NCBI GenBank assembly: GCA_021777755.1 | Contig: JAJYDE010000006.1 | Location: 62,001-126,000, forward strand | DNA from: Deltaproteobacteria bacterium | GTDB taxonomy: Bacteria > Desulfobacterota > Syntrophobacteria > Syntrophobacterales > Syntrophobacteraceae | DNA: 64,000 nucleotides | Direction of reading: 5' to 3' | Shown: one piece after another, positions 1 through 64,000 of the stretch | Layout of the letters: every line of letters starts with the position of its first letter | How positions within the stretch are numbered: position 1 is the first letter of the stretch | Notes under the pieces: generated by a model | The model's input: the letters and a program-made list of their open reading frames with translations, nothing else | What the model was told of the DNA's origin: nothing | The model's database searches: none | Program-made: the position numbers and the translations under genes

Positions 1-2
1 GA

Positions 3-374
3 AGCCCGCTTATCGAAGCGGGGCTTTCCAAGGCCGAGGTGAGGCTGTTATCCAGGCAACTGGGGCTTCCGACCTGGGACAAGCCCGCCTACGCCTGTCT
101 TGCCACCCGCATTCCGTGCGGAAGCCCGATCACGGTGGAAAAGCTCAGGCGCATAGATGCCTGTGAAGAGCTTGTGCGGGCGATGTCGATCAGCAGGCAG
201 GTGCGTGTGAGGGACTACGGCGATACGGCGCGGATAGAAGTGGCCGGGGAAGACATGGAAAAAATGGTTGAAAGGGGCTCGCGGGAGCGCATTACCGCTT
301 TTTGCAAAGAGCTTGGCTTCCGGTTTGTGACCCTCGATCTGCGGGGTTACACCATGGGAAGCACCAATATATAG
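3..374 (+). CDS. larE: LarE, ATP-dependent sulfur insertase for the nickel-pincer cofactor (5' partial)
   Basis: C-terminal 123 residues of LarE; the N-terminal PP-loop ATP pyrophosphatase half lies outside the window. LarE adds sulfur to the carboxylates of the pyridinium biscarboxylate mononucleotide made by LarB. The fragment has the family block WDKPAYACLATRIPCG followed by RVRDYGDTARIEV. Three cysteines are visible (in ACLATR, IPCG and IDACEE). Some LarE proteins hold a [4Fe-4S] cluster with three cysteines and act catalytically, while others sacrifice a single Cys; the three-Cys layout favours the cluster type, as inference. The gene is 19 nt upstream of larB and larC, giving gene order E-B-C. 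Frame is open from base 3 with no start visible. Confidence 0.9.
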   Translation, partial: SPLIEAGLSKAEVRLLSRQLGLPTWDKPAYACLATRIPCGSPITVEKLRRIDACEELVRAMSISRQVRVRDYGDTARIEVAGEDMEKMVERGSRERITAFCKELGFRFVTLDLRGYTMGSTNI

Positions 375-393
375 ACAAGGATGAAACCGGAGT

Positions 394-1179
394 ATGGATC
401 ATAAGCATCTGCGGGGGCTGCTGGAGAAGGTTCGAAGCGGGGAACTGGACCCGGATTCGGCAATGGTCAAATTAAGGAAGCTTCCCTTCGAAAACCTCGG
501 GTTCGCGCGGATCGACAATCACCGATGCGTGCGCACCGGGGCCGCGGAGGTGATATTTTGCCAGGGTAAAACGATTGCCCAGATCCAGGGGATTGTGGAG
601 CGGATTTCGGAACACCATTCGAATGTTCTGGCCACAAGGGCCGGGCGCGAGGTGTACGAGGCGATTTGTCAACGTGGTGTGCTGTGCGAGTACCACGAGA
701 TGGCGAAAATCGTGGTGATTCGTCCCGAACCGTTGGAGCAAGCCGGAAACATCGCGGTTGTAAGCGCGGGGACTTCGGATATTCCGGTTGCCGAGGAAGC
801 CGCGGTTACCGCCGAGGTATTGGGAAATCGCGTCAATCGCATCTTTGATGTGGGGGTGGCCGGCATTCACCGGCTGCTGGATGTTTGCGACGACCTGTTC
901 GAAGCCAACGTGGCGGTGGTCGTGGCGGGAATGGAAGGAGCCCTTGCGAGCGTAGTGGGCGGGCTGGTTTCCTGCCCGGTCATAGGGGTTCCCACAAGCA
1001 TCGGATACGGGGCCAGTTTCGGGGGCGTGGCGGCCCTGTTGAGCATGCTCAACAGTTGCGCCTCGGGGGTATCGGTTGTCAATATAGATAACGGGTTCGG
1101 GGCGGGATACCAGGCCGCGCTGATCAACAAGGCGGCCCGGGAAAGGGTGGTTTGCGCCCCCTCGGAGGTGCAAAGATGA
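394..1179 (+). CDS. larB: LarB, nickel-pincer cofactor biosynthesis carboxylase
   Basis: 261-residue LarB, which carboxylates and hydrolyses nicotinic acid adenine dinucleotide to pyridinium-3,5-biscarboxylic acid mononucleotide in the cytoplasm. The N-terminal third is the helical LarB-specific part with the block [15 protein letters not shown]. The C-terminal half is a PurE/AIR-carboxylase-like domain, with [12 protein letters not shown] near residue 127 and the glycine-rich block [18 protein letters not shown]. Length and motif order are normal for the family. The stop codon overlaps the start of larC in an ATGA, indicating translational coupling. No larA (lactate racemase) is seen here. 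Confidence 0.95.
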
Positions 1180-2369
1180 GGATAGCCTATTTCGACTGTT
1201 TTTCCGGGGCAAGCGGAGACATGATCCTGGGGGCCCTTATGGACGCCGGGCTTGGAGTCGAACGGCTGCGGGCCGAGCTTGCCAAGCTTGGCCTTTCGCA
1301 CTTCGAGATCAAAGCGGAGAAGGTGGTCAAAAGGGGTATCGCCGGAAGCAGGGCGATCGTAACGATAGATGAGGGCCACCATCGGCACCATCACCGTCGC
1401 CTGGGGGATATAGAGGAAATCATAGGGCAAAGCGGCCTGGCCGAGGCGGTGAAGGAGACAAGCACAAGGGTTTTCAGGCGACTGGCCGAGGCCGAGGCAA
1501 GAGTGCATCGCACGCGAGTCGAGGAGATCCATTTTCACGAAGTGGGCGCCATGGATGCGATCATAGACGTGGTCGGTGCCGTGGCGGGCCTTGCGGCCAT
1601 GGAGGTGGACGCGGTTTGCTGTTCGGCCTTCAATGTGGGCGGGGGAACCGTCGAGTGCGCCCACGGGATTTTGCCTGTGCCGGCTCCGGCCACGGCCGAA
1701 CTGATCAAAGGGCGGCCCTTTTATGCAACTTCGGCTTCGGGCGAGCTTTTAACGCCGACCGGGGCGGCCATTTTGACAACGCTTTGCTCTCGCTTCGGCC
1801 CCGCTCCGCCGATGACCCTGGAAACTATCGGCTACGGGGCCGGAAGCCGCGAAACCGAAATCCCCAACCTGCTGCGGGTGATGACGGGACAGGGGGAAGA
1901 GGAACAGCACGGCTATGAAACCGAACGGATCGCGGTTGTCGAGACGAATATCGACGACATGAATCCCCAGTTATATGACTATCTTATCGGTAAAATGCTC
2001 GAAATGGGGGCGCTGGATGTCTTCCTGGGCGCCGTTCAGATGAAGAAAAACCGCCCCGCCACACTTCTTACGGTGACCTGCGAACCTTCCCATGTACGGC
2101 GACTTGCGGATTTTTTGCTGCGGGAGACCACCAGTATCGGTCTAAGGTGGAGGCTCGAAGAGCGCATCAAGGCGCGAAGGCGAACCGAAGAGGTCCGTAC
2201 TCCTTACGGGACGGTACGGGTCAAGGTGGCGGAGGTGAACGGGCAGATCGTAAACCTCTCCTTGGAATATGAGGACTGTAAAAGGATCGCCCTGGAAAAG
2301 GGAGTGCCCTTGAAAGAAGTCATGGACGGGGCCAGGAGCGTTGCTCTTGTTCAAGTGAAAGCCGGTTGA
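1176..2369 (+). CDS. larC: LarC, nickel insertion protein (single uninterrupted frame)
   Basis: 397-residue LarC, the CTP-dependent nickel insertase that finishes the nickel-pincer nucleotide. The start at the ATGA overlap with larB was chosen because it gives the conserved opening [17 protein letters not shown] His-rich stretch (about residues 66-76, HHRHHHRR) is a likely nickel-binding loop. The C-terminal part has the block [14 protein letters not shown] and a [10 protein letters not shown] segment typical of the LarC2 half. In Lactobacillus the two halves are joined by programmed frameshifting; here both are encoded in one continuous frame, so no recoding is needed. Confidence 0.94.
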
Positions 2370-2409
2370 CAAAGCCGCGCTCAAACCGTTTTCGATTCAG
2401 GTGGCGACC

Positions 2410-3015
2410 TTAATCGATTTTGAAAAGCTTGGCCAGGAGGGCAAGCCCCGCCAAACCCGTGAGGAGAAGAATCATTGAGCGTGGTTCGGGGACTGTCGAG
2501 GACGAGGGATTAAGGGAGACATCGGATATGTAATTGTATCCCGCGTTATTAAAACCCTCAATCGTTAGACGATCCAGGCCGGTTCCCGTAACGGAAAAAG
2601 AGAGCTGCGTCCAGGGCTGGTTTGAAAGCGAGGAAGTTATGTTTTCCAATTCCTTGCCGTCCCACCAGACCTGAAAGGATTCCTTGCCGGTGCGGTTGAA
2701 GCCGGTCGAGGCAAAATCCAGGGAAAGCGTGTAATTCCCGCCCGCAGTTGTAGCCAGGTTTTGTTCAACCCCCGCGCTTCCCCAGTGACTGTAATTGCCC
2801 AATACAAGCTCATTGCCCGTGGGGGCTGTTCCGCCAAGAGCCGATATGCCGCTCTGTACATAATCATAATAGGTCCAGTTGCCAACGGTCGTCCAACCGG
2901 TGAGGTCCCCGGAGCCGAAATCTCCGTTGGTGATCAGGTTGGCCTGAGCCGTACCGAGAAAGCCCGCCAGGGCGATTGCGGCGACCATGAGCAATACTTT
3001 CGAAATCCGGGCCAT
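2410..3015 (-). CDS. PEP-CTERM sorted secreted protein
   Basis: About 201 residues. The N-terminus (MARISKVLLMVAAIALAG) is a signal peptide. The middle has a beta-sandwich feel, with ITNGDFGSGDLTGWTTVG and repeated W/G/N-rich strands, resembling carbohydrate-binding or choice-of-anchor domains. The C-terminus carries VPEPRS, a hydrophobic helix and a short basic tail, which is the PEP-CTERM sorting signal recognised by exosortase and found in exopolysaccharide-producing Gram-negatives. The start is placed at 3015 because an AAAGGA lies 6 nt upstream; an ATG two codons earlier (3021) abuts that site. No exosortase or EPS cluster is in the window, so the sorting enzyme must lie elsewhere. Confidence 0.85.
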   Translation of the reverse strand: MARISKVLLMVAAIALAGFLGTAQANLITNGDFGSGDLTGWTTVGNWTYYDYVQSGISALGGTAPTGNELVLGNYSHWGSAGVEQNLATTAGGNYTLSLDFASTGFNRTGKESFQVWWDGKELENITSSLSNQPWTQLSFSVTGTGLDRLTIEGFNNAGYNYISDVSLNPSSSTVPEPRSMILLLTGLAGLALLAKLFKID

Positions 3016-3423
3016 CTTCATTCCTTTATCTCGGTGGGCACATGGGAGAATCCGCATCGTGCGCCATGGTATCGGAGCAATATTCATGCTCGAAGAGGCA
3101 TAACGCCCCTCGGTATGGGCAGGGGTATGCCCGGCGCCAGATTGCGGGCGCGGAAGGGAAAATCGATAAAGACAAAAAAGGGCTGGATAACGATTAGGGA
3201 ATACAAAATTGTATGTGAATTTCAAAAGCGTGGGTCGGGTGGGAATTCGTGCTTTCCCGACGGTATGGAATGCTTTTCTTAAAAGACGCGCAAGCCATTG
3301 ATTTTTTGCCACCATCAAAGCGGGATAGGCCTCCGTCGAAGATTCAATTCTTTGATTGCCAGGGCGATAAGAAAGCATCCGAGAGAGGCCGGGGGTGGGA
3401 TTGCCCCGGCCTGGTCTTTCGCG
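3016..3423. other. Intergenic region, PEP-CTERM gene leader and hydrolase terminator
   Basis: 408 bases without a convincing gene. The left part is upstream of the PEP-CTERM gene and should carry its promoter; no -24/-12 or clear -35/-10 pair stands out. A GC-rich hairpin at 3386-3412 lies just after the serine hydrolase stop codon. Reading frames crossing this stretch lack ribosome binding sites and recognisable protein features. Confidence 0.5.
3386..3412 (-). terminator. Hairpin after the serine hydrolase gene
   Basis: Perfect 9-bp arms AGGCCGGGG and CCCCGGCCT around a 9-nt loop, 11 nt beyond the hydrolase stop codon. There is no strong U tract, so it may be a weak terminator or RNA-stabilising hairpin. 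Confidence 0.5.
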
Positions 3424-5436
3424 CTATTGGGCATTTATCTTAAACTGGTCGCCCGCCTTTCCGGCACAAAAAACATAGCTGCCCGCGGGAGCGTACATTT
3501 CGCCCGAATCGAGGACGCTGTCGTATAGTCCCTCCTGCGGTGTCAGGACGACAATCCTGCCACCTTCGGGCCTACCGAAACTGAGCAGTGTGTCCGTTTG
3601 AACTTTCAGCCATTCGTTGTAATCCTTTTTCCCTATCCTGACTTTGTTTACGCCGCTGTTTATTTTTCTGATGTCGTCGGCGTTTGAAAACAGGCAATAG
3701 CCCCACTTCGCCTGGAGTTTGCCGCCTTTCTTGAAAAGGGTAAGCTCGTCCTGATCTCTTATCGCGGTTGCAGCCATTCCCGCGAAATCGGGACTTTCTA
3801 TCCTGTCGATAGTTCCCGAAAAGCCGACATAGCCGGGTAATTCCGGATAGATGTTGGAAACAACCAATAATGGATTTCCCTGTTTGAAGTGCAGCTCGAT
3901 GCCAGGCAGAGCATTTCTCAACAGCCACACTTTTCCGTTTATATCGTGTTTTAGACTAACAGGTTTTGGGGATGTATCGAGTTTTTGAAAAAATATCGCA
4001 TCCAGGCCGAAGGGATCCACATTATGCAAGATGATATAGCGTTTTTCACCGATTGTCGTAAAGTAGCATGTGAAATCGGCATAATGGAAGTAGCCGCGGT
4101 TATAGATGAAGGCCAAAGGCTTGGAGTTGTGTTGCGCCGTTTTCTCGTCGATTGGACAAGCCGTAAACCCATTTTTGGTGAATTTGACCCTCACCGGAGA
4201 AGTTCCAATATAATATCCCGCATATTTTAGTAAATCTTCGGGAACAGGCTGCGGAGCAAGAGGTTTTTTAATTGTGTGGACCTTTTGCGGGACCATATGT
4301 TTGTCTTTCATCAGCGCATCGAGGATCTTGAATGCGCCCTTCATGCTGACATCTGTATGCCCGGATATGCTCAAAGCTATCGATATTCTTTTTTCGGGAA
4401 CGACCAGCAAAAAGCTGCTGAAGCAACCTGTGCCGCCGCTTTTTCCCAGTACCTGCATTCCCATTGCCTGGTACTTGCCGACCTTTGCGATATCCCAGCC
4501 AAATGCGTTGAGCAGCCCAGGGTTTTGCAAGTAACGGGAAAATCGATCCGGCTGCACCTTGAGAATTTCCTTCAAGGAAGCTTTCGAAAGTATTCTCTTA
4601 CCGTTTGAGCAGAAGCTGTCTCCAAAGCGGCACATATCGTCGGCTGTTGAAGACAACCCGCCAGCGCCGTAGAGTTGAATGATTTCGGTCGGATACTTCT
4701 GGCCGGTTTTGGAAGCGTAGTATTCCGCGACATTCTTTGCGCCGATTTCTCCGATGCTCGCCGCCGTGCGATCCAGTCGAAGCGGGGTGAAGATCTGTTT
4801 TTTCAGAAAATCGAGATATTTCTCTCCCGATATCCGTTCGACAAGGATTTCGGCTAGAGTGAAACCGTCATTGCAATAGACCGATATGTCCCCGGGCGCA
4901 TACTTCAGATGCTCGTCCTTAAGGGTGTCGAACAGGGTGTCGTGCAGGTAGGTTCCCGGCGTGGGACCGCCAACATAGAAAGTGCCGCCTGGAAGGCCCG
5001 AAGAGTGATTGAAGAGCATCCTTACGGTGATGTCCTTGTAGCGCGGATCCTTCATCTTGAATTCAGGGATAAAGCTTGCGACCCTGTCGTCGAGCCTCAA
5101 CTTTCCTTCATCCACCAGTTGCAGGACAGCCACGGCGGCAAACATCTTGCTCACCGACCCGAAGTTGAAGCGAGTGTTCCTGTCCACCGGCCTGTTTTCT
5201 TCCCGGTTGGCGACCCCGATGCCTTCCGAATAGACAATTTTGCCCTGGTCCATGACCGCGACGGTGGCCCCGCTTCCCTGAGTCGACGTGATCGCCTTCC
5301 AGAGCGTTTCGCGCGCAACCGATATGGTGTTTTTATAGCTTGCGGCGCCGTTTTCGTTCACAGCCGGGACTTTGTCGGCCACAAGAAGAATCCCTGCACA
5401 AAGGATAAGCAATACGGAGACAAATTTTCCTGACAT
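3424..5436 (-). CDS. Secreted serine hydrolase, beta-lactamase class C/penicillin-binding-protein-like
   Basis: 670 residues with an N-terminal signal peptide (MSGKFVSVLLILCAGILLVA). The N-terminal 370 residues are a class C beta-lactamase-type serine hydrolase. Catalytic SxxK is S94-V-S-K97 and the second-motif Tyr is Y187 in VYCNDG; the block FNHSSGLPGG is typical of the family. A C-terminal extension of about 270 residues, mostly beta, has no motif I recognise. Likely a periplasmic esterase, D-aminopeptidase or carboxypeptidase; substrate is unknown. The start at 5436 rather than 5445 follows from an AGGAGGA that would otherwise touch the ATG. No operon partner: flanks are long intergenic stretches. 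Confidence 0.85.
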   Translation of the reverse strand: MSGKFVSVLLILCAGILLVADKVPAVNENGAASYKNTISVARETLWKAITSTQGSGATVAVMDQGKIVYSEGIGVANREENRPVDRNTRFNFGSVSKMFAAVAVLQLVDEGKLRLDDRVASFIPEFKMKDPRYKDITVRMLFNHSSGLPGGTFYVGGPTPGTYLHDTLFDTLKDEHLKYAPGDISVYCNDGFTLAEILVERISGEKYLDFLKKQIFTPLRLDRTAASIGEIGAKNVAEYYASKTGQKYPTEIIQLYGAGGLSSTADDMCRFGDSFCSNGKRILSKASLKEILKVQPDRFSRYLQNPGLLNAFGWDIAKVGKYQAMGMQVLGKSGGTGCFSSFLLVVPEKRISIALSISGHTDVSMKGAFKILDALMKDKHMVPQKVHTIKKPLAPQPVPEDLLKYAGYYIGTSPVRVKFTKNGFTACPIDEKTAQHNSKPLAFIYNRGYFHYADFTCYFTTIGEKRYIILHNVDPFGLDAIFFQKLDTSPKPVSLKHDINGKVWLLRNALPGIELHFKQGNPLLVVSNIYPELPGYVGFSGTIDRIESPDFAGMAATAIRDQDELTLFKKGGKLQAKWGYCLFSNADDIRKINSGVNKVRIGKKDYNEWLKVQTDTLLSFGRPEGGRIVVLTPQEGLYDSVLDSGEMYAPAGSYVFCAGKAGDQFKINAQ

Positions 5437-6072
5437 ATCGCGCATTCCTCCTTCGATTGATTTGGGTTGATGAGTGGGGACAAAGCTCTCAAGCGTTAAA
5501 ACAAGGAAGGGCAGGAGTTAAATGGACGCCATTACTGTGCTTGAGAGCGCCGTCACCCCGTTTCTGAATTCGGTCTGCTCCACCCACATTCCAGGTGACC
5601 ACCATCGACTATTCATTTCATAATATGTCGCATTATGCTCGGCATCCGCGATGCTGTCCAGCACCGTATAAAAACATCCGGGAACTCTTCTCCGTGGCTT
5701 CGGTATAGATCGCAGGCCGGTCAACTGGATATTCGGCAGATAAGAGGAGAATCTTTAATTGTGATTGCGTGCCATAATTGGCGAGGCTTATAAAAGCTTG
5801 GTATCGAGACTCCGTTTGGCCTATTTCTTCAGAAGACGATGCCAATGAATTGGTCAAGCGCGGACTAGACCCATGCCCTTATCAAAAAGTCGGAGGACCG
5901 CACATTAAGCATCTGAATGGCACGCCGCGGGAAATGCGCATGACGGGCGAGGAGGGCATATCGAGGGTCCTTTAGGTAACGGTCGACGATAGGCGCGTTG
6001 TTGTGGTCGTGAAGGAGGCGCACAAAACTCCGCGCTTTCAGGCTCTCCGGAAGGAATTGTCCGGCCTCGGAA
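5437..6072. other. 636-bp region without a supported gene
   Basis: Between the serine hydrolase start and the kdsB stop. Only short overlapping frames occur on both strands (such as 5633-5857 and 5865-6146 on the minus strand), without good ribosome binding sites or recognised domains. It could be a decayed gene but I cannot identify one. The right part must hold the hydrolase promoter; no clear motif seen. Confidence 0.4.
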
Positions 6073-6810
6073 TCAGGTGCCATAAGAGGAAAAAAGAAGC
6101 TCAACGCGCCGCAGGTCGGATTCGGTATCCACTCCGACGGTGTCATGGGGGGTTTCGACCACGTGAATCGCGGTGCCGTGTTGGAGGAAGCGTAGTTGTT
6201 CGAGTTTTTCGGCCGATTCCAGGGTGGACTCGGGAAGGGAGTGAAAAAGCTCGAGAGCGGCCTTTTTGTAGGCGTAAATCCCGATATGTTTGAAGCGTTT
6301 CACACCTGAGCCGTCGCGGTCGAAAGGAACGGCATGGCGGGAAAAATAGAGTGCGCGGCCGGAGTCGTCAGTTACCACCTTCACATTATTGGGGTTTTGA
6401 GCGGCGGCTTCTTCGATTGCGACTTTGAGAGTGGAGACCTGTACGGAGGGGTCGGCAAGAAAGGGGGAGACTATGGCCTCGATGTGTTCGGGGCGAAGGG
6501 TTGGTTCATCTCCCTGGATATTGATATAGATATCGGCTTCGACCCGCTCCATTACTTCCATCAGCCGGTCGGTCCCGGAAGGGTGGGGGCCGGTGAGAAG
6601 GGCCGGAATGGATTGGTCCCGGCAATAGGCCAAGACTTTCTCGCTGTCGGTTGCAACCAGCAGTTGCGAGAGAAGCCCGGATTTCAGGGCATTGTGATAG
6701 ACCCAGTAAATCATGGGTTTTCCGGCAATAAGACGCAGGACCTTGCCCGGAAGGCGGGTGGAATCGTAGCGTGCGGGAATGACCCCGAGTATTTTCAATG
6801 TCTTGGCCAT
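6073..6810 (-). CDS. kdsB: 3-deoxy-manno-octulosonate cytidylyltransferase (CMP-KDO synthetase)
   Basis: 245 residues, the normal length. KdsB activates Kdo with CTP to CMP-Kdo for lipid A inner-core assembly in the cytoplasm, so the organism makes LPS. Family signatures are visible in order: the N-terminal nucleotide-binding loop IPARYDSTRLPGK, ATDSEKV, TGPHPSGTDR, NIQGDEP (metal-binding Asp), and the C-terminal HIGIYAYKKAAL and ETPHDTVGVDTESDL. It is 47 nt downstream of pbpC on the same strand, and could share its transcript. Confidence 0.96.
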   Translation of the reverse strand: MAKTLKILGVIPARYDSTRLPGKVLRLIAGKPMIYWVYHNALKSGLLSQLLVATDSEKVLAYCRDQSIPALLTGPHPSGTDRLMEVMERVEADIYINIQGDEPTLRPEHIEAIVSPFLADPSVQVSTLKVAIEEAAAQNPNNVKVVTDDSGRALYFSRHAVPFDRDGSGVKRFKHIGIYAYKKAALELFHSLPESTLESAEKLEQLRFLQHGTAIHVVETPHDTVGVDTESDLRRVELLFSSYGT

Positions 6811-6857
6811 GTCCTCTCCTGTCTTGCCGGGTCAAAATGTGCGGAAGAAAATCGTTG

Positions 6858-9188
6858 TCATTGGACCAGGGCCACTTTCAGCTCGATCGAATCCGAGCGG
6901 CCGTGGTCGTCCACGGCGCGCAGGATATAGTCACCGGGTCTGGCGGTCCAGAGGAAAGCATCCCCGCCGGGTGATTTTCCAACATAGCTTTCATCGAGGA
7001 GCCAGTAGACTTCGCGCACGTCGGCGTCCGCGGCCGCACGAAAAGCGATGGTTCGATTTTTCGGGTTTAAAAAGCTCACGGCATAGGTGAGATGTTTTAC
7101 GGGCGAGATGATTTTCGGGGGATTACCGGTTGCGGCGGTGACATCGGCCGGGCATCCGGGGTCTTCGGCCGGGGGCGTGCGGCGGGGAATGCCCGCGAGC
7201 CGAAAGAGCTTTAGCATGTCGGAAGGCCAGAACTCGAAGACTTGGGTGCTGAGGGGCGTGCGGTAAGGGGGGCAGGCGACAAGGCCGGTTTTTTCGTCAA
7301 TTACCAGCCTGCGGTGGATATCACAGACCTTGATGGAGGATTTGCCGGGAATGAACCAGCTCCATTTTTTGAGCGGGCAATCGGGACCGGGCAGTTCGCC
7401 GGAAACCGCACAGACCTGCACGCGCCGGAGGTTTTCGGGTATGGGTTGGCCGTTGGTTCGAAGGTCCCATCCTTCTGCCTGCAAGGCATCGACGATCTGG
7501 AAAAAAAGGGGTGCCGCAGCCTTGAGACCCAGAAAGGCGGGGTTTCCTTCTCCGCTGAAATTTCCGATCCAGACGGCCAGAACATAGTGGCCGAAAACGC
7601 CGACCGTCCAGGCGTCTCGAAATCCGCCGGAAGTTCCGGTCTTCCAGCTTACGGGGATCGAATCGGCGGATGCGCCGTTAACCTGGTCGGGGCGGGGATT
7701 GTCCTTGAGCATGTCCAGGGTGATGAAGGCCGATTCGGGGCTTAAAACCCTCACCCCGCCGGTTTCGGGGTCTTTGCTCGTATAGCGGATCGGTTCAAGC
7801 CGGCCGCGATTGGCGAGCATCGCGTAGAGCTTTACCAATTCTTCCATGGTGATTTCGCCTCCGCCGAGCACGAGAGTGAGACCGTAGCGCTTTTCGGAAT
7901 GCAGGCCGCCAACACCGCAGATTTTGAGGAAGTCAAAAAGGTTCGGCGTATTCAACCTGGAGGCGATCCACAGGGCCGGAATATTTCTGCTCCTTATCAG
8001 GGCCTCTTTTGCGCTGACCGGACCTTCGAATCGTCCGTCGAAGTTCTCGGGCCTGTAGGCCCCGAAGGCGAGCGGCTCGTCTTTTAGCATCGTCATGGGG
8101 TAAATGAGCCCCTGGTCGATCCCGAGCGCGTAGACAAAGGGCTTCAGGGTCGAACCCGGCGAACGCTCCGACCGGGTGCCGTTTACCTGCCCGTGGAGGC
8201 CCCGGTCGAAGTAATCGGCCGAGCCGACCAAGGCTTTTACTCCACACGTTCGGTAGTCAACGATCATGGCGGCGCAATTGCGAATACCGAGGCGGCCGGC
8301 GCGCGCCACATATTCTCGAATATTTCGCTCCAGGACCATTTGCATGGCGAGGTCGAGCGTTCCGGTCATTTCGGTTTCCCCCCCGGTGCGGTGTTTGGCC
8401 AGAACCGTGTCCACATAATGGGGGGCAAGGAAGGGCAGGGAGCCTACGTCCCGGATGACCAGGGGCAGATTCATCAGCGGGGCGTCGATTAGGGCTTCCG
8501 GATGTTTGACGAGCCACATGCGAAAAAGTGATTCGCGGGCGGCCATGAGGGGACGACCGGCAAGGCGCGAGGGGGTACGGCGATAGGGGCTTTGGGGGAT
8601 GACCGCGAGGCACAGGGCTTGGGGAAGCGTGAGCTTGTCGGCGGTTTTGCCAAAGTAGATGAGGCTCGCGGCTCCCACGCCCTCGATGTTTCGGCTGAAG
8701 GGAAGCAGGTTGAGATAAGCTTCGAGGATTTCATGCTTGGAATGAAATAACTCCAGTTCCAGGGCGCGAAGGATCTGACGGGTCTTGCCCGCGGGAGTGC
8801 GCGAATTGATATGGTAGAGAAGGCGGGCGAGTTGCATGGTAATGGTCGATCCGCCAATGCGCCGTCCGCCGGCGACATAAGTTTGCCAGGCGGCGCGGAC
8901 GATGGCGAGCGGATTGACTCCGAAATGGCTGTAGAAATGGCGGTCCTCATGGAGCAGTATCGCCCGGACCAGCAGTGGGGAGATGTGTTCGAGCGGCACC
9001 CACAAACGGTATTTTTGATCGGTCGAAAGGGTCAGCCGAAGGAGATTGTGTCGGGCATCGCAGACCGCCGTCGATGAGGAGAATCGCCGGTAAAGGGGCG
9101 CGCCGGGAAAGATGCGCGCCAGGGCCGGCAGCGCAAACCAGGATGCGAGCAGGATGGCGGCGAAGCTATACCGTTTTTTTTTAAACAT
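6858..9188 (-). CDS. pbpC: Penicillin-binding protein 1C (bifunctional transglycosylase/transpeptidase)
   Basis: 776 residues. The N-terminal anchor (residues 8-25) is followed by a GT51 transglycosylase domain with catalytic Glu in LLHEDRHFYSHFG and the block GGSTITMQLARLL. The transpeptidase domain has SxxK in SPGSTLKPF (nucleophile about S346), SRN (IRSRNIPAL) and KTGTSGGFRD. The last 90 or so residues form the BiPBP_C domain typical of PBP1C. It polymerises and crosslinks peptidoglycan in the periplasm. In many proteobacteria pbpC is paired with an alpha-2-macroglobulin gene; here the pair is kept but a cytochrome-like gene sits between. All three read in the same direction. Confidence 0.95.
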   Translation of the reverse strand: MFKKKRYSFAAILLASWFALPALARIFPGAPLYRRFSSSTAVCDARHNLLRLTLSTDQKYRLWVPLEHISPLLVRAILLHEDRHFYSHFGVNPLAIVRAAWQTYVAGGRRIGGSTITMQLARLLYHINSRTPAGKTRQILRALELELFHSKHEILEAYLNLLPFSRNIEGVGAASLIYFGKTADKLTLPQALCLAVIPQSPYRRTPSRLAGRPLMAARESLFRMWLVKHPEALIDAPLMNLPLVIRDVGSLPFLAPHYVDTVLAKHRTGGETEMTGTLDLAMQMVLERNIREYVARAGRLGIRNCAAMIVDYRTCGVKALVGSADYFDRGLHGQVNGTRSERSPGSTLKPFVYALGIDQGLIYPMTMLKDEPLAFGAYRPENFDGRFEGPVSAKEALIRSRNIPALWIASRLNTPNLFDFLKICGVGGLHSEKRYGLTLVLGGGEITMEELVKLYAMLANRGRLEPIRYTSKDPETGGVRVLSPESAFITLDMLKDNPRPDQVNGASADSIPVSWKTGTSGGFRDAWTVGVFGHYVLAVWIGNFSGEGNPAFLGLKAAAPLFFQIVDALQAEGWDLRTNGQPIPENLRRVQVCAVSGELPGPDCPLKKWSWFIPGKSSIKVCDIHRRLVIDEKTGLVACPPYRTPLSTQVFEFWPSDMLKLFRLAGIPRRTPPAEDPGCPADVTAATGNPPKIISPVKHLTYAVSFLNPKNRTIAFRAAADADVREVYWLLDESYVGKSPGGDAFLWTARPGDYILRAVDDHGRSDSIELKVALVQ

Positions 9189-9245
9189 TAAAGCGGATCC
9201 CCGGCGCAGCCCCCCCCGAGGAGCTTTGCACGGACAATTCCCCCG

Positions 9246-9929
9246 TCAGTCATGCAGATTGGTCGCGTATCGGTACAACTGCCCGGCCTTGGCATCGGAA
9301 ATCCTTTCGGGCGGAAAAGGCGGCATGGGGAACCGCGGATTGCGGATCCAGCCCAGGAAGGTTTTCAGATCGGTCAATTTATCCGAGCCCAGGATGGCCT
9401 TTCTTGGCGCAATGGCGTTTCCCCCGTATGGATGGCAGCCGCAGCAGTTCATTGCGTAGACGGTTTGCCCGGCACTAAACTGTTTTGGCAGGGGCGGGGT
9501 GCGGCCCCCGAAAACGAGATCGGCGCCAAAATAGCCCAGGGTGACAACTGTTACGAAACTCAGCAGATAGATGGTGATCAGAATGGGGGAAGTCGGTTTA
9601 AGCTTCCCCCCCAGGATAACGGCCAGGACCATGAGCAGGAAAAGAAAGCAGGCCAGGCCGACTTTGATCTTAATGACCGGAAGCCATACGCCCGAATAGA
9701 AGTGCATCCAATCCATAACCCCTGCGGCCATTGTAAGGAGCAGGAAAAAAAGAGCCACCGTCATGATATGGCGAAGCGACACGGCCAGGTGGGATTTTTT
9801 GAGCAAGATCGCGGCAAGCCCCAGCACGAGCGCCCCCACGACAAGACCTATCGGCATGTTGACCTGCGTCGGGTGAACCGGATGGTTGTAGCCTAGGTCG
9901 GCTAGTGCCTGATAGAAGCTATCGAGCAT
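9246..9929 (-). CDS. DUF2231-type membrane protein fused to a c-type cytochrome domain
   Basis: 227 residues. Opens with HPVHPTQVNMPIGL, the start of DUF2231-type membrane domains, then four or five transmembrane helices to about residue 140. A single heme c site CCGCH (residues 162-166) and a distal MPPFPPE that may supply the Met ligand form a small C-terminal periplasmic cytochrome domain. Likely a membrane-bound electron carrier. It sits between pbpC (56 nt) and the alpha-2-macroglobulin gene (85 nt), all on one strand, although neither is a redox protein. A GGGGGAG site precedes the ATG. Confidence 0.85.
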   Translation of the reverse strand: MLDSFYQALADLGYNHPVHPTQVNMPIGLVVGALVLGLAAILLKKSHLAVSLRHIMTVALFFLLLTMAAGVMDWMHFYSGVWLPVIKIKVGLACFLFLLMVLAVILGGKLKPTSPILITIYLLSFVTVVTLGYFGADLVFGGRTPPLPKQFSAGQTVYAMNCCGCHPYGGNAIAPRKAILGSDKLTDLKTFLGWIRNPRFPMPPFPPERISDAKAGQLYRYATNLHD

Positions 9930-10014
9930 CTTTTTTCTCCCCCAAGAGTTGGTAAATCATATACTTGCGAAACTTTAAGCGCCGTCAATGTCTTTTGCGA
10001 GACCCGCGGTCGGT

Positions 10015-13000
10015 TTATTTTTCCACCTCGATTTTCCCGGCAATAGAACATGCCTGGATGCTGCGATCGTACATCGATTCGCCGAAGGCGGGCGGAACGG
10101 TGAACATCCCCGAATTGACGGCCCGGATATGGTAGACAATTTCCAGCGCATTCGAGGTTGCGGCCCCGTAGAAAACGACCCGGTCTTCCCGCAGATCGGC
10201 GTAATCGGGAGCCCAGGTGGATTTGTAGGCGGCAAAGGGAGCGCTCTGTTTCAGGGCGACATCGGTTGGGGTTTCATTGGGGCCCTTGTGGCGAGGAGGG
10301 TTTTGCACCACATCGAAGCCGCCCGGCAAAAGATCGACCAGGGCCACATTGTCCAGATATTCACGCCCGATGGTCCGCAGTTTGAGGTGGACCTCGATCA
10401 GGTCGCCAAGTTTTACCTTCCGTACGGGTCGCCCCAAGGAGTCGGTGTATTCCCTTTGGACTTCCAGGCCGTTTTTGATGGGCCGTGCGGGTAGTATTTT
10501 GTCGAAGCCCGACTGGATCACCATGTAGAAGGCATTGAGATCTTCACTGGAAGCAAAGCTTATCTTGGCGGCTTCGGGCGAGAAGTCGGTTTGCGGGAAA
10601 AGGCCCTTGGGCAGGTCGAGTTGTTTTACCTGTCCGTTGGCAAGAACCTCGGAGAGGGTGAAGTTTTGAGGCCCGCCGGTTGTCAGAGCATTTGCGCAGG
10701 CGTCCAGGGCCAGGATGGTGTAGGCCGACGAAAGGGTGTTGAACGAACCGCTGCGCAGCGGATTTACAAGGGAGAGTATGGCATCGCCGGGAAGCTTTTT
10801 CAGCCGATCGGGAAAATTTTCTGCCAGAATGGCCAAAAGCCTCGAGTCGCGAATCAAGCCGTCATAATAATGGTCGTAATCGGGGGCGACGGGAACTCCG
10901 GGGCGGGATAGGGCGATGAGTCCATCGGCCACGGCGTCCTGCTTTAGCATCTTGTAGGTGGCGGCCACATAAATCCCGGTGAGATCCTGTTTCCAGAGCT
11001 TGGGGAATTTTTCTTCCAGCCGGTTCTGCAAATCAGCCAGATAATTGGAAGTATTAATGCCGTTTCGAGTCATGAGGTAGATTGCGTAAGCGCGAAGGCG
11101 CTCCCCGGAAAGGTCGTGGCTCCCGGTGGCGGCAAACTGCCTCAGGTAATGCATAGAGCTTTGGATCATATCGGGTGGGACCGGGAAATTGCGCTGTTTT
11201 GCTTCCAGGAGAAACTGCACCGCGTAGATGGAGGCAAAACTCGAGACTTCGGAATTGGCCGACCACAGGCCGAAGGAACCGTCGCTTTTTTGTCTCGAAC
11301 GCAGGATGGAAATGATTTTGGCAAGGGTTTTTCGAGACTGTTCGGGGGCGAAGCCAAATTCGGGCCGATCGTAGAGAACGATTGCCGGCATGGCCTGGCT
11401 GACCAGTTGTTCGGTGCAGCCGTAGGGAAATTTTTCGAGGTATCCCAGAAGGCCGCGGGCAAGGCCGAGAGGAAGGTTCGAAATCCCGGCGCGAAGAGTG
11501 CGGAATTGCGGATAGAGGGTCCGGGTGATGGGGACTTCTCTGCTCCCGTTTCGAAAAAAGCCGGCCTGGAAGGAACTGCGGTAGACCACCGGGGGGCGCA
11601 CGCTCAGCTCTGTGGCATAAACGGCCGATTTATCGCCCATTGAGGCCGTGAAGGTGAGTTTTGCGGCCCCGAGTTGCGAATTAGCCTTGAGATGGAAGCT
11701 CGTTGCGGCTTCACGCATCTCGCCAATGGGCAGGTTTACTTTCGAGCTGCCCAGAATCTCGATATTTTTGTCCGCCGTTAGTTCCACGGCCACCCCGGGG
11801 GCCTTCCCGGACCCCTTGACGTTATTGGCAACGGAGACACCCACATCGAACCGGTCTCCCGGGGCGGCAAAGGTTGGGACGTTGGGGTTGAGTACGAAAT
11901 CGCCCCGAATAGTAACGTTTTTTTGGAACGTGCCGATTGCGTCGGGTGAAACCGCAACCGCCATGACCTTGAGCGTGCCGTTGAAGTAGTCGGGAACCCG
12001 GTAGACGATCTGGCGCTCGGTGGTGTCAGAATCGAGGATGCCCGACCAGAAGGCGACGGGGGCCTCATGCTTTCGCTTGAAGGGATTGAGGCGGGAGGCG
12101 GGTTCTTCGCCTTCCTCGCCGCCGCCGGGGGCCGAGACTTCCATTAGCCGCGAATATTCGGGAAGTATGAGATCGAGAATCTGCGAGGTGTTTACACCAA
12201 GTTCTCTTTTTTGAAAAAAGAAGCCCAGAGGATCGGGCGTCTTGTAGCGCGCGACCTGCAAAATGCCGGCATCGACGGCAAAGAGCACGATTCGAGCCGG
12301 CCGGTCCGTTTTATACCTGATCGTAAAGGGCATGCCGGGTTTGGCAAGCTCGTCGCACTTCACGGCGACCTTGGCCGTTCGCTTTGCAAGGCTTACGGAA
12401 AAGGGGACCGCGCCGTAGCTGAGCGGGCTCATGAAGATCTCTTTGGAGTTGATGTCGCGGATAAAGGAAACCGAAATATAGCCGTTTCCCTCGATCCCCT
12501 CGGGAATTCGGACCTTTTGGACCGTATTGTTCGTATCGGCCTTGAACCACTGGAACGAATAGACCTTGTCGCGTTCCACCGTAATGAGGCCCGCGCCCGT
12601 GTAGGGCGCTCGGATGCTCACTTCGACCTCCTCGCCCGGAACACAGTCGTTTTTGTCCAGCGCGAGCTGCAATTCGGCGTTTCTTTCAAGAGAGCGCGAG
12701 ATATTGGACTGTCCGGCCACGGTGTATTCGATCCGGTTGAGCTCCGTTCCACGGGAGTCTTCGACAACCAGGGCATAATCGCCTGGCCGGGCGGTGGCGA
12801 GCGGGCAGGCAAGACCTTCGGCCGGAATGGAAAGAGGGGCTTTCTTGAGCGTTTCCTCTTTTTTCACCGATTGATACTTGTAGAGGCCCGAAGCCTGCTT
12901 TGTCAGAACGGAAAGGTATTTGCGCTCAACAAGCACGAGCTTCAAGTCGGATACGGCCGTCCTTTCGACTTCGGGGTCAACGGCCATGAGCTTTACCGAG

Positions 13001-15843
13001 CGAGCCGCGTCCTTGTCGATGTATTCCAGGTTTCCATCGGCCTTGTAGCCGATCAGGAAGCTATTGGGGGAGACGATAACGCGGGACTGCCCCGCAACCC
13101 CTCGGCCTCCTTCGGCCGCAAAGCCTTCAGCCCCGAAGCGCAGCAGGTAGGTTGAATTTGCAAACCGGGCAAGATTGAAATCGAAACTTGCCTCACCCTT
13201 GGCGTCGGTTTTGCCGTCCTTTAGGTCTTCTTCATAGCCTTGCTTGGCTTTGTTGGGGTCGAAGAAGTGATAGTCCGCGAACTTTTTAAAGTGCGTAAGG
13301 GCGGGCTCAAGGCTCAAAGTGGCGCTGATCCTGCGGTCGGTCGCCGGGGTTCCGAAAAGATTTCGCAAGCTGACCAAACCCTTCAACCGCGCCGGGGAAA
13401 CCCAGCCGGCCGGGGACCGGGCGGAAAGGTGCACGGAGATCTTCAGCCGGTCGGGACGAAAGTCGCGCACCTGGACCGTGGTGGAACCCAGCAGGCCCTC
13501 GGGGCGATTGTCTTTGACCACGTAGAGGCTCACGGTGTAGGCGCCGGTGGGTGCGGCTTCCAGGGTTTCGTAGCGGATCTGTTCAAAGCCGGCGGCTGAG
13601 AGCTTGAGCTTGCGTTTGCTCACAATCAGTCCGCGCGGGTCCGTTATGGTTGCTTCGAGGGGAATCCCGGCGAGTTGTCTTGCCCAGTCGCCGGATTTAA
13701 CGATAAAGCCGATCCGAAAGGCGTCTCCCGGGCGATAGAGGCCGCGGTCCGAGAAAAGATAGGCGCTCAACCGGTCGGGGCCGGCCTGGTTGGCCGCGCC
13801 TCCCACATCGAAGCGCGACATGTTGAGGCGTCGTTCCGCACGGTCGAACGGGATGAAGGACATGTCCCCGGATTTTTTCACGAGGTACATCACGGGGGCC
13901 TTTTCGTGACGGAAGTCCGAGAGGCGGGGAAAATGCACATGTCCGTCGGGACCGGTATTTTCGGAAAGAACGGCCAGGCCGTTTCTGCCGATAACCTCGA
14001 CGGTTGCGTCGGCGACCGGACCGCCGTCGCGAATCGATTGGACGAACAGATCGTGGGTGTGGTCGACGTTGTCTTTTACCAGGAGCCCCAGGTCGGTTAC
14101 GAGGATGAGGCGAGAGTCGCGCGGCCCGACGGCCCGACCTGTTGCGGGATCATAGCCCCGGGCGGTGAAAAGAAAACAGCCGCGCCGCACCTGGCCGCCG
14201 TCGACCAGATATTTCGAGAAATCGAAAGCCTCGTAGTCCGCCTTGCCCGGGAGCGTGCCCGGAGGGATTCTGCGAATCTGGGTGAAACGTTCGGAAATAT
14301 CGTCGCCGACAAGGCAGGAGTTCAGGCCGGGTTTGGAAAAGCTTCCGTAGTTTTGATCCACAAGATACTGCATCCGGTCTGGCAGGACCCTGCCCACCTC
14401 GAAAAGAAGGGCGGTGTTGTCGCGGGAAAGGATCGATATCTTCTTGTCTCCGCTCATACTGAGAAGCGAGCCCCGCGCCAGAATCTTCACCTCACGGGGG
14501 AAAGGGGGCACCTTGGCGGTCGTGTTCGAGTCGCTTCCGAGAATATAGCCTCCGAAACCCTTCATGCCCTTGGCAACGTGGATATAGACACATCTGCCCG
14601 CATCGGCGTTGAATTTGAAACTGAAAACCGTGCCCAACTCTTTTGCATTGGGGATCGGGTGGAGTTCAAGCTTTTGTGAGGCCTGGAGTGTTTTGGCGTC
14701 GATAATGACATCGGGGCCGGTCCAGTCGAAGGGGCCTTTGGACGGGCGCTTCGAGCCCGAGGGGCCCGATAGCGGCAGCAGGAATGCGGCAACGGATTTT
14801 TCAACTTCCTGCCGCGAGGTTGGAGAGGAAGTGGTGACTATCATAACCTGTCGGGGTTCGGAGCGTTCATTCCTGACGAGGGTGAGTTGGGAGGAAACGA
14901 TTCGCAGGCGGCTGTAAAGACCGGGGATATTGATCAGCTTTTCGAGGCGGGCGGTGGTGGGCGGACCTCCGGCCGAGGCACTGACACCGGGTTCCACAAC
15001 GACGCGAATGGTCGAGTCCTTGGGGGGAATATCGATGCGGGCCGAGGTTACGTAAGCATTGAGTTTCAATTTGTCGTAGGTGATTTTGAAGGCGTAATTC
15101 TTCGGCTCTGTATGAGCGGGGCCTTTGTCGGGGACAAGGAGCATCCTGACCCGTTTTTCGAATCGAGCGGGAGCCACCGTGTGCGAAAAGGCCACAGTTG
15201 CCGTGACCCTCTTTATCTCCGGATGCACCGGATCCTGGTAGAATTCCGCCTGGCTTATGGCCGCGGTAAAAGGGGCGGTATGGAAGGTGGCTTTATATCG
15301 GGATAGCCGGATGTGTCGGGCCAAAAGGCCTTTTTTTGCCAGTGTGATGTGAAATTCCTGCCCGACAGGCCAATCGCCCCGGGGCATGAAGTTCAGTTCG
15401 TGATCGTTTTTCCATTTCCAGACGCCGTCGATGGAAGGGGAGATTTCCAGCCCCCTGGTGACGGGCTTGCCGATCATCGAAAGAGGAGCCGCGGAGTTGA
15501 AAAAACGGATTGAACAGGGGGAGATGACTGTTTTGTTGTCTTCGTGTTTGGTAAGCTCGGGGGGCGTAACTTTAAAACGGGTTTGAACGGGTGCGGGCAG
15601 ATGTTTGTACCAGTAGACGGCCCCGCCCGCGCCACCGATCAGCAGAAGCAGCGCGAGGCCGAGAAGCGAGGCCGGAAGGCGATTTCTTTGCGCCCATCGG
15701 GCCACCTCGCGGCCCTTTCGGTCAAGCAGGCGCAACCACCCCGGCGGAGCCCATGAAAAACTGCCCAAAAGTGTTCGGAACACGAAAAGAATACCCGTTC
15801 CGAGAAACTTTACCGGCCATAAAACCTTTTTCAAAAGCTCCAT
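10015..15843 (-). CDS. Bacterial alpha-2-macroglobulin (membrane-anchored, thioester type)
   Basis: 1942 residues, longer than E. coli YfhM (about 1650). There is no lipobox; an internal hydrophobic segment (about residues 58-76) anchors it with a short cytoplasmic N-terminus. Many macroglobulin beta domains follow. The thioester motif GCTEQ is intact (Cys near residue 1475), followed by the alpha/alpha-toroid domain and a C-terminal receptor-binding-like domain ending FGESMYDRSIQAC. Such proteins trap attacking proteases in the periplasm by covalent thioester chemistry, and are thought to work with PBP1C, which repairs the wall. The gene is upstream of and co-directional with pbpC. GGAGAG precedes the ATG. 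Confidence 0.94.
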   Translation of the reverse strand: MELLKKVLWPVKFLGTGILFVFRTLLGSFSWAPPGWLRLLDRKGREVARWAQRNRLPASLLGLALLLLIGGAGGAVYWYKHLPAPVQTRFKVTPPELTKHEDNKTVISPCSIRFFNSAAPLSMIGKPVTRGLEISPSIDGVWKWKNDHELNFMPRGDWPVGQEFHITLAKKGLLARHIRLSRYKATFHTAPFTAAISQAEFYQDPVHPEIKRVTATVAFSHTVAPARFEKRVRMLLVPDKGPAHTEPKNYAFKITYDKLKLNAYVTSARIDIPPKDSTIRVVVEPGVSASAGGPPTTARLEKLINIPGLYSRLRIVSSQLTLVRNERSEPRQVMIVTTSSPTSRQEVEKSVAAFLLPLSGPSGSKRPSKGPFDWTGPDVIIDAKTLQASQKLELHPIPNAKELGTVFSFKFNADAGRCVYIHVAKGMKGFGGYILGSDSNTTAKVPPFPREVKILARGSLLSMSGDKKISILSRDNTALLFEVGRVLPDRMQYLVDQNYGSFSKPGLNSCLVGDDISERFTQIRRIPPGTLPGKADYEAFDFSKYLVDGGQVRRGCFLFTARGYDPATGRAVGPRDSRLILVTDLGLLVKDNVDHTHDLFVQSIRDGGPVADATVEVIGRNGLAVLSENTGPDGHVHFPRLSDFRHEKAPVMYLVKKSGDMSFIPFDRAERRLNMSRFDVGGAANQAGPDRLSAYLFSDRGLYRPGDAFRIGFIVKSGDWARQLAGIPLEATITDPRGLIVSKRKLKLSAAGFEQIRYETLEAAPTGAYTVSLYVVKDNRPEGLLGSTTVQVRDFRPDRLKISVHLSARSPAGWVSPARLKGLVSLRNLFGTPATDRRISATLSLEPALTHFKKFADYHFFDPNKAKQGYEEDLKDGKTDAKGEASFDFNLARFANSTYLLRFGAEGFAAEGGRGVAGQSRVIVSPNSFLIGYKADGNLEYIDKDAARSVKLMAVDPEVERTAVSDLKLVLVERKYLSVLTKQASGLYKYQSVKKEETLKKAPLSIPAEGLACPLATARPGDYALVVEDSRGTELNRIEYTVAGQSNISRSLERNAELQLALDKNDCVPGEEVEVSIRAPYTGAGLITVERDKVYSFQWFKADTNNTVQKVRIPEGIEGNGYISVSFIRDINSKEIFMSPLSYGAVPFSVSLAKRTAKVAVKCDELAKPGMPFTIRYKTDRPARIVLFAVDAGILQVARYKTPDPLGFFFQKRELGVNTSQILDLILPEYSRLMEVSAPGGGEEGEEPASRLNPFKRKHEAPVAFWSGILDSDTTERQIVYRVPDYFNGTLKVMAVAVSPDAIGTFQKNVTIRGDFVLNPNVPTFAAPGDRFDVGVSVANNVKGSGKAPGVAVELTADKNIEILGSSKVNLPIGEMREAATSFHLKANSQLGAAKLTFTASMGDKSAVYATELSVRPPVVYRSSFQAGFFRNGSREVPITRTLYPQFRTLRAGISNLPLGLARGLLGYLEKFPYGCTEQLVSQAMPAIVLYDRPEFGFAPEQSRKTLAKIISILRSRQKSDGSFGLWSANSEVSSFASIYAVQFLLEAKQRNFPVPPDMIQSSMHYLRQFAATGSHDLSGERLRAYAIYLMTRNGINTSNYLADLQNRLEEKFPKLWKQDLTGIYVAATYKMLKQDAVADGLIALSRPGVPVAPDYDHYYDGLIRDSRLLAILAENFPDRLKKLPGDAILSLVNPLRSGSFNTLSSAYTILALDACANALTTGGPQNFTLSEVLANGQVKQLDLPKGLFPQTDFSPEAAKISFASSEDLNAFYMVIQSGFDKILPARPIKNGLEVQREYTDSLGRPVRKVKLGDLIEVHLKLRTIGREYLDNVALVDLLPGGFDVVQNPPRHKGPNETPTDVALKQSAPFAAYKSTWAPDYADLREDRVVFYGAATSNALEIVYHIRAVNSGMFTVPPAFGESMYDRSIQACSIAGKIEVEK

Positions 15844-16051
15844 GATCTCTCCAGTTGCCTAAGGAGTAGGTCCGTGTAGAATATCAGAAAAGAGGTATAT
15901 TTATAGTGGAAAAGCGCTTCCGTTATTTTATAAATCGAGGCGAAAATATGGCGAGCCGGGGAGGCGGTCGCAACCGTGGTCCTGTTCCCGGCTCTTTTGA
16001 ATGAAAATTGGCAAGGCTGGTTGAAGGAACGTTTTCAATTTGAAACGGGGC

Positions 16052-16267
16052 TCAGGCGCAGTGCCCGTGGATCCATCTGCCGTAGGGGTTACGATGACCC
16101 GGGATCCAGTGCCGATGTGTCCAGTGCGGCGGAATCCATCTTCCGTGTCTGTTGTAATGGCCGTGAACAAAAAACCTTCCGCAATAGGGGTGGGCGTTGA
16201 CACTTACTGCTGAAAAGGCGGACAAGACGATAAGACAAACGGCTAAAATCAACAGCTTCAGTTTCAT
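16052..16267 (-). CDS. Small secreted His/Trp-rich protein
   Basis: 71 residues: a clear signal peptide (MKLKLLILAVCLIVLSAFSA, cleavage near residues 24-25), then a mature part of about 46 residues rich in His, Arg, Trp, Gly and Pro with a repeating HGHYNRHGRW / HWTHRHWIPGH pattern and two Cys. AGGAGG lies 10 nt before the ATG. Reminiscent of the YXWGXW-type or metal-binding small secreted proteins, and similar in style to the Tyr/His-rich protein at 38063. No enzymatic fold is expected. The function is unknown; metal binding is a guess from composition. Confidence 0.7.
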   Translation of the reverse strand: MKLKLLILAVCLIVLSAFSAVSVNAHPYCGRFFVHGHYNRHGRWIPPHWTHRHWIPGHRNPYGRWIHGHCA

Positions 16268-16454
16268 GATCTTTCGCTCCTCCTGTTCGGGTGGTCGTCA
16301 TGTATGAAAAAAGCCTTTGGTGGATAGAGATGCGTAGAGTAAATTGTTTTGCCCGCTAGCTGCAATAGTTTTTATAATGTTCTTTCCAGGGGGGGGCGGG
16401 CCGGCAATGAGCAACCCGTAAGGGCGGCGGGAACCAAGACGAGGACGGTTGGCG

Positions 16455-16721
16455 GTGATCATAAAGACCAGGGGTGGAAAATCTTTCGATACCGACAGGG
16501 ATCTGAGCGCTCCGGAGCGTCACATTCTGCAAAAACTTTTCGCGTGGGAGTCGCTTGTCTCCAGTCTCGATCAGTTCCGGGAAAAGGAAAAGCAGGCGAT
16601 GCATGCGGGCTGGAACAATTCAGGTCCGATCCGGACCAGCGAAACGATGAGGGTGATCATTGCCGACCTGGAGGAAAAGGTCGTCAAAAGACTTGCCGGG
16701 AAGACTCTGATTTCGAAATGA
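16455..16721 (+). CDS. Conserved-looking hypothetical protein
   Basis: 88 residues, not recognised. Composition is that of a normal soluble, mostly helical protein, with a charged C-terminus (ADLEEKVVKRLAGKT). A GAGGA at 16441-16445 is 9 nt before the GTG at 16455, which is preferred over a TTG two codons earlier that would be only 3 nt away. No membrane segment or Cys cluster. It is 28 nt upstream of another hypothetical on the same strand, so the two may be a small operon. No function can be assigned. Confidence 0.6.
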   Translation: MIIKTRGGKSFDTDRDLSAPERHILQKLFAWESLVSSLDQFREKEKQAMHAGWNNSGPIRTSETMRVIIADLEEKVVKRLAGKTLISK

Positions 16722-16749
16722 GTATGGACGCGAAACGAAGGATCGAATC

Positions 16750-17130
16750 ATGAAATTGCAACGATTTCCCATTTTGTTCGACCCCTGGTATGCATCCTTA
16801 TCACGCGCCCTGTTTCTCCCCCCGGCGAGTTCCTATATCGAAGTCGATAACGTTCAGGTTCGCGTGCATATGGGGTGGGCATTTAGAGCCCGATTCCCGA
16901 GAACTTTTGTCACCCGCGTCGAGGAGAGGAAAGATCATCCGCTCAGCCGCGGGGTGCACGGGTTCGCCGGACGCTGGCTGGTCAACGGATCGGGACGCGG
17001 GATCCTCACAATCGACCTGGCCCCCGACCAGCGGGCATACGTCCTGGGATTTCCCGTCCGTTTGCGCCAACTCATGGTGAGCGTGCGGGACCCATCCACT
17101 CTGGCGGGCGCACTCATGAATCGTTCTTAA
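16750..17130 (+). CDS. Conserved hypothetical protein (MGWAFRARFPR family)
   Basis: 126 residues. The pattern FDPWYASLSRALFLPP, SYIEVDNVQVRVHMGWAF, RARFPR, VHGFAGRWLVNGSGRGI and VLGFPVRLRQLMVSV looks like a conserved family of uncharacterised proteins also seen in actinobacteria, probably a small beta-rich domain of PH-like type. That family recollection is from memory and not a search. AAGGA lies 9 nt before the ATG. Cytoplasmic, with no signal peptide. Stop is followed by about 160 nt before the convergent acetate kinase gene. Confidence 0.7.
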   Translation: MKLQRFPILFDPWYASLSRALFLPPASSYIEVDNVQVRVHMGWAFRARFPRTFVTRVEERKDHPLSRGVHGFAGRWLVNGSGRGILTIDLAPDQRAYVLGFPVRLRQLMVSVRDPSTLAGALMNRS

Positions 17131-17292
17131 ACCATCAGGGTTGATGCGATTTATCGGATCATCCCGAACATTGATCTGGTAGCGCGCCCCCGGAGCAAAG
17201 CCATTCTGTCAGTTGAATTATGCTCCGTGGAAATCCGGGCCAGTGGTTTCCAACAGAAGCCAATACCGTCAGGATTCGACCCAGGGCGAGCT

Positions 17293-18465
17293 TCACGGGG
17301 TTCCGAAGAGCAGGTCGCGGGTGTGGCGGGCTATGATGAGATCTTCGTTGGTATGGATTACCCGCACGGTGCAGGGGCTGTTTTCGGTCGAGATGATGTC
17401 TGCGTGGAGATCGTTTTTCTCGGGGGCGAGGCTGATGCCCAGATAATCGAGACCCTGGCAGATCATCCATCTGACGGGTGCGGCCTTTTCTCCGATGCCC
17501 CCTGTGAACACCAGCGTGTCGATGCCCCCGATTGTGGCGGTAAGCGCCCCGATATGCTTTCGGGCGATGTGGCAGAAAAGTTCGATGGCCTGGGCCGCAT
17601 GAGGCTCAACGGCCCGCATTTCCAGCAAAGTCTTCATATCGGAGCTTATCCCCGAGACACCCAGCAGCCCCGAACGATGATTGAGGAGCCTTTCGAGTTG
17701 GCGGGCGTCATAGCCCTTTTCGTCCATGAGGTAGAGCAGGACCCCGGGATCGAGGTCTCCGGACCTTGTGCCCATCATCAGTCCGCCAAGCGCGGAAAGT
17801 CCCATGGTCGTATCCCGCGGGGCACCGTCTCTTAGTGCGGCCATGCTGGCGCCGTTGCCCAGATGAGCGATTACGGCCCTTTGCCCCAGGCGATCCTTTA
17901 GCGTCGTTGTGACGTATTCATAGGAAAGCCCGTGGAAACCATAACGGTAAACCCCTTCATGCCAAAGGCTGCGAACGATGGGCAGCCACTTGGCCCTTTG
18001 AGGCATGCGGCTGTGAAAAGCGGTGTCGAAGCATACCGCCTGATCGATACCGGGATAGTGTTCCCTTACGGCGTCGATGCCTCTCAGTTCGGCGGGAAGA
18101 TGCAACGGGGCAAGGGAAATGAGGCTTCTAAGCTTTTCCAGCAACTCCGGGGTGACTTTCTCCGGCTTGACATGTTCGGGGCCTCCATGCACCAGGCGGT
18201 GACCGACGCCATCCGGCCGCGGTATGGAGTGGTCCTCCATGGCGGCCGAGAAGAGGGCGCGAACCGCATCCCCGTGGGTGGGGAAGTCGTCGTGCCTGTC
18301 GACCAAGCGCCTATCCTTCTCCCCCTTCAGCCATAGCCACCCTCCCGGAAGCCCGATCCTTTCGACGGCCCCGCCGGCGATCGGCACCTCGGAATCGTCC
18401 AGGCGGAACATGGAGAATTTTATGGATGAAGAGCCGCTGTTGATACAGAGTATATGGTGTTTCAT
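17293..18465 (-). CDS. ackA: Acetate kinase
   Basis: 390 residues, normal length. Opens with the ASKHA phosphate-1 motif CINSGSSSIKF, then VGHRLVHGG, FDTAFH, YRYGFHGLSYEY, HLGNGAS and the adenosine-binding FTGGIGE. It interconverts acetyl phosphate plus ADP and acetate plus ATP in the cytoplasm. No phosphotransacetylase is adjacent. It lies 51 nt downstream of the sigma-54 response regulator gene on the same strand and may be the last gene of that transcript, tying acetate metabolism to the sensor-kinase system. Confidence 0.94.
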   Translation of the reverse strand: MKHHILCINSGSSSIKFSMFRLDDSEVPIAGGAVERIGLPGGWLWLKGEKDRRLVDRHDDFPTHGDAVRALFSAAMEDHSIPRPDGVGHRLVHGGPEHVKPEKVTPELLEKLRSLISLAPLHLPAELRGIDAVREHYPGIDQAVCFDTAFHSRMPQRAKWLPIVRSLWHEGVYRYGFHGLSYEYVTTTLKDRLGQRAVIAHLGNGASMAALRDGAPRDTTMGLSALGGLMMGTRSGDLDPGVLLYLMDEKGYDARQLERLLNHRSGLLGVSGISSDMKTLLEMRAVEPHAAQAIELFCHIARKHIGALTATIGGIDTLVFTGGIGEKAAPVRWMICQGLDYLGISLAPEKNDLHADIISTENSPCTVRVIHTNEDLIIARHTRDLLFGTP

Positions 18466-18516
18466 GAAGACACCCCCGAAAGGTTTAAAGAGCGGGCAGA
18501 GCGAACCCCGACGGAT

Positions 18517-19920
18517 CTATTTCACCGCGGGCGACATCGCTTCCGTGGAATATTTATCCAGCTTGTATCTGAGAGTGGTTCTGGGGACTCCGAGCATTTT
18601 GGCGGCCTTGGAGATGTTGCCGTCGGTCATGTCCATCACCTTCATGATAAGGCGAAGGGTGAACCTGTCGACCATCTCTTCGAGATTGAATCCTTCCCGC
18701 GGAATGGGAAAACATATCGGGTCCAGGGCGGAGTTGGCCTCGTGGACTTCGGGGGTGAGTTCGGCGGGGAGGTGCTCGGGGCCAAGGACTTTGGCATCGT
18801 GCATAATACAGATCCGTTCCAATACGTGACGAAGCTCGCGCACGTTTCCCGGCCATCGGTAGGATTGCAAAAAGGCCTCGGCCTCCCGACCGATGCTCTT
18901 GAAGCTCCGGGAGAATTTCTTCGTGTACTCCGAGAGGAAATGGTTCGAAAGGGCGATTATGTCTTCGGGCCTTTCACGCAAAGGCGGCACATGGATGGGC
19001 ACGATATGGAGCCGGTAGAAGAGGTCCTGGCGAAAACGCCCCTCCCGGATGGCTTTGGGAAGGTCCTGGTTGGTGGCCGCGATGATGCGCACATCGATTT
19101 CATGGAGCTTTGTTCCTCCGAGCCTGCGGATTTTCTTGTCTTCGAGAACCCGGAGCAGTTTTGCCTGCAGCCCCAATTCGATTTCCCCCATTTCATCGAG
19201 GAACACACTGCCTGCGCTCGCGGCTTCGAAAAGACCGATTTTTCTGCCCTTGGCTCCGGTAAAAGCGCCGCTTTCATGACCGAAAAGCTCGCTTTCGAGC
19301 ATGTTGACCGGAAGGGTTGCGCAATTGAGCTCGATAAAGGGGCGATTGGCCCTGGAGCTGTAATTGTGAATGGTGCGGGCCACAAGGTCCTTGCCCGTTC
19401 CCGTCTCGCCGGTGATAAGAACGGTTGTGTCGGCGTGCCTTGCAACCTCTCGGACTTGCAGTAAAACCTCCTTCATGGCCCGACTTTCGGCTATGAAGGG
19501 CCGGCTGCCCAAAGCGCCTTCGCGTTGAATCTTGAGCGAGAGGACTTCCCGTTTGAGACTCTGGGTTTCCAGGGCAAGCTTTACAATGAGTTTTATGACG
19601 TCGGCCTTGAAGGGCTTCTTGATGTAGTCGTAGGCTCCGGACTTCAAGGCCTCGACGGCGGATTCCACCGAAGCATATCCGGTCATGACGATGACCAGAA
19701 GATCGGGGTCGGATTCCCTGATTGTCTTCAGAATCTCAAGGCCGGAGATGTCCGGGAGCCTGAGATCGAGAAAGACAAGATCGAAGGGCGCCTCCCTCAG
19801 TAAATCCAAGGCCTCCTTTCCGTCCCTGGCCACAGCCGTGCGGTAGCCTTCTTCTCTTAGAATTCTTTCCAGGTTTTGCCGGATGAAGTCCTCATCGTCA
19901 ACAATCAGAATATTTTCCAT
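18517..19920 (-). CDS. NtrC-family sigma-54-dependent response regulator
   Basis: 467 residues. The receiver domain (1-120) has phospho-acceptor D52 in VFLDLRLPD and Lys in YIKKPF. The central AAA+ domain has Walker A GETGTGKD, the sigma-54 contact loop GAFTGAKG, Walker B VFLDEMGEI and the arginine-finger region LFYRLHIVPIHVPPL. A Fis-type helix-turn-helix near the C-terminus (GNISKAAKMLGVPRTTLRYK) binds upstream sites. The start at 19920 was chosen because it gives MENILIVDDEDF; longer in-frame extensions overlap the kinase gene. It starts 4 nt after the kinase stop, so the two are cotranscribed. The likely target is the promoter at 23269-23284. Confidence 0.95.
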   Translation of the reverse strand: MENILIVDDEDFIRQNLERILREEGYRTAVARDGKEALDLLREAPFDLVFLDLRLPDISGLEILKTIRESDPDLLVIVMTGYASVESAVEALKSGAYDYIKKPFKADVIKLIVKLALETQSLKREVLSLKIQREGALGSRPFIAESRAMKEVLLQVREVARHADTTVLITGETGTGKDLVARTIHNYSSRANRPFIELNCATLPVNMLESELFGHESGAFTGAKGRKIGLFEAASAGSVFLDEMGEIELGLQAKLLRVLEDKKIRRLGGTKLHEIDVRIIAATNQDLPKAIREGRFRQDLFYRLHIVPIHVPPLRERPEDIIALSNHFLSEYTKKFSRSFKSIGREAEAFLQSYRWPGNVRELRHVLERICIMHDAKVLGPEHLPAELTPEVHEANSALDPICFPIPREGFNLEEMVDRFTLRLIMKVMDMTDGNISKAAKMLGVPRTTLRYKLDKYSTEAMSPAVK

Positions 19921-19924
19921 AGTT

Positions 19925-22900
19925 TCATTCCAGGTGCCCGTCAGGTTCCACCACGGGAAGATCGATCCAAACGGAGGTCCCGCCGCCGGGCTTGCTGGAG
20001 ATGTAGATGCGCCCCCCGTGCTCGGTAACGATACTGTGGACGATGGCCAGTCCCAGGCCGCAGCCCGCTTTGTTGCGGGTAAAAAAAGGATCGAAGACGA
20101 AGGGGATATCCTCGGCGGCAATACCCGCGCCGGTGTCCTCCACCGTTATGCGCACGGCCGCATTGGAGTCGATGTTTTCGGCGGGTGAAACGGTCTTGGC
20201 CTCAACCCGCAGTCGCCCCCCTTCGGCCATAGCCTGAATACTGTTCATCAAAAGATTCAGCAGCGCCTGTTGCATTTTTTCCGAATCAAAGCGCAGCCGG
20301 GGCAAAGGGTCCAGGGTCCGCACCGACAGGGCGATCCCGTTATTTTTGCATAATTTTTTGACCAGAAACAGGGTATTTTCCAGCACCCCGCCAAGAGGGC
20401 GCAGTTCGAACTTCATCTGCCTGGAGGGAACCGCGAAATCCATCAGGCTGTTTATCAGGTTTTCAAGTCTGTCCATCTCCTGGAGCGATCTTCGGATAAG
20501 TTCCCGTTCTTCGGGCATATCATGCAGATGGTCGTGGAGGTCGTCGAGCAGCAGGGAAATTCCGGTCAGGGGGTTTCGGATTTCATGGGCAATCCCGGCG
20601 GCGAGAACCCCGAGGCTGATGAGCCGGTCGGATCTTCTGAGGTGTTCCTCCATCAGTTTTCGCCGCGTCATGTCATGGGCAATGATCAGAAAAGCATCCT
20701 GGCCTTCCTGGCGGATCGTGGAGAAATGAACATCGAGGATTTTCACATTTCCGTCCTGGAACACGGTTCGAAATTCCATGGAAGCCGGCTCGGGGGAGCA
20801 AAGATTTTTCTCTATGGCATCGACCCAGGAGGGCAGGGCGGCAAAGGCCTCGCTGTAATGGCCGCCCAGCACTTCGGTGCGTTTTCTGCCAAACACGGTT
20901 TCGCCGCAAGGATTAAAGCAGGTGATTTTCCCGAGGGGGTCAAGGGTTATGATCGCGTCGGTAATGTGGACAATGATGGATTCAATGAAGTTGCGCTCCG
21001 AGAGCAGCCGGCTGTAGAGTTCGGATCTTTCCATTGCGAGAGCGGCGTCGTTGGCAAGGATTTCGAGGGATTCGACATCGATTTGCCTGATCTCGCGCCG
21101 GGAAATCTTGGTGTCCGCGCCGAGAACCCCTTTGACCACCCCGCGGCTTTTTATGGGGGTAAAGACGAAAAAGTCGGTCTGTCCCTTTTCGCACAACTTA
21201 AGATCGAGAGCAGTGGCGTCTTGTTGGGAGCGGATGTCTCTGACGAAAATCGTCTTTGAGTCGCGAAAAGCCCTGGTCGGCACGCAGTCATGAAGGTCGA
21301 GGTCGTAGGAAGCCGCCACGGCGATTTTTTCGTCCTGCGGGGAAAAACCGCAAGTTCTACGACAGACGAGCCGGTTGGACCGATCGTCATACAAATAGAG
21401 AATGGCGCGATCGAAGCCCAGGCCGTCCACACAGGTTTCGATCACTGTTGCCAGCACCTGATCGGGGTTGTGGACCGCCCCCAGGTAGCGACTCAGATAA
21501 TGAATGTTGTTAAGGACCCGAAGTTGCCTTTCGAGTTGCTTCGTGTGCCGTTCGACGGCCATTTTGGATTGGGCCAGCTCGGCTAGGGATGCTTCGAGGC
21601 TTTTCTGGTGGTCCAGAATCTCGGTGGCCATGTGAGCGAAATTTACGGCCAGCACCTCCAACTCGTCCCCCGTTTTGACGGCCACCTCGCCCACCAGGTT
21701 CCCGGAGGCGATTTCCCTGGCTTTTGCGGCAAGGTAGAGGATCGGTTTGGTAAAAGTCCTGGAGAGCGAAAGGGCCAGAACGAGAGCAAGAAAGGCCGAG
21801 CCGGCGAGGATAAGGAGGCTGTTTCGCTTCGTTTTGGCCACCATTTCGTCAATCTTGAGGCTTGCCTGAACGGCGGGTTCCCTGAACTTGGCTGTTTCAA
21901 GCCCTACGGTGATTCCTCCGAAAATCGAGTAACGATTATAAGGCGGCCGGTTGTAGACTATGGGGGCATAGGCCATTATTCTGGGTGTCCCGGCCACGTT
22001 GAAGGTGCTCGTTACGCCCGAATGGAGCGCGCGCACCCGGCGGGCTATGAGTCCATAATTGGGGTTGATGAAGGTGACGTGGTCCAGATTGAAGGGGAGT
22101 TCACCGGCTAGAAGCTTTGCACGGGTGTAGGAGCCGGGTGAGGTGCTGAAACCGCTTCCGTCGGCAAGGACGCCTCGAATATCGGAGGGCTTGGGGTGCG
22201 AGATGATCCAGCCTTCATCATCGAACATGAAGACATAGTTTCCACTCGAATAGGAGGGGAAGCCGACCTGTTTTCCCGCGGGAGCAACGTGTGAGGTGAT
22301 CTCGGTCAAAAGCCTTGAGTCAAGGGAGAGAACCACCACTGCTTCCAGCCGTCCCAAGCGGTCCCTGCACGGGGTTGCAAACCGGATGACCCCCTCGTAG
22401 CGCATGCCGCGAAGCGATTGCGCACGGCTCACATACCACCCGGTGAGGTGGGAGACCCATATTTGGCCAGCTTTGAGCTTGGAAGCCTCTTGGAAATAGT
22501 CTTCCGATTTGTAGGTGGTGTTTTGCGGATTGCCGACATTGCGCAGTCCCGATGCGCCCACAATATGGCCGTCCAGGACGCGCACCCGCTCCATGCCGGC
22601 CGCATCCACATAGGCCGCTTCCTTATAGAGCGGTATTTTCTGCTGAATTCCAGCTTGCTTGCCGCCCGCGGGCTCTCGAACCCGAATGTTTCGTTGGTGG
22701 TTGAGACAAAAGCGCAGATAGACTTCGGGAGTTGGAGGCAACATCTGGAGGGTCAGCAGATCGGAGCCGCAAGAACCGAGCAGTTGGCGAACGCGCCTGG
22801 CCAAATCTATCGCGCGAAGCTCAAGAGCTTTCCCCGCCCTTTTTTCCAGTTGGGCCGAGGAGCTGGCTATGGCCCCCTGGGCCACCTGCCTCATACTGCG

Positions 22901-22993
22901 CAAATTCCACAAACCGAGCACCATTAGAGGCGTCAAGGCCAGAAGCAGAAAGGCGAGCACAAATTTTTGAGCAATTGAGAATCGAAAATGCAT
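19925..22993 (-). CDS. Large membrane sensor histidine kinase (Cache-HAMP-GAF-PAS-HisKA-HATPase)
   Basis: 1022 residues. TM1 at about 10-27; a periplasmic region of about 350 residues with dCache-like features (WVSHLTGWYVSRAQSLRGM, MFDDEGWIISHPKP); TM2 near 390-410; HAMP; a GAF domain (about 500-650); a PAS domain (about 670-780, ITLDPLGKITCFNP); HisKA with phospho-His about H803 in GIAHEIRNPLTG; and an HATPase domain with the N box LLNLLMNSIQ and G box GCGLGLAIVHSIV. Cache domains usually bind small organic acids or amino acids, and the divergent neighbours are a carboxylate-type transporter and malic enzyme, so an organic acid is the likely signal (inference). Cotranscribed with the regulator downstream. 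Confidence 0.92.
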   Translation of the reverse strand: MHFRFSIAQKFVLAFLLLALTPLMVLGLWNLRSMRQVAQGAIASSSAQLEKRAGKALELRAIDLARRVRQLLGSCGSDLLTLQMLPPTPEVYLRFCLNHQRNIRVREPAGGKQAGIQQKIPLYKEAAYVDAAGMERVRVLDGHIVGASGLRNVGNPQNTTYKSEDYFQEASKLKAGQIWVSHLTGWYVSRAQSLRGMRYEGVIRFATPCRDRLGRLEAVVVLSLDSRLLTEITSHVAPAGKQVGFPSYSSGNYVFMFDDEGWIISHPKPSDIRGVLADGSGFSTSPGSYTRAKLLAGELPFNLDHVTFINPNYGLIARRVRALHSGVTSTFNVAGTPRIMAYAPIVYNRPPYNRYSIFGGITVGLETAKFREPAVQASLKIDEMVAKTKRNSLLILAGSAFLALVLALSLSRTFTKPILYLAAKAREIASGNLVGEVAVKTGDELEVLAVNFAHMATEILDHQKSLEASLAELAQSKMAVERHTKQLERQLRVLNNIHYLSRYLGAVHNPDQVLATVIETCVDGLGFDRAILYLYDDRSNRLVCRRTCGFSPQDEKIAVAASYDLDLHDCVPTRAFRDSKTIFVRDIRSQQDATALDLKLCEKGQTDFFVFTPIKSRGVVKGVLGADTKISRREIRQIDVESLEILANDAALAMERSELYSRLLSERNFIESIIVHITDAIITLDPLGKITCFNPCGETVFGRKRTEVLGGHYSEAFAALPSWVDAIEKNLCSPEPASMEFRTVFQDGNVKILDVHFSTIRQEGQDAFLIIAHDMTRRKLMEEHLRRSDRLISLGVLAAGIAHEIRNPLTGISLLLDDLHDHLHDMPEERELIRRSLQEMDRLENLINSLMDFAVPSRQMKFELRPLGGVLENTLFLVKKLCKNNGIALSVRTLDPLPRLRFDSEKMQQALLNLLMNSIQAMAEGGRLRVEAKTVSPAENIDSNAAVRITVEDTGAGIAAEDIPFVFDPFFTRNKAGCGLGLAIVHSIVTEHGGRIYISSKPGGGTSVWIDLPVVEPDGHLE

Positions 22994-23029
22994 ATCACGC
23001 CTTTAAACGGGCTGAATCATTGAAAGGGG

Positions 23030-23045
23030 TGGCGAATTTTCGCCA
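23030..23045. promoter_or_regulatory. Candidate upstream activator site 1 (inverted repeat)
   Basis: TGGCGAA-TT-TTCGCCA: perfect 7-bp inverted repeat with a 2-bp centre, 224 bp upstream of the -24/-12 promoter. Size and symmetry suit a dimeric Fis-type HTH of an NtrC-family activator; the adjacent regulator is the natural candidate. Confidence 0.55.
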
Positions 23046-23124
23046 GGTGTTGTCGGTTTTTGGCCAAAGAACTCAAACCGGCGCCGGGTAAGAATCGCCG
23101 GCCATTTGACAAATCTTCTGGGCC

Positions 23125-23138
23125 GGCCGAAATTCGCC
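23125..23138. promoter_or_regulatory. Candidate upstream activator site 2 (imperfect copy)
   Basis: GGCCGAAATTCGCC: in reverse complement it reads GGCGAATTTCGGCC, a close variant of the repeat at 23030. It lies about 130 bp upstream of the -24/-12 promoter, in the usual enhancer range. Confidence 0.4.
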
Positions 23139-23268
23139 GCCCGCCGGGGCAATCATCCCGCGAACCTTCGCGTTGTTCGCCGCCTGAAAAGGTCGGAGGC
23201 GCGGAATTCCCGGCTTCTCGCTCCATTTCCTTGCAGAAAGCTTGCCCGGGGCCTCGGTCCCGTTTGCC

Positions 23269-23284
23269 TGGCATTCTCCTTGCT
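23269..23284 (+). promoter_or_regulatory. Sigma-54 (-24/-12) promoter
   Basis: TGGCATTCTCCTTGCT: GG at 23270-23271 and GC at 23282-23283 separated by exactly 10 nt, as RpoN requires, and close to the TGGCAC-N5-TTGCA/T consensus. It points at the MFS transporter start about 120 nt downstream, and a sigma-54 activator gene is the divergent neighbour. Confidence 0.75.
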
Positions 23285-23402
23285 CATTATGCCCGCGGCC
23301 CGGGACCCCGGGCAAGCGGCATAGGCAAACAGGCCACTATAATAACTTCTGGCCCCGGCGAGGAAAACTGCGAACCGACCACTAAAAGAGGAGAGATATC
23401 GT

Positions 23403-24797
23403 ATGTCGGCGAAGATCGAGACTAAATTGGGCAAAGATACCCGCATGGCTATGATTTCACAGTTTCTGGGATTTATGCTGGACGCCTATGATATGGCGCT
23501 CGTGCTCATAATGGCCCCGATTCTGGTAAAGGAGTTTTCTTCCCCCCACGGCTCCCAGGCCTGGCAGTATATTACGATCGTCTTCACCTATTCCATAACC
23601 ATGGCGGCAAGGCCGGTAGGCTCGGCCATCTTCGGCCATTACGCCGACAAGATCGGCCGCCGGTCCCTTCTGGTCTTCACAATTGGAGGAGTGGGCCTCA
23701 TATCGGTGTTCTCCGCTCTCATGCCAACGCAGGCGATGTGCGGCGTTTGGGCATACGTGATCTTTTGCGCTCTGCGGTTTGTCATGGGGTGTTTTTTTGG
23801 CGGAGAATACGCGATCGGACACACATTCGCCATCGAACATTCTCCTTCGGATCGCCGAGGCCTTGTCGGGGGCTTCATTCAGTCGGGCTTCCCCCTGGGA
23901 TTCGTGCTCGCTTCGGTGGTGTTCGCATTGATTTCGCACACGGTGAGCAGTGAGGCGATGCTTCAATACGGCTGGAGAATTGCGTTTATGACCGGGGTAA
24001 TGCCGGTGATCCTGGCGCTCATCATCCGAAAGTCGCTGCCCGAGTCGCCCGAATTCAAGAAAAACAAGGCGCTTGGCAAGATCGAGAAGGCCCCGTTTTT
24101 CAGCATGTTCAAGCCGCCCGCGCTCTGGGATTTTCTTCAGGTCTTCGCCTTCATGACCGGTCTTTTTCTGACCGACTATTCGGTTTACGGCTTTCTACCC
24201 AATATCCTGACCCTCGGGGGAAGGGGCTTCGACACCACGACCTACAGTCTCATTTACGGCTTCGCTCTTTTCATGGCCTTCCTGGGCTACATCTTTTACG
24301 GATGGATTTCGGATTTTTATGGAAGAAAAAATCTGACCATGGGTTACTGCGTCTTTCTGATTATTTTCGGCGTTCCTTCCTACTACGTACTCTACAATGC
24401 GGCGGTGACCCGAAACGTCACACTCGCGGTGGTCGGGGCCATAATGGCGGCGATGCTCAAGCTCGCCTGGGGGGTCGTGCCCGCGTACCTTTCAGAGCGG
24501 TTTCCCACCAGTCGGCGGGCCGTCGGGGTGGGGTTCGGCTACTCTTCGGGCGCGCTCCTCGGAGCCTGGTTCAGCGTTTATGTGTGGTGGGCGCACCGAA
24601 TTCCCTTTATCGCCGCCATTGAGAAAAAGGACATGTGGCTTTCACCCGCGGTCATCCTTACCATCGGGGCGGTGATGACCTTTGTGAGCCTCTTTTTCAG
24701 CCCCGAGACCAAAACAGTGGAACTTTCATCGGTAGAGGTTTCCAAGATGCCCGCCGCGCATGGCGTCGCGGTGACCGGAGGGGTTGCCGGCAGATAA
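23403..24797 (+). CDS. MFS transporter, metabolite:H+ symporter type (carboxylate/sialate-like)
   Basis: 464 residues with twelve predicted membrane helices. The loop 2-3 MFS signature is GHYADKIGRRSLL, with a repeat in the second half (YGWISDFYGRKNL). The opening FLGFMLDAYDMALVLIMAP and the block MGCFFGGEYAIGHTFAIEH are typical of the MHS/SHS branch (shikimate, sialate, lactate and other acids). Substrate is not determined by sequence alone. The malic enzyme gene follows at 49 nt, suggesting uptake of malate, fumarate, lactate or a similar acid. Preceded by AGGAGAG and by the -24/-12 promoter. Confidence 0.9.
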   Translation: MSAKIETKLGKDTRMAMISQFLGFMLDAYDMALVLIMAPILVKEFSSPHGSQAWQYITIVFTYSITMAARPVGSAIFGHYADKIGRRSLLVFTIGGVGLISVFSALMPTQAMCGVWAYVIFCALRFVMGCFFGGEYAIGHTFAIEHSPSDRRGLVGGFIQSGFPLGFVLASVVFALISHTVSSEAMLQYGWRIAFMTGVMPVILALIIRKSLPESPEFKKNKALGKIEKAPFFSMFKPPALWDFLQVFAFMTGLFLTDYSVYGFLPNILTLGGRGFDTTTYSLIYGFALFMAFLGYIFYGWISDFYGRKNLTMGYCVFLIIFGVPSYYVLYNAAVTRNVTLAVVGAIMAAMLKLAWGVVPAYLSERFPTSRRAVGVGFGYSSGALLGAWFSVYVWWAHRIPFIAAIEKKDMWLSPAVILTIGAVMTFVSLFFSPETKTVELSSVEVSKMPAAHGVAVTGGVAGR

Positions 24798-24840
24798 ACG
24801 TCGGCTATTTTGGAATATGCACCGCCAGGATCGAAGGTGA

Positions 24841-26514
<1,674 letters not shown>

Positions 26515-26522
26515 CGGGAGCG

Positions 26523-26556
26523 GGCGGCCGGAGGCGAACTCGGGCCTTCGGCCGCC
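26523..26556. terminator. Hairpin between convergent malic enzyme and GalT-like genes
   Basis: GGCGGCCGGAGGC pairs with GCCTTCGGCCGCC (13 bp, one G-T pair) around an 8-nt loop, in the 68-bp gap between the two convergent stop codons. No U tract. A possible bidirectional terminator. Confidence 0.5.
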
Positions 26557-26582
26557 GGCCCTCAACAGACCTTGCGGAAAAA

Positions 26583-27617
26583 CTAATCGTGGTCCCGCCA
26601 GAAGGGCAAGGCCTTTTCGCAGGTAAGCTCGGGTGCTGTGAAAGTGGCCATGTCGCCCAGCATGACCTCGAAGCCGGTGAAGTCGCTCCTTACCCATGGG
26701 GCGTAATTGCCGCGCACGGTCAAAACGATCCGCAACTCCATGTCCCGCGAGCCGTCTTCGAGGAGGAGCAGCCCCAGATTGTAGCCGTTTCGGCCAAGGC
26801 TTCGATAGAAACGTTGGGTGTTGAGAACGCCCGCGGCCAGGTCCTGCCACTGCACTTCGCTCATTTGTCGAAAAGAAGTAATGGCTGGAAGAATGCCCCA
26901 GATTTCATAAAAACCCTCCGGGGCAAAAGCCGCGAGCCAGTGCCAGTCGCCCGTGGCGCCGATATGGCGTTGAGCAGCTTGCCGTTCGGCGCGGAGGTAA
27001 TCGGAGAAGAGCCCGGCGCCGGTCCGGTTTCGATACTCGACGGATCTCGACCGAAGAACACGCTGGGAATTGGCCGGAATGCGGTCGGCCTGTATCTGCA
27101 GATGAGGATGGAGCAAAGACCCGCCCGCCGAGGGCAGATGGTTTTGGGTTATCGCCATGAAAACCGCCTCGGGGTCATGGGAGAGCACGCGCAGCAGATA
27201 GTCCCGGCAGTTTAGAAAGCTGTCGACGTAAGAAGCGTGGGAGGCCGTCCCGATCTCCACGAAGTGTTTGTCGTCGAAGGTACTTACCGCCGAGTAGCGT
27301 CCATAGGGGAAGAGGTTGGGGAAAAGGGTGGAGGAACCCCTTGTCATGCGACCTTGCGGGGACAGCCGCGGCGGTAATTCGGGGGTTCGGGTGAGAAGGC
27401 GTTCACGGCAGAAAGGGCAGTCGTCGGTTTGGTAGGCAAAAGGCGGCGGCTCGGGCAAAGCGCTGCCGCCGGGTTCGCGCTCTTCGCCCCGGCTGTAGGT
27501 GATACGACAGGTACGGCCCGTAACGGGATTGACACGGACCTCGATCGTCTTGTCGCAATCAAGCCCTCCCGGCAGGACGATCCTGGAACTGAACCGCTCG
27601 CGTTTAAACTCCAGCAT
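26583..27617 (-). CDS. GalT-like HIT-superfamily nucleotidyltransferase
   Basis: 344 residues. A zinc-type CPFC lies near residue 67. HPH (H170-P-H172 in GGSLLHPHLQ) matches the catalytic HxH of galactose-1-phosphate uridylyltransferases, with VFMAITQNH before it and an FAPEGFYEIWGILP strand after. It differs enough from classical GalT that the sugar cannot be named; no other Leloir gene is near. Transcribed divergently from pncB, convergent with malic enzyme. The start follows a GAGAGGAGAAA site. Confidence 0.8.
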   Translation of the reverse strand: MLEFKRERFSSRIVLPGGLDCDKTIEVRVNPVTGRTCRITYSRGEEREPGGSALPEPPPFAYQTDDCPFCRERLLTRTPELPPRLSPQGRMTRGSSTLFPNLFPYGRYSAVSTFDDKHFVEIGTASHASYVDSFLNCRDYLLRVLSHDPEAVFMAITQNHLPSAGGSLLHPHLQIQADRIPANSQRVLRSRSVEYRNRTGAGLFSDYLRAERQAAQRHIGATGDWHWLAAFAPEGFYEIWGILPAITSFRQMSEVQWQDLAAGVLNTQRFYRSLGRNGYNLGLLLLEDGSRDMELRIVLTVRGNYAPWVRSDFTGFEVMLGDMATFTAPELTCEKALPFWRDHD

Positions 27618-27731
27618 CGATTTTCTCCTCTCAAGCCAAAACGGCGCCTTCCAAAAGGCTTTAATGCGGCTTTGGGCTAAAAAGCAAGGCTAAAAGATCG
27701 AAGTCCGGGTAAACTTTTGAAATAGGGCATA

Positions 27732-27760
27732 CTGACAGTCATTAATTTCTATAGTATACG
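27732..27760 (+). promoter_or_regulatory. Candidate sigma-70 promoter for pncB
   Basis: CTGACA, 17-nt spacer, TATACG. It lies in the divergent region, about 125 nt before the pncB start. A plausible housekeeping promoter by match and spacing only. Confidence 0.4.
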
Positions 27761-27892
27761 ATCTCCAACCGCATCGCGCCGCGGAGTGTTCCACGGATGC
27801 CGGCGGCTTCAGGGACGGTCGCGGATTCGTGGAGGAGATACAGCCGCGGTCGCCTTGTGTTCATGCCGAGTTTGCAGAACTGGAGCCACGTT

Positions 27893-29104
27893 ATGAATCT
27901 TGAACCTGTCATCGAAAGCCTTCTCGATACCGACCTCTACAAATTTACGATGCTTCAGGCCTTTTTGCATCAGTTTCCGGGGGCTACCGGCGAGTACAGG
28001 TTCAGGTGCCGCAATAAACCCGCCGTGGCGCTTTGCTCCTTTAAAAAGGAGATCGAAGCCCAGATCGATCACCTCTGCACGCTGCGAATGCTTCCGGCCG
28101 AACTCGAATATATGTCGAAGCTGCGTTTCATCAAAAGCGATCTGGTCGATTATCTGGATCTCTTTCAGTTTCGCAGGCACTTCATTCGCACGGGCGTTTC
28201 CAAAGGCGATCCGGATTCGATCGATATCGTGGCCAACGGCCCTTTGATGCACGTCATGCTCTTTGAGATCTTCATCCTGGCTATTGTCTCGGAGGTTTAC
28301 TTCCACGGGATCGGCGGAACCCGTCATTTCGCGGAAGGCCGTGAAAGGCTGCGACAAAAGGTGGGGCTCCTAAAAGAATTCGGCCGCGAACCATCCCTTC
28401 GCCACCCCTACATGTTTTTCGATTTCGGCACCCGGCGAAGGGCCTGCCGCCGGTGGCAGGAAGAGGTGGTCACAACCTTTGCCCGCGAGGTCCCGGAATT
28501 TTTCAGGGGAACCAGCAATGTCGACCTTGCCCGCCGGCACGGGCTGACCCCTATCGGCACCATGGCCCATGAATATTTGCAGGCCCACCAGGCCTTCGGC
28601 TACAGGCTGAGGGATTTTCAGAAAATGGCTCTGGAAAACTGGGTCAAGGAATATCGCGGCGATCTGGGGATCGCCCTTACCGACACGGTGACCATGGACG
28701 CTTTTCTTGCGGACTTCGATCTCTATTTTGCCAAACTCTTCGACGGCCTGCGGCATGATTCGGGAGATCCTTTCGTGTGGGGCGAAAAGGCCCTCGCACA
28801 CTACGAGAAGCTGCGAATCGATTCCAACACCAAGATGTTCGCGTTTTCCGACAGTCTCGATCTGGGAAGAACCTTCGAGATCTACCGCGGGTTCGCATCC
28901 AGGGTCAAAGTGGGCTTCGGCGTTGGAACAAATCTGACCAACGATTTGGGGATCGAGGCGCTAAACATCGTGATGAAGCTTGTGAGCTGCAACGGAAACC
29001 CCGTGGCCAAGATCTCCGATGCGCCAGGCAAAACCTTGTGCGGCGATGAAACCTTCATGGCCTATCTGAAGCAGGTGTTCGGCGTTCCAAACAACGCCCA
29101 ATAG
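27893..29104 (+). CDS. pncB: Nicotinate phosphoribosyltransferase
   Basis: 403 residues, close to the E. coli enzyme (400). It makes nicotinate mononucleotide from nicotinate, PRPP and ATP in NAD salvage. The start at 27893 gives MNLEPVIESLLDTDLYKFTM, matching the family N-terminus; a GGAG lies 9 nt before. Other blocks are YRFRCRN, FFDFGTRRR, GTSNVDLARRHG, PIGTMAHEY (the region of the autophosphorylated His), RHDSGDPF and FGVGTNLTND. Nicotinate salvage also feeds the substrate of LarB indirectly. A broken arfB copy follows on the opposite strand. Confidence 0.95.
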   Translation: MNLEPVIESLLDTDLYKFTMLQAFLHQFPGATGEYRFRCRNKPAVALCSFKKEIEAQIDHLCTLRMLPAELEYMSKLRFIKSDLVDYLDLFQFRRHFIRTGVSKGDPDSIDIVANGPLMHVMLFEIFILAIVSEVYFHGIGGTRHFAEGRERLRQKVGLLKEFGREPSLRHPYMFFDFGTRRRACRRWQEEVVTTFAREVPEFFRGTSNVDLARRHGLTPIGTMAHEYLQAHQAFGYRLRDFQKMALENWVKEYRGDLGIALTDTVTMDAFLADFDLYFAKLFDGLRHDSGDPFVWGEKALAHYEKLRIDSNTKMFAFSDSLDLGRTFEIYRGFASRVKVGFGVGTNLTNDLGIEALNIVMKLVSCNGNPVAKISDAPGKTLCGDETFMAYLKQVFGVPNNAQ

Positions 29105-29169
29105 CGCGGCAGCCAAAGGGGGCCGGAGTCTTTCCATCCTTCCGGGAGCAACCCAAGCCATCCTCTCCC

Positions 29170-29520
29170 CTATTCCTCGATCGGGATTTTTCTCGATCTG
29201 CCGCCCTTCAATAAGCCGCGTTGTTTTTTTACCTCCAACCGGCGTTGCTTGGCGGCCCTGCTCACCCGTGTCCGCTTCCTTGCCGGCGGCTGTTTCAGCG
29301 CCTCGCATAGCGAGTCGGCAAACCTTTCCACCACCAATTCCCGGTTTGCCGCCTGACTGCGGGTCTGCTGAGATGTGAAACGCAAAACGCCGTCCTTGCC
29401 GATGCGGGTGGCGAGGCGGCGCATGATCAACTCCTTCTGCTCCCCGGAAAGAGCCTGAGAGTTGACCACATCAAACCACAAAGTCACCCGCGTGCTGGTC
29501 TCGTTTATGTCAATGACTAT
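29170..29520 (-). pseudogene. arfB remnant lacking the N-terminus and the GGQ motif
   Basis: The open part encodes about 105-115 residues clearly homologous to the C-terminal three quarters of the ArfB at 31714-32139 (both share RIGKDGVLR, SQQTRSQ and KKQRGLLK). Homology runs upstream to INETSTRVTLWFDVV, equivalent to VNKVSSRVTLRFDVV in the intact copy, and stops exactly after the catalytic GGQ; beyond that are in-frame stops. Without GGQ it cannot hydrolyse peptidyl-tRNA. The C-terminal basic tail that enters the ribosomal mRNA channel is still open. The two copies differ widely in DNA, so this is not a recent duplication; it marks the left edge of the ATPase/DUF4276 insertion. Confidence 0.8.
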
Positions 29521-29540
29521 TTAATACGGGGCCGCAGGTG

Positions 29541-29711
29541 GTATGACGACCAGCAATTCCCGGAGCTATCATGGCTTCTGGAGCCAAGAGAGTGCCTTTT
29601 GATCCAATCAGCATACGAGGGAACGAATTGTCGAATCGCATGATGACACAATTCGAAGGACCTCCGGGAATTGCTGTATGACGACCGGCTTTGTGTGCGC
29701 AAAGCACACGA
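29541..29711. repeat. Hairpin-rich stretch with 15-bp inverted and 11-bp direct repeats
   Basis: Outer arms CAGCAATTCCCGGAG (29551-29565) and CTCCGGGAATTGCTG (29662-29676) are perfect inverted repeats. Inside is a second hairpin with CGAATTGT and ACAATTCG arms (about 29624-29655). GTATGACGACC occurs directly at 29541 and 29676, and a third hairpin with GTGTGC/GCACAC arms follows (about 29691-29708). It lies between the arfB remnant and the DUF4276 gene stop. Open frames through it only reflect the repeats. It may be a structured RNA, a recombination scar or a terminator complex. Confidence 0.7.
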
Positions 29712-29736
29712 AGATAGATAATTTGCTTGATGAAAC

Positions 29737-30417
29737 CTAACAAAGCTTTTCGAGGCGTGACACCCATGCATCGAAGTGACGGCATTTGCCTCGGATCACG
29801 TCCAGTCCGATACGTTCCGCCACCTGAGGTCCTATAGCGGCTTTGGCACCTTCATAATCTGGCAGTTCGCGGCAAATTCGCTTGCTAGGGGCCGTGTTAG
29901 GTCCATCGTCTATCAACTCAGGCGTGTCGTGACCGTCCGCGATGGCCTTAAGTTCCGCGATCTGTCTTTTATGGCCTTGGTAGAAGTGCCTGAAACATGT
30001 CGGATCAGAGAACAAATATGCCTCGTACTCATGCAACTGGATATAAGGTATGAACCGCTGGTCGCCGATGTCATTTGAGAATGCTCGCTCAAGGGACTCA
30101 ACACGCCTGTACGGGATATGGCGCAATTTCTCTGCCTCAGCCAACCCTGGAAACTCGGCATGAATGGCATAGAGGTCAATCATTGTCGTAAAGAATACAT
30201 CCCCAGCTTTTTCCTGTGCGAGAAATCGCAAAATATCAGTTTTCATAGGTATGTACTTTCGTCCCCCACCTCGATGAACTCTGCCTTTTCTTTTGGCGTG
30301 AGCAATAAGGACCGGCGGATGTAAGTAGACTCCGAAATTTGCCAAGTGCGGTTTAAGAACTGTGTCGGCGAACGTAAGCTCGGTCGTCCCTTCGGCGAAA
30401 AGATAGAGGCGCGGCAT
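29737..30417 (-). CDS. DUF4276 protein, TOPRIM-like partner of the upstream ATPase (putative defence effector)
   Basis: 226 residues. The opening LYLFAEGTTELTF has the E-G-x-T-E acidic motif, followed by FFTTMIDLYAIHAEFPG and IQLHEYEAYLFSDP, the pattern of the DUF4276/RloB-like family, thought to be a divergent TOPRIM nuclease fold. The start ATG overlaps the ATPase stop by one base (TGATG), so translation is coupled. AAA ATPase plus DUF4276/RloB pairs occur in restriction islands and resemble the AbiL-type abortive infection pair; defence against phage is the likely role by family association, not shown here. Codon use is less GC-biased than neighbours. Confidence 0.8.
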   Translation of the reverse strand: MPRLYLFAEGTTELTFADTVLKPHLANFGVYLHPPVLIAHAKRKGRVHRGGGRKYIPMKTDILRFLAQEKAGDVFFTTMIDLYAIHAEFPGLAEAEKLRHIPYRRVESLERAFSNDIGDQRFIPYIQLHEYEAYLFSDPTCFRHFYQGHKRQIAELKAIADGHDTPELIDDGPNTAPSKRICRELPDYEGAKAAIGPQVAERIGLDVIRGKCRHFDAWVSRLEKLC

Positions 30418-31526
30418 CAGTGCGGGCCTCCACCGATGACGTTTTTCTCCCAGACCTCGCCAAGGCTGTATTCGTCAAGCCATGCCTCCAGTTTTGCACT
30501 GTCGTGCCTCTCGAATTTCGATTCTTTGCCATCACGATTCAATACGATGATATCCTCGGGTTCAAAATTGTCCAAAAAGGAACTGGACTGAGTACTGACA
30601 AGGACTTGAGTATGGTGGGAGGCTTTTCTAAAGAGCGCAGCAACAGTGTTAAGGGCATATGGATGCAATCCTAATTCCGGTTCATCGACAATGATTAAGT
30701 CCGGCATTTCGTTTTCCGGTTGCATGAGCAGGGTCACGAGACACATGGCACGCAGTGTGCCGTCCGAAAGCTGGTGTGGACCGAACACCTGATCAGAGCT
30801 CTTGTCCCTCCAGTTGAGGATGATCTCTCTACTGCCCGGCCCGGTCGGTTCAAGGTCGAAATCATCGAAAAATGGTGCAATAAGGCGGATGGTGCTGACG
30901 ATACGTTGATAGACCGCTCCACTATTCTCTTCTCGGAGGCGCAACAGAAAGGCTGCCAAATTCCCAGCATCCGGCATCAGCCAACGGTTGTCGCCGGTGT
31001 AGCAATACTGGCGGACGCGTGCCGTCGGTGACGTATCGTGGAAGTGGTAAACACGACAGTAGTTGAGCATGCTCCTTATCACTCTGGCACATATATCTCC
31101 CTCATCAGCTTTCTGACCGATTCGTGTTTCTTCGTGTCCTGCTCCAAGGTGAACTTCCCGTGGTCTTGTCGAACCAGTCATGAGGAAGCTCAATTTCTCC
31201 TCGGCAAAGATAAGGGTATCTCCCGTAGCATGGAACAAGCGCATTGAGTAAGTGTCAATTCCATTCTCAGCGCCGAACTCTAGTTGCGCCTCCATCTGAG
31301 GCGTAGCTTTGGGGCCGAAGTGCAGAAGGGACTGTGCGCGTCCTGTCGTGCCGATATATTGCTGGAGGCGCATTCCCATCATCTCGTTGAGCATCTTGAA
31401 AAAGGAAATGAAGTTGCTCTTACCAGCCCCATTCGCGCCAATCAGCACGTTCAGCGAACGGAGTTCAATGTCAATGCCCTTGATGGATTTAAAGCCTCGT
31501 AGCGTTACTCGTTGCAATTTAGCCAA
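30417..31526 (-). CDS. AAA_21-type ABC-like ATPase of a two-gene defence module
   Basis: 369 residues, no long coiled coil. Walker A GANGAGKS is at residues 30-37 after TLRGFKSIKG; the ABC-like signature is HQLSDGTLRAM; Walker B is LIIVDEPELGLHP; the switch position reads VSTQSSSFLD with Gln, common in the OLD/RecF-like group. It is presumed to sense infection or DNA ends and control the DUF4276 partner. Starts at TTG with GGAGA 6 nt upstream; no better in-frame ATG. The pair sits between two arfB copies and is of lower GC than the surrounding chromosome, suggesting horizontal gain. Confidence 0.85.
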   Translation of the reverse strand: MAKLQRVTLRGFKSIKGIDIELRSLNVLIGANGAGKSNFISFFKMLNEMMGMRLQQYIGTTGRAQSLLHFGPKATPQMEAQLEFGAENGIDTYSMRLFHATGDTLIFAEEKLSFLMTGSTRPREVHLGAGHEETRIGQKADEGDICARVIRSMLNYCRVYHFHDTSPTARVRQYCYTGDNRWLMPDAGNLAAFLLRLREENSGAVYQRIVSTIRLIAPFFDDFDLEPTGPGSREIILNWRDKSSDQVFGPHQLSDGTLRAMCLVTLLMQPENEMPDLIIVDEPELGLHPYALNTVAALFRKASHHTQVLVSTQSSSFLDNFEPEDIIVLNRDGKESKFERHDSAKLEAWLDEYSLGEVWEKNVIGGGPH

Positions 31527-31713
31527 TATCTATCTCCAGCGGCGCTTCGGCAAGTTCGAAGAATCCTCAATTCGCAATCCAGCAAGTAAATTTCCTGTGG
31601 GCGTAGCATTCTGACTTCGCCGTTTCTAGTATTCCCTTAAGTATAAGAATGTTACAAAGTTTTTCTATACTTTTCCGGCCCCGCCAGCACTAAGTCACCT
31701 TTTCCCCTCCCGC

Positions 31714-32139
31714 CTAATCCTGGTCGGGAATCCTTTCTGACCGCCTGCTTTTCAACAGTCCGCGCTGCTTTTTCTCCTCCAACCGGCGGAGTTTGGCTCG
31801 CATGGTGACTCGTGTCTTCTTTCTTACCGGGACCTTCTTCAGTGCACCCCGCAGAAGTTCAGTGAAGCGCTCTATCGCGAGTTCCTTATTTTCTACCTGG
31901 CTGCGGGTCTGCTGCGATATGACGCGGAGCACGCCGTCCTTGCCGATGCGGGTCGTAAGGCGGCGCATCACCAAATCCTTCTGATCCGGGGAGAGGCTGG
32001 GCGAACCCACCACGTCAAACCGCAGCGTCACGCGACTGGACACCTTATTGACATTTTGCCCGCCTGGCCCGCTGCTAAGGGACGGAGTGAAATCAAGTTC
32101 ACCTCGAGGAATACAAATCTGCTCATTAATTCTGATCAT
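31714..32139 (-). CDS. arfB: ArfB (YaeJ), ribosome-rescue peptidyl-tRNA hydrolase
   Basis: 141 residues, full length. The release-factor-like domain has the catalytic GGQ at residues 26-28 (SSGPGGQNVNKVSSRV), then RIGKDGVLR, and a basic tail (KKTRVTMRAKLRRLEEKKQR) that reads an empty mRNA channel. It frees ribosomes stalled on non-stop mRNAs. Its ATG overlaps the sfsA stop (ATGA), so it is coupled to that truncated gene. A second, GGQ-less copy lies 2.2 kb downstream on the same strand, beyond the ATPase/DUF4276 genes. Confidence 0.93.
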   Translation of the reverse strand: MIRINEQICIPRGELDFTPSLSSGPGGQNVNKVSSRVTLRFDVVGSPSLSPDQKDLVMRRLTTRIGKDGVLRVISQQTRSQVENKELAIERFTELLRGALKKVPVRKKTRVTMRAKLRRLEEKKQRGLLKSRRSERIPDQD

Positions 32140-32669
32140 CCGAGTTCTGTCTGGGTGCGGAGAGTCCCGTGATGAACCCGCGCACCATGCGCGAAGTTGT
32201 GACGAAAAGAGAACGCTGATGGCGAAACGGGAAAAGCTTCTTTGAAAGCTTCAGCATAGAGGCTGGAATGCGTCCAATTGATGGTGAAGGCCTCTACGTC
32301 TTCCCGCTGAATAATGTGGAGCAATACAGCTCTGTCTACTGAAGCAACTCTGCCAGTCAACCATTCAAGTTGCCTTACGCTACGCGGCGTGACAGAATCA
32401 GGGAAACGAGCTACTCTTTTATCGACTACAGTTGCGCTCTTTACTTCCACAAAACATTTTCCATCTGGTCCCGTAAGCGAAAAATCAACGCGTAAGCCCT
32501 CTTTGACGTGCCGCTCCATCGCCAGAGTATCATAATTATGCAGTCCAGGCACCAGGCGCTGCTTGAGGACTTCTTCTGCAAGAATGTTCGAAAAACCTGT
32601 ATCCATCCCTATCCAAAGGCCATTGAACTCAACGGCCCTCAAGGTATAACGTCGCTTTGGTTTCGTCAA
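32136..32669 (-). CDS. sfsA: SfsA family nuclease, N-terminally truncated
   Basis: 177 residues from a TTG; the family is usually about 230. The C-terminal catalytic domain is intact, with RVDFSLTGPDGKCFVEVKSAT (D and E-x-K of a PD-(D/E)xK fold) and FPDSVTPRSVRQLEWL. The N-terminal OB domain (roughly the first 55 residues) is missing; reading upstream in frame gives only about 16 more residues before a stop. There is no ribosome binding site at the TTG. It may be a decaying gene or a real short variant. It is coupled to arfB. Confidence 0.7.
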   Translation of the reverse strand: MTKPKRRYTLRAVEFNGLWIGMDTGFSNILAEEVLKQRLVPGLHNYDTLAMERHVKEGLRVDFSLTGPDGKCFVEVKSATVVDKRVARFPDSVTPRSVRQLEWLTGRVASVDRAVLLHIIQREDVEAFTINWTHSSLYAEAFKEAFPVSPSAFSFRHNFAHGARVHHGTLRTQTELG

Positions 32670-32899
32670 CTTTATTTGGCCCCCGGAATCTTCTTCAAAA
32701 CTAATTGTCTTAGAATGTTAAGGGTTTACGGTTCATTCCAGCTCTTACCCTCCCTGTATCTATGAGATCTTGGCCTTGAGCGTTCAACCTCAAAAATTAT
32801 TATCATGGATTTTAATGAAGGGAAAATATATTAGAAAAAAGGAGTCGATTCGCAACCATCGCGAATACTACAAAGTGTGAGTCAAACGAGGAGACCGGC

Positions 32900-33214
32900 A
32901 TGCACTTTTGGAATCCAAGCACCATCGAACTCGAAGAATTTCGACCCGGCATCACCAGTAAGGCCGTAACCGGGAATCAGTTGATCATGGTCTGCATGCG
33001 GATAGAGCAGGGGAGGGAAGACCTCGGCCATGAGCATCCTTTCGACCAATGCGGAATGGTTGTGGAAGGTCGAATTGAAATGTTCGCCGGTGAAAAACGC
33101 CACATTCTAACCAGAAACGAGTGCTATTTCATTGCCGCCGGCGAGCGCCACGGGTGGAAAACTTTGGATGAGCCGGTCACGCTTTTGGACATATCCTCAA
33201 GGCCTGGTGCCTGA
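32900..33214 (+). CDS. Small cupin-domain protein
   Basis: 104 residues, one cupin barrel. Metal-site motif 1 is GHEHPFDQCGMVVEGRIEMF and motif 2 includes IAAGERHGWKTL, giving three His and one acidic ligand. Function unknown; such single-domain cupins can be isomerases, dioxygenases or ligand-binding regulators. GAGGAG lies 8 nt before the ATG. Alone between the accessory patch and a convergent small gene. The DNA before it (32670-32899) is AT-rich with no gene seen. Confidence 0.85.
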   Translation: MHFWNPSTIELEEFRPGITSKAVTGNQLIMVCMRIEQGREDLGHEHPFDQCGMVVEGRIEMFAGEKRHILTRNECYFIAAGERHGWKTLDEPVTLLDISSRPGA

Positions 33215-33226
33215 GCGGGCCGGAAG

Positions 33227-33268
33227 AAAAAAAAGAAGCCGAATCGGTGGGGCAGACCGATCGGCTTC
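33227..33268 (-). terminator. Rho-independent terminator for the small Cys protein gene
   Basis: On the minus strand a 14-bp stem (one mismatch) with GAAGCCGATCGGT and ACCGATTCGGCTTC arms is followed by eight Us with one late break. It lies 215 nt after the stop of the 33484-33741 gene and just beyond the convergent cupin gene. Confidence 0.7.
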
Positions 33269-33483
33269 GAGGAGGAAAGAGTTTGCACTCTGGCCGAGAG
33301 AGGTTGCAATTAGGGTGCCAACAACTCGTAATGGTGATTATGTCAATCATTTCGGGTTGTTGAGGTCGGAGCCCCCGTTTGCGTCGCCCCCTGTAAAGCC
33401 GCCAAAAACCGGCCATGCCAATAATCACGCCATAATCACGCCCGGGGTTGGCGGCTTTTAGCCGCTCGCGGGGCAATTCGGTT

Positions 33484-33741
33484 TCAGACAAAAATTTCAA
33501 GGCTCAGTTCCACCGCTCCGCTGAGGAAAGCAAGGGCCACGCACCTGGCATGGTCGTCGTCGAGAGCCTGGCCTTCCAGTTTTTCCTGCTCGTAGCCCCC
33601 GCAGCGATCGCATGAAAATCCGGGCCATTTCTTTAGAATGGCGTAATCGAGACATCGCCCGTAGTTGAGGCAGAAAACGTTACGCCTGACTTTATCGCTG
33701 CTTTCAACGGCAATGTAGCGCTCCGGCATAGCTCTTTTCAT
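33484..33741 (-). CDS. Small cysteine-containing hypothetical protein
   Basis: 85 residues. Cysteines are arranged as C-LNYGR-C then FSCDRCGGYE, suggesting one zinc or iron-sulfur site, followed by an acidic helix. No signal peptide or membrane segment. GAGGAG precedes the ATG at good spacing and an excellent terminator lies downstream on the same strand, so I regard it as a real gene. Function unknown; not recognised beyond that. Confidence 0.75.
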   Translation of the reverse strand: MKRAMPERYIAVESSDKVRRNVFCLNYGRCLDYAILKKWPGFSCDRCGGYEQEKLEGQALDDDHARCVALAFLSGAVELSLEIFV

Positions 33742-33947
33742 AACATTCTCCTCAATCAGGGGTCGGTTTCCAAACTACCAATAGCATGGGGGAAGCAGGA
33801 GCAAAATGAGGTCAAGCAGGAAATCAGAGTACGGTGTTGCTGTATTTTGAGTGTGCGGGAAAATGCGGGAAAGTAGAGAGTCTCAAAAGCCGGGTAGTGA
33901 GGCCATCGACTTTCCCGGGGCCGCGGCCCAAAGGCCGCGTTGCATGA

Positions 33948-35024
33948 TTACATGTTATTGCGGAGTCGGCGCCCGGCCCGCGGGCCGGACGAATTGTTAA
34001 AGATATAGACCAGCACGTTAGTTTTTCCGTCGGTTTTGATGTCGGTTTGCACCCCGATGGTAGCCTGTTTTGCCGTTCCCCGGCCTATGCTGCCAAGCTT
34101 TGGAACAATCTTGAGAAGATAGCCGTTTTGATTTTCCAGCTTTTCGCCTGTTACGGACATGAGTTCTTTGTCATAGGAGAGCGCGGTGATCTTGAAGGGT
34201 TTATCATCGCCGCTCACAAGGGTTACGGCGCCCGAGCGCACGGGGTTATCGGCGTCGAGTTTGCCTATCAGGACGGTTTCGGGCGAGGCCGATATGGCGC
34301 CTTTTATGGCCGCCATGACACGAACGAGCAGCCAGGGGGCCCGGGGCAGGTCGGTCTCAAGTCTTATGAAGCCGCTGTAGCCGCCTTGGCGAACCTTGTT
34401 GGAGACCTTCAGGCGGTAATGGGTCCCGTCGGTAACCGTACGGATGGAGTAGTCAATTTTACCGGTCAGGTTGGTATCGATACTTTTGATGTGAAAGGGG
34501 GTCTTGGTGGCCTGAAGGTCCACCACCGAGCGGGAGAGCCGCCCGGTCGAGCCGGTAAAGGAGATGTTCGGGGAAGGCTTGATTGTGATGATGGCCTTTA
34601 CCACCCCGCGGAGCTTCAAAACCTGCCGGGGGTTGTCGGGGTCGTCGCTTTCGATGGTTACGGTCTTCATGATGTTGCCCTGGAAATTTTCCAGGTTTAC
34701 TTTCATTATTACCTTTCCCTCGCCACCGGGAGGGATTGCCGGATCGAACCGGACAACGGTGCAGCCTCAGGCCACTCTGATGTTTTCGATCCTGAGCATG
34801 GCGTTGCCGGTGTTCAAAACGGTGAATGCATGCTCGACTTTGTCGCCCTGCGGGGCGGAGCCGAAATCATAATCGGGGTTTGGCACCAGTATGGACGGGT
34901 GCGCGGGGGGCTGCCCGAAAGGGGTGGTTGTTTGATCGGCCGCGCGAATTTGAGGCGAGAAAGCAAAAGAGGAGCAGAAAAAGGCCAGGAAAAGAGCCGC
35001 TTTAAACAAGGCACGGGCTTTCAT
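33948..35024 (-). CDS. DUF1573 domain secreted protein, candidate selenoprotein (UGA read as Sec86)
   Basis: 358 residues if an in-frame TGA at 34767-34769 is decoded. A signal peptide (MKARALFKAALFLAFFCSSF) leads to the DUF1573 domain: PDYDFGSAPQGDKVEHAF, FTVLNTGNAMLRI, then A-U-GCTVVRFDPAIPPGGEG and VTIESDDPDNP. The family has a conserved C-G-C-T here, and the TGA replaces exactly its first Cys. Before and after it the frame is open, on-family and free of other stops. A stem-loop with bacterial SECIS geometry starts 5 nt after the TGA. The start is supported by GGGAGGT 8 nt before the ATG. The alternative is a nonsense mutation splitting the gene. Downstream of and co-directional with yibQ and ctpA. 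Two further beta-sandwich repeats follow the DUF1573 part. Confidence 0.75.
34724..34761 (-). promoter_or_regulatory. Candidate bacterial SECIS stem-loop
   Basis: On the mRNA strand, 5 nt after UGA: lower stem CACCG/CGGTG, upper stem TTG-T-CCGG/CCGG-CAA with a bulged U, and a loop TTCGAT; an asymmetric 7-nt loop lies on the 3' side. UGA to apical loop is 18 nt. The bulged U in the upper helix and this spacing mirror the E. coli fdhF element recognised by SelB. Confidence 0.55.
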
Positions 35025-35152
35025 GAAATTCTACCTCCCATATGGTCGAGTGTTTTGGCAAAGCCGCGAGTAATGAATACAGGATAGCCGATGGGGCCGA
35101 TGAGAAATCGATAACTGGGAAAAAAAAGGCGTGCGGGCAAGGGCTCAGCCTC

Positions 35153-36334
35153 TCACTTGCCCGCCACCAGGTCGCGAGCGAAAACGAGCACGACGCCTTC
35201 GGCCTTGAAATAGGGGGCCGCGGCGCGAAGAGTGCGCAAGGTGACCTCGTGGGGATGTCCGATGGCAAGAGCGGCCCCGCGGGCCTTGGCCAGTTCCACA
35301 GCCCTTGCCAGTTGGGAACGAATCGCGGCTACGAACATGCTGTCGTCGAGGAACACATTGCGCTTGAAGGTGGGGACCTTCAAGCGGCGGGCTTCTTGCC
35401 ACCCGAGGCTGTCGCTTATCGTCATGCTGTCGATAAAGAAGAGTTTGCGGCTTTTCAGCACGGACATGACCGTTTGCATGGCTTTGGCGTCGCGGGTCAA
35501 CTTGGAGCCCATGTGGTTGTTAACGCCGTCGAAATAGGGGGAAACAGCCAGGGCGGCATTGACGCGGAGCCGGATCTGGTCGGAAGACATGGAAACCATC
35601 AGCGCCCCGGGGCCGGGGTTGATACGGCTGTTCAAGGGCTCCATGGGCATATGCAGGATGACTTCGCGGCCTCCGTGTCGGGCCATTTCAGCGATCTTTG
35701 CGCTATAAGGTTGAAAGGGCAGAACCGACAGGGTTACGGGGAAGGGAAGGGCGGCGAATTTCCTGGCGATGGCCAGATCGGGGCCAAAATCGTCAATGAC
35801 GATGGCCAGTTCGGCCCGGGGATGGCCCGAGAACTCAGGCGAAGACGCAGGGGCGGCCGGGCGAGGCGGGGGCAGGGGCTTGGCCGGAGGCGCGGGAGGT
35901 TTTTGAGGCCGGTTGGCGGCTGGACTAGGCGGGGGCAGGGGCTTGGCCGGAGGCGCGGGAGGTTTTTGAGGCCGGTTGGCGGCTGGACTAGGCGGGGGCA
36001 AGACCTTGGCCGGAGGAGCCGGAGGCGTTTTAGTACGGGTGGCCGCGGGCGGGCGAGCCGCATTTTTAGAGGCGGGTTTTCGGGGGGTGCTGGAGGGTGC
36101 GGGGGGCGCCGCCGGCGGCACGGCTACAATCGGCGGAGTCTTTCGAGTGGACGGCGCGTAACCCTGGTGCGCAAAATATAAAAGGGCCGCGAGAAAAAAC
36201 AACGCGAGAACCCATCCGATCAAGGCAGTGGCGGCGAGCCTTTTGCCGCCGGCTGTGAGGGGGGCTTTGGCAGAGGCTTTCCTCTTTTTGCCCTCGCGAG
36301 ATTTCACGGCTTTGGAACGTTTCGGCGTCGGCAA
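35153..36334 (-). CDS. Divergent polysaccharide deacetylase (YibQ/COG2861)
   Basis: 393 residues. A basic cytoplasmic head and one membrane anchor (about residues 35-55) lead into a Pro/Ala-rich linker (about 60-165) built on a 21-residue tandem repeat. The C-terminal domain is the divergent deacetylase fold: LAIVIDDFGPDL, EVILHMPMEP, GVNNHMGSKLT, FFIDSMTISDS, LAIGHPHEVTL. Probably a periplasmic enzyme acting on peptidoglycan or exopolysaccharide; catalysis is unproven for the family. It follows ctpA on the same strand, a common arrangement (usually with envC, which is absent here). Confidence 0.88.
   Translation of the reverse strand: MPTPKRSKAVKSREGKKRKASAKAPLTAGGKRLAATALIGWVLALFFLAALLYFAHQGYAPSTRKTPPIVAVPPAAPPAPSSTPRKPASKNAARPPAATRTKTPPAPPAKVLPPPSPAANRPQKPPAPPAKPLPPPSPAANRPQKPPAPPAKPLPPPRPAAPASSPEFSGHPRAELAIVIDDFGPDLAIARKFAALPFPVTLSVLPFQPYSAKIAEMARHGGREVILHMPMEPLNSRINPGPGALMVSMSSDQIRLRVNAALAVSPYFDGVNNHMGSKLTRDAKAMQTVMSVLKSRKLFFIDSMTISDSLGWQEARRLKVPTFKRNVFLDDSMFVAAIRSQLARAVELAKARGAALAIGHPHEVTLRTLRAAAPYFKAEGVVLVFARDLVAGK
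35865..36010 (-). repeat. 63-bp tandem repeat encoding the Pro-rich linker of YibQ
   Basis: Units start at 35865, 35928 and 35991; spacing is exactly 63 bp (21 codons). The first two units are nearly identical and the third is partial and diverged. Each encodes a PPAPPAKPLPPPSPAANRPQ-type segment. In-frame unit size lets the linker length vary by slippage or recombination without breaking the gene. Confidence 0.85.
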
Positions 36335-36456
36335 GATATTTTTCCCCGGCGGCCAGCCCCCGGAGCAATACGGACGGGCGCGGCGTCAAGTTGGTGCGAG
36401 GGGGGGGTAGCGGTTAAACCTCCGCCGCCCCCCACGAGCCATGACAGGCGTATTGT

Positions 36457-37785
36457 TTACCTGTAGACCGACCGGGCCATTATTTCGTAGCCCTTGAGCA
36501 GGTCCAGCGCGCGGCTGACCTGATTGTCCCCGTTCACGAACTTTTTGGCCGCGATCTGATCGGGGGTAAGCTTGAGCTTTTTTGCCACCTTCGGGTTCTG
36601 GTCCTTGAAGTGGCCCGGCAGATCTTTTTCCCGAATGAACGTGGGTTGGGCGCCTTTCTTGGCGGTGTTTGCGCCGGGTGCGGTTCTTGGGACCACGATA
36701 TCGGGCGTGATCCCCTCGGCCTGAATGGAACGGCCCGAAGGCGTGTAGTAAAGCGAGGTGGTAAGCCGCAAGGCCGAACCGTCGTTTAGCGGAATCACGG
36801 TTTGTACGGAGCCTTTGCCGAAGGTCTGCTCGCCCATTATGATCGCTCTTTTGTGATCCTGGAGGGCTCCGGCCACGATTTCCGAGGCGCTGGCCGAGCC
36901 TCCGTTTACCAGCACGACCATGGGAACCGTAAGGGGATGGTCTTTTTTGTGGGCCTCAAAGCGCATCTTCTGATCCTCGAGTCGTCCGCCGGTATAGACG
37001 ATCAGACCACCGTTCAAAAACTGATCGCTCACCTCCACGGCCTGGTCGAGAAGACCGCCGGGGTTGTTTCTAAGATCGAGTATCAGCCCCTGGAGGGTGC
37101 CGGAATTGTCGGCCTGGAGTTTTTTGATCGCCTTGCTCAGGTCGTTTGCCGTGCCGGATTCAAAACTCGAAATCCTTACGTATCCGAAGCCGGGTGCGAG
37201 TTGCATGGACTTTACGGACTTTATGGCAATGATGGCGCGGGCAAGTTCGATGTCCATCGGTTTTGCAAGGCCCTTGCGGAAGATCATCAGCTTGACCTTG
37301 CTGCCCTTGGGGCCCCTCATCTTCTGGACCGCGTCCATGAGTGACATGCCCTGGGTCGGTTGGTCATCGATTTTGAGAATCTGATCATTGGCCTTTATGC
37401 CCGCCTTGTCGGCCGGAGTGCCCTCGAGGGGGGAGACAACCGTCAAAACATTGTTTTTAACCGTTATCTCGATACCCAGTCCCCCGAATTGCCCCCTCGT
37501 TTCGATCTGGAGTTCCTTGTAATCGGTGGGGGTAAGAAAGGAGGAGTGGGGGTCCAGTTCGCGGAGCATTCCGGTTATGGCCCCGTAGATGAGCTTTTTC
37601 TGATCGGTTTTCTTGACGTAGTTATCCTGGACGATCGACATGACGTCGCTAAAGAGCTTGAGGTAGTGATAGGTATCCTGCTTTTCGGAAGGATCGGCCG
37701 GCTTGGCGAGCGCCAGACGGCACCCGAAGGAAAAGATCAAGACGGCGACTGTTATGAGTGAAAAAGTTTTCAGATTCTTCAACAT
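36457..37785 (-). CDS. ctpA: C-terminal processing peptidase, S41 family
   Basis: 442 residues. A signal peptide (MLKNLKTFSLITVAVLIFSF) is followed by the N-terminal helical part, a PDZ domain (GLGIEITVKNNVLTVVSPLEGTPADKAG) and the S41 protease core: LILDLRNNPGGLLDQAVEVS, then VNGGSASASEIVAGALQDH (catalytic Ser) and GEQTFGKGSVQTV (catalytic Lys). It cleaves periplasmic proteins at non-polar C-termini and is linked to cell-wall hydrolase control. The start at 37785 gives the signal peptide; AAGGAAA lies 8 nt before. Same strand as yibQ 122 nt downstream. Confidence 0.93.
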   Translation of the reverse strand: MLKNLKTFSLITVAVLIFSFGCRLALAKPADPSEKQDTYHYLKLFSDVMSIVQDNYVKKTDQKKLIYGAITGMLRELDPHSSFLTPTDYKELQIETRGQFGGLGIEITVKNNVLTVVSPLEGTPADKAGIKANDQILKIDDQPTQGMSLMDAVQKMRGPKGSKVKLMIFRKGLAKPMDIELARAIIAIKSVKSMQLAPGFGYVRISSFESGTANDLSKAIKKLQADNSGTLQGLILDLRNNPGGLLDQAVEVSDQFLNGGLIVYTGGRLEDQKMRFEAHKKDHPLTVPMVVLVNGGSASASEIVAGALQDHKRAIIMGEQTFGKGSVQTVIPLNDGSALRLTTSLYYTPSGRSIQAEGITPDIVVPRTAPGANTAKKGAQPTFIREKDLPGHFKDQNPKVAKKLKLTPDQIAAKKFVNGDNQVSRALDLLKGYEIMARSVYR

Positions 37786-38062
37786 GTGGATTTCCTTGCT
37801 GTAGCCAAATATGAAGAAGGTCTCCGGTTTCGATACGCTCGGGAGCCAGCGAAATCCGGCGTTCAGGGAAGAATTTTCAAACCCGTCGAATGTAACAGCA
37901 CGATGTTCAAAGGGCAACCCCATTTTTGGCACGGCGAAATGGAAAATGAAGCTGCGAGTCTGTAGACTTTCTTTTGCGGCCATTTATCTTACCAATAATA
38001 TCGGTTGGCAGGAATTTGGAGGATCGGCGGAAAATTCCGCTAAAGAAACAGGAGGTAAAGAG

Positions 38063-38329
38063 ATGAAGGTTTCGCGCAACCTGAAGATGGCCTTGGCCGC
38101 CCTGGCTTTTATAATCACCCTTTGCCTGGCCGCACCCCCGGCCAGGGCCTATGGTTACCACAGGCATGGCTATTACGGGCACCATTATGGCGGGTGGGGC
38201 TACCACCATTACAATTATTGGGGGGGATATAGGGGAGGTTATTATCCCTATTCCGGCTATTATTACAACCCGTATTCCTATGGCTATTACTATACGCCCT
38301 ACTATTACAGCTATCCTTACTGGTGGTAG
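38063..38329 (+). CDS. Small secreted Tyr/Gly/His-rich protein
   Basis: 88 residues: signal peptide (MKVSRNLKMALAALAFIITL, cleavage after ARA), then a mature part of about 58 residues that is over 45% Tyr with Gly, His and Pro (YGYHRHGYYGHHYGGWGYHH and later YYNPYSYGYYYTPYYYSY). AGGAGGT 6 nt before the ATG and a strong terminator after it support a real, well expressed gene. Low complexity prevents functional assignment; structural or metal-binding envelope roles are possible. Confidence 0.8.
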   Translation: MKVSRNLKMALAALAFIITLCLAAPPARAYGYHRHGYYGHHYGGWGYHHYNYWGGYRGGYYPYSGYYYNPYSYGYYYTPYYYSYPYWW

Positions 38330-38359
38330 TTGCAATCCGGTCGAGTCAAATCCCGCGTG

Positions 38360-38395
38360 GGAGGCGGGCCGTTGGCTGCGGCCGCCTCCTTTTTT
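38360..38395 (+). terminator. Rho-independent terminator after the Tyr-rich protein gene
   Basis: GGAGGCGG and CCGCCTCC arms around a 14-nt loop, followed by T6. It ends the 38063-38329 transcript and separates it from the receiver gene. Confidence 0.85.
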
Positions 38396-38526
38396 GTCTT
38401 CAAATTTACCTGTTGAAGAAATGGGATCGAGCTGTTTGCTATGATGGATGCGCACGACGAGCCATGCCGGCCCGGTTGCATCCCTTGGAATTCCCTGCGA
38501 GGAAAAATTTGGATCGGGGAAGCGAG

Positions 38527-38919
38527 ATGAGGAAAACCAGTGTGCTATTGGCGCAAGACAACCGTGTCAACCAGGAAGTTGGCCGCACCATGATGGAGGC
38601 CCTTGGATGCCGGGTCGATGTGGCCTCGAACGGTCATGAAGTGCTTAGCAGTGTGGCCTCGGGCATCTACGACGTCATCGTCATGGACTGCCGGATGCCG
38701 GACATGGACGGCCTGGAAGCCGCGCGGCTGATAAGGGGCAGGGAAAAGGTCGAGGGGGGACAGCGCACGGCGATCATAGGGGTTGCGGGCGCCTTCAGCG
38801 ACAGTGAGCGGAGCCGGTGTCTGGATGCCGGCATGGACGACTGTCTGGTAAAACCCTTTCACATCCGGGAGCTTTCGGAGATGATGGCCCGTTGGCTGGG
38901 CCGCTTCATTTGGGTTTGA
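38527..38919 (+). CDS. Stand-alone receiver-domain protein with altered switch residues
   Basis: 130 residues, a single response-regulator receiver. Phospho-acceptor D54 (VIVMDCRMPDMDG) and Lys109 (CLVKPF) are present. The acidic pair is reduced to Gln10-Asp11 (LLAQDN where LLVEDN is usual) and the switch Thr/Ser is Ala87 (IIGVAGA). It most resembles receivers of hybrid kinases (NRVNQEV). It may be poorly phosphorylated or work as a phosphate sink or interaction module. No kinase adjacent. The start at 38527 follows a weak GGGGAAG site; upstream in-frame sequence overlaps the terminator. Confidence 0.85.
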   Translation: MRKTSVLLAQDNRVNQEVGRTMMEALGCRVDVASNGHEVLSSVASGIYDVIVMDCRMPDMDGLEAARLIRGREKVEGGQRTAIIGVAGAFSDSERSRCLDAGMDDCLVKPFHIRELSEMMARWLGRFIWV

Positions 38920-40171
38920 AAAAGCCCTTGGGAACAACGACAATCCCCCGCGGGGTGACGGGAAACCTTTCCCTGTCGGCTTGCGGGTTGATTCCTATTT
39001 CGGTATCGGGGGGGATGACGTTATCCTTGTCGATGATGGCCTTTTTGATTTTGCACCGGCGCCCCACTTCGACATGATCCATGATGACCGATTCGTCTAC
39101 CTGCGCCCAGCTTCTGACCGTAACGTCACAGGAAAGGACCGAGCTTCTGACCGTGGCCCCGCTGACAATGCAACCCGGAGAAATCAGGGAATCGACGGCC
39201 GTGCCGATGTGGTCGGGTTGATTGAAGACGAACTTCGCGGGCGGGTATTGGCGCCAGCGGGTTCTTACCGGCCAAAGGTAGCCGTAGAGATTGAAAAAGG
39301 GGTCCACGCCCGTGAGGTCCATGTTGGCGTTCCAGTAGGCGTCGAGGGTGCCGACATCTCGCCAGTACTGGGAGTCCCGGGTGGCCTCGACCAGGTGCAA
39401 CCTTCTTGCCCCGTCGGGGTCTGTTTGGCGGATATAGTCGCTGATCCGGTTGAATCTTCTGTAGGGGTAGGCAAAGACCTTAACTTCGTCAATGATCCGC
39501 GGGATGATGTCTCCGCCGAAATCGTGATAATCGAGTTTGTAGAGCAGATCGAGGAGCAGTTCGGTTTTGAACAGGTAGATCCCCATGGAGGCGAGGCAAC
39601 GATCGGGGTCGTCGGGAATGGGCTTGGGGTCTTTGGGTTTTTCCTGCCAGGCGCGGATTCTGAAGTCGTTATCGACCTCGGCGATGCCGAACTCGGAGCC
39701 CTGGGCGCGGTCGACTTCCATCAGCGCCACCGAGGCGTCGGCCCCCACTTTGTCGTGATAATCGCGAAAGGCGGCGTAGTCCATCTTGTAGACGTGGTCC
39801 CCTGACAGAATCAGAACGTAGCGGGGCATTTCACGTTCGAGCAGGTACAAATTCTGCCTGACCGAATCGGCGGTGCCGCGGTACCACTCCTCTCCGGTCC
39901 TTTGCTGGGGAGCAACGATGCGCAGGTAATGGCCCAGGTCTGCTGAAAAGATCTTCCAGCCATCCTCGAGATGATCGACGAGCGACTGCGACTTGTACTG
40001 GGGGAAGACGAGGATTTTATAGAGCTGGGAATTGATGCAGTTGCTAAGAGGTATATCGATCAGCCGGTAGATTCCACCGAAGGGAACAGCCGGCTTGGAC
40101 CTGTCGGAGGTAAGCGGCATGAGCCGATTACCTCTTCCACCCGCCATAATGATCGTGAGCACGTCTTTCAT
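38906..40171 (-). CDS. glgC: Glucose-1-phosphate adenylyltransferase
   Basis: 421 residues, standard length. It makes ADP-glucose for glycogen. The N-terminal catalytic domain has IIMAGGRGNRLMPLTSDRSKP, the activator-site PFGGIYRLIDIPLSN, SGDHVYKMDY, EFGIAEVD and WQEKPKDPK, and the C-terminal left-handed beta-helix has SSVLSCDVTVRSWAQVDES. It overlaps the 3' end of the convergent receiver gene by 14 nt. No other glycogen gene is in the window. tlpA ends 15 nt upstream... in the same direction, so glgC may be read from the ccdA-tlpA transcript. Confidence 0.96.
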   Translation of the reverse strand: MKDVLTIIMAGGRGNRLMPLTSDRSKPAVPFGGIYRLIDIPLSNCINSQLYKILVFPQYKSQSLVDHLEDGWKIFSADLGHYLRIVAPQQRTGEEWYRGTADSVRQNLYLLEREMPRYVLILSGDHVYKMDYAAFRDYHDKVGADASVALMEVDRAQGSEFGIAEVDNDFRIRAWQEKPKDPKPIPDDPDRCLASMGIYLFKTELLLDLLYKLDYHDFGGDIIPRIIDEVKVFAYPYRRFNRISDYIRQTDPDGARRLHLVEATRDSQYWRDVGTLDAYWNANMDLTGVDPFFNLYGYLWPVRTRWRQYPPAKFVFNQPDHIGTAVDSLISPGCIVSGATVRSSVLSCDVTVRSWAQVDESVIMDHVEVGRRCKIKKAIIDKDNVIPPDTEIGINPQADRERFPVTPRGIVVVPKGFFKPK

Positions 40172-40185
40172 CGGGGGCCCCGATT

Positions 40186-40689
40186 CTATTTTTTAACCTG
40201 TTCGATCAGACCCATGACATTGGCGGGCAGTTCATAGCCCTGGTATTTGACGGCGCCGGTTTTGTCGAGCAAAATGACATAGGGAATTCCCATAACCCCG
40301 TAAGCTTCCGAGACTTTCGAGCCGTCGTCGTAGAGCACGGTATAGGGCAGTTTTTCGTCTTTTACGTAGCGCTTCACTTTTTCGAACGAGTCGCGGCTTC
40401 CCACGTCGATTGCCAGGATGGCGAGCCGGGATTGGGGGATGGAGTTGCGCAGTTTGGCCAGTTCGGGCGCCATTTCCTGGCAGTGCGGGCACCAGGTGGC
40501 AAAAAATTCGATCAGAACCGGCTGGTTTCCCTTGAACTGGTGCAAGGAGACCGTGTTTCCGGCAGTGCTTTTGAGTATAAAATCGGGAAGTGCCTCCGCG
40601 GCCCCGGCGGGCAGATAGGACACCAGGTTGGCCAGCAGCAAGGCTGAGAGGAACAACAGGGCGATTCTTTTACCGGTATTTAGCTTCAT
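40186..40689 (-). CDS. TlpA/ResA-like thiol-disulfide oxidoreductase
   Basis: 167 residues: signal peptide or anchor (MKLNTGKRIALLFLSALLLA) and a periplasmic thioredoxin fold with active site FFATWCPHCQEM (C67, C70) and cis-Pro GIPYVILLDKTG. It probably reduces disulfides, for instance during cytochrome c maturation. Its ATG overlaps the ccdA stop (ATGA), so CcdA is the expected electron donor from cytoplasmic thioredoxin. The start at 40689 is supported by that coupling and by AGGAG upstream. The periplasmic c-heme protein at 9246 and thiol proteins like the candidate selenoprotein are possible clients. Confidence 0.92.
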   Translation of the reverse strand: MKLNTGKRIALLFLSALLLANLVSYLPAGAAEALPDFILKSTAGNTVSLHQFKGNQPVLIEFFATWCPHCQEMAPELAKLRNSIPQSRLAILAIDVGSRDSFEKVKRYVKDEKLPYTVLYDDGSKVSEAYGVMGIPYVILLDKTGAVKYQGYELPANVMGLIEQVKK

Positions 40690-41393
40690 ATCCAGAATTC
40701 TCCTGCTTTTATAAGGAAGTACTCGGCTGCGACAATCATAAGGATTCCAAAAATCTTTTGCACGCGAACCATCCATTTGCCCGAGCGGGGAAGGGAGGCA
40801 AGCAGGCCCGTGAAGGTGCCCACAACGATCACAAGGGCTCCCAGACCGAGGGAAAAGGAAAACAGCATGCCGATTCCGAGGGCGATCTGGCGCTTTACTG
40901 CCACGATGGTCAGAAGACCGGCAAGAATGGGGGTTGTGCAGGTGCTTACGACAAGCGCCGAGGCCCCGCCCAGGATCATGCTGGTAAAGACATCGTGGCC
41001 CGAAAAGCCGGTGACCTTCAAGTTGTTGAGAAAGCCGGGCGGGGCAAGGGGAATGGCGTCAAGCATCACAAGGCCGAAAAAAAGCAGCACGTTGGCCACC
41101 GCCAGGTAAACCCAGGGGCTGGCGGTTAGAGCGCCGAACATTTGGCCGGTCAGGGCCGCAAAGGCTGCCAGGGTGGAATAGACGATGGCAAGCCCCAGCA
41201 CATAAAACAGGGACAGAACAAATCCCCTGCTCCTGCTGCCGTTGGCCTTGCCACCGATAAAGGCAACAGTAATCGGCATCATGGGATAGGTGCAGGGTGT
41301 AAAACTTGCGAGAACGCCTCCGGCAAAAGAGGCAAGAAGAGCAAGCCAGGGCGAATTATGCGCGATTTGAGCAATATGGTTAAATGTCACCAT
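40686..41393 (-). CDS. ccdA: CcdA/DsbD-type transmembrane electron carrier
   Basis: 235 residues with about six membrane helices. The two redox cysteines lie in SFTPCTYPMMP (C34) and VSTCTTPILAG (C152), the hallmarks of the DsbD beta domain. It passes reducing equivalents from thioredoxin across the inner membrane. Followed immediately by tlpA with a 4-nt overlap. recO lies 29 nt upstream on the same strand, an unrelated gene that may share transcription. Confidence 0.92.
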   Translation of the reverse strand: MVTFNHIAQIAHNSPWLALLASFAGGVLASFTPCTYPMMPITVAFIGGKANGSRSRGFVLSLFYVLGLAIVYSTLAAFAALTGQMFGALTASPWVYLAVANVLLFFGLVMLDAIPLAPPGFLNNLKVTGFSGHDVFTSMILGGASALVVSTCTTPILAGLLTIVAVKRQIALGIGMLFSFSLGLGALVIVVGTFTGLLASLPRSGKWMVRVQKIFGILMIVAAEYFLIKAGEFWI

Positions 41394-41422
41394 AGACGCC
41401 GCCTCATTTCAATTGAAAAAAA

Positions 41423-42259
41423 TCAGATATTGGAGCGCATCAACATTTGGTTTGGAAATGTTGATGGCTTCCCGTTATGGTTATCAATGATCGAACTCGC
41501 AATTCCCCAGTCTGGAAAGATTTGGTCGATCACGCCGACGCTTTTGATTTCCTTTCCGGTATGATGGCGAAACCAGTGCAGAAGGCCGGTCAAAAGCGGC
41601 GCCTTCATATCCTGGCGCATCCGCAGCCGCCAGGTTTTCTCCATCGGAATTGTTCTCATATAATGTATTAATGCCAATGTACCGGTATCAAGTCCGACAT
41701 AGCCGCTATCGTGACAAAAATGATCGGTGCAGACGAGTTTCCCCCGCGCCGGTTGCCAAAACCAATTGCGGTCGGTTTTCAAGGCCCGCCGGCAAATCTC
41801 GCATTGATCCAAAGCCGGCATATAACCCATAAGCAGCTGAAAGCGCAATAGGGCCAATAATAACACATGCCGAGGGTCTTTGTCGCGCTCCAATCGGTCG
41901 AGTGTCTGTTTATGGAGGAAAAAAGGGGCGGGGTGGGGTTCGCCCTCCGGGACCATCCCGAGAACGATTTCGGAAAAAAGGGCGGCACAGGCCCATTTTT
42001 CGATATCGGCGCGCATGGGCAGATAAGGTTCCACCAAATTGCAGGCTTCGATCCAGGTATAGGAATTTTTCTGGCGGCACTCAAGGCGAACCAGGCTGCA
42101 GGGCTCGAAGACGTTGGCAAATCTTTTCCGGCTTCTGCGGGCGCCTTTGGCAATGCCGCGCAAGCGCCCGCATTCGGCGGCGTGAAAAGTCACGAGCCGA
42201 TCCGATTCACCGTGGTCGCAGGTGCTCAAAACGATAGCCTCGGTTTCGAATCTGTTCAT
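41423..42259 (-). CDS. recO: RecO, DNA repair and recombination mediator
   Basis: 278 residues. An N-terminal OB domain (TEAIVLSTCDHGESDRLVTF, GRLRGIAKGARRSRKRF), helical domain with LFSEIVLGMVPEGEPH, and a zinc-type cluster CEICRRA...CTDHFC. RecO loads RecA onto SSB-coated DNA with RecR. The C-terminus runs about 30 residues past the usual end. Downstream of leuA (62-nt gap) on the same strand. Confidence 0.93.
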   Translation of the reverse strand: MNRFETEAIVLSTCDHGESDRLVTFHAAECGRLRGIAKGARRSRKRFANVFEPCSLVRLECRQKNSYTWIEACNLVEPYLPMRADIEKWACAALFSEIVLGMVPEGEPHPAPFFLHKQTLDRLERDKDPRHVLLLALLRFQLLMGYMPALDQCEICRRALKTDRNWFWQPARGKLVCTDHFCHDSGYVGLDTGTLALIHYMRTIPMEKTWRLRMRQDMKAPLLTGLLHWFRHHTGKEIKSVGVIDQIFPDWGIASSIIDNHNGKPSTFPNQMLMRSNI

Positions 42260-42321
42260 GGCCTCCGACTAATCCAACTTGAGAGCGAAAGCAAGAGTTG
42301 ATTGCACCTCGCGAGCATGTT

Positions 42322-43869
42322 TTAGCAGTTGATGTCGCCCGGATTTTGAATGCCGGTGGCCCCGCCGTTAGCGAAATAGCGGTTGCAGGCGTTGAGATAG
42401 GCGCGGGCGCTTGCTTCGATCACGTCCGGACTGCTGCCGATGCCCGAATAGATATCATCGCCCATCTCGACTCTGACCATGGCTTCGCCCAGGGCATCGG
42501 TACCCATCGTAACGGCTTTGAGGTCGTAGTCGCGAAGTTTTCCGGGCACGCCCGTAATGCGTTCTATGCCTTTGAAAACGGCGTCAACCGGACCGTTTCC
42601 GGTGGCGGCGTCGGTGTAGAGTTGCCCGTCGCGCTCGAGGGTAACGGAGGCGAGTGGGACCATTTTGTTGCCGCTCATGATCTGGATGCTGTGCATTTTG
42701 TAAGTCTCGGGGACCTTTGAGACCTCGATTTCGACAATGGACTGCAGGTCCAGGGCGTTGATTTCCTTTTTGCGATCGGCCACGTCGATGAAACGGTTGT
42801 AGACACGTTCGAAGATTTGGGCTTCGAGGGTAAAGCCCAGTTCCTGGAGGCGGTGCCTGAGGGCTGCGCGGCCGGATCGGGCCGTTAGAACGATCGTTTG
42901 CTGCTTTATGCCCAGTTCCTCGGGTTTCATGATCTCGTAGGTGGTTCTGTCCTTGAGAACACCGTCCTGGTGGATACCGGAGGAATGCGAGAAGGCGTTG
43001 CTGCCCACGATGGCCTTGTTGGGTTGGACCGGTATGTTCATGATCCTGCTGACCATGCGGCTGGTGCGGTATATCTCGCGGGTGTCGATGGAAGTTTGCG
43101 CCTGGTAGTTTTCGGAGCGGGTCTTGAGGACCATTACGATTTCTTCGAGGGAGGCGTTTCCGGCTCTTTCGCCGATCCCGTTGATGGTGCACTCCACCTG
43201 GTCGGCGCCATTGCGAATGGCGGCCATGCTGTTTGCCACCGCGAGGCCCAGATCGTTATGACAGTGGACGCTCAAAAGGACCCGGTCCAAGGAGGGAACG
43301 CTTTGGCGCAGCTTGGCGATGAGGGAGCCGAATTCTTCGGGCAGGGCGTAGCCGACCGTATCGGGCACGTTTATGACACAGGCCCCGGCTTTTATGGTCT
43401 CGTCAATGATACGGCACAAAAACTCGAAGTCGGTTCTCGAGCCGTCCTCGGTGGAAAACTCGATTTCGTCGCAGAGGCTTTTGGCGTATTTGACGGCGCC
43501 GACGGCCATCTCCAGCGCCTTGTCCCGGTCGCTTCGCAGCTTTTTTTGTATGTGTATGTCGGAGGAGCCGAGGAAGACGTGAATCCTGGGCCGCTTGGCT
43601 TCGCGCACGGCCTGCCAGGCGATGTCGATATCCTCCTTGACCGCGCGGGCCAGCGCGGCGATCACCGGACCCTCGACCTGCCGCGATATCTCCCTGACCG
43701 CGTCAAGGTCGCCTGGAGAAGAACAGGGGAAGCCGGCCTCGATCACGTCCACCCGGAGGTTTGCGAGCTGTTGGGCGATTTCGATTTTTTGCCTCTTGTT
43801 GAGTTTTGCCCCTGGCACCTGTTCGCCGTCTCTGAGGGTCGTATCGAATATATGTATTTTTTTGCTCAT
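42322..43869 (-). CDS. leuA: 2-isopropylmalate synthase
   Basis: 515 residues, LeuA type 1. The N-terminal TIM barrel has IFDTTLRDGEQVPGAKLN, SVHCHNDLGLAVANS (metal His pair) and CTINGIGERAGNA. The C-terminal LeuA dimer domain provides leucine feedback (YTDAATGNGPVDAVFKGIER). It condenses acetyl-CoA with 2-oxoisovalerate. The start at 43869 (MSKKIHIFDTTLRDGE) has AAGGAGA at good spacing. Expression should be controlled by the attenuator between 43921 and 44144. No leuBCD nearby. Confidence 0.95.
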   Translation of the reverse strand: MSKKIHIFDTTLRDGEQVPGAKLNKRQKIEIAQQLANLRVDVIEAGFPCSSPGDLDAVREISRQVEGPVIAALARAVKEDIDIAWQAVREAKRPRIHVFLGSSDIHIQKKLRSDRDKALEMAVGAVKYAKSLCDEIEFSTEDGSRTDFEFLCRIIDETIKAGACVINVPDTVGYALPEEFGSLIAKLRQSVPSLDRVLLSVHCHNDLGLAVANSMAAIRNGADQVECTINGIGERAGNASLEEIVMVLKTRSENYQAQTSIDTREIYRTSRMVSRIMNIPVQPNKAIVGSNAFSHSSGIHQDGVLKDRTTYEIMKPEELGIKQQTIVLTARSGRAALRHRLQELGFTLEAQIFERVYNRFIDVADRKKEINALDLQSIVEIEVSKVPETYKMHSIQIMSGNKMVPLASVTLERDGQLYTDAATGNGPVDAVFKGIERITGVPGKLRDYDLKAVTMGTDALGEAMVRVEMGDDIYSGIGSSPDVIEASARAYLNACNRYFANGGATGIQNPGDINC

Positions 43870-43920
43870 TGTATTCTCCTTTTGCCTCACCGGCAGCTAA
43901 AAGGGTTGAAGGGGTCCTTA

Positions 43921-43958
43921 AAAAGCAAAAAGGCCATGGGGGAGAACCCATGGCCTTT
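43921..43958 (-). terminator. leuA attenuator terminator
   Basis: On the minus strand: AAAGGCCATGGG stem, 6-nt loop, CCCATGGCCTTT, then TTTTTGCTTTTT overall. It sits between the leader peptide stop (43980) and leuA (43869), as expected for a transcription attenuator. Confidence 0.88.
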
Positions 43959-43979
43959 GTTCTTCTACAGTCTATGCTT

Positions 43980-44075
43980 TCAAAACGGCAAGCAAAAGGC
44001 GCCCGGTCCTCCAGTCCGACTTGGCGGACCCGATAGTAGAGCGAGTAGAAGCGGCAAAGCCCTTGCGCTTGTCAT
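43980..44075 (-). CDS. leuL: leu operon leader peptide
   Basis: 31 residues, too short for usual gene callers. Starts MTSARALPLLLALLSG. Five of six consecutive codons are leucine (CTT CTA CTC GCT CTA CTA), three of them CTA, a rare codon in this GC-rich genome, so ribosomes should stall when Leu-tRNA is scarce. A GGAG lies 8 nt before the ATG. An imperfect hairpin (44005-44030, outer arms GGTCC/GGACC) overlaps the region after the Leu codons, and the terminator follows 22 nt after the stop. A promoter lies 41 nt upstream. Confidence 0.82.
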   Translation of the reverse strand: MTSARALPLLLALLSGPPSRTGGPGAFCLPF

Positions 44076-44115
44076 TTTCAAACTCCGGCGGAAAATCTTT
44101 TCAACTCTTTGGAGC

Positions 44116-44144
44116 CATATATCCGTGCGGATCGAACAAGTCAA
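44116..44144 (-). promoter_or_regulatory. Promoter of the leu leader
   Basis: Minus strand: TTGACT, 17-nt spacer, TATATG. It places transcription start near 44109, about 34 nt before the leader peptide ATG. The -35 overlaps the stop codon of the small gene upstream. Confidence 0.65.
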
Positions 44145-44287
44145 CCCTTAATGACGTAGACCGCCAAAAAGCAAGCCGCGATTTCCATAAGAAACAGAAA
44201 GGAATAGAGGGCGTATTTGCCCATGGGGAAATCTTCGATTATGCGGTTTGCTTCCTTCATCGTGGAGTATGCTTTATCGGTATCCAT
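44141..44287 (-). CDS. Small single-span membrane protein, hypothetical
   Basis: 48 residues. A charged amphipathic start (MDTDKAYSTMKEANRIIEDF) leads into one hydrophobic helix (YALYSFLFLMEIAACFLAVY) ending VIKG. Weak GGGA 8 nt before the ATG. Sequence has coding character and a clean topology, but no family is recognised. It ends within the -35 box of the leu leader promoter. Function unknown; a membrane microprotein. Confidence 0.5.
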   Translation of the reverse strand: MDTDKAYSTMKEANRIIEDFPMGKYALYSFLFLMEIAACFLAVYVIKG

Positions 44288-44427
44288 TTGATAATCCCAC
44301 TTTAGCTGATCGGCCAGCTTAGAGCCGGTTGACTCGATTGCGCCTCAATATCGCTTGCCAGACAACACCACGGCCCATTATATTTGCCTGGAAGAAAATA
44401 TCAAGTATTTTCACCGGGGATTTTCAA

Positions 44428-45720
44428 ATGTTGACCATTTCGGTTGGAGCGGAGCTTGCCTTTGTTCCGCAAGATGTTTTGAAGGCAATGGAGCGGATCG
44501 GCCGGGCGGGTTTCCGGGTGTGGCTGGTGGGGGGCGCGGTCAGGGATCATCTGCTTGGACTCGAGCCAAGGGATTGGGACTTGGTCACCAATGCGGCAAG
44601 CTCCGACATCATGTCGATTTTCCCCTCGGTCGTCCCGGTGGGGATCCGGCACGGCACGGTACAGGTCCACACGCGTTGCCGCGATATGGAGGTGACCAGC
44701 TTTTCCGGGGATTCGGGGATTGTCGAAGATCTCGGGCGGAGGGATTTCACCATCAATTCCCTTGCGATTTCTTACCCCGAGGGGGTGTTGCTCGACCCCA
44801 ACCGAGGCCGCGAAGACCTGGGGGCCGGTTTGATACGAGCGGTCGGAGAGGCGCGTGCGAGGTTTTCAGAAGATCCTCTGAGGATTGTGCGGGCCGCGAG
44901 GATTTGCGGCGTCTACGGCTTTGAAATCGAACCGGAGACTTTCGAGGCCATGAAAATGGATGGTGATAAACTCGGAAGCGTCTCGGGGGAAAGGGTAAGA
45001 GACGAAATTTTAAAAATTCTCGTCTCGGCAAATGTCCCCACGGCTTTTGGCCAGCTAAAAGAATGCGGCGCGCTCGCACATCTCATCCCGGAGGTTGAGG
45101 CCTCGGCGAGCAGGCAGGTCCGCAAAGGCGGGGCGGAGACCTTTTTCGACCACACCTTGTGCAGCATCCTCCATTGCCCGCGGACAATCCGCACGAGGCT
45201 CGCCGCTCTTTTCCACCACTCGATGATCTTGGCCGGGCAAGCGGATTGGAGGCCGGGGAGCGCCGATATCGCGGCAAAGACCATGAAGGGCTGGAATATG
45301 TCGAAAAGGCTTATAAACGAGGTCCACACCCTTATCGGACATCAACTTGGCGAGGAAGCCTTCGGCTGGCGCGATGCGCGGATCCGGGGGTTCATAACCG
45401 AGGTCGGAGCCGAGCTTCTGGACGATTTCCTGGCGCTGGGAGAAGCGGAAGCGCTCTGCGGGGGATGGCGGGAGCCAGGGGCGAAGGAACAAATGGAGCG
45501 GCTTGGAGCGCGCATTAAAAACCAGCTTGGCCTTATTTCGGCTTTCAGCGTGCGAGAGCTTGCCCTGGGAGGAAACGACCTTACGAGGATTCTTGGCATC
45601 TCGCCGGGGCCCGAAGTGGGAAAGATGCTAAAAGAGCTGTTCGAGTTGGTGTTGGAGGAGCCGAGCCTCAATACGCGCGAAGCTCTCATCCGGACGGTTG
45701 AAGCCATATACGGGAAGTGA
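44428..45720 (+). CDS. CCA-adding enzyme/poly(A) polymerase family nucleotidyltransferase
   Basis: 430 residues, class II nucleotidyltransferase of the PcnB/Cca family. The head has VWLVGGAVRDHLLG and the catalytic RDWDLVTNA (Asp pair), then HGTVQV, RRDFTINSLA, EDPLRIVRAARI, and a helical tail. Whether it adds CCA, CC, A or poly(A) cannot be decided from sequence alone; some related bacteria split these tasks. The start at 44428 has GGGGA 8 nt upstream and fits the family N-terminus; longer in-frame versions overlap the leu/small-protein control region. Confidence 0.9.
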   Translation: MLTISVGAELAFVPQDVLKAMERIGRAGFRVWLVGGAVRDHLLGLEPRDWDLVTNAASSDIMSIFPSVVPVGIRHGTVQVHTRCRDMEVTSFSGDSGIVEDLGRRDFTINSLAISYPEGVLLDPNRGREDLGAGLIRAVGEARARFSEDPLRIVRAARICGVYGFEIEPETFEAMKMDGDKLGSVSGERVRDEILKILVSANVPTAFGQLKECGALAHLIPEVEASASRQVRKGGAETFFDHTLCSILHCPRTIRTRLAALFHHSMILAGQADWRPGSADIAAKTMKGWNMSKRLINEVHTLIGHQLGEEAFGWRDARIRGFITEVGAELLDDFLALGEAEALCGGWREPGAKEQMERLGARIKNQLGLISAFSVRELALGGNDLTRILGISPGPEVGKMLKELFELVLEEPSLNTREALIRTVEAIYGK

Positions 45721-45736
45721 AGAGGTTTGCAAACGG

Positions 45737-45770
45737 AAGAACCCGCCCGGAGGTGTCCGGACGGGCTCTT
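45737..45770. terminator. Hairpin between the convergent CCA-enzyme and transporter genes
   Basis: AAGAACCCGCCCGG and CCGGACGGGCTCTT form a 14-bp stem with one or two mismatches and a 6-nt loop. Lies in the 81-bp gap between the convergent stop codons; probably bidirectional. Confidence 0.7.
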
Positions 45771-45801
45771 TGTGAAATCGTTTTGCAGTTGAGGCCGAGA
45801 A

Positions 45802-46407
45802 TTAAGCTTTGCTTACCAGCGGGCTGCCAACGGGCAGGACGTCCCTGCCGAACACCTGCAGAAAGATCACGTGTGCCATCATGTACCAGGCGCACAGGGC
45901 GCACACCAGAAGATCCCACGCGGTGGCGTGCAGAACTGATTTCATTCCGCCCAGAAACACCAGGTCAAGGCCGATAAAGCCGATCAAAAGTGTCAGGAAG
46001 GTAAGAAACATCATGAAATGGATTCCAAAGGAGCCGATGAACAGAATGAAGGTAAGGAGGGTGAATGTCAGCATGAACCAACCGACATCCTGAGCGTTGA
46101 TCAGAAGGAATTCGTGGATGAAAGTCTGGCCTCCCTTTACAGTTTCGTACTCTAAAATGTAGAAGATGATTCCAAGCGCGATCCAGAACGCGCCGTAGGC
46201 TGTAAAGGCGCAGAAACCGAAATTGTTTCCCGTGCCGTATTCCAGGTAGCCGGCTATGAGCTGCGCGGTCCCGCCGAAGGCAAGCGCCAGGCAAAAAACA
46301 ACTCCCGGGTGGCACCAACCCAAATTATGAAACTGGAGCAAAAGGGTGGTGGCGCCGAAACCTGCAAGCCCTACTACCGCCGGATTTCCCGGTGTTTGTG
46401 CCGCCAT
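45802..46407 (-). CDS. SatP/GPR1-FUN34-YaaH family acetate/succinate transporter, copy 1
   Basis: 201 residues, six membrane helices. The family motif NPAVVGLAGFG opens helix 1, followed by FGGTAQLIAGYLEYGTGNNF and a Phe/Trp-rich pore. It conducts acetate or succinate with protons through a hexamer. It is nearly identical to the copy at 47167-47805 except in the segment after GWFMLTFT and at the ends. A long leader and its own promoter lie upstream. Acetate traffic fits an anaerobe that produces or consumes it, with ackA in the window. Confidence 0.92.
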   Translation of the reverse strand: MAAQTPGNPAVVGLAGFGATTLLLQFHNLGWCHPGVVFCLALAFGGTAQLIAGYLEYGTGNNFGFCAFTAYGAFWIALGIIFYILEYETVKGGQTFIHEFLLINAQDVGWFMLTFTLLTFILFIGSFGIHFMMFLTFLTLLIGFIGLDLVFLGGMKSVLHATAWDLLVCALCAWYMMAHVIFLQVFGRDVLPVGSPLVSKA

Positions 46408-46488
46408 GATAAAACCTCCTGATATAAAAATGCAATTGATGAGTAATAAGATAAGAATACAAGACAGCAGTCAACTCAATTCGCCGAG

Positions 46489-46508
46489 ACGCCTACCACC
46501 CCCCCTCC
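46489..46508 (-). promoter_or_regulatory. Conserved leader block, copy 1
   Basis: GACGCCTACCACCCCCC on the plus strand (GGGGGGTGGTAGGCGTC in the RNA), identical over at least 17 nt to the block at 47888-47904 while most of the leader differs. Probably a regulatory or RNA-structural element. Confidence 0.55.
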
Positions 46509-46715
46509 GTGCGAAATAAAGACCCAAGTCTTAAAGATGAGGACTTGATACATCTGTGTCACAAGTCAGGAGCAGCAGAAATGGGAACGCGGAACCACCG
46601 AATGAGGATGGCAAAGAGGAAATCTTTGCCGTGCGCATGAGCAGGAATAAACGACTCAAAATTTGGTTTGGGAGATATAGAGTTCTATTTCTAATTTCAT
46701 TACGAACGGGTTGCA

Positions 46716-46744
46716 ACTCTATAAAATGAAACAGACGGTGTCAA
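46716..46744 (-). promoter_or_regulatory. Promoter of transporter copy 1
   Basis: Minus strand: TTGACA, 17-nt spacer, TAGAGT. The spacing and the hexamers match the promoter of copy 2 (48132-48160), with similar flanking bases, giving a leader of about 300 nt. Confidence 0.55.
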
Positions 46745-47166
46745 GCTAATTGAGGAGGATTTTTTTGGGTAAGATGCGCGATTTATAGGGGCCTGAGGGG
46801 CGTGAGTGGCCATAAGGCATGTAATGTCAAAATGTTAGCTATTTTTCCCGCTCGGGGAAAATGATAAAAGTCAATTGAAAATTGCGGGAGGGCGGGAATT
46901 TGGAGCCGGACGCGCTGGTTGATAAAGTGCCTGGACGATCAACCGGGCGCGGCCGGCCCCGGGATTGACGAAAGACAGCCGTAACAGGGGGGAAAGGCGT
47001 TGTTTCCATGTTGATTGATTCGGACGAGCCTGCCAAAAGGGTGAATTGGTCGGGCCGACTGTCCATGGTTTTTCAGCCCGCGCAAAGCCTCGGGTTCGTC
47101 CCCCGGGCGCGTACCGCCAGATTCGGTTCCCCCCCGACCAGTTGGCGGCAAGCCCCGTGCCTTTAA

Positions 47167-47805
47167 CTATCTTGCGCCCGCGCGCGCGGGTTCGGCGGCC
47201 ATTTCCTTGGGAATAAGCGGACTGCCGACGGGCAGGACATTCCTGCCGAAAACCTGCAGGAATATCACATGCGCCATCATATACCAGGCGCACAGGGCGC
47301 ACACCAGAAGATCCCACGCGGTGGCGTGCAGAACAGATTTCATTCCACCCAGAAACACCAGGTCAAGGCCGATAAAGCCGAGCAAAAGCGTCAGGAAGGT
47401 AAGAAACATCATAAAATGTATTGCCAGTGAACCGATGAATAAAATAGCGGTGAAAAAAGTAAATGTGAGCATGAACCAACCGACATCGGTCGCGTTGATC
47501 AGAAGGAATTCGTGAATGAAGGTCTGGCCTCCCTTCACCGTTTCGTATTCCAAGATGTAGAAAATAACGGCCAGTGCGATCCAGAACGCGCCGTAGGCCG
47601 TAAAGGCGCAGAAGCCGAAATTATTTCCCGTGCCGTATTCGAGATAGCCGGCTATTAGTTGCGCGGTCCCGCCGAAGGCGAGAGCCAGGCAAAAAACAAC
47701 GCCCGGGTGACACCAACCCAGGTTGTGAAACTGGAGTAAAAGCGTGGTGGCGCCAAAGCCTGCAAGCCCTACAACCGCCGGATTTCCCGGTGTCTGTCCC
47801 GCCAT
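47167..47805 (-). CDS. SatP/GPR1-FUN34-YaaH family acetate/succinate transporter, copy 2
   Basis: 212 residues, the paralog of copy 1, with the same NPAVVGLAGFG motif and six helices. It differs mainly by TFTFFTAILFIGSLAIHF in the central part and a longer tail (IPKEMAAEPARAGAR). The near-identity of the rest, beside divergent intergenic DNA, suggests tandem duplication followed by gene conversion. It has its own leader and promoter, so the two copies can be expressed separately. Confidence 0.92.
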   Translation of the reverse strand: MAGQTPGNPAVVGLAGFGATTLLLQFHNLGWCHPGVVFCLALAFGGTAQLIAGYLEYGTGNNFGFCAFTAYGAFWIALAVIFYILEYETVKGGQTFIHEFLLINATDVGWFMLTFTFFTAILFIGSLAIHFMMFLTFLTLLLGFIGLDLVFLGGMKSVLHATAWDLLVCALCAWYMMAHVIFLQVFGRNVLPVGSPLIPKEMAAEPARAGAR

Positions 47806-47887
47806 GATAAAACCTCCTGAAAGATGAATTCGTTAGTTTCAAAGGTTAAAAGATGAATACAGGACAAGAATCGAGGCAATCTGCCAG

Positions 47888-47904
47888 GACGCCTACCACC
47901 CCCC
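47888..47904 (-). promoter_or_regulatory. Conserved leader block, copy 2
   Basis: Second copy of the GACGCCTACCACCCCCC block, at nearly the same distance from the start codon as in copy 1 (about 85 nt). Confidence 0.55.
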
Positions 47905-48131
47905 TTCCGAGAAAATGAAGATCTGGAGCGGACGAATAGAAAAGAAGCGAAAAGAAAAAAGCAAAACCGGGCAAATAAGACTAGTCAGCGAAGAAGGGGA
48001 AAAAGATGGCCGGATCGTGAGAGCCGGAGCATGAGCGGCAACCAGCGCTGAGTTTCACAAAAAAGATCCAGTGCGAATTGCTGATGCGAAACCGGTCGCT
48101 ACAGCTTGTTTCCAATCGTAGCTAGTCGCAA

Positions 48132-48160
48132 ATCCTATTAAATTGAAAAAACAGTGTCAA
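48132..48160 (-). promoter_or_regulatory. Promoter of transporter copy 2
   Basis: Minus strand: TTGACA, 17-nt spacer, TAGGAT. Paired with the homologous promoter of copy 1. Leader about 320 nt. Confidence 0.55.
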
Positions 48161-48347
48161 GTCAATTGATAGTGTCTTTTGATTGAAATTGGCAAATTTT
48201 TTACGGCAGACGGGCGACGAAGTTGTTCGTATTTCGTTTTTGGCTTGACACCCGAAGGCTGCCTGCTCGAATATCCGGAATCTTCGTAAGGTGAGCCGAG
48301 AGGCGGTTTGCAATGCAGTCGATCTTTAGAGGGAAAGAGAGGCCGGG

Positions 48348-49502
48348 ATGGGCATGTCAGTGGGAAACGTTGCCAGGAAAACGGCGGTTGTGGCGGCATT
48401 GGCCCTTGGACTCACAGGAATTGGCTCCAAGGCGCAGGCTGCGCCCGGGGAAGCTAAAATCGGATTTGCGCTCAGTATGACGGGGGCCGCGGCGGCCTAC
48501 GGGGAGACGCAAAAAAACGGTGCGCTTCTGGCCATCGACGAAATTAACGCCCGGGCGGGGAAAAACGGGATAAGGATTGTGCCCGTTTTCGAAGATGATG
48601 CGAGCCAGCCGCAGCAGGGCGTAAATGTTTTCAACCGTTTGATCTTTGCCGACAAGGTGGTGATGATCATCGGCCCGACACTTAGCAACACGGCCCAGGT
48701 GGCCGACCGGATCGCCCAGAAGGCCGGGGTGCCAGTGGTCGGGATCAGCAACACGGCCCGGGGCATTACGGACATCGGGGACTATATTTTTCGCGATTCA
48801 CTGACGGAAATGCAGGTGATCCCCGATACGATCCGTGTGGTTGAGAAAAAAACGGGCATGAAGAAGGTCGCCCTGCTCTACGGCAACGACGACGCATTCA
48901 CCAAGAGCGGCTATGATGTTTTCAAAAAGGCCCTCGAGGATTCGCATATTAAGATTTTGACCGAGCAGAGCTTTTCCAAGGGTGATCGTGATTTTTCGGC
49001 CCAGTTGACCGAAATAAGGGCTCTGAAACCCGATGCGCTTGTGGTATCGGCGCTTGTCGAGGAGGGCTCGGGGATCGTTAGCCAGGCGCGCAGGCTTGGA
49101 ATCGGGACCAATGTTCCCATTATAGGAGGAAACGGTTTCAATTCGCCCTCATTGATTAAAAATTCAGGGAAGGCCTCGGAAAATGTTTTTGTCGGGGCCG
49201 CGTGGAACGAATCGTCTTCAAACCCGCTCAATGTGGACTTTGTCAAGGCGTATACGGCCAAGTTCGGTTCGGCTCCCGACCAGTTTGCGGCCCAGGCCTA
49301 CGCCGCGGTCCACATCGCGGTGGATGCGCTGAAACGGGCGGGTTCAACCGACAACCGCAAGGCGCTGCGCGATGCTCTTACCCGGGTTCAGGGGCTCGAT
49401 ACCGTTCTGGGCAAGTTTTCCTTCACCAAGGGACGCGACGCCGACTGCACACCTGTTGTGGAAATGGTAATGGGTGGCAAATTCATGGTTTTGAGCGAAT
49501 GA
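48348..49502 (+). CDS. livJ: Branched-chain amino acid ABC transporter substrate-binding protein
   Basis: 384 residues. Signal peptide to about residue 30 (VVAALALGLTGIGSKAQA), then a type I periplasmic binding fold: KIGFALSMTGAAAAYGETQK, GALLAIDEINARAG, VFEDDASQPQQGVNVFNRLI, and VVGISNTARG. It captures branched-chain amino acids or a related ligand for the LivHMGF importer. First gene of a complete five-gene operon, 22 nt before livH. GAGG lies upstream of the ATG. Confidence 0.92.
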   Translation: MGMSVGNVARKTAVVAALALGLTGIGSKAQAAPGEAKIGFALSMTGAAAAYGETQKNGALLAIDEINARAGKNGIRIVPVFEDDASQPQQGVNVFNRLIFADKVVMIIGPTLSNTAQVADRIAQKAGVPVVGISNTARGITDIGDYIFRDSLTEMQVIPDTIRVVEKKTGMKKVALLYGNDDAFTKSGYDVFKKALEDSHIKILTEQSFSKGDRDFSAQLTEIRALKPDALVVSALVEEGSGIVSQARRLGIGTNVPIIGGNGFNSPSLIKNSGKASENVFVGAAWNESSSNPLNVDFVKAYTAKFGSAPDQFAAQAYAAVHIAVDALKRAGSTDNRKALRDALTRVQGLDTVLGKFSFTKGRDADCTPVVEMVMGGKFMVLSE

Positions 49503-49524
49503 ACCCGGTAAGGATGTTGCGTTC

Positions 49525-50415
49525 ATGTCGGTTTTCATTCAGCAGTTGATAAACGGGTTTTTCATCGGAAGCGTCTACGGGCTCTTTGCCATTGGCTATA
49601 CGCTGGTGTTCGGTGTCCTGGACATTTTAAACCTTGCCCATGCGGCGATTTTTACCCTGGGGGGCCTCAGTGCTCTGTGGCTTACGAGGACCACGGGGTT
49701 GCCGGTCTGGGCCTCGTTTTGCCTGGCGACTCTTTTTTCGGGGCTCCTCGGGCTTGTTCTATACCGCGTGGCTTTCGCCCCCCTTCGGCGACGCGCCGAT
49801 TCCAACCTCTCGGGCCTCATTTCCAGCATCGCCATGGCGATCATTTTCGAGGCCGGGGCTTTCGAGATCTTTGGCGCCCGGACCGTGCGATTTCCGCAAG
49901 GGATGTTTGCCGTCCGCGTATACCATTTCGATTCGCTCACCTTCACTTCGCTCCAGCTTGAAATCGTTGCGATCGCCCTGGGGTTGATGGTGGTTTTGAG
50001 CCTGTGTCTCAAACACAGCCGCACGGGCAAGGCGATGCGCGCGGTGGCTGAAAGCGAGACGACGGCGCGGCTGCTTGGCATCCCGGTGGAGAGGATCATT
50101 TCCGAGACTTTTTTCGTCTCGTCGGCGCTTGGCGGGGCCGCGGGGATCCTTTTCGGGCTCTATTTCAACGCCCTTGGCCCCGATATGGGCCGTTCGATCG
50201 AACTTAAGGGGCTTGCGGTCATCATTTTGGGTGGAATGGGAAGCATTCCTGGAGCGATTTTGGGCGGAATCGCCTTCGGGATGAGCGAGGTTCTTACGGT
50301 TGCCTTGACCGGCATGTCAAGTCTTCGTGACGCGGTGGCTTTTTCCGTCCTGTTGCTGATCCTGATCCTGAAGCCGTCCGGGTTGCTAGGACGCGGGCGG
50401 ATCAGGCAGGCGTGA
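49525..50415 (+). CDS. livH: Branched-chain amino acid ABC transporter permease LivH
   Basis: 296 residues, about eight membrane helices. Opens with FIQQLINGFFIGSVYGLFAI and holds the family blocks LNLAHAAIFTLGG, AVAESETTARLLGIPVERII and KGLAVIILGGMGSIPGAILGG (the ABC contact loop region). Membrane half of the Liv importer, 10 nt before livM. Confidence 0.94.
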   Translation: MSVFIQQLINGFFIGSVYGLFAIGYTLVFGVLDILNLAHAAIFTLGGLSALWLTRTTGLPVWASFCLATLFSGLLGLVLYRVAFAPLRRRADSNLSGLISSIAMAIIFEAGAFEIFGARTVRFPQGMFAVRVYHFDSLTFTSLQLEIVAIALGLMVVLSLCLKHSRTGKAMRAVAESETTARLLGIPVERIISETFFVSSALGGAAGILFGLYFNALGPDMGRSIELKGLAVIILGGMGSIPGAILGGIAFGMSEVLTVALTGMSSLRDAVAFSVLLLILILKPSGLLGRGRIRQA

Positions 50416-50425
50416 GGTTGCGGTT

Positions 50426-51274
50426 TTGTCCGAGTTTTTTGCCGTTTACGGAAGTCTCATCAATTTCGCAGGTCTGAACGCCCTGCTTGCCCTGAGCCTT
50501 TATGTGCCGCTTTCAGCCGGGCAACTCTCCCTTGGCAATGCCGCCTTTGCCGGGATCGGCGCCTATGTGTCGGCGATCCTGACGATGCGCCTGAACGCTC
50601 CTTTCCCCCTGGCCATAGCCGCGGGGGCTTTCACGGCGGCCTGCGTCGCCGTGGTGATAGGGGCGCCGGTTTTGCGCATCAGGGGCATTTTTCTTGCCAT
50701 GGCCACCCTGGCGTTCGGGGAAGTGGTGCGGATCGCCGCGGTAAACCTCGCCATAACCGGGGGCGCCGAGGGGTTGATCGGCATTCCCTCCAAGACGACA
50801 ATGCTCATCATCTACGGGACTCTCGGGGTTGCGGCCTATTTTTTAACGATCCTTCGCGGCTCAAGAATCGGGTGGAGTTTCGCCTCCATTCGGGAAGACG
50901 AGACGGCGGCGATGGTGATGGGCATAAACACCACCCTCTACAAGAACAGCGCTTTCATCCTGGGGGCTTTTATCGCCGGGATAGCCGGCGGGCTCTACGC
51001 CCACTTGAATTTTATCATTACCCCGGGGGAGTTCGGCTTCGCGGCTGAAGTGCAACTGTTGATCTACAACATCGTGGGTGGCGCCCGCTCGGTTTGGGGT
51101 CCAATCCTGGGGGCTTTCATTCTGACCGCCATACCGGAGGTGCTTCGAGGCGTGGACATAACGGCCGGCCCGCCGCGCCTTTTTGTAAACGGACTGATCC
51201 TGCTGCTGGTGATTCTTTATCTGCCCAATGGTTTGAGTTCTTTTTTCAAGAGGGCGAAAGGGAGTAGCGAGTAG
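50426..51274 (+). CDS. livM: Branched-chain amino acid ABC transporter permease LivM
   Basis: 282 residues. TTG start with GAGG 9 nt upstream; no closer ATG fits. Blocks ALSLYVPLSAGQLSLGNAAF, SIREDETAAMVMGI and GGARSVWGPILGAF are typical of LivM. The last codons and the stop lie inside a short repeat array (51262-51300), which supplies the terminal residues SSE, so the original C-terminus may have been replaced. Confidence 0.93.
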   Translation: MSEFFAVYGSLINFAGLNALLALSLYVPLSAGQLSLGNAAFAGIGAYVSAILTMRLNAPFPLAIAAGAFTAACVAVVIGAPVLRIRGIFLAMATLAFGEVVRIAAVNLAITGGAEGLIGIPSKTTMLIIYGTLGVAAYFLTILRGSRIGWSFASIREDETAAMVMGINTTLYKNSAFILGAFIAGIAGGLYAHLNFIITPGEFGFAAEVQLLIYNIVGGARSVWGPILGAFILTAIPEVLRGVDITAGPPRLFVNGLILLLVILYLPNGLSSFFKRAKGSSE

Positions 51275-51300
51275 CGAAAGGCAAGTAGCAAGTAGCGGGG
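51262..51300. repeat. Short AGTAGC-type repeat array at the livM stop codon
   Basis: Four AGTAGC units in 35 bp, in pairs (AGTAGCGAGTAGC and AAGTAGCAAGTAGC) separated by GAAAGGC. A related GGGTAGCGGGTAGC stretch is found inside dnaE2 (about 56350-56365). Too short and irregular for CRISPR; probably a dispersed simple repeat. Confidence 0.6.
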
Positions 51301-51342
51301 AGCCGCGTTTTTTGTGTCTAACTTATTACCCTGGTTTCGGGC

Positions 51343-52110
51343 ATGTTACTTGAATTTGAACAAATCAGCCGCTCTTTCGGTGGCGTAAAGGCCCTTTCGG
51401 GGGTGACTTTCGGCGTGGGGGAAGGAACGATACACGGTCTTATCGGCCCCAACGGTTCGGGGAAGACGACCCTGATGAATGTTGTGAGCGGACTTTGCCC
51501 GCCGGATGGCGGGCGCCTGCTGCTGGGGGGGCGGCCCATTCACAGGCTCGGCCCTCACCGAATAGCCGGGCTTGGCGTTGCGCGCACTTTTCAGAACATA
51601 CGACTGTTTGCCGGGATGACGTGCATGGAAAACGTCATTGCCGCACAACACCTGAGGGGAGGGCGCGCGCTTTTGCCGCGTCTATTGCGCCTGCGAGGGG
51701 CGAAGATTTCCGAGACGCGTAGCGTGGCCGAAGCTTTGACGTGTTTAACCAAAGCCGGGATCGCCGCTCGTAAGAGCGCCATCGCCGGGGCACTTTCATA
51801 CGGTGAGAGGCGCAGGCTTGAAATCGCCAGGGCAATGGCCCTGGAGCCGCGGCTCCTTCTTTTGGACGAACCGATTGCCGGAATGAGGCTGCGGGAAATC
51901 GAGGAGATGGAGGGGCTTTTCCGCTCCCTTGCCCGATCCGGAATCACCATACTTTTGATCGAGCATAATATGCCCTTTGTGATGCGCCTCTGCCACAGGA
52001 TCACCGTGCTTCATTTCGGGCAAACCGTGATCACCGGCGCCCCCGAAGAGGTGGCGGAACACCAGGGGGTTATCGACGCCTACCTCGGGCCCAAGAGGAC
52101 TGAGGGATGA
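51343..52110 (+). CDS. livG: Branched-chain amino acid ABC transporter ATPase LivG
   Basis: 255 residues. Walker A GPNGSGKTT, Q-loop region FQNIRLFAGMT, signature LSYGERRRLEIARAMA, Walker B LLLLDEPIAGM, and the LivG-type tail. In the family the D-loop usually reads AAG[ML]N; here it is IAGMR. Powers import with LivF. About 70 nt separate it from livM, the space being taken by the repeat array. Confidence 0.93.
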   Translation: MLLEFEQISRSFGGVKALSGVTFGVGEGTIHGLIGPNGSGKTTLMNVVSGLCPPDGGRLLLGGRPIHRLGPHRIAGLGVARTFQNIRLFAGMTCMENVIAAQHLRGGRALLPRLLRLRGAKISETRSVAEALTCLTKAGIAARKSAIAGALSYGERRRLEIARAMALEPRLLLLDEPIAGMRLREIEEMEGLFRSLARSGITILLIEHNMPFVMRLCHRITVLHFGQTVITGAPEEVAEHQGVIDAYLGPKRTEG

Positions 52111-52156
52111 GGGGGCACCGCGCCCGAAGGCCGGCGTTTGGAAAGGCCGAGGCCTC

Positions 52157-52861
52157 ATGCTGAGGGTAAGGGATTTGCAAGTTGCCTACGGCCCGGTTAT
52201 CGCGGTCAAAAACGTCTCCTTGGATGTTGCCTCGGGGGCGATCGTATCGTTGATCGGGCCAAACGGGGCGGGGAAAAGTTCGATCCTGAACGCCCTGAGT
52301 GGTGTGGCGCCGCTTAAGTCCGGCTCCATTGTGTTTAACGGTAGGGACATTTCACGGATGAGCGCCCACCAGAGGGTGTCGGCCGGCATAGCGCAGGCGC
52401 CCGAGGGCAGACGGGTCCTTGCCGGGATGAGTGTTCGGGAAAATCTCGAACTGGGCGGCTACAGACGGCCCGCCAAAGAGGTGCGGGAAAATATCGGCAA
52501 GATGGAGGAATATTTCCCGGTTTTGCGTCAGAAAAGCAAGATGGCCGCGGGCTCGCTTTCCGGAGGCGAACAGCAGATGCTGGCCATTGCCCGGGGCCTC
52601 ATGGCCCGCCCGGGGCTGCTTCTTCTGGACGAGCCATCCCTTGGACTCGCTCCGCTGGTTGTCCGGTTCATCTTTGAATTCCTTGAAAGACTTCGCGACG
52701 AGGGGCAAACCATCCTGCTGGTGGAACAAAATGCGCGAGAGGCCATGGAGATATCGAGCTACGCCTACGTCATCGAAAGCGGCAGAATCGTTGTCGAGGG
52801 AGCTTCGCGGGAATTGCGCCGCGACGCGGCAATCGAGCGGGCCTACCTCGGGCTTGCCTAG
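52157..52861 (+). CDS. livF: Branched-chain amino acid ABC transporter ATPase LivF
   Basis: 234 residues. Walker A GPNGAGKSS, QAPEGRRVLAGMSVRENLEL (the LivF-specific block), signature LSGGEQQMLAIARGLM, Walker B LLLLDEPSLGLAPLVV, H-loop LLVEQNAREAM. Last gene of the liv operon. Confidence 0.95.
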   Translation: MLRVRDLQVAYGPVIAVKNVSLDVASGAIVSLIGPNGAGKSSILNALSGVAPLKSGSIVFNGRDISRMSAHQRVSAGIAQAPEGRRVLAGMSVRENLELGGYRRPAKEVRENIGKMEEYFPVLRQKSKMAAGSLSGGEQQMLAIARGLMARPGLLLLDEPSLGLAPLVVRFIFEFLERLRDEGQTILLVEQNAREAMEISSYAYVIESGRIVVEGASRELRRDAAIERAYLGLA

Positions 52862-52970
52862 AGTCTCCGGGGGCCTTATTCAATAGAGTCGACGTTACTA
52901 TACCACACTCTAACAAGCGGACGATTCACCTTGAGCGCAACCCGAAGCCGGGGTTGCGCGGGAGAAGATC

Positions 52971-53351
52971 ATGATGAAAAGCTTCCTGGTTTTCGCAGTT
53001 CTATTATTGGCCATGCCCGGAGTTGCGGACACAGTCCGGGCCGGGACCATCCGGGCGGGAGGATACGGCAAGGCATCCACTGCGAGTAAAGAGGTGCGGG
53101 ATGCGGCCCGCTACGCGATCGAGGCGCAGGCCGGGAAAACGGGCGCTAAAACGAGCGGAGCCGCAACCAAACTGGAACTTGTAAAAATCCTCGGGGCGCA
53201 AAAACAGGTTGTCGCCGGGATAAACTACCGGCTGAAGCTCCAGGTGAAGGTTAACGGCATGATCAAGGAGGCAGATGTCGTCGTCTGGTGGCAGGCATGG
53301 AGAAAACCCGAGCCTTATCGACTGACATACTGGAAGTGGGACCAGAGCTGA
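52971..53351 (+). CDS. Secreted cystatin-like protein
   Basis: 126 residues. A signal peptide (MMKSFLVFAVLLLAMPGVAD) is followed by a single cystatin-type domain: Gly-Gly near residues 30-31, a long helix (VRDAARYAIEAQ), then strands with the first-hairpin motif QVVAG at 79-83 and INYRLKLQVKV. The second hairpin lacks the usual Pro-Trp and reads RKPEPYRL. Eukaryotic cystatins use exactly these elements to block C1 cysteine proteases. In bacteria the target is unknown; protection against foreign proteases is a guess. Its own unit, 109 nt after livF, with GGGAGA before the ATG. Confidence 0.75.
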   Translation: MMKSFLVFAVLLLAMPGVADTVRAGTIRAGGYGKASTASKEVRDAARYAIEAQAGKTGAKTSGAATKLELVKILGAQKQVVAGINYRLKLQVKVNGMIKEADVVVWWQAWRKPEPYRLTYWKWDQS

Positions 53352-53441
53352 TACCTTTTTCGCCTCGGTCTTTTCTCCGTGTATGTGAACCGCAAGGCCG
53401 GGGAGAATCTCCGGGTCAAGATTACCGGGCCGTCTCGGCTC

Positions 53442-54536
53442 TCAGCCCACGATCTCCGAAAGGGGCCTTGCCAGGCGGCCGATCGCACCGGAGCCGATCG
53501 TATCGAGGAACTCCCGGCCCAGGAGTCCGCCGGCCTCGATGACCGCATTCCAGTAGGCGATACGCTCTTCGGTGCGCCCGCGAAAACGGGGGAAATCCTC
53601 CCTGTCGGGAATTTTGCCGTGCGGCAGCTTTTCAATGAACTCTTTGGAGGGACAAACCAGGAGCATGCGCTCGACGTTTTCCTTCCGCGGTTTTCTCCAG
53701 GGGAAGCGCTTATCGAACCAGCCCGGTATGATGTGGTTCGTATAGTGCGGAAAAAGGATCAAGCCATCTCCATTTTCGCCATCTTGCAGAAGCGGCAGAT
53801 CGAAATGGTAGTCGAGAAGCCCGCCGTCCCGATACATCCCCGGGGGAGCATGGGCAATATCTTTCACCCCCGTCATCACAAGGGGGATGGATCCGGAGGC
53901 CATCAGCGCCTCCTTTAGATTTTCGGCCGAAAGCGGCGCCTTTCGTATCGCGAAATCGCTCGCTTCCCCCATGGGCGGGGGATTTTCGGAGTCGCAGAAA
54001 AGCACTCTTTCGAGTAAAAACTTCAGGGCGCTCCGGTTTAGGGCGTTATAGAGAACGGCGTCGAGCAGTCCGAGGCTCAGCAGCATCTTGTTGTCGCTTG
54101 CGAGCGGCCATTTGCAGCGAGTTGTCAAGATGACCAGCCGCAGGAATGGATGGTGCAAGATTTCGTCGATGCCGTTTTCGCCAAGGAGCGCGTCACGTAT
54201 TTTCGCGCACTCCCGCGTGATTTCCTCCCTGTCCGGGCGGGGCGAGTAGCTCTGGGCCAAGTAGGCGGCGAGAAACCGGTCCAGGGCCTCGGCGGAGTTG
54301 CTCTGGCAAACCGAGGCGAATCGCCACGAGCCGATCGAAGAACCCAGAAGAAAAAGCGGTTCCCGCCTGTCCTTGAACCAAGTGGAGAAAATGGCGCGGT
54401 CCAGGCCGTAGAGAACCAGCCACTTGGGGCCGCCGGCCGATCCGAGGACGGCTTTGATCATCGATGGGTCGAGCCCTTCGCGGCCGATGACCTCCATCGC
54501 TTTGGGACCCGCATAGAAAACGAGATTACCCGACAT
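53442..54536 (-). CDS. Patatin-like phospholipase
   Basis: 364 residues. The nucleophile elbow is GSSIGSW (S67) after FLLG, and the catalytic Asp is D237 in YRDGGLLDYH, the Ser-Asp dyad of patatins. The N-terminal glycine-rich oxyanion region reads LGSAGGPKW. No signal peptide, so probably cytoplasmic or membrane-associated acyl hydrolase; substrate unknown. The start at 54536 gives MSGNLVFYAG with GGAG 10 nt before. It follows dnaE2 by about 95 nt on the same strand but has no evident role in mutagenesis. Confidence 0.85.
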   Translation of the reverse strand: MSGNLVFYAGPKAMEVIGREGLDPSMIKAVLGSAGGPKWLVLYGLDRAIFSTWFKDRREPLFLLGSSIGSWRFASVCQSNSAEALDRFLAAYLAQSYSPRPDREEITRECAKIRDALLGENGIDEILHHPFLRLVILTTRCKWPLASDNKMLLSLGLLDAVLYNALNRSALKFLLERVLFCDSENPPPMGEASDFAIRKAPLSAENLKEALMASGSIPLVMTGVKDIAHAPPGMYRDGGLLDYHFDLPLLQDGENGDGLILFPHYTNHIIPGWFDKRFPWRKPRKENVERMLLVCPSKEFIEKLPHGKIPDREDFPRFRGRTEERIAYWNAVIEAGGLLGREFLDTIGSGAIGRLARPLSEIVG

Positions 54537-54631
54537 ATCGGAAGCACTCCGGGACAGATGGATTTTTCGTTCCGATTTCCACAACCGGACGGGGCTAGAA
54601 TAGCAACGGGGCGGAAGGATTGAAAGCCTTT

Positions 54632-57610
54632 TCAGGCCTTGAGCCCGATCCCCGCCGGCGCCTTGAGGGCATGAACCACGCTTAGCGAAGCCACGCCGAA
54701 TTCGCTTTCCACCAGGCCATGGAGCAGGTATGCATGGTTCATATCGAGGTCGAGGCAAAAACGGCTGAATTGTTTCGGGAAAAAGACCGTTTCGAAAATT
54801 GCGGTTTCATCTTCGAAGGTGAAAAACTCCATTTCCTCGCCCTGCTTTGTCAGGACTTCCTTTCTGGTCACCGGCCATCCTTTCATGCGAATTTTTTTCC
54901 CGAAGTACCGTGCCATATCGGATGCCGCAACGGTTTGCAGCCCCGGGAAACAGTGCCCCGCAAGTCTTAAGGGGTGAACCGAGAGGGGAAATCCCAGGGT
55001 TTCGCATTCCCTGAGCGGTCTTGTTCCGGGCGGAAAATCCGGAAGATCGGGGATTTTAAGGGGCCGGGGACCGAAAAGAGAGGTTTGAGAAACGGGCGGG
55101 GCGCCGCACCTGTTAAACCATGCCTCGATCAGCCAGAGGATTTGAGGTGGATTCAATCTTTTGGCGATCGAGTCGAGGGCGCCGCTTTTGGCGAGTATGG
55201 TCGCATCGGAAAGCATTAAACGGCCCCGGAGTCTTTGCAAAAGATTTTCGATGGATGAAAAGCGCCCGCCCCGGTTTCTTTCCGCGATAATGGCCTCCCG
55301 GGCGGTTTTCCTCATTCCCTGAAGCTGCTGGAAACCGGTTCGGATCGTCTTGCCGCAGCCGGTATGGGGCAGGTCGCTTTCGTTTATGTCGGGCCCCCGG
55401 ACATCTAGACCCATACGGCGGCTTTCCGAAATATAGGCAAGGGCGCTGTAATAGCCGCCTCCGTTGGAGATGACCGCGGCCATGAATTCGGCCGGATGGT
55501 GCGCTTTAAGATAGGCGGACTTGTAGCTCACAAGCGCATAGGAAGCCGAGTGGGGTTTACAGAAGGAATAGCCGGCAAATGAGGTGAACATGTCCCAGAC
55601 CTTTCCCGCCACTTCGGACGAAACGCCATTCGCCCCGCATCCCCTTTCAAAGCGCGCCCTGAAGTCCGAAAGTTGTTCCCGGCTCTTTTTGCTTATCACC
55701 TTTCTCAGGCTGTCCGCCTCGCCCCAGGAAAAACCGGCCAGCGCCATGGCGCACTGCACGACATCCTCCTGGTAGACCAGGATCCCGTAGCTTTGGGCAA
55801 GGATCTCTTCCAGCCTCGGATGGAGCGGTTCCCAGGGTTCTCCGTGAAGCCGGGCCAGGTATTGGCGAATGTAGCGGTTGGCCGCCGGGCGTATGATCGA
55901 GGAATGGATCACCGCATGGTCGAAATCGCCTTTTGCGGCTTTGGCCTGCAAAAGCCTCATGGCGGGGGATTCCAGGTAGAAGACGCCCATGGTGTTTCCC
56001 CCGCGGATGATTTCCCTGGTTCGGGGGTCGTCGACCGGGTTGAAGGCTGCGTAATCGATCGCCTCGCCCGTGTTTTTACGAACCGCCTCGATGGTGTCGC
56101 GGATCACGGCCAAAGACCGGTTGCCCAGAAGGTCGATTTTAACCAGGCCGGCTTTTTCCGCCTGGTCCTTTTCCCACTGAATGATTCGCATTCCCCCGGC
56201 GCTTATCTGCACCGGAACGTATCTCGACACCCGGTCGGGAACGATCACCACGCCGCCGCAATGGGTGGAGATGTTTCGCGGTGTCGATTGAAGCCGGGCG
56301 GCAAGCCCGATGATTTCCGGCCAGGGCGGGGGAAACTGGGAGCGTGGAGCGGGTAGCGGGTAGCTGGAACTTCGGTAACGCATCTTGCGGATCACCTCCT
56401 TTATTTCTGAGGCCGGCATCCCGTAGACCTTGGCCACTTCGCGCACCGAAGCCCTGGCCGCAAAGCCGGTGTGATTGCTGATGAAAGCAAGCCTGCCGCC
56501 GCCGTAGTGAGCCGCTATTTCCTTGAAGAGTTCCGGGCGCTCATCCCAGGGGAAATCCACGTCTATATCGGGCAGGTCCTTTCTTTCCGGATTTAGAAAC
56601 CGGCCGAACAGGAGGTTGTGCCGAACGGGATCGACATGGGTTATGCCCAGAAGATAGCTCACCAGGCTTGCCGCGCCGCTGCCCCGGCCGCAGTGGATGG
56701 CGCGCCTGCGAACGATATCGGCAACGATCAGAAAATAATCCACGAATCCTTTCGAGCTGATAAGTTCCAGTTCTTCGGCCAGTCGCTTTTCGACCTTCGG
56801 GTTGGTGTCGCCGTAGCGCGGCCCGATGCCTCTTCGGCACTCGGAGACAAGGAGGGCCAGATGGTCTTCGGGGGTGTCGAGATAAGCGGGGAAAACGGTG
56901 TGAAACCGGTTGGGGGGAGTAGCGCACGTTTGGGCAATCTTTAGCGTGTTGGCAAGCGCTTCCGGGCAGCTTGGAAACCTTGCCGACATCTCGCGGGCCG
57001 ATTTGAGCCACCGGTCGGCCGAGGCGGTATCTTCCGGCCCCAGAGAACCCAGGGTCTTGTTTAGAGCTATGGCCCGCAGGAGCCTGTGGAGTGGGTAGTC
57101 GTCCTTTTCAATGAAATGCACCCCGTTGGTGGCAACCGGCGCCACGCCGATCCGGGCGGCGATTTGGAGATGTTTCCGGTCCGCCGGGCCGGGAGTGATT
57201 TCAAAAAAACATTCCACACGATTGCGTAACGCGTTCAGAAGGTCGGGGTCACTACTCAGGATCACGAGATCGCCGGTTTTTTCCGGAAGGCTTCGCGGTA
57301 GCGAAAAGTCCTTTTCAGTATGACGCCGGGTAATGATTTCCGAGAGGATTTCATACCCGAGAGGGGTACGGGCCAGAATCACCGCCGATGTTTCCTCGGT
57401 TTTAACCTGCGCCCCGACTATCGGTTCGATCCCGGCGGCCGCGGCCGCCTCGATAAAATTAACCAGGCCGTAAAACCCGTTTGAATCCGTCAGCGCGAGG
57501 TGGGAAAAGCCCGCCTTTTTCGCCGCCCGGCAAAGCGCCTCCGGCGAATTTACCCCGTGCATCATCGAATAGAAGGAATGAACATGGAGGTGGACAAAAT
57601 CGGGGGCCAT
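54632..57610 (-). CDS. dnaE2: Error-prone DNA polymerase III alpha subunit DnaE2 (ImuC)
   Basis: 992 residues, within the 1000-1080 range of DnaE2. PHP domain start FVHLHVHSFYSMMHG, palm catalytic Asps in LPDIDVDFPWDERPEL and KIDLLGNRSLAVI, thumb FVDYFLIVADIVRR, helix-hairpin-helix in the C-terminal part and an OB fold (RMKGWPVTRKEVLTKQGEEM). It extends across lesions with ImuB. It starts 1 nt after the imuB stop, so the two are coupled. An odd segment, SSSYPLPAPRSQFPPP near residue 415, looks like an in-frame insertion derived from a simple DNA repeat. Confidence 0.94.
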   Translation of the reverse strand: MAPDFVHLHVHSFYSMMHGVNSPEALCRAAKKAGFSHLALTDSNGFYGLVNFIEAAAAAGIEPIVGAQVKTEETSAVILARTPLGYEILSEIITRRHTEKDFSLPRSLPEKTGDLVILSSDPDLLNALRNRVECFFEITPGPADRKHLQIAARIGVAPVATNGVHFIEKDDYPLHRLLRAIALNKTLGSLGPEDTASADRWLKSAREMSARFPSCPEALANTLKIAQTCATPPNRFHTVFPAYLDTPEDHLALLVSECRRGIGPRYGDTNPKVEKRLAEELELISSKGFVDYFLIVADIVRRRAIHCGRGSGAASLVSYLLGITHVDPVRHNLLFGRFLNPERKDLPDIDVDFPWDERPELFKEIAAHYGGGRLAFISNHTGFAARASVREVAKVYGMPASEIKEVIRKMRYRSSSYPLPAPRSQFPPPWPEIIGLAARLQSTPRNISTHCGGVVIVPDRVSRYVPVQISAGGMRIIQWEKDQAEKAGLVKIDLLGNRSLAVIRDTIEAVRKNTGEAIDYAAFNPVDDPRTREIIRGGNTMGVFYLESPAMRLLQAKAAKGDFDHAVIHSSIIRPAANRYIRQYLARLHGEPWEPLHPRLEEILAQSYGILVYQEDVVQCAMALAGFSWGEADSLRKVISKKSREQLSDFRARFERGCGANGVSSEVAGKVWDMFTSFAGYSFCKPHSASYALVSYKSAYLKAHHPAEFMAAVISNGGGYYSALAYISESRRMGLDVRGPDINESDLPHTGCGKTIRTGFQQLQGMRKTAREAIIAERNRGGRFSSIENLLQRLRGRLMLSDATILAKSGALDSIAKRLNPPQILWLIEAWFNRCGAPPVSQTSLFGPRPLKIPDLPDFPPGTRPLRECETLGFPLSVHPLRLAGHCFPGLQTVAASDMARYFGKKIRMKGWPVTRKEVLTKQGEEMEFFTFEDETAIFETVFFPKQFSRFCLDLDMNHAYLLHGLVESEFGVASLSVVHALKAPAGIGLKA
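56333..56380. repeat. Simple-repeat-derived in-frame insertion in dnaE2
   Basis: GGGTAGCGGGTAGC and flanking GAGCGTGGAGC, related to the AGTAGC array at 51262-51300. Encodes a Ser/Pro/Tyr-rich stretch that interrupts the otherwise helical region after EIKEVIRKM. Confidence 0.5.
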
Positions 57611-57611
57611 T

Positions 57612-58772
57612 TCAAGCTCTCCCGGCCCAGGAAATAATTTTTTTCCCGAACTTCATGCGCATCGAATCCAGGGCTTTCTGGAGGTCGCGCTCTTTTGAAC
57701 CTTTGGCGTCTTTCCAGGTAAAGAGCGGAAGCTGGGCGGAGGGCATTGCCAGATCCGAGAACTCGATCACCAGCCTGCGCACCGCCACGCGCCTGCGTAA
57801 AAGCTTGTAGAAGGCGGGCAGAACGGATTGGAAAAGAGCCCGGTCGGCCTGGATGGACCACGAAGGAAGCCTCTTTTTGGTTTCAACCGACATGCCATCG
57901 GCATAGCGGATTTCGAGCCGTAAGCTGCCGGGGCGGCGATTATGCCGGCGAAGGTCCCAGCCCGCCTCCTCAACCTGCTCGAATAAGGCCGATTCAAGGC
58001 GCCCCGGATCGATTTCATCTCTTTCCAGGATTTTGGCAACCGATACCTTCGGCAGCTCCCGGGCCGCAAAGACGGGCGAGGTGTCCACGCCCCTGGCAAT
58101 TTTAAGAAGACGCTCGGCGTTTTTGCCGAAAACCGCTCCCAGAACCTCCAGCGGAAAGCATGCCAGTTGGCCTGTCCGCAAAATATTGAAGCCGGCGAGC
58201 TTTGCCGCCGTAACCCCGCCCACGCCCGGAAGAAACTCCACGGGAAGAGGCCAAAGAAACGATTCCTCGCTGCCCGGGAAAATGCAACCCAGCTTTCCCG
58301 GTTCCATGCAATGGGCGGCCACCTGGCTTACCAGCTTGTTTGCGGCAAGTCCGATCCTGGCCCGAAGCCCCATTTTTTCCGCAAGTTCCCTTTCCATCCG
58401 GCAGGCCAGGTCGGGGCCGGGGCCAAAAAGCCCGCGGGTCCCGGTAATATCTATAAAGCAGCTTCCCTGGCCGCTGCTTTCGACAAGCGGCGAACAGCCC
58501 CCGAAGCAACGGGCCATCTCCAACTGCTTTTCCCGGTAATGATAAAAATCGGCCTCCACTGTATGAAGCCGGCGGCACATACGGCGCGCCCGACCAAGCG
58601 CCATGCCCTCCCTGAGGCCTTCCTTCCGCGCCGGGGCGTTTACGCCCTGGACGACCGAGCGTTCGCCGGCCCGGGCCAGGACAAGCGGGAGCCGTTTCAA
58701 TTCGGGCCGCCTGAGTTCTTCGAGGGCCGCATAAAAATCGGGGATCTGCATGTGAACGATATTTCTGGACAT
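57612..58772 (-). CDS. imuB: ImuB-type, catalytically impaired Y-family polymerase homolog
   Basis: 386 residues. Overall Y-family layout: IVHMQIPDFYAALEEL, VVQGVNAPARKEGLREGM, FIDITGTRGLFG, KLVSQVAAH and VEFLPGVGGVTAAKLAGFNI (HhH). The catalytic acidic residues are altered: the first Asp of the HVDMDAF motif is replaced (HMQIPDF), and the SIDE motif reads SSGQG. That matches ImuB, a platform that tethers DnaE2 to the clamp, and not an active Pol IV. The start at 58772 has AAGG upstream. No imuA or lexA copy is next to it, and I see no recognisable SOS box in the 170-bp gap to cheW. Confidence 0.88.
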   Translation of the reverse strand: MSRNIVHMQIPDFYAALEELRRPELKRLPLVLARAGERSVVQGVNAPARKEGLREGMALGRARRMCRRLHTVEADFYHYREKQLEMARCFGGCSPLVESSGQGSCFIDITGTRGLFGPGPDLACRMERELAEKMGLRARIGLAANKLVSQVAAHCMEPGKLGCIFPGSEESFLWPLPVEFLPGVGGVTAAKLAGFNILRTGQLACFPLEVLGAVFGKNAERLLKIARGVDTSPVFAARELPKVSVAKILERDEIDPGRLESALFEQVEEAGWDLRRHNRRPGSLRLEIRYADGMSVETKKRLPSWSIQADRALFQSVLPAFYKLLRRRVAVRRLVIEFSDLAMPSAQLPLFTWKDAKGSKERDLQKALDSMRMKFGKKIISWAGRA

Positions 58773-58944
58773 CTTGGACCTTTCGGAGCGTTTGGTTGAA
58801 ATGATAGGTGAATGAATGGTGAAAGTCAAGACGTCTCCTTTTTTGAACCTCTTTTGAGCAGTTGGGTTGAAGAAATAATTCTTTTTTGCCGATGTATGGG
58901 AAATGGCGGTTAATTGGTCAAAGAATGGCAGGGGAGGATTAGTG

Positions 58945-59457
58945 ATGAAAGACAAGCCCGGTGAGGCAAATCATTTGGATGATTCGGGAGCGGAGCGCGA
59001 AGGAAAATACCTTACCTTTTCACTGGGGGAGGAGGAATACGGAATCGGGATTTTGAAAGTTAAGGAAATAATCGGTATGATGCGGGTTACGCCGGTGCCG
59101 CAAGCCCCCGAATTCATCAAGGGGGTCATCAATCTGCGGGGGAAGGTGATACCGGTAATCGATCTGCGGCTGAGGTTCGCAATGAAGGAGAGCCCGTATA
59201 CGGAGCGCACCTGCATCGTGGTGGTGGAAATCGAGAATTCGGAGGCCAAGCTTCACATAGGCGTGGTTGTGGATTCGGTGTCCGAGGTGCTAAACATCAA
59301 AGCCGCCGATATTGAAGACGCGCCGAGTTTCGGGACCAGTTTGAGCGCCGAATGCATTCTGGGTATGGCCAAAACGGGCGGATCGGTGAAGATTTTGCTT
59401 GACATCACCCGGGTGCTGGGCAACTGCGGGATAGGTTCGATCGACAAGGCGGCCTGA
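58945..59457 (+). CDS. cheW: CheW chemosensory coupling protein
   Basis: 170 residues. Blocks YLTFSLGEEEYGIGILKVKE, MRVTPVPQAPEFIKGVINLR, GKVIPVIDLRLRF and CIVVVEI are the standard SH3-like CheW core. It bridges receptors and CheA. The start at 58945 is fixed by GGGGAGGA 7 nt before; a longer frame lacks a site. First gene of the cheW-R-D-B-Y-A cluster, divergent from imuB. Confidence 0.95.
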   Translation: MKDKPGEANHLDDSGAEREGKYLTFSLGEEEYGIGILKVKEIIGMMRVTPVPQAPEFIKGVINLRGKVIPVIDLRLRFAMKESPYTERTCIVVVEIENSEAKLHIGVVVDSVSEVLNIKAADIEDAPSFGTSLSAECILGMAKTGGSVKILLDITRVLGNCGIGSIDKAA

Positions 59458-59508
59458 AGTAAGAAGGCCCGGCGATGAGGGTGCCAAGGAGATCCGAAAG
59501 GCGGTTGG

Positions 59509-60339
59509 ATGGAAAGCGATATGCCGAACAGCCTGTTTCAGCAGTATAGCCGGCTTGTTTATGAACAGTGCGGGATAAACCTTCATGAAGGTAAAAAAGC
59601 GCTTTTACAGGCCAGGTTGAACAAGCGGCTCCGGATCACCGGCATCGCTTCCTACAAGGAATATTTCCATATCATTACCTCGGGTGCCAATCCAGGGGAA
59701 TTTCTGAATTTTCTGGATTCCATCTCAACCAACCTGACCTATTTTTTTCGGGAGGTTCAGCATTTTGAATTCATGAACAGGGTGGGTCTGCCCGAGTTGA
59801 TCGAGGAAAAGCGAAAGGAAAGGGACACCAGGATAAGGATCTGGAGCGCGGGCTGTTCGACGGGCGAAGAACCCTACAGCCTTGCGATGTGCGTGCTGGC
59901 CGGATTGCCCGACAACGTAAAGTGGGATTTCAAGATCCTTGCGACCGACATATCGACACGGGTGCTGGAGACGGCCAACCGGGGGGTTTATTCGCAGGAG
60001 AAGGTGAAAAAAGTTCCCCCGGCGCTCCGACAGGCCCACTTTCTGAAGGTGGGCGGCACGGAGGGCAACCCTGAATTCCAGGTCGCGCCTCACGTCAAGC
60101 GGCTCATCACCTTTTACCGGCTGAACCTCAAAGACCCCTACCCGTTCAAGGGGCCGTTCGACTTCATATTCTGCCGCAACGTGATGATCTATTTCGATAA
60201 AAAAACCCAGGAGGAACTGGTGAATAAAATGGCCGGTTTTCTTGGCCCCGGGGGATATTTTTGTGTGGGGCACTCCGAGAGTCTCACAGGATTGGCCCAT
60301 AAGCTCTCTTATGTTCAGCCGGCCATATACCGTTATTAG
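59509..60339 (+). CDS. cheR: CheR protein-glutamate methyltransferase
   Basis: 276 residues. The N-terminal helical domain is followed by the SAM-binding core with ISTNLTYFFREVQHFE, IRIWSAGCSTGEEPYSLAM (SAM loop), ATDISTRVLETANRGVY, and FDFIFCRNVMIYFD. It methylates receptor glutamates for adaptation. Starts at ATG 59509; a second ATG four codons later is possible. 6-21 nt precede cheD. Confidence 0.95.
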   Translation: MESDMPNSLFQQYSRLVYEQCGINLHEGKKALLQARLNKRLRITGIASYKEYFHIITSGANPGEFLNFLDSISTNLTYFFREVQHFEFMNRVGLPELIEEKRKERDTRIRIWSAGCSTGEEPYSLAMCVLAGLPDNVKWDFKILATDISTRVLETANRGVYSQEKVKKVPPALRQAHFLKVGGTEGNPEFQVAPHVKRLITFYRLNLKDPYPFKGPFDFIFCRNVMIYFDKKTQEELVNKMAGFLGPGGYFCVGHSESLTGLAHKLSYVQPAIYRY

Positions 60340-60360
60340 GATCGAATGGGTGGAGCATTG

Positions 60361-60879
60361 ATGAAAAATCCGGGGACATTCGGCGGGAGAAAGGCTCGGA
60401 TAAAAAGGGTGATCGGGGTGGCGGATATGGCCGTCAGCAATTCGGCGGAAGAATGTTTGATAACCTATTCACTGGGGTCCTGCATCGCGGTGATCATTTA
60501 CGACCCGGTGGCCTCGGTGGGCGGGATGCTTCATTATATGCTGCCCGAGGCGACCTTGGATCCGGAAAAGGCCAGGAAGAACCCCTGCATGTTCGCCGAT
60601 ACGGGAATCGCTCATCTTTTCAAGAGCAGCTACCGGATGGGGGCTCGGAAAGAAAACATCGTGGTCAAAGCTGTGGGAGGGGCTCAAACGCTTGATCCAA
60701 ACGGTGTTTTCAATATAGGGAAAAGAAACTGCGTTGCGATGCGCAAGGTTTTGTCCAGGAACAACGTGATTGTGGCCGCCGAACATGTGGGGGGAGAGGT
60801 CAACCGCACCGTGCGGCTGCTGATGGATACGGGAGAGGTTCGCCTGAAGGTGGGAAGGGAAGCTGAAATAGAGATCTGA
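60361..60879 (+). CDS. cheD: CheD chemoreceptor glutamine deamidase
   Basis: 172 residues. The catalytic Cys and surrounding block TYSLGSCIAVIIYDP and the His in GGMLHYMLPEA are intact, with MFADTGIAHLF and KAVGGAQTL downstream. It deamidates receptor Gln and, in several systems, works with CheC; no cheC is in this cluster. The start at 60361 (GTGGAG 6 nt before) is preferred over the ATG at 60346, which abuts the cheR stop. Confidence 0.94.
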   Translation: MKNPGTFGGRKARIKRVIGVADMAVSNSAEECLITYSLGSCIAVIIYDPVASVGGMLHYMLPEATLDPEKARKNPCMFADTGIAHLFKSSYRMGARKENIVVKAVGGAQTLDPNGVFNIGKRNCVAMRKVLSRNNVIVAAEHVGGEVNRTVRLLMDTGEVRLKVGREAEIEI

Positions 60880-60913
60880 GGCCGCGTAGAAGGCGCCATG
60901 GCTGAGGGGTTGA

Positions 60914-62014
<1,101 letters not shown>

Positions 62015-62031
62015 GGGAGGTACGATCATCA

Positions 62032-62412
62032 ATGGCTTACAAGGACCTGACAGTGCTCATAGTCGACGATTTTGTCACCATGCGGCGCATTGTACGCAAG
62101 ATTTTGCGCGATCTGGATTTTGAAAACATAATAGAAGCCGAGGATGGACTGGCGGCCCTCGAGGTGCTGAAGACAACAAAGATAGACCTGGTGGTCTCGG
62201 ACTGGAATATGCCGAGAATGACCGGGCTGGAGTTGCTCAAGGAGGTCCGCGCCACCGATAAGTTCAAGGACCTGCCGTTTCTGATGGTCACCGCCGAAGC
62301 CCAGAAAGAAAACATTGTCGAAGCGGTCAAGGCGAAGGTGAGCAATTATATCGTAAAACCATTCACGGCTGCGACCCTTGAGGAGAAACTGGCGAAAATC
62401 ATCCCTCGCTAG
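62032..62412 (+). CDS. cheY: CheY-type single-domain response regulator
   Basis: 126 residues. [18 protein letters not shown]57 in [13 protein letters not shown]88 and K110 in NYIVKPF: all switch residues present, closely CheY-like. It probably acts on the flagellar switch or another output. 17 nt after cheB; AAGGGAGG before the ATG. Confidence 0.95.
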
Positions 62413-62470
62413 CTCTCGGAGACCAATCCGGCAATTCAATCGGTGTGAAATTGTCCAACCGGGGATATTG

Positions 62471-64000
62471 ATGGAAAATTTACTCGATCGCCTAGTCAAC
62501 GGCGTCATTGACGGTCCCGAGGATCTTGGGGGGATAGGGGAATGTTTGAACATTCTCGACGAACTCCAGGGGTGCAACGGATCGGCGGGGCCGCTGCGCG
62601 CACCCGTTGAAAAAATAAAGCTGATATTGAAAGACATTGTTTTGGAGGAATCCTCCGATGTCGACAGGGACTGGCTGATGGTCCAAAAGCTGGTCGGTTC
62701 GCTCGAAAAGATTTCGGGAGAGGCGGCGGCAGGGGGCGAGCCCGGGGAGATCGAGTCGGGCGCGGCGACTGCAAGTGCCTTTGAGGAGCCCGAGGATGAT
62801 TTTTTCGCCATGGCCGCCGATGATGCGGCCGCGGATACGGGGCTGAGCGAAGCGCACTCCTTTTCGGAGGAAATTCCCGCGGGGCGGGGGGGGGGCGAAG
62901 CCCCCGAAATGCAGGACCCCGAGCTTTTAAAGGATTTTATAGATGAAGCCAAGGAGCATCTAGGCGCAATCGAGATGAACATGCTCGGGCTTGAAACCAA
63001 CCCTGGGGACAGGGAGGCCATAAACGCCGTATTCCGGCCCTTTCACAGTATAAAGGGAGTTGCCGGATTTTTGAATCTATTGGAAATTCATGAGCTGAGC
63101 CACGAAGTCGAGAACCTTCTGGATTCGGCCAGATCGGGGGCCTTGTCGGTAAACGATTCGATGATCGACATCGTCCTGGTGGCCACCGATATTTTGAAAG
63201 GATTGCTCGAAGAGCTGCAACAGGGACAGGGCGGTCGCAGGGAGACCTCCCCGGCGGTCAAGGGGTTTTTGCTGAAGGTCAAGGCCTTTGGCGGCGACCC
63301 GGCGGTGGAAGCCGGCGTGCCGATGAGAAGGCAGGTCGGAAAGATTCTTGTCGAACAAGGGGTGATCGAGGATCGCAGGGTTTCCGACATTGCCAAGAAG
63401 AGCAAATCGGAGGGGACAAAATTCGGGGAGGCGGCGATCGACGAGGGGGTGGCCAGCCCCCGGGAAGTCTCGAAGGCTTTGCGCGAACAACGCCATAACA
63501 TCGAGACCGCTCAGTCCGTTAGAATCGATACGCGCAAGCTGGACAACCTGGTGGATATGGTGGGGGAACTGGTTATCGCACAGTCGATGGTACTTCAAAA
63601 CCCGGATATCCAGACGATAAAGGATCAAAAACTTCAGAAGGACTGCGGGCAGCTCAACAGGATCACGGCCGAGATACAGCGAATCAGCATGTCGATGCGC
63701 ATGGTCCCGATCAAAAACACTTTCCAGAAAATGATTCGGCTGGTTCGGGACGTTTCGAAAAAATCGTACAAGGAAACCCAACTGGTAATGAAAGGGGAGG
63801 ATACCGAGATCGACCGCAACATGGTCGAAGAGATCTATGAACCCCTTGTACATATGATCAGAAATTCGGTGGACCACGGGGTCGAGACGCCGGCGGAGCG
63901 GGCTGCGGCGGGCAAGGACCCGTTGGGGACGATAACGATTTCGGCCGAACAAAAGGGCGGCAGCATCGTTATCGACGTCGAGGACGACGGCCGGGGGCTC
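62471..64000 (+). CDS. cheA: CheA chemotaxis histidine kinase (3' partial)
   Basis: 510 residues are visible; the gene runs off the window. An N-terminal stretch (1-150), acidic and low complexity after about residue 80, precedes the HPt domain with the phospho-His H192 in FRPFHSIKGVAGFL. Then two short helical repeats (about 285-341: VGKILVEQGVIEDRRVSDIA and FGEAAIDEGVASPREVSKAL) occupy the place of the usual P2 domain. Next come P3 dimerisation (KLDNLVDMVGELVIAQS) and the start of the ATPase domain (LVHMIRNSVDHGVE, VEDDGRGL). The helical repeats resemble the N-terminal domain of secretion-type ATPases (GspE/MshE), an unusual addition. Confidence 0.92.
   Translation, partial: MENLLDRLVNGVIDGPEDLGGIGECLNILDELQGCNGSAGPLRAPVEKIKLILKDIVLEESSDVDRDWLMVQKLVGSLEKISGEAAAGGEPGEIESGAATASAFEEPEDDFFAMAADDAAADTGLSEAHSFSEEIPAGRGGGEAPEMQDPELLKDFIDEAKEHLGAIEMNMLGLETNPGDREAINAVFRPFHSIKGVAGFLNLLEIHELSHEVENLLDSARSGALSVNDSMIDIVLVATDILKGLLEELQQGQGGRRETSPAVKGFLLKVKAFGGDPAVEAGVPMRRQVGKILVEQGVIEDRRVSDIAKKSKSEGTKFGEAAIDEGVASPREVSKALREQRHNIETAQSVRIDTRKLDNLVDMVGELVIAQSMVLQNPDIQTIKDQKLQKDCGQLNRITAEIQRISMSMRMVPIKNTFQKMIRLVRDVSKKSYKETQLVMKGEDTEIDRNMVEEIYEPLVHMIRNSVDHGVETPAERAAAGKDPLGTITISAEQKGGSIVIDVEDDGRGL

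Follow-up and report, generated by a model that had tools for sequence, protein, structure and literature searches.

A predicted DUF1573 selenoprotein of Syntrophobacteraceae with a SECIS-like hairpin outside the published consensus and a relocating partner cysteine in its short paralogues

Proteins containing the DUF1573 domain (pfam07610/PF07610) and a UGC motif are listed as predicted selenoproteins in PMC9312934 and PMC13188914, the former crediting Zhang and Gladyshev 2007 for the DUF1573 selenoprotein. Under the name OS_HP2, pfam07610 was listed with a UxC motif in a 2008 paper (PMC2398784), and NCBIfam provides the model NF041425 (OS_HP2 family (seleno)protein). The consensus for bacterial SECIS (bSECIS) elements comprises a loop of 3-9 nt, a stem of 4-16 bp, a spacing of 16-37 nt and an energy of -7.5 or lower (PMC13188914); in addition, the legend of Fig. 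2 in that paper demands a G within the first two loop positions. The same paper states that a subset of putative bSECIS elements violates the model. For the chemistry of closely spaced cysteines on an Ig-like scaffold, the CxC protein CsgC has a redox potential of -139 mV, compared with -229 mV for nDsbD and -167 mV for the tripeptide CGC (PMC3173608).

Here we analysed a window of 64,000 nucleotides (the whole stretch of DNA under study) from a member of Syntrophobacteraceae, which encodes a DUF1573 protein interrupted by one in-frame TGA. An earlier note on this DNA had taken it for a candidate new selenoprotein; this was not borne out, as DUF1573 UGC proteins (OS_HP2) are already listed and have their own NCBIfam model. 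The Sec-DUF1573 kind is thus known, and the novelty lies in the details of its RNA signal and in its paralogues: an exception to the loop rule, a second hairpin and a relocated cysteine, none of which was found described for DUF1573 in the part of the literature that was searched.

The gene is located on the minus strand at 33948..35024 and encodes 358 residues. It starts with an ATG at 35024, preceded by a GGGAGG that ends 9 nt upstream, and stops with a TAA at 33948-33950. The sole in-frame TGA is codon 86 (34767..34769, minus strand), located at the first Cys position of C-G-C-T and thus yielding U-G-C-T when read as selenocysteine. The single TGA splitting a continuous DUF1573 frame at this very position, as described in the earlier note, was confirmed in frame, position and motif. 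The PF07610 match spans the TGA, covering residues 49-142 (34599..34880, minus strand) with 72.8 bits and an E value of 2.5e-20 against a gathering cut-off of 26.1 bits. At the N-terminus there is a hydrophobic, signal-peptide-like segment (34941..35024, minus strand; sequence MKARALFKAALFLAFFCSSFAFS.., boundary set by eye), and the roughly 215 residues C-terminal to the domain have no Pfam match. The Sec-DUF1573 gene stands alone in its genome, with no second DUF1573 match at E <= 0.01. Five genes of the same genus share 50-62% identity with it across nearly the full length, with the TGA aligned.

Relatives were found in all 26 genomes of the window's family, in 34 of 39 genomes of the order and in 102 of 297 genomes of the phylum sample (E <= 1e-12). 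Sec-DUF1573 is therefore not confined to the worm symbiont of its first listing, given a relative in every genome of this family. The same family also harbors short, single-domain Sec-DUF1573 paralogues. Against NF041425, whose cut-off is 100 bits, the window protein scored 97.9 bits with 98 of 98 positions aligned. The six long Sec relatives tested all pass at 110-120. Of nine other forms tested, two pass, the long Cys forms L034 and L045; the five short Sec paralogues among those tested (L089, L096, L161, L175 and L191) score 51.6-90.9. Because these scores lie below the cut-off, the short Sec paralogues may well be mis-annotated.

Alignment of DUF1573 homologs across the TGA, a check already proposed for this gene, gave readings at 150 loci (53 + 63 + 34, after L040, which does not reach the site, was dropped from the first 54). 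The site codon is TGA in 105, TGC/TGT in 42, and ACA, TCA and TGG in one each, counts that represent related sequences and not independent events. On a tree of 116 loci, the Sec/non-Sec state changes at least 15 times, of which at least four changes are forced by well-supported branches. A sequencing error or a decaying pseudogene might be suspected in a single draft genome of 103 contigs; however, the same TGA recurs in many other genomes, across the family, the order and the phylum sample, and the reading frame is intact and under selection. An error at 34767-34769 or a pseudogene was accordingly rejected, and we assign it a practically negligible probability. In all five same-genus comparisons, covering 263-267 codons after the TGA, third-position changes outnumber second-position changes, so that the frame 3' of the TGA is, by this comparative measure, under purifying selection.

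L183 carries TGG (Trp), L043 ACA (Thr) and L044 TCA (Ser) at the Sec/Cys position; L044, which moreover has Trp in place of the Cys at +2, looks as though its active site had been abandoned. Thirteen Cys homologs (L118, L120-L126, L129-L131, L143 and L149) form a clade in which C-A-C replaces C-G-C. L040 (G022) and L019 (JAKAJS010000021.1), probably one assembly, represent a same-genus relative whose match begins past the UGA site.

The genome of the window encodes selA (605 bits), selB (357.9 bits) and selD (372.6 bits), each above its curated cut-off, as well as a tRNA-Sec whose best match to RF01852 reaches 74 bits, also above the curated cut-off. A search for selA, selB, selC and selD had been suggested beforehand, and selA, selB, selD and the tRNA-Sec were all found. 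Since RF01852 is unspecific at its own cut-off, with four places passing in this genome (the three others at 47.8-48.4 bits) and 5 of 14 control genomes passing, we rely on the 74-bit match for the presence of tRNA-Sec. The selD gene (G000:C50:63628-64548) itself contains one in-frame TGA and is therefore probably a selenoprotein gene as well. A reassignment of TGA was considered and rejected, because TGA serves as an ordinary stop, terminating 22 of the 37 window genes counted.

The presence of selA is a low-power test of the Sec/Cys distribution, as 269 of the 297 phylum genomes carry it; we thus turned to the selA-negative genomes with a DUF1573 match, of which the phylum sample holds 11. 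Absence of selA was judged as no match at E <= 1e-60, and five further sites read in this check lie outside the 150. All four selA-negative genomes with TGA at the site (G075, G114, G204 and G302) have a tRNA-Sec at E <= 1e-9. Six others carry Cys there; of these, G106 has a tRNA-Sec, and G072, G128, G181, G253 and G294 lack one. In the eleventh genome, G079, a tRNA-Sec is present and the DUF1573 match stops short of the site. Two combinations stand out by themselves: G075, G114, G204 and G302 combine TGA and tRNA-Sec yet have no selA match, and G106 (L195) has a tRNA-Sec and a Cys codon, with no selA match at E <= 1e-60.

Immediately downstream of the UGA, a SECIS-like hairpin covers nt 10-32 after the codon (34735..34757, minus strand), as indicated by its fold and by covariation in relatives. 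It has a stem of 8 bp with one bulge, U14, and a 6-nt apical loop UUCGAU at nt 19-24 (34743-34748), giving a spacing of 18 nt and an energy of -9.3 kcal/mol. The earlier note had described such a hairpin; its bulged U and its apical loop 18 nt from the UGA stand, but the main helix starts at nt 10 and not 5 nt after the UGA. The bacterial SECIS geometry claimed there likewise holds for stem, loop size, spacing and energy, but not for the loop sequence, which has no G in its first two positions. The window hairpin fails this G rule even among folds within 3 kcal/mol of the minimum, and for this reason we class it as SECIS-like, outside the published consensus class.

We then compared 70 Sec with 27 non-Sec sequences, the set left from 116 sites after removal of 16 out of register and three duplicates. 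All four bSECIS constraints together are satisfied by 3 of the 70 Sec sequences at minimum energy and by 7 of 70 within 2 kcal/mol. With the G rule omitted, 54 of 70 Sec and 3 of 27 non-Sec sequences fold at minimum energy into a hairpin of consensus type, as do 17-31 of 70 across 20 synonymous shuffles. Given the failure of the loop rule, consensus-based SECIS predictors are likely to overlook Sec-DUF1573 genes.

In the Sec forms, nt 12 (34755) covaries with nt 30 (34737); both are third codon positions, in codons +4 and +10, respectively. Each of the four types of Watson-Crick pair is represented (G-C 18, C-G 14, U-A 12 and A-U 2), adding up to 46 of the 70 Sec sequences against 19.7 expected, and in a screen of 868 variable column pairs no other has a larger excess. 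Among Sec sequences with four-fold degeneracy in both codons, 42 of 51 pair against 15.0 expected, a level reached in none of 5000 shuffles; among the corresponding non-Sec forms, 5 of 16 pair, where 6.2 would be expected. Counting G-U as well, pairing in the same-family set is 0.964 versus 0.461 after synonymous-codon shuffling (0/1000 reach it), compared with 0.370 versus 0.403 in the non-Sec set. Covariation of two synonymous positions through every Watson-Crick pair is, at the level of sequence, clean evidence for a SECIS. Other indicators of structure are weaker. The fold energy of the window hairpin is no better than that of shuffled sequence (z = -0.14) and was rejected as support, as was RNAalifold on the full set of 70 Sec sequences, which yields three pairs only. 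Run on the bulged-U, same-family, same-order and short-paralogue subsets, RNAalifold draws the two hairpins partially or completely; it draws no structure in 27 phylum-wide Sec or in the 27 non-Sec sequences. Two of five structure measures, pairs changed on both sides and further pair types, are no higher than in the shuffles. We think that these weak z, RNAalifold and shuffle results are partly explained by a helix register that differs between the bulged-U type, to which the window's genus belongs, and the rest. On this comparative evidence, the RNA structure just 3' of the UGA is under selection.

Abutting the first hairpin on its 3' side is a second one, CCCUC...GAGGG, at nt 33-50 after the UGA (34717..34734, minus strand), with an energy of -10.4 kcal/mol (nt 32-51). 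The codons beneath it are strongly biased in the Sec forms, with CCT at +12 in 46 of 65 (background 0.21) and GAG at +16 in 56 of 59 (0.44); so are ATC at +11 (56/63, background 0.55) and GGA at +17 (46/70, 0.27). In the non-Sec forms, CCT, GAG, ATC and GGA are found in 6/21, 5/7, 15/19 and 9/25, against their own backgrounds of 0.13, 0.56, 0.62 and 0.19, a weaker bias towards CCT and GGA persisting. In the second helix, 88.3% of cells are paired among Sec sequences, compared with 60.0% among non-Sec ones, and 15 of 1000 synonymous shuffles of the Sec set reach the observed pairing. Because it is conserved with little covariation, it may instead reflect a constraint at the level of sequence.

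If the TGA simply ended translation, function would have to reside, without Sec, in the 85 residues that precede it or in the product of rare readthrough. The ordinary single-sequence fold energy of the hairpin and the failed loop G rule would be in keeping with this, but purifying selection persists for 263-267 codons past the TGA, the covariation of nt 12 and nt 30 is specific to Sec forms, the genome holds a complete Sec machinery, and TGA exchanges with Cys among the homologs. A plain stop was rejected on account of the covariation and of the selection after the TGA; we regard it as highly improbable. Decoding of the UGA at codon 86 as selenocysteine, proposed in the earlier note, is instead strongly supported by the machinery, the TGA/Cys exchange, the Sec-specific synonymous covariation and the purifying selection after the TGA, all of them read from genomes. 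The apparent stop-codon defect of this DUF1573 gene would thereby be explained as recoding.

Leaving the leader aside, the window protein contains Sec or Cys at just two positions, Sec86 and Cys88. Among 30 aligned long forms, U86, G87, C88 and His65 are invariant, and a P-P-G turn is nearly so. A single-sequence structure model of residues 31-146, made without relatives, has a pLDDT of 64.8; the full-length model (pLDDT 38.9) is unusable. Foldseek returned MSP/ASH/PapD-like Ig domains (HYDIN, CEP192 and VAP-A) among the matches listed for the domain model, and by this model the DUF1573 domain may have an Ig-like fold.

The short paralogues bear on the role of the two residues. In 105 Sec forms, a partner Cys is located at +2 only in 71, at +28 only in 27, at both positions in four (L088, L094, L095 and L168) and at neither in three, with the +28 position scored allowing a one-residue gap in a few rows. 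The +28-only forms are short Sec paralogues (L089-L093, L096, L097, L161-L165, L167, L169-L175, L177-L182 and L185). Accordingly, 27 of the 30 Sec forms that lack the +2 Cys have the +28 Cys (Fisher p 1.2e-17), a value uncorrected for kinship that overstates independence because the +28 forms are largely one radiation. A tree of 56 rows has two changes of state for the +28 Cys and five for the +2 Cys, and on it the both-Cys rows branch near the +28-only rows, with uneven support. Counted from the P-P-G turn, +28 would lie opposite the Sec in the predicted beta-hairpin. A partner Cys is missing from both positions in the two short Cys forms L166 and L176. The Sec paralogues L191, L192 and L193, whose motif is UGS or USM and which likewise lack Cys at both +2 and +28, do not fit a simple two-residue redox pair.

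We take this move of the partner Cys, apparent from the aligned sequences, as the best evidence for a putative Sec/Cys redox pair. Alternatively, Sec may be inserted and Sec86-Gly-Cys88 together with His65 serve as ligands of a metal or metalloid (Cu, Hg, As or similar) and not as an exchange catalyst. Such a site would be in line with the invariance of His65 in the 30-sequence alignment and with the His at -21, which, among forms having enough N-terminal sequence, is present in 66 of 69 long and 32 of 36 short Sec forms and in 27 of 34 long and 5 of 8 short Cys forms; moreover, a binding capacity is predicted for about 20% of selenoprotein families, with metals taking part in some 70% of these interactions (PMC13188914). 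However, no metal-binding family was matched in Pfam or NCBIfam, and the move from +2 to +28 keeps the pair while altering its spacing, which a selenenylsulfide accommodates better than a fixed ligand geometry does. We thus consider a metal site unlikely, and prefer thiol exchange by the Sec/Cys pair. The moving partner Cys offers a direct experimental handle on the role of the uncharacterised DUF1573 family.

The upstream neighbor of the gene encodes a divergent polysaccharide deacetylase (PF04748; 35153..36334, minus strand, 261.8 bits), followed further upstream by a CtpA-type S41 peptidase with PDZ (36457..37983, minus strand, 204.1 bits). Across relatives, the deacetylase lies just upstream on the same strand in 19 of 21 loci (19 genomes), and ctpA is also upstream on the same strand in 18 of 21. 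The deacetylase is missing at L065 and L075; each of these is a second copy, and the deacetylase accompanies the other copy in that genome. Genes for an M23 peptidase (in 6 loci) and for FtsX (in 7 loci) are found further upstream in some relatives. Two representatives of the downstream ORFs common to 10 loci gave no Pfam match, and these ORFs may not be genes. The deacetylase, CtpA, M23 peptidase and FtsX neighbors point to a putative role in cell-envelope maintenance. The CcdA/TlpA pair reported in the earlier note is real, consisting of a CcdA/DsbD transmembrane protein (PF02683; 40686..41393, minus strand, 143.4 bits) and a TlpA-like thioredoxin-fold protein with ATWCPHC (40186..40776, minus strand), which matches thioredoxin-like families. 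The pair is not adjacent to the DUF1573 gene, lying 5.2 kb upstream with four listed ORFs between. Elsewhere in the window, the ORFs at 45802-46407 and 47167-47805 (minus strand) have near-identical N-termini (MA-QTPGNPAVVGLAGFGATTLLLQFHNLGWC..), apparently the result of a local gene duplication.

These findings enable us to propose a putative model. SelB and tRNA-Sec would decode the UGA of codon 86 at the SECIS hairpin located 10-32 nt downstream. The product would be an envelope protein whose N-terminal domain is Ig-like (MSP/ASH/PapD-like) and holds Sec86-Gly-Cys88 where a beta-hairpin begins, with about 215 residues following the domain. Most likely, Sec86 pairs with Cys88 as selenenylsulfide/selenol-thiol, and this pair would exchange with thiols or disulfides of envelope proteins, possibly those of the cell-wall maintenance machinery encoded next door. 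The window protein is thus most likely an exported, Ig-like envelope protein for selenol/disulfide exchange, in which the redox step is the presumed part. Taken as a whole, an exported DUF1573 selenoprotein with UGA86 decoded via a SECIS and Sec86/Cys88 acting as a thiol-exchange pair in the envelope is, in our judgment, probable. Opinion is evenly balanced on the wider proposal of a distinct bSECIS class, with a loop lacking the leading G and a second hairpin on its 3' side, together with Sec redox chemistry on an Ig scaffold, in which the resolving Cys would have shifted from +2 to a cross-strand +28 via both-Cys intermediates within the short-paralogue radiation.

In comparison with known systems, the best solved-structure match of the domain model is 2qsv, an uncharacterised Porphyromonas gingivalis protein (Foldseek E 1.8e-05), which is also the best match of the DUF1573 family profile (E 0.36), over an aligned stretch without the CGC motif. 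Neither CsgC nor nDsbD shows a sequence relation to the window protein in the Pfam or solved-structure search, and both are absent among the matches listed by Foldseek, which are MSP/ASH/PapD-like and other domains. CsgC is exported and combines an Ig-like fold with a Cys-x-Cys redox pair; DUF1573 resembles it in presumed working only, its redox activity being putative here. With the published bSECIS consensus, the window element shares its position right after the UGA, stem, loop, spacing and energy, and differs from it in the missing leading G of the loop and in the adjoining second hairpin. With OS_HP2, the window protein shares the DUF1573 domain and the Sec at the first Cys of UGC; scoring below the cut-off of NF041425, it is not counted as a member of that model, and it extends some 215 residues beyond the domain.
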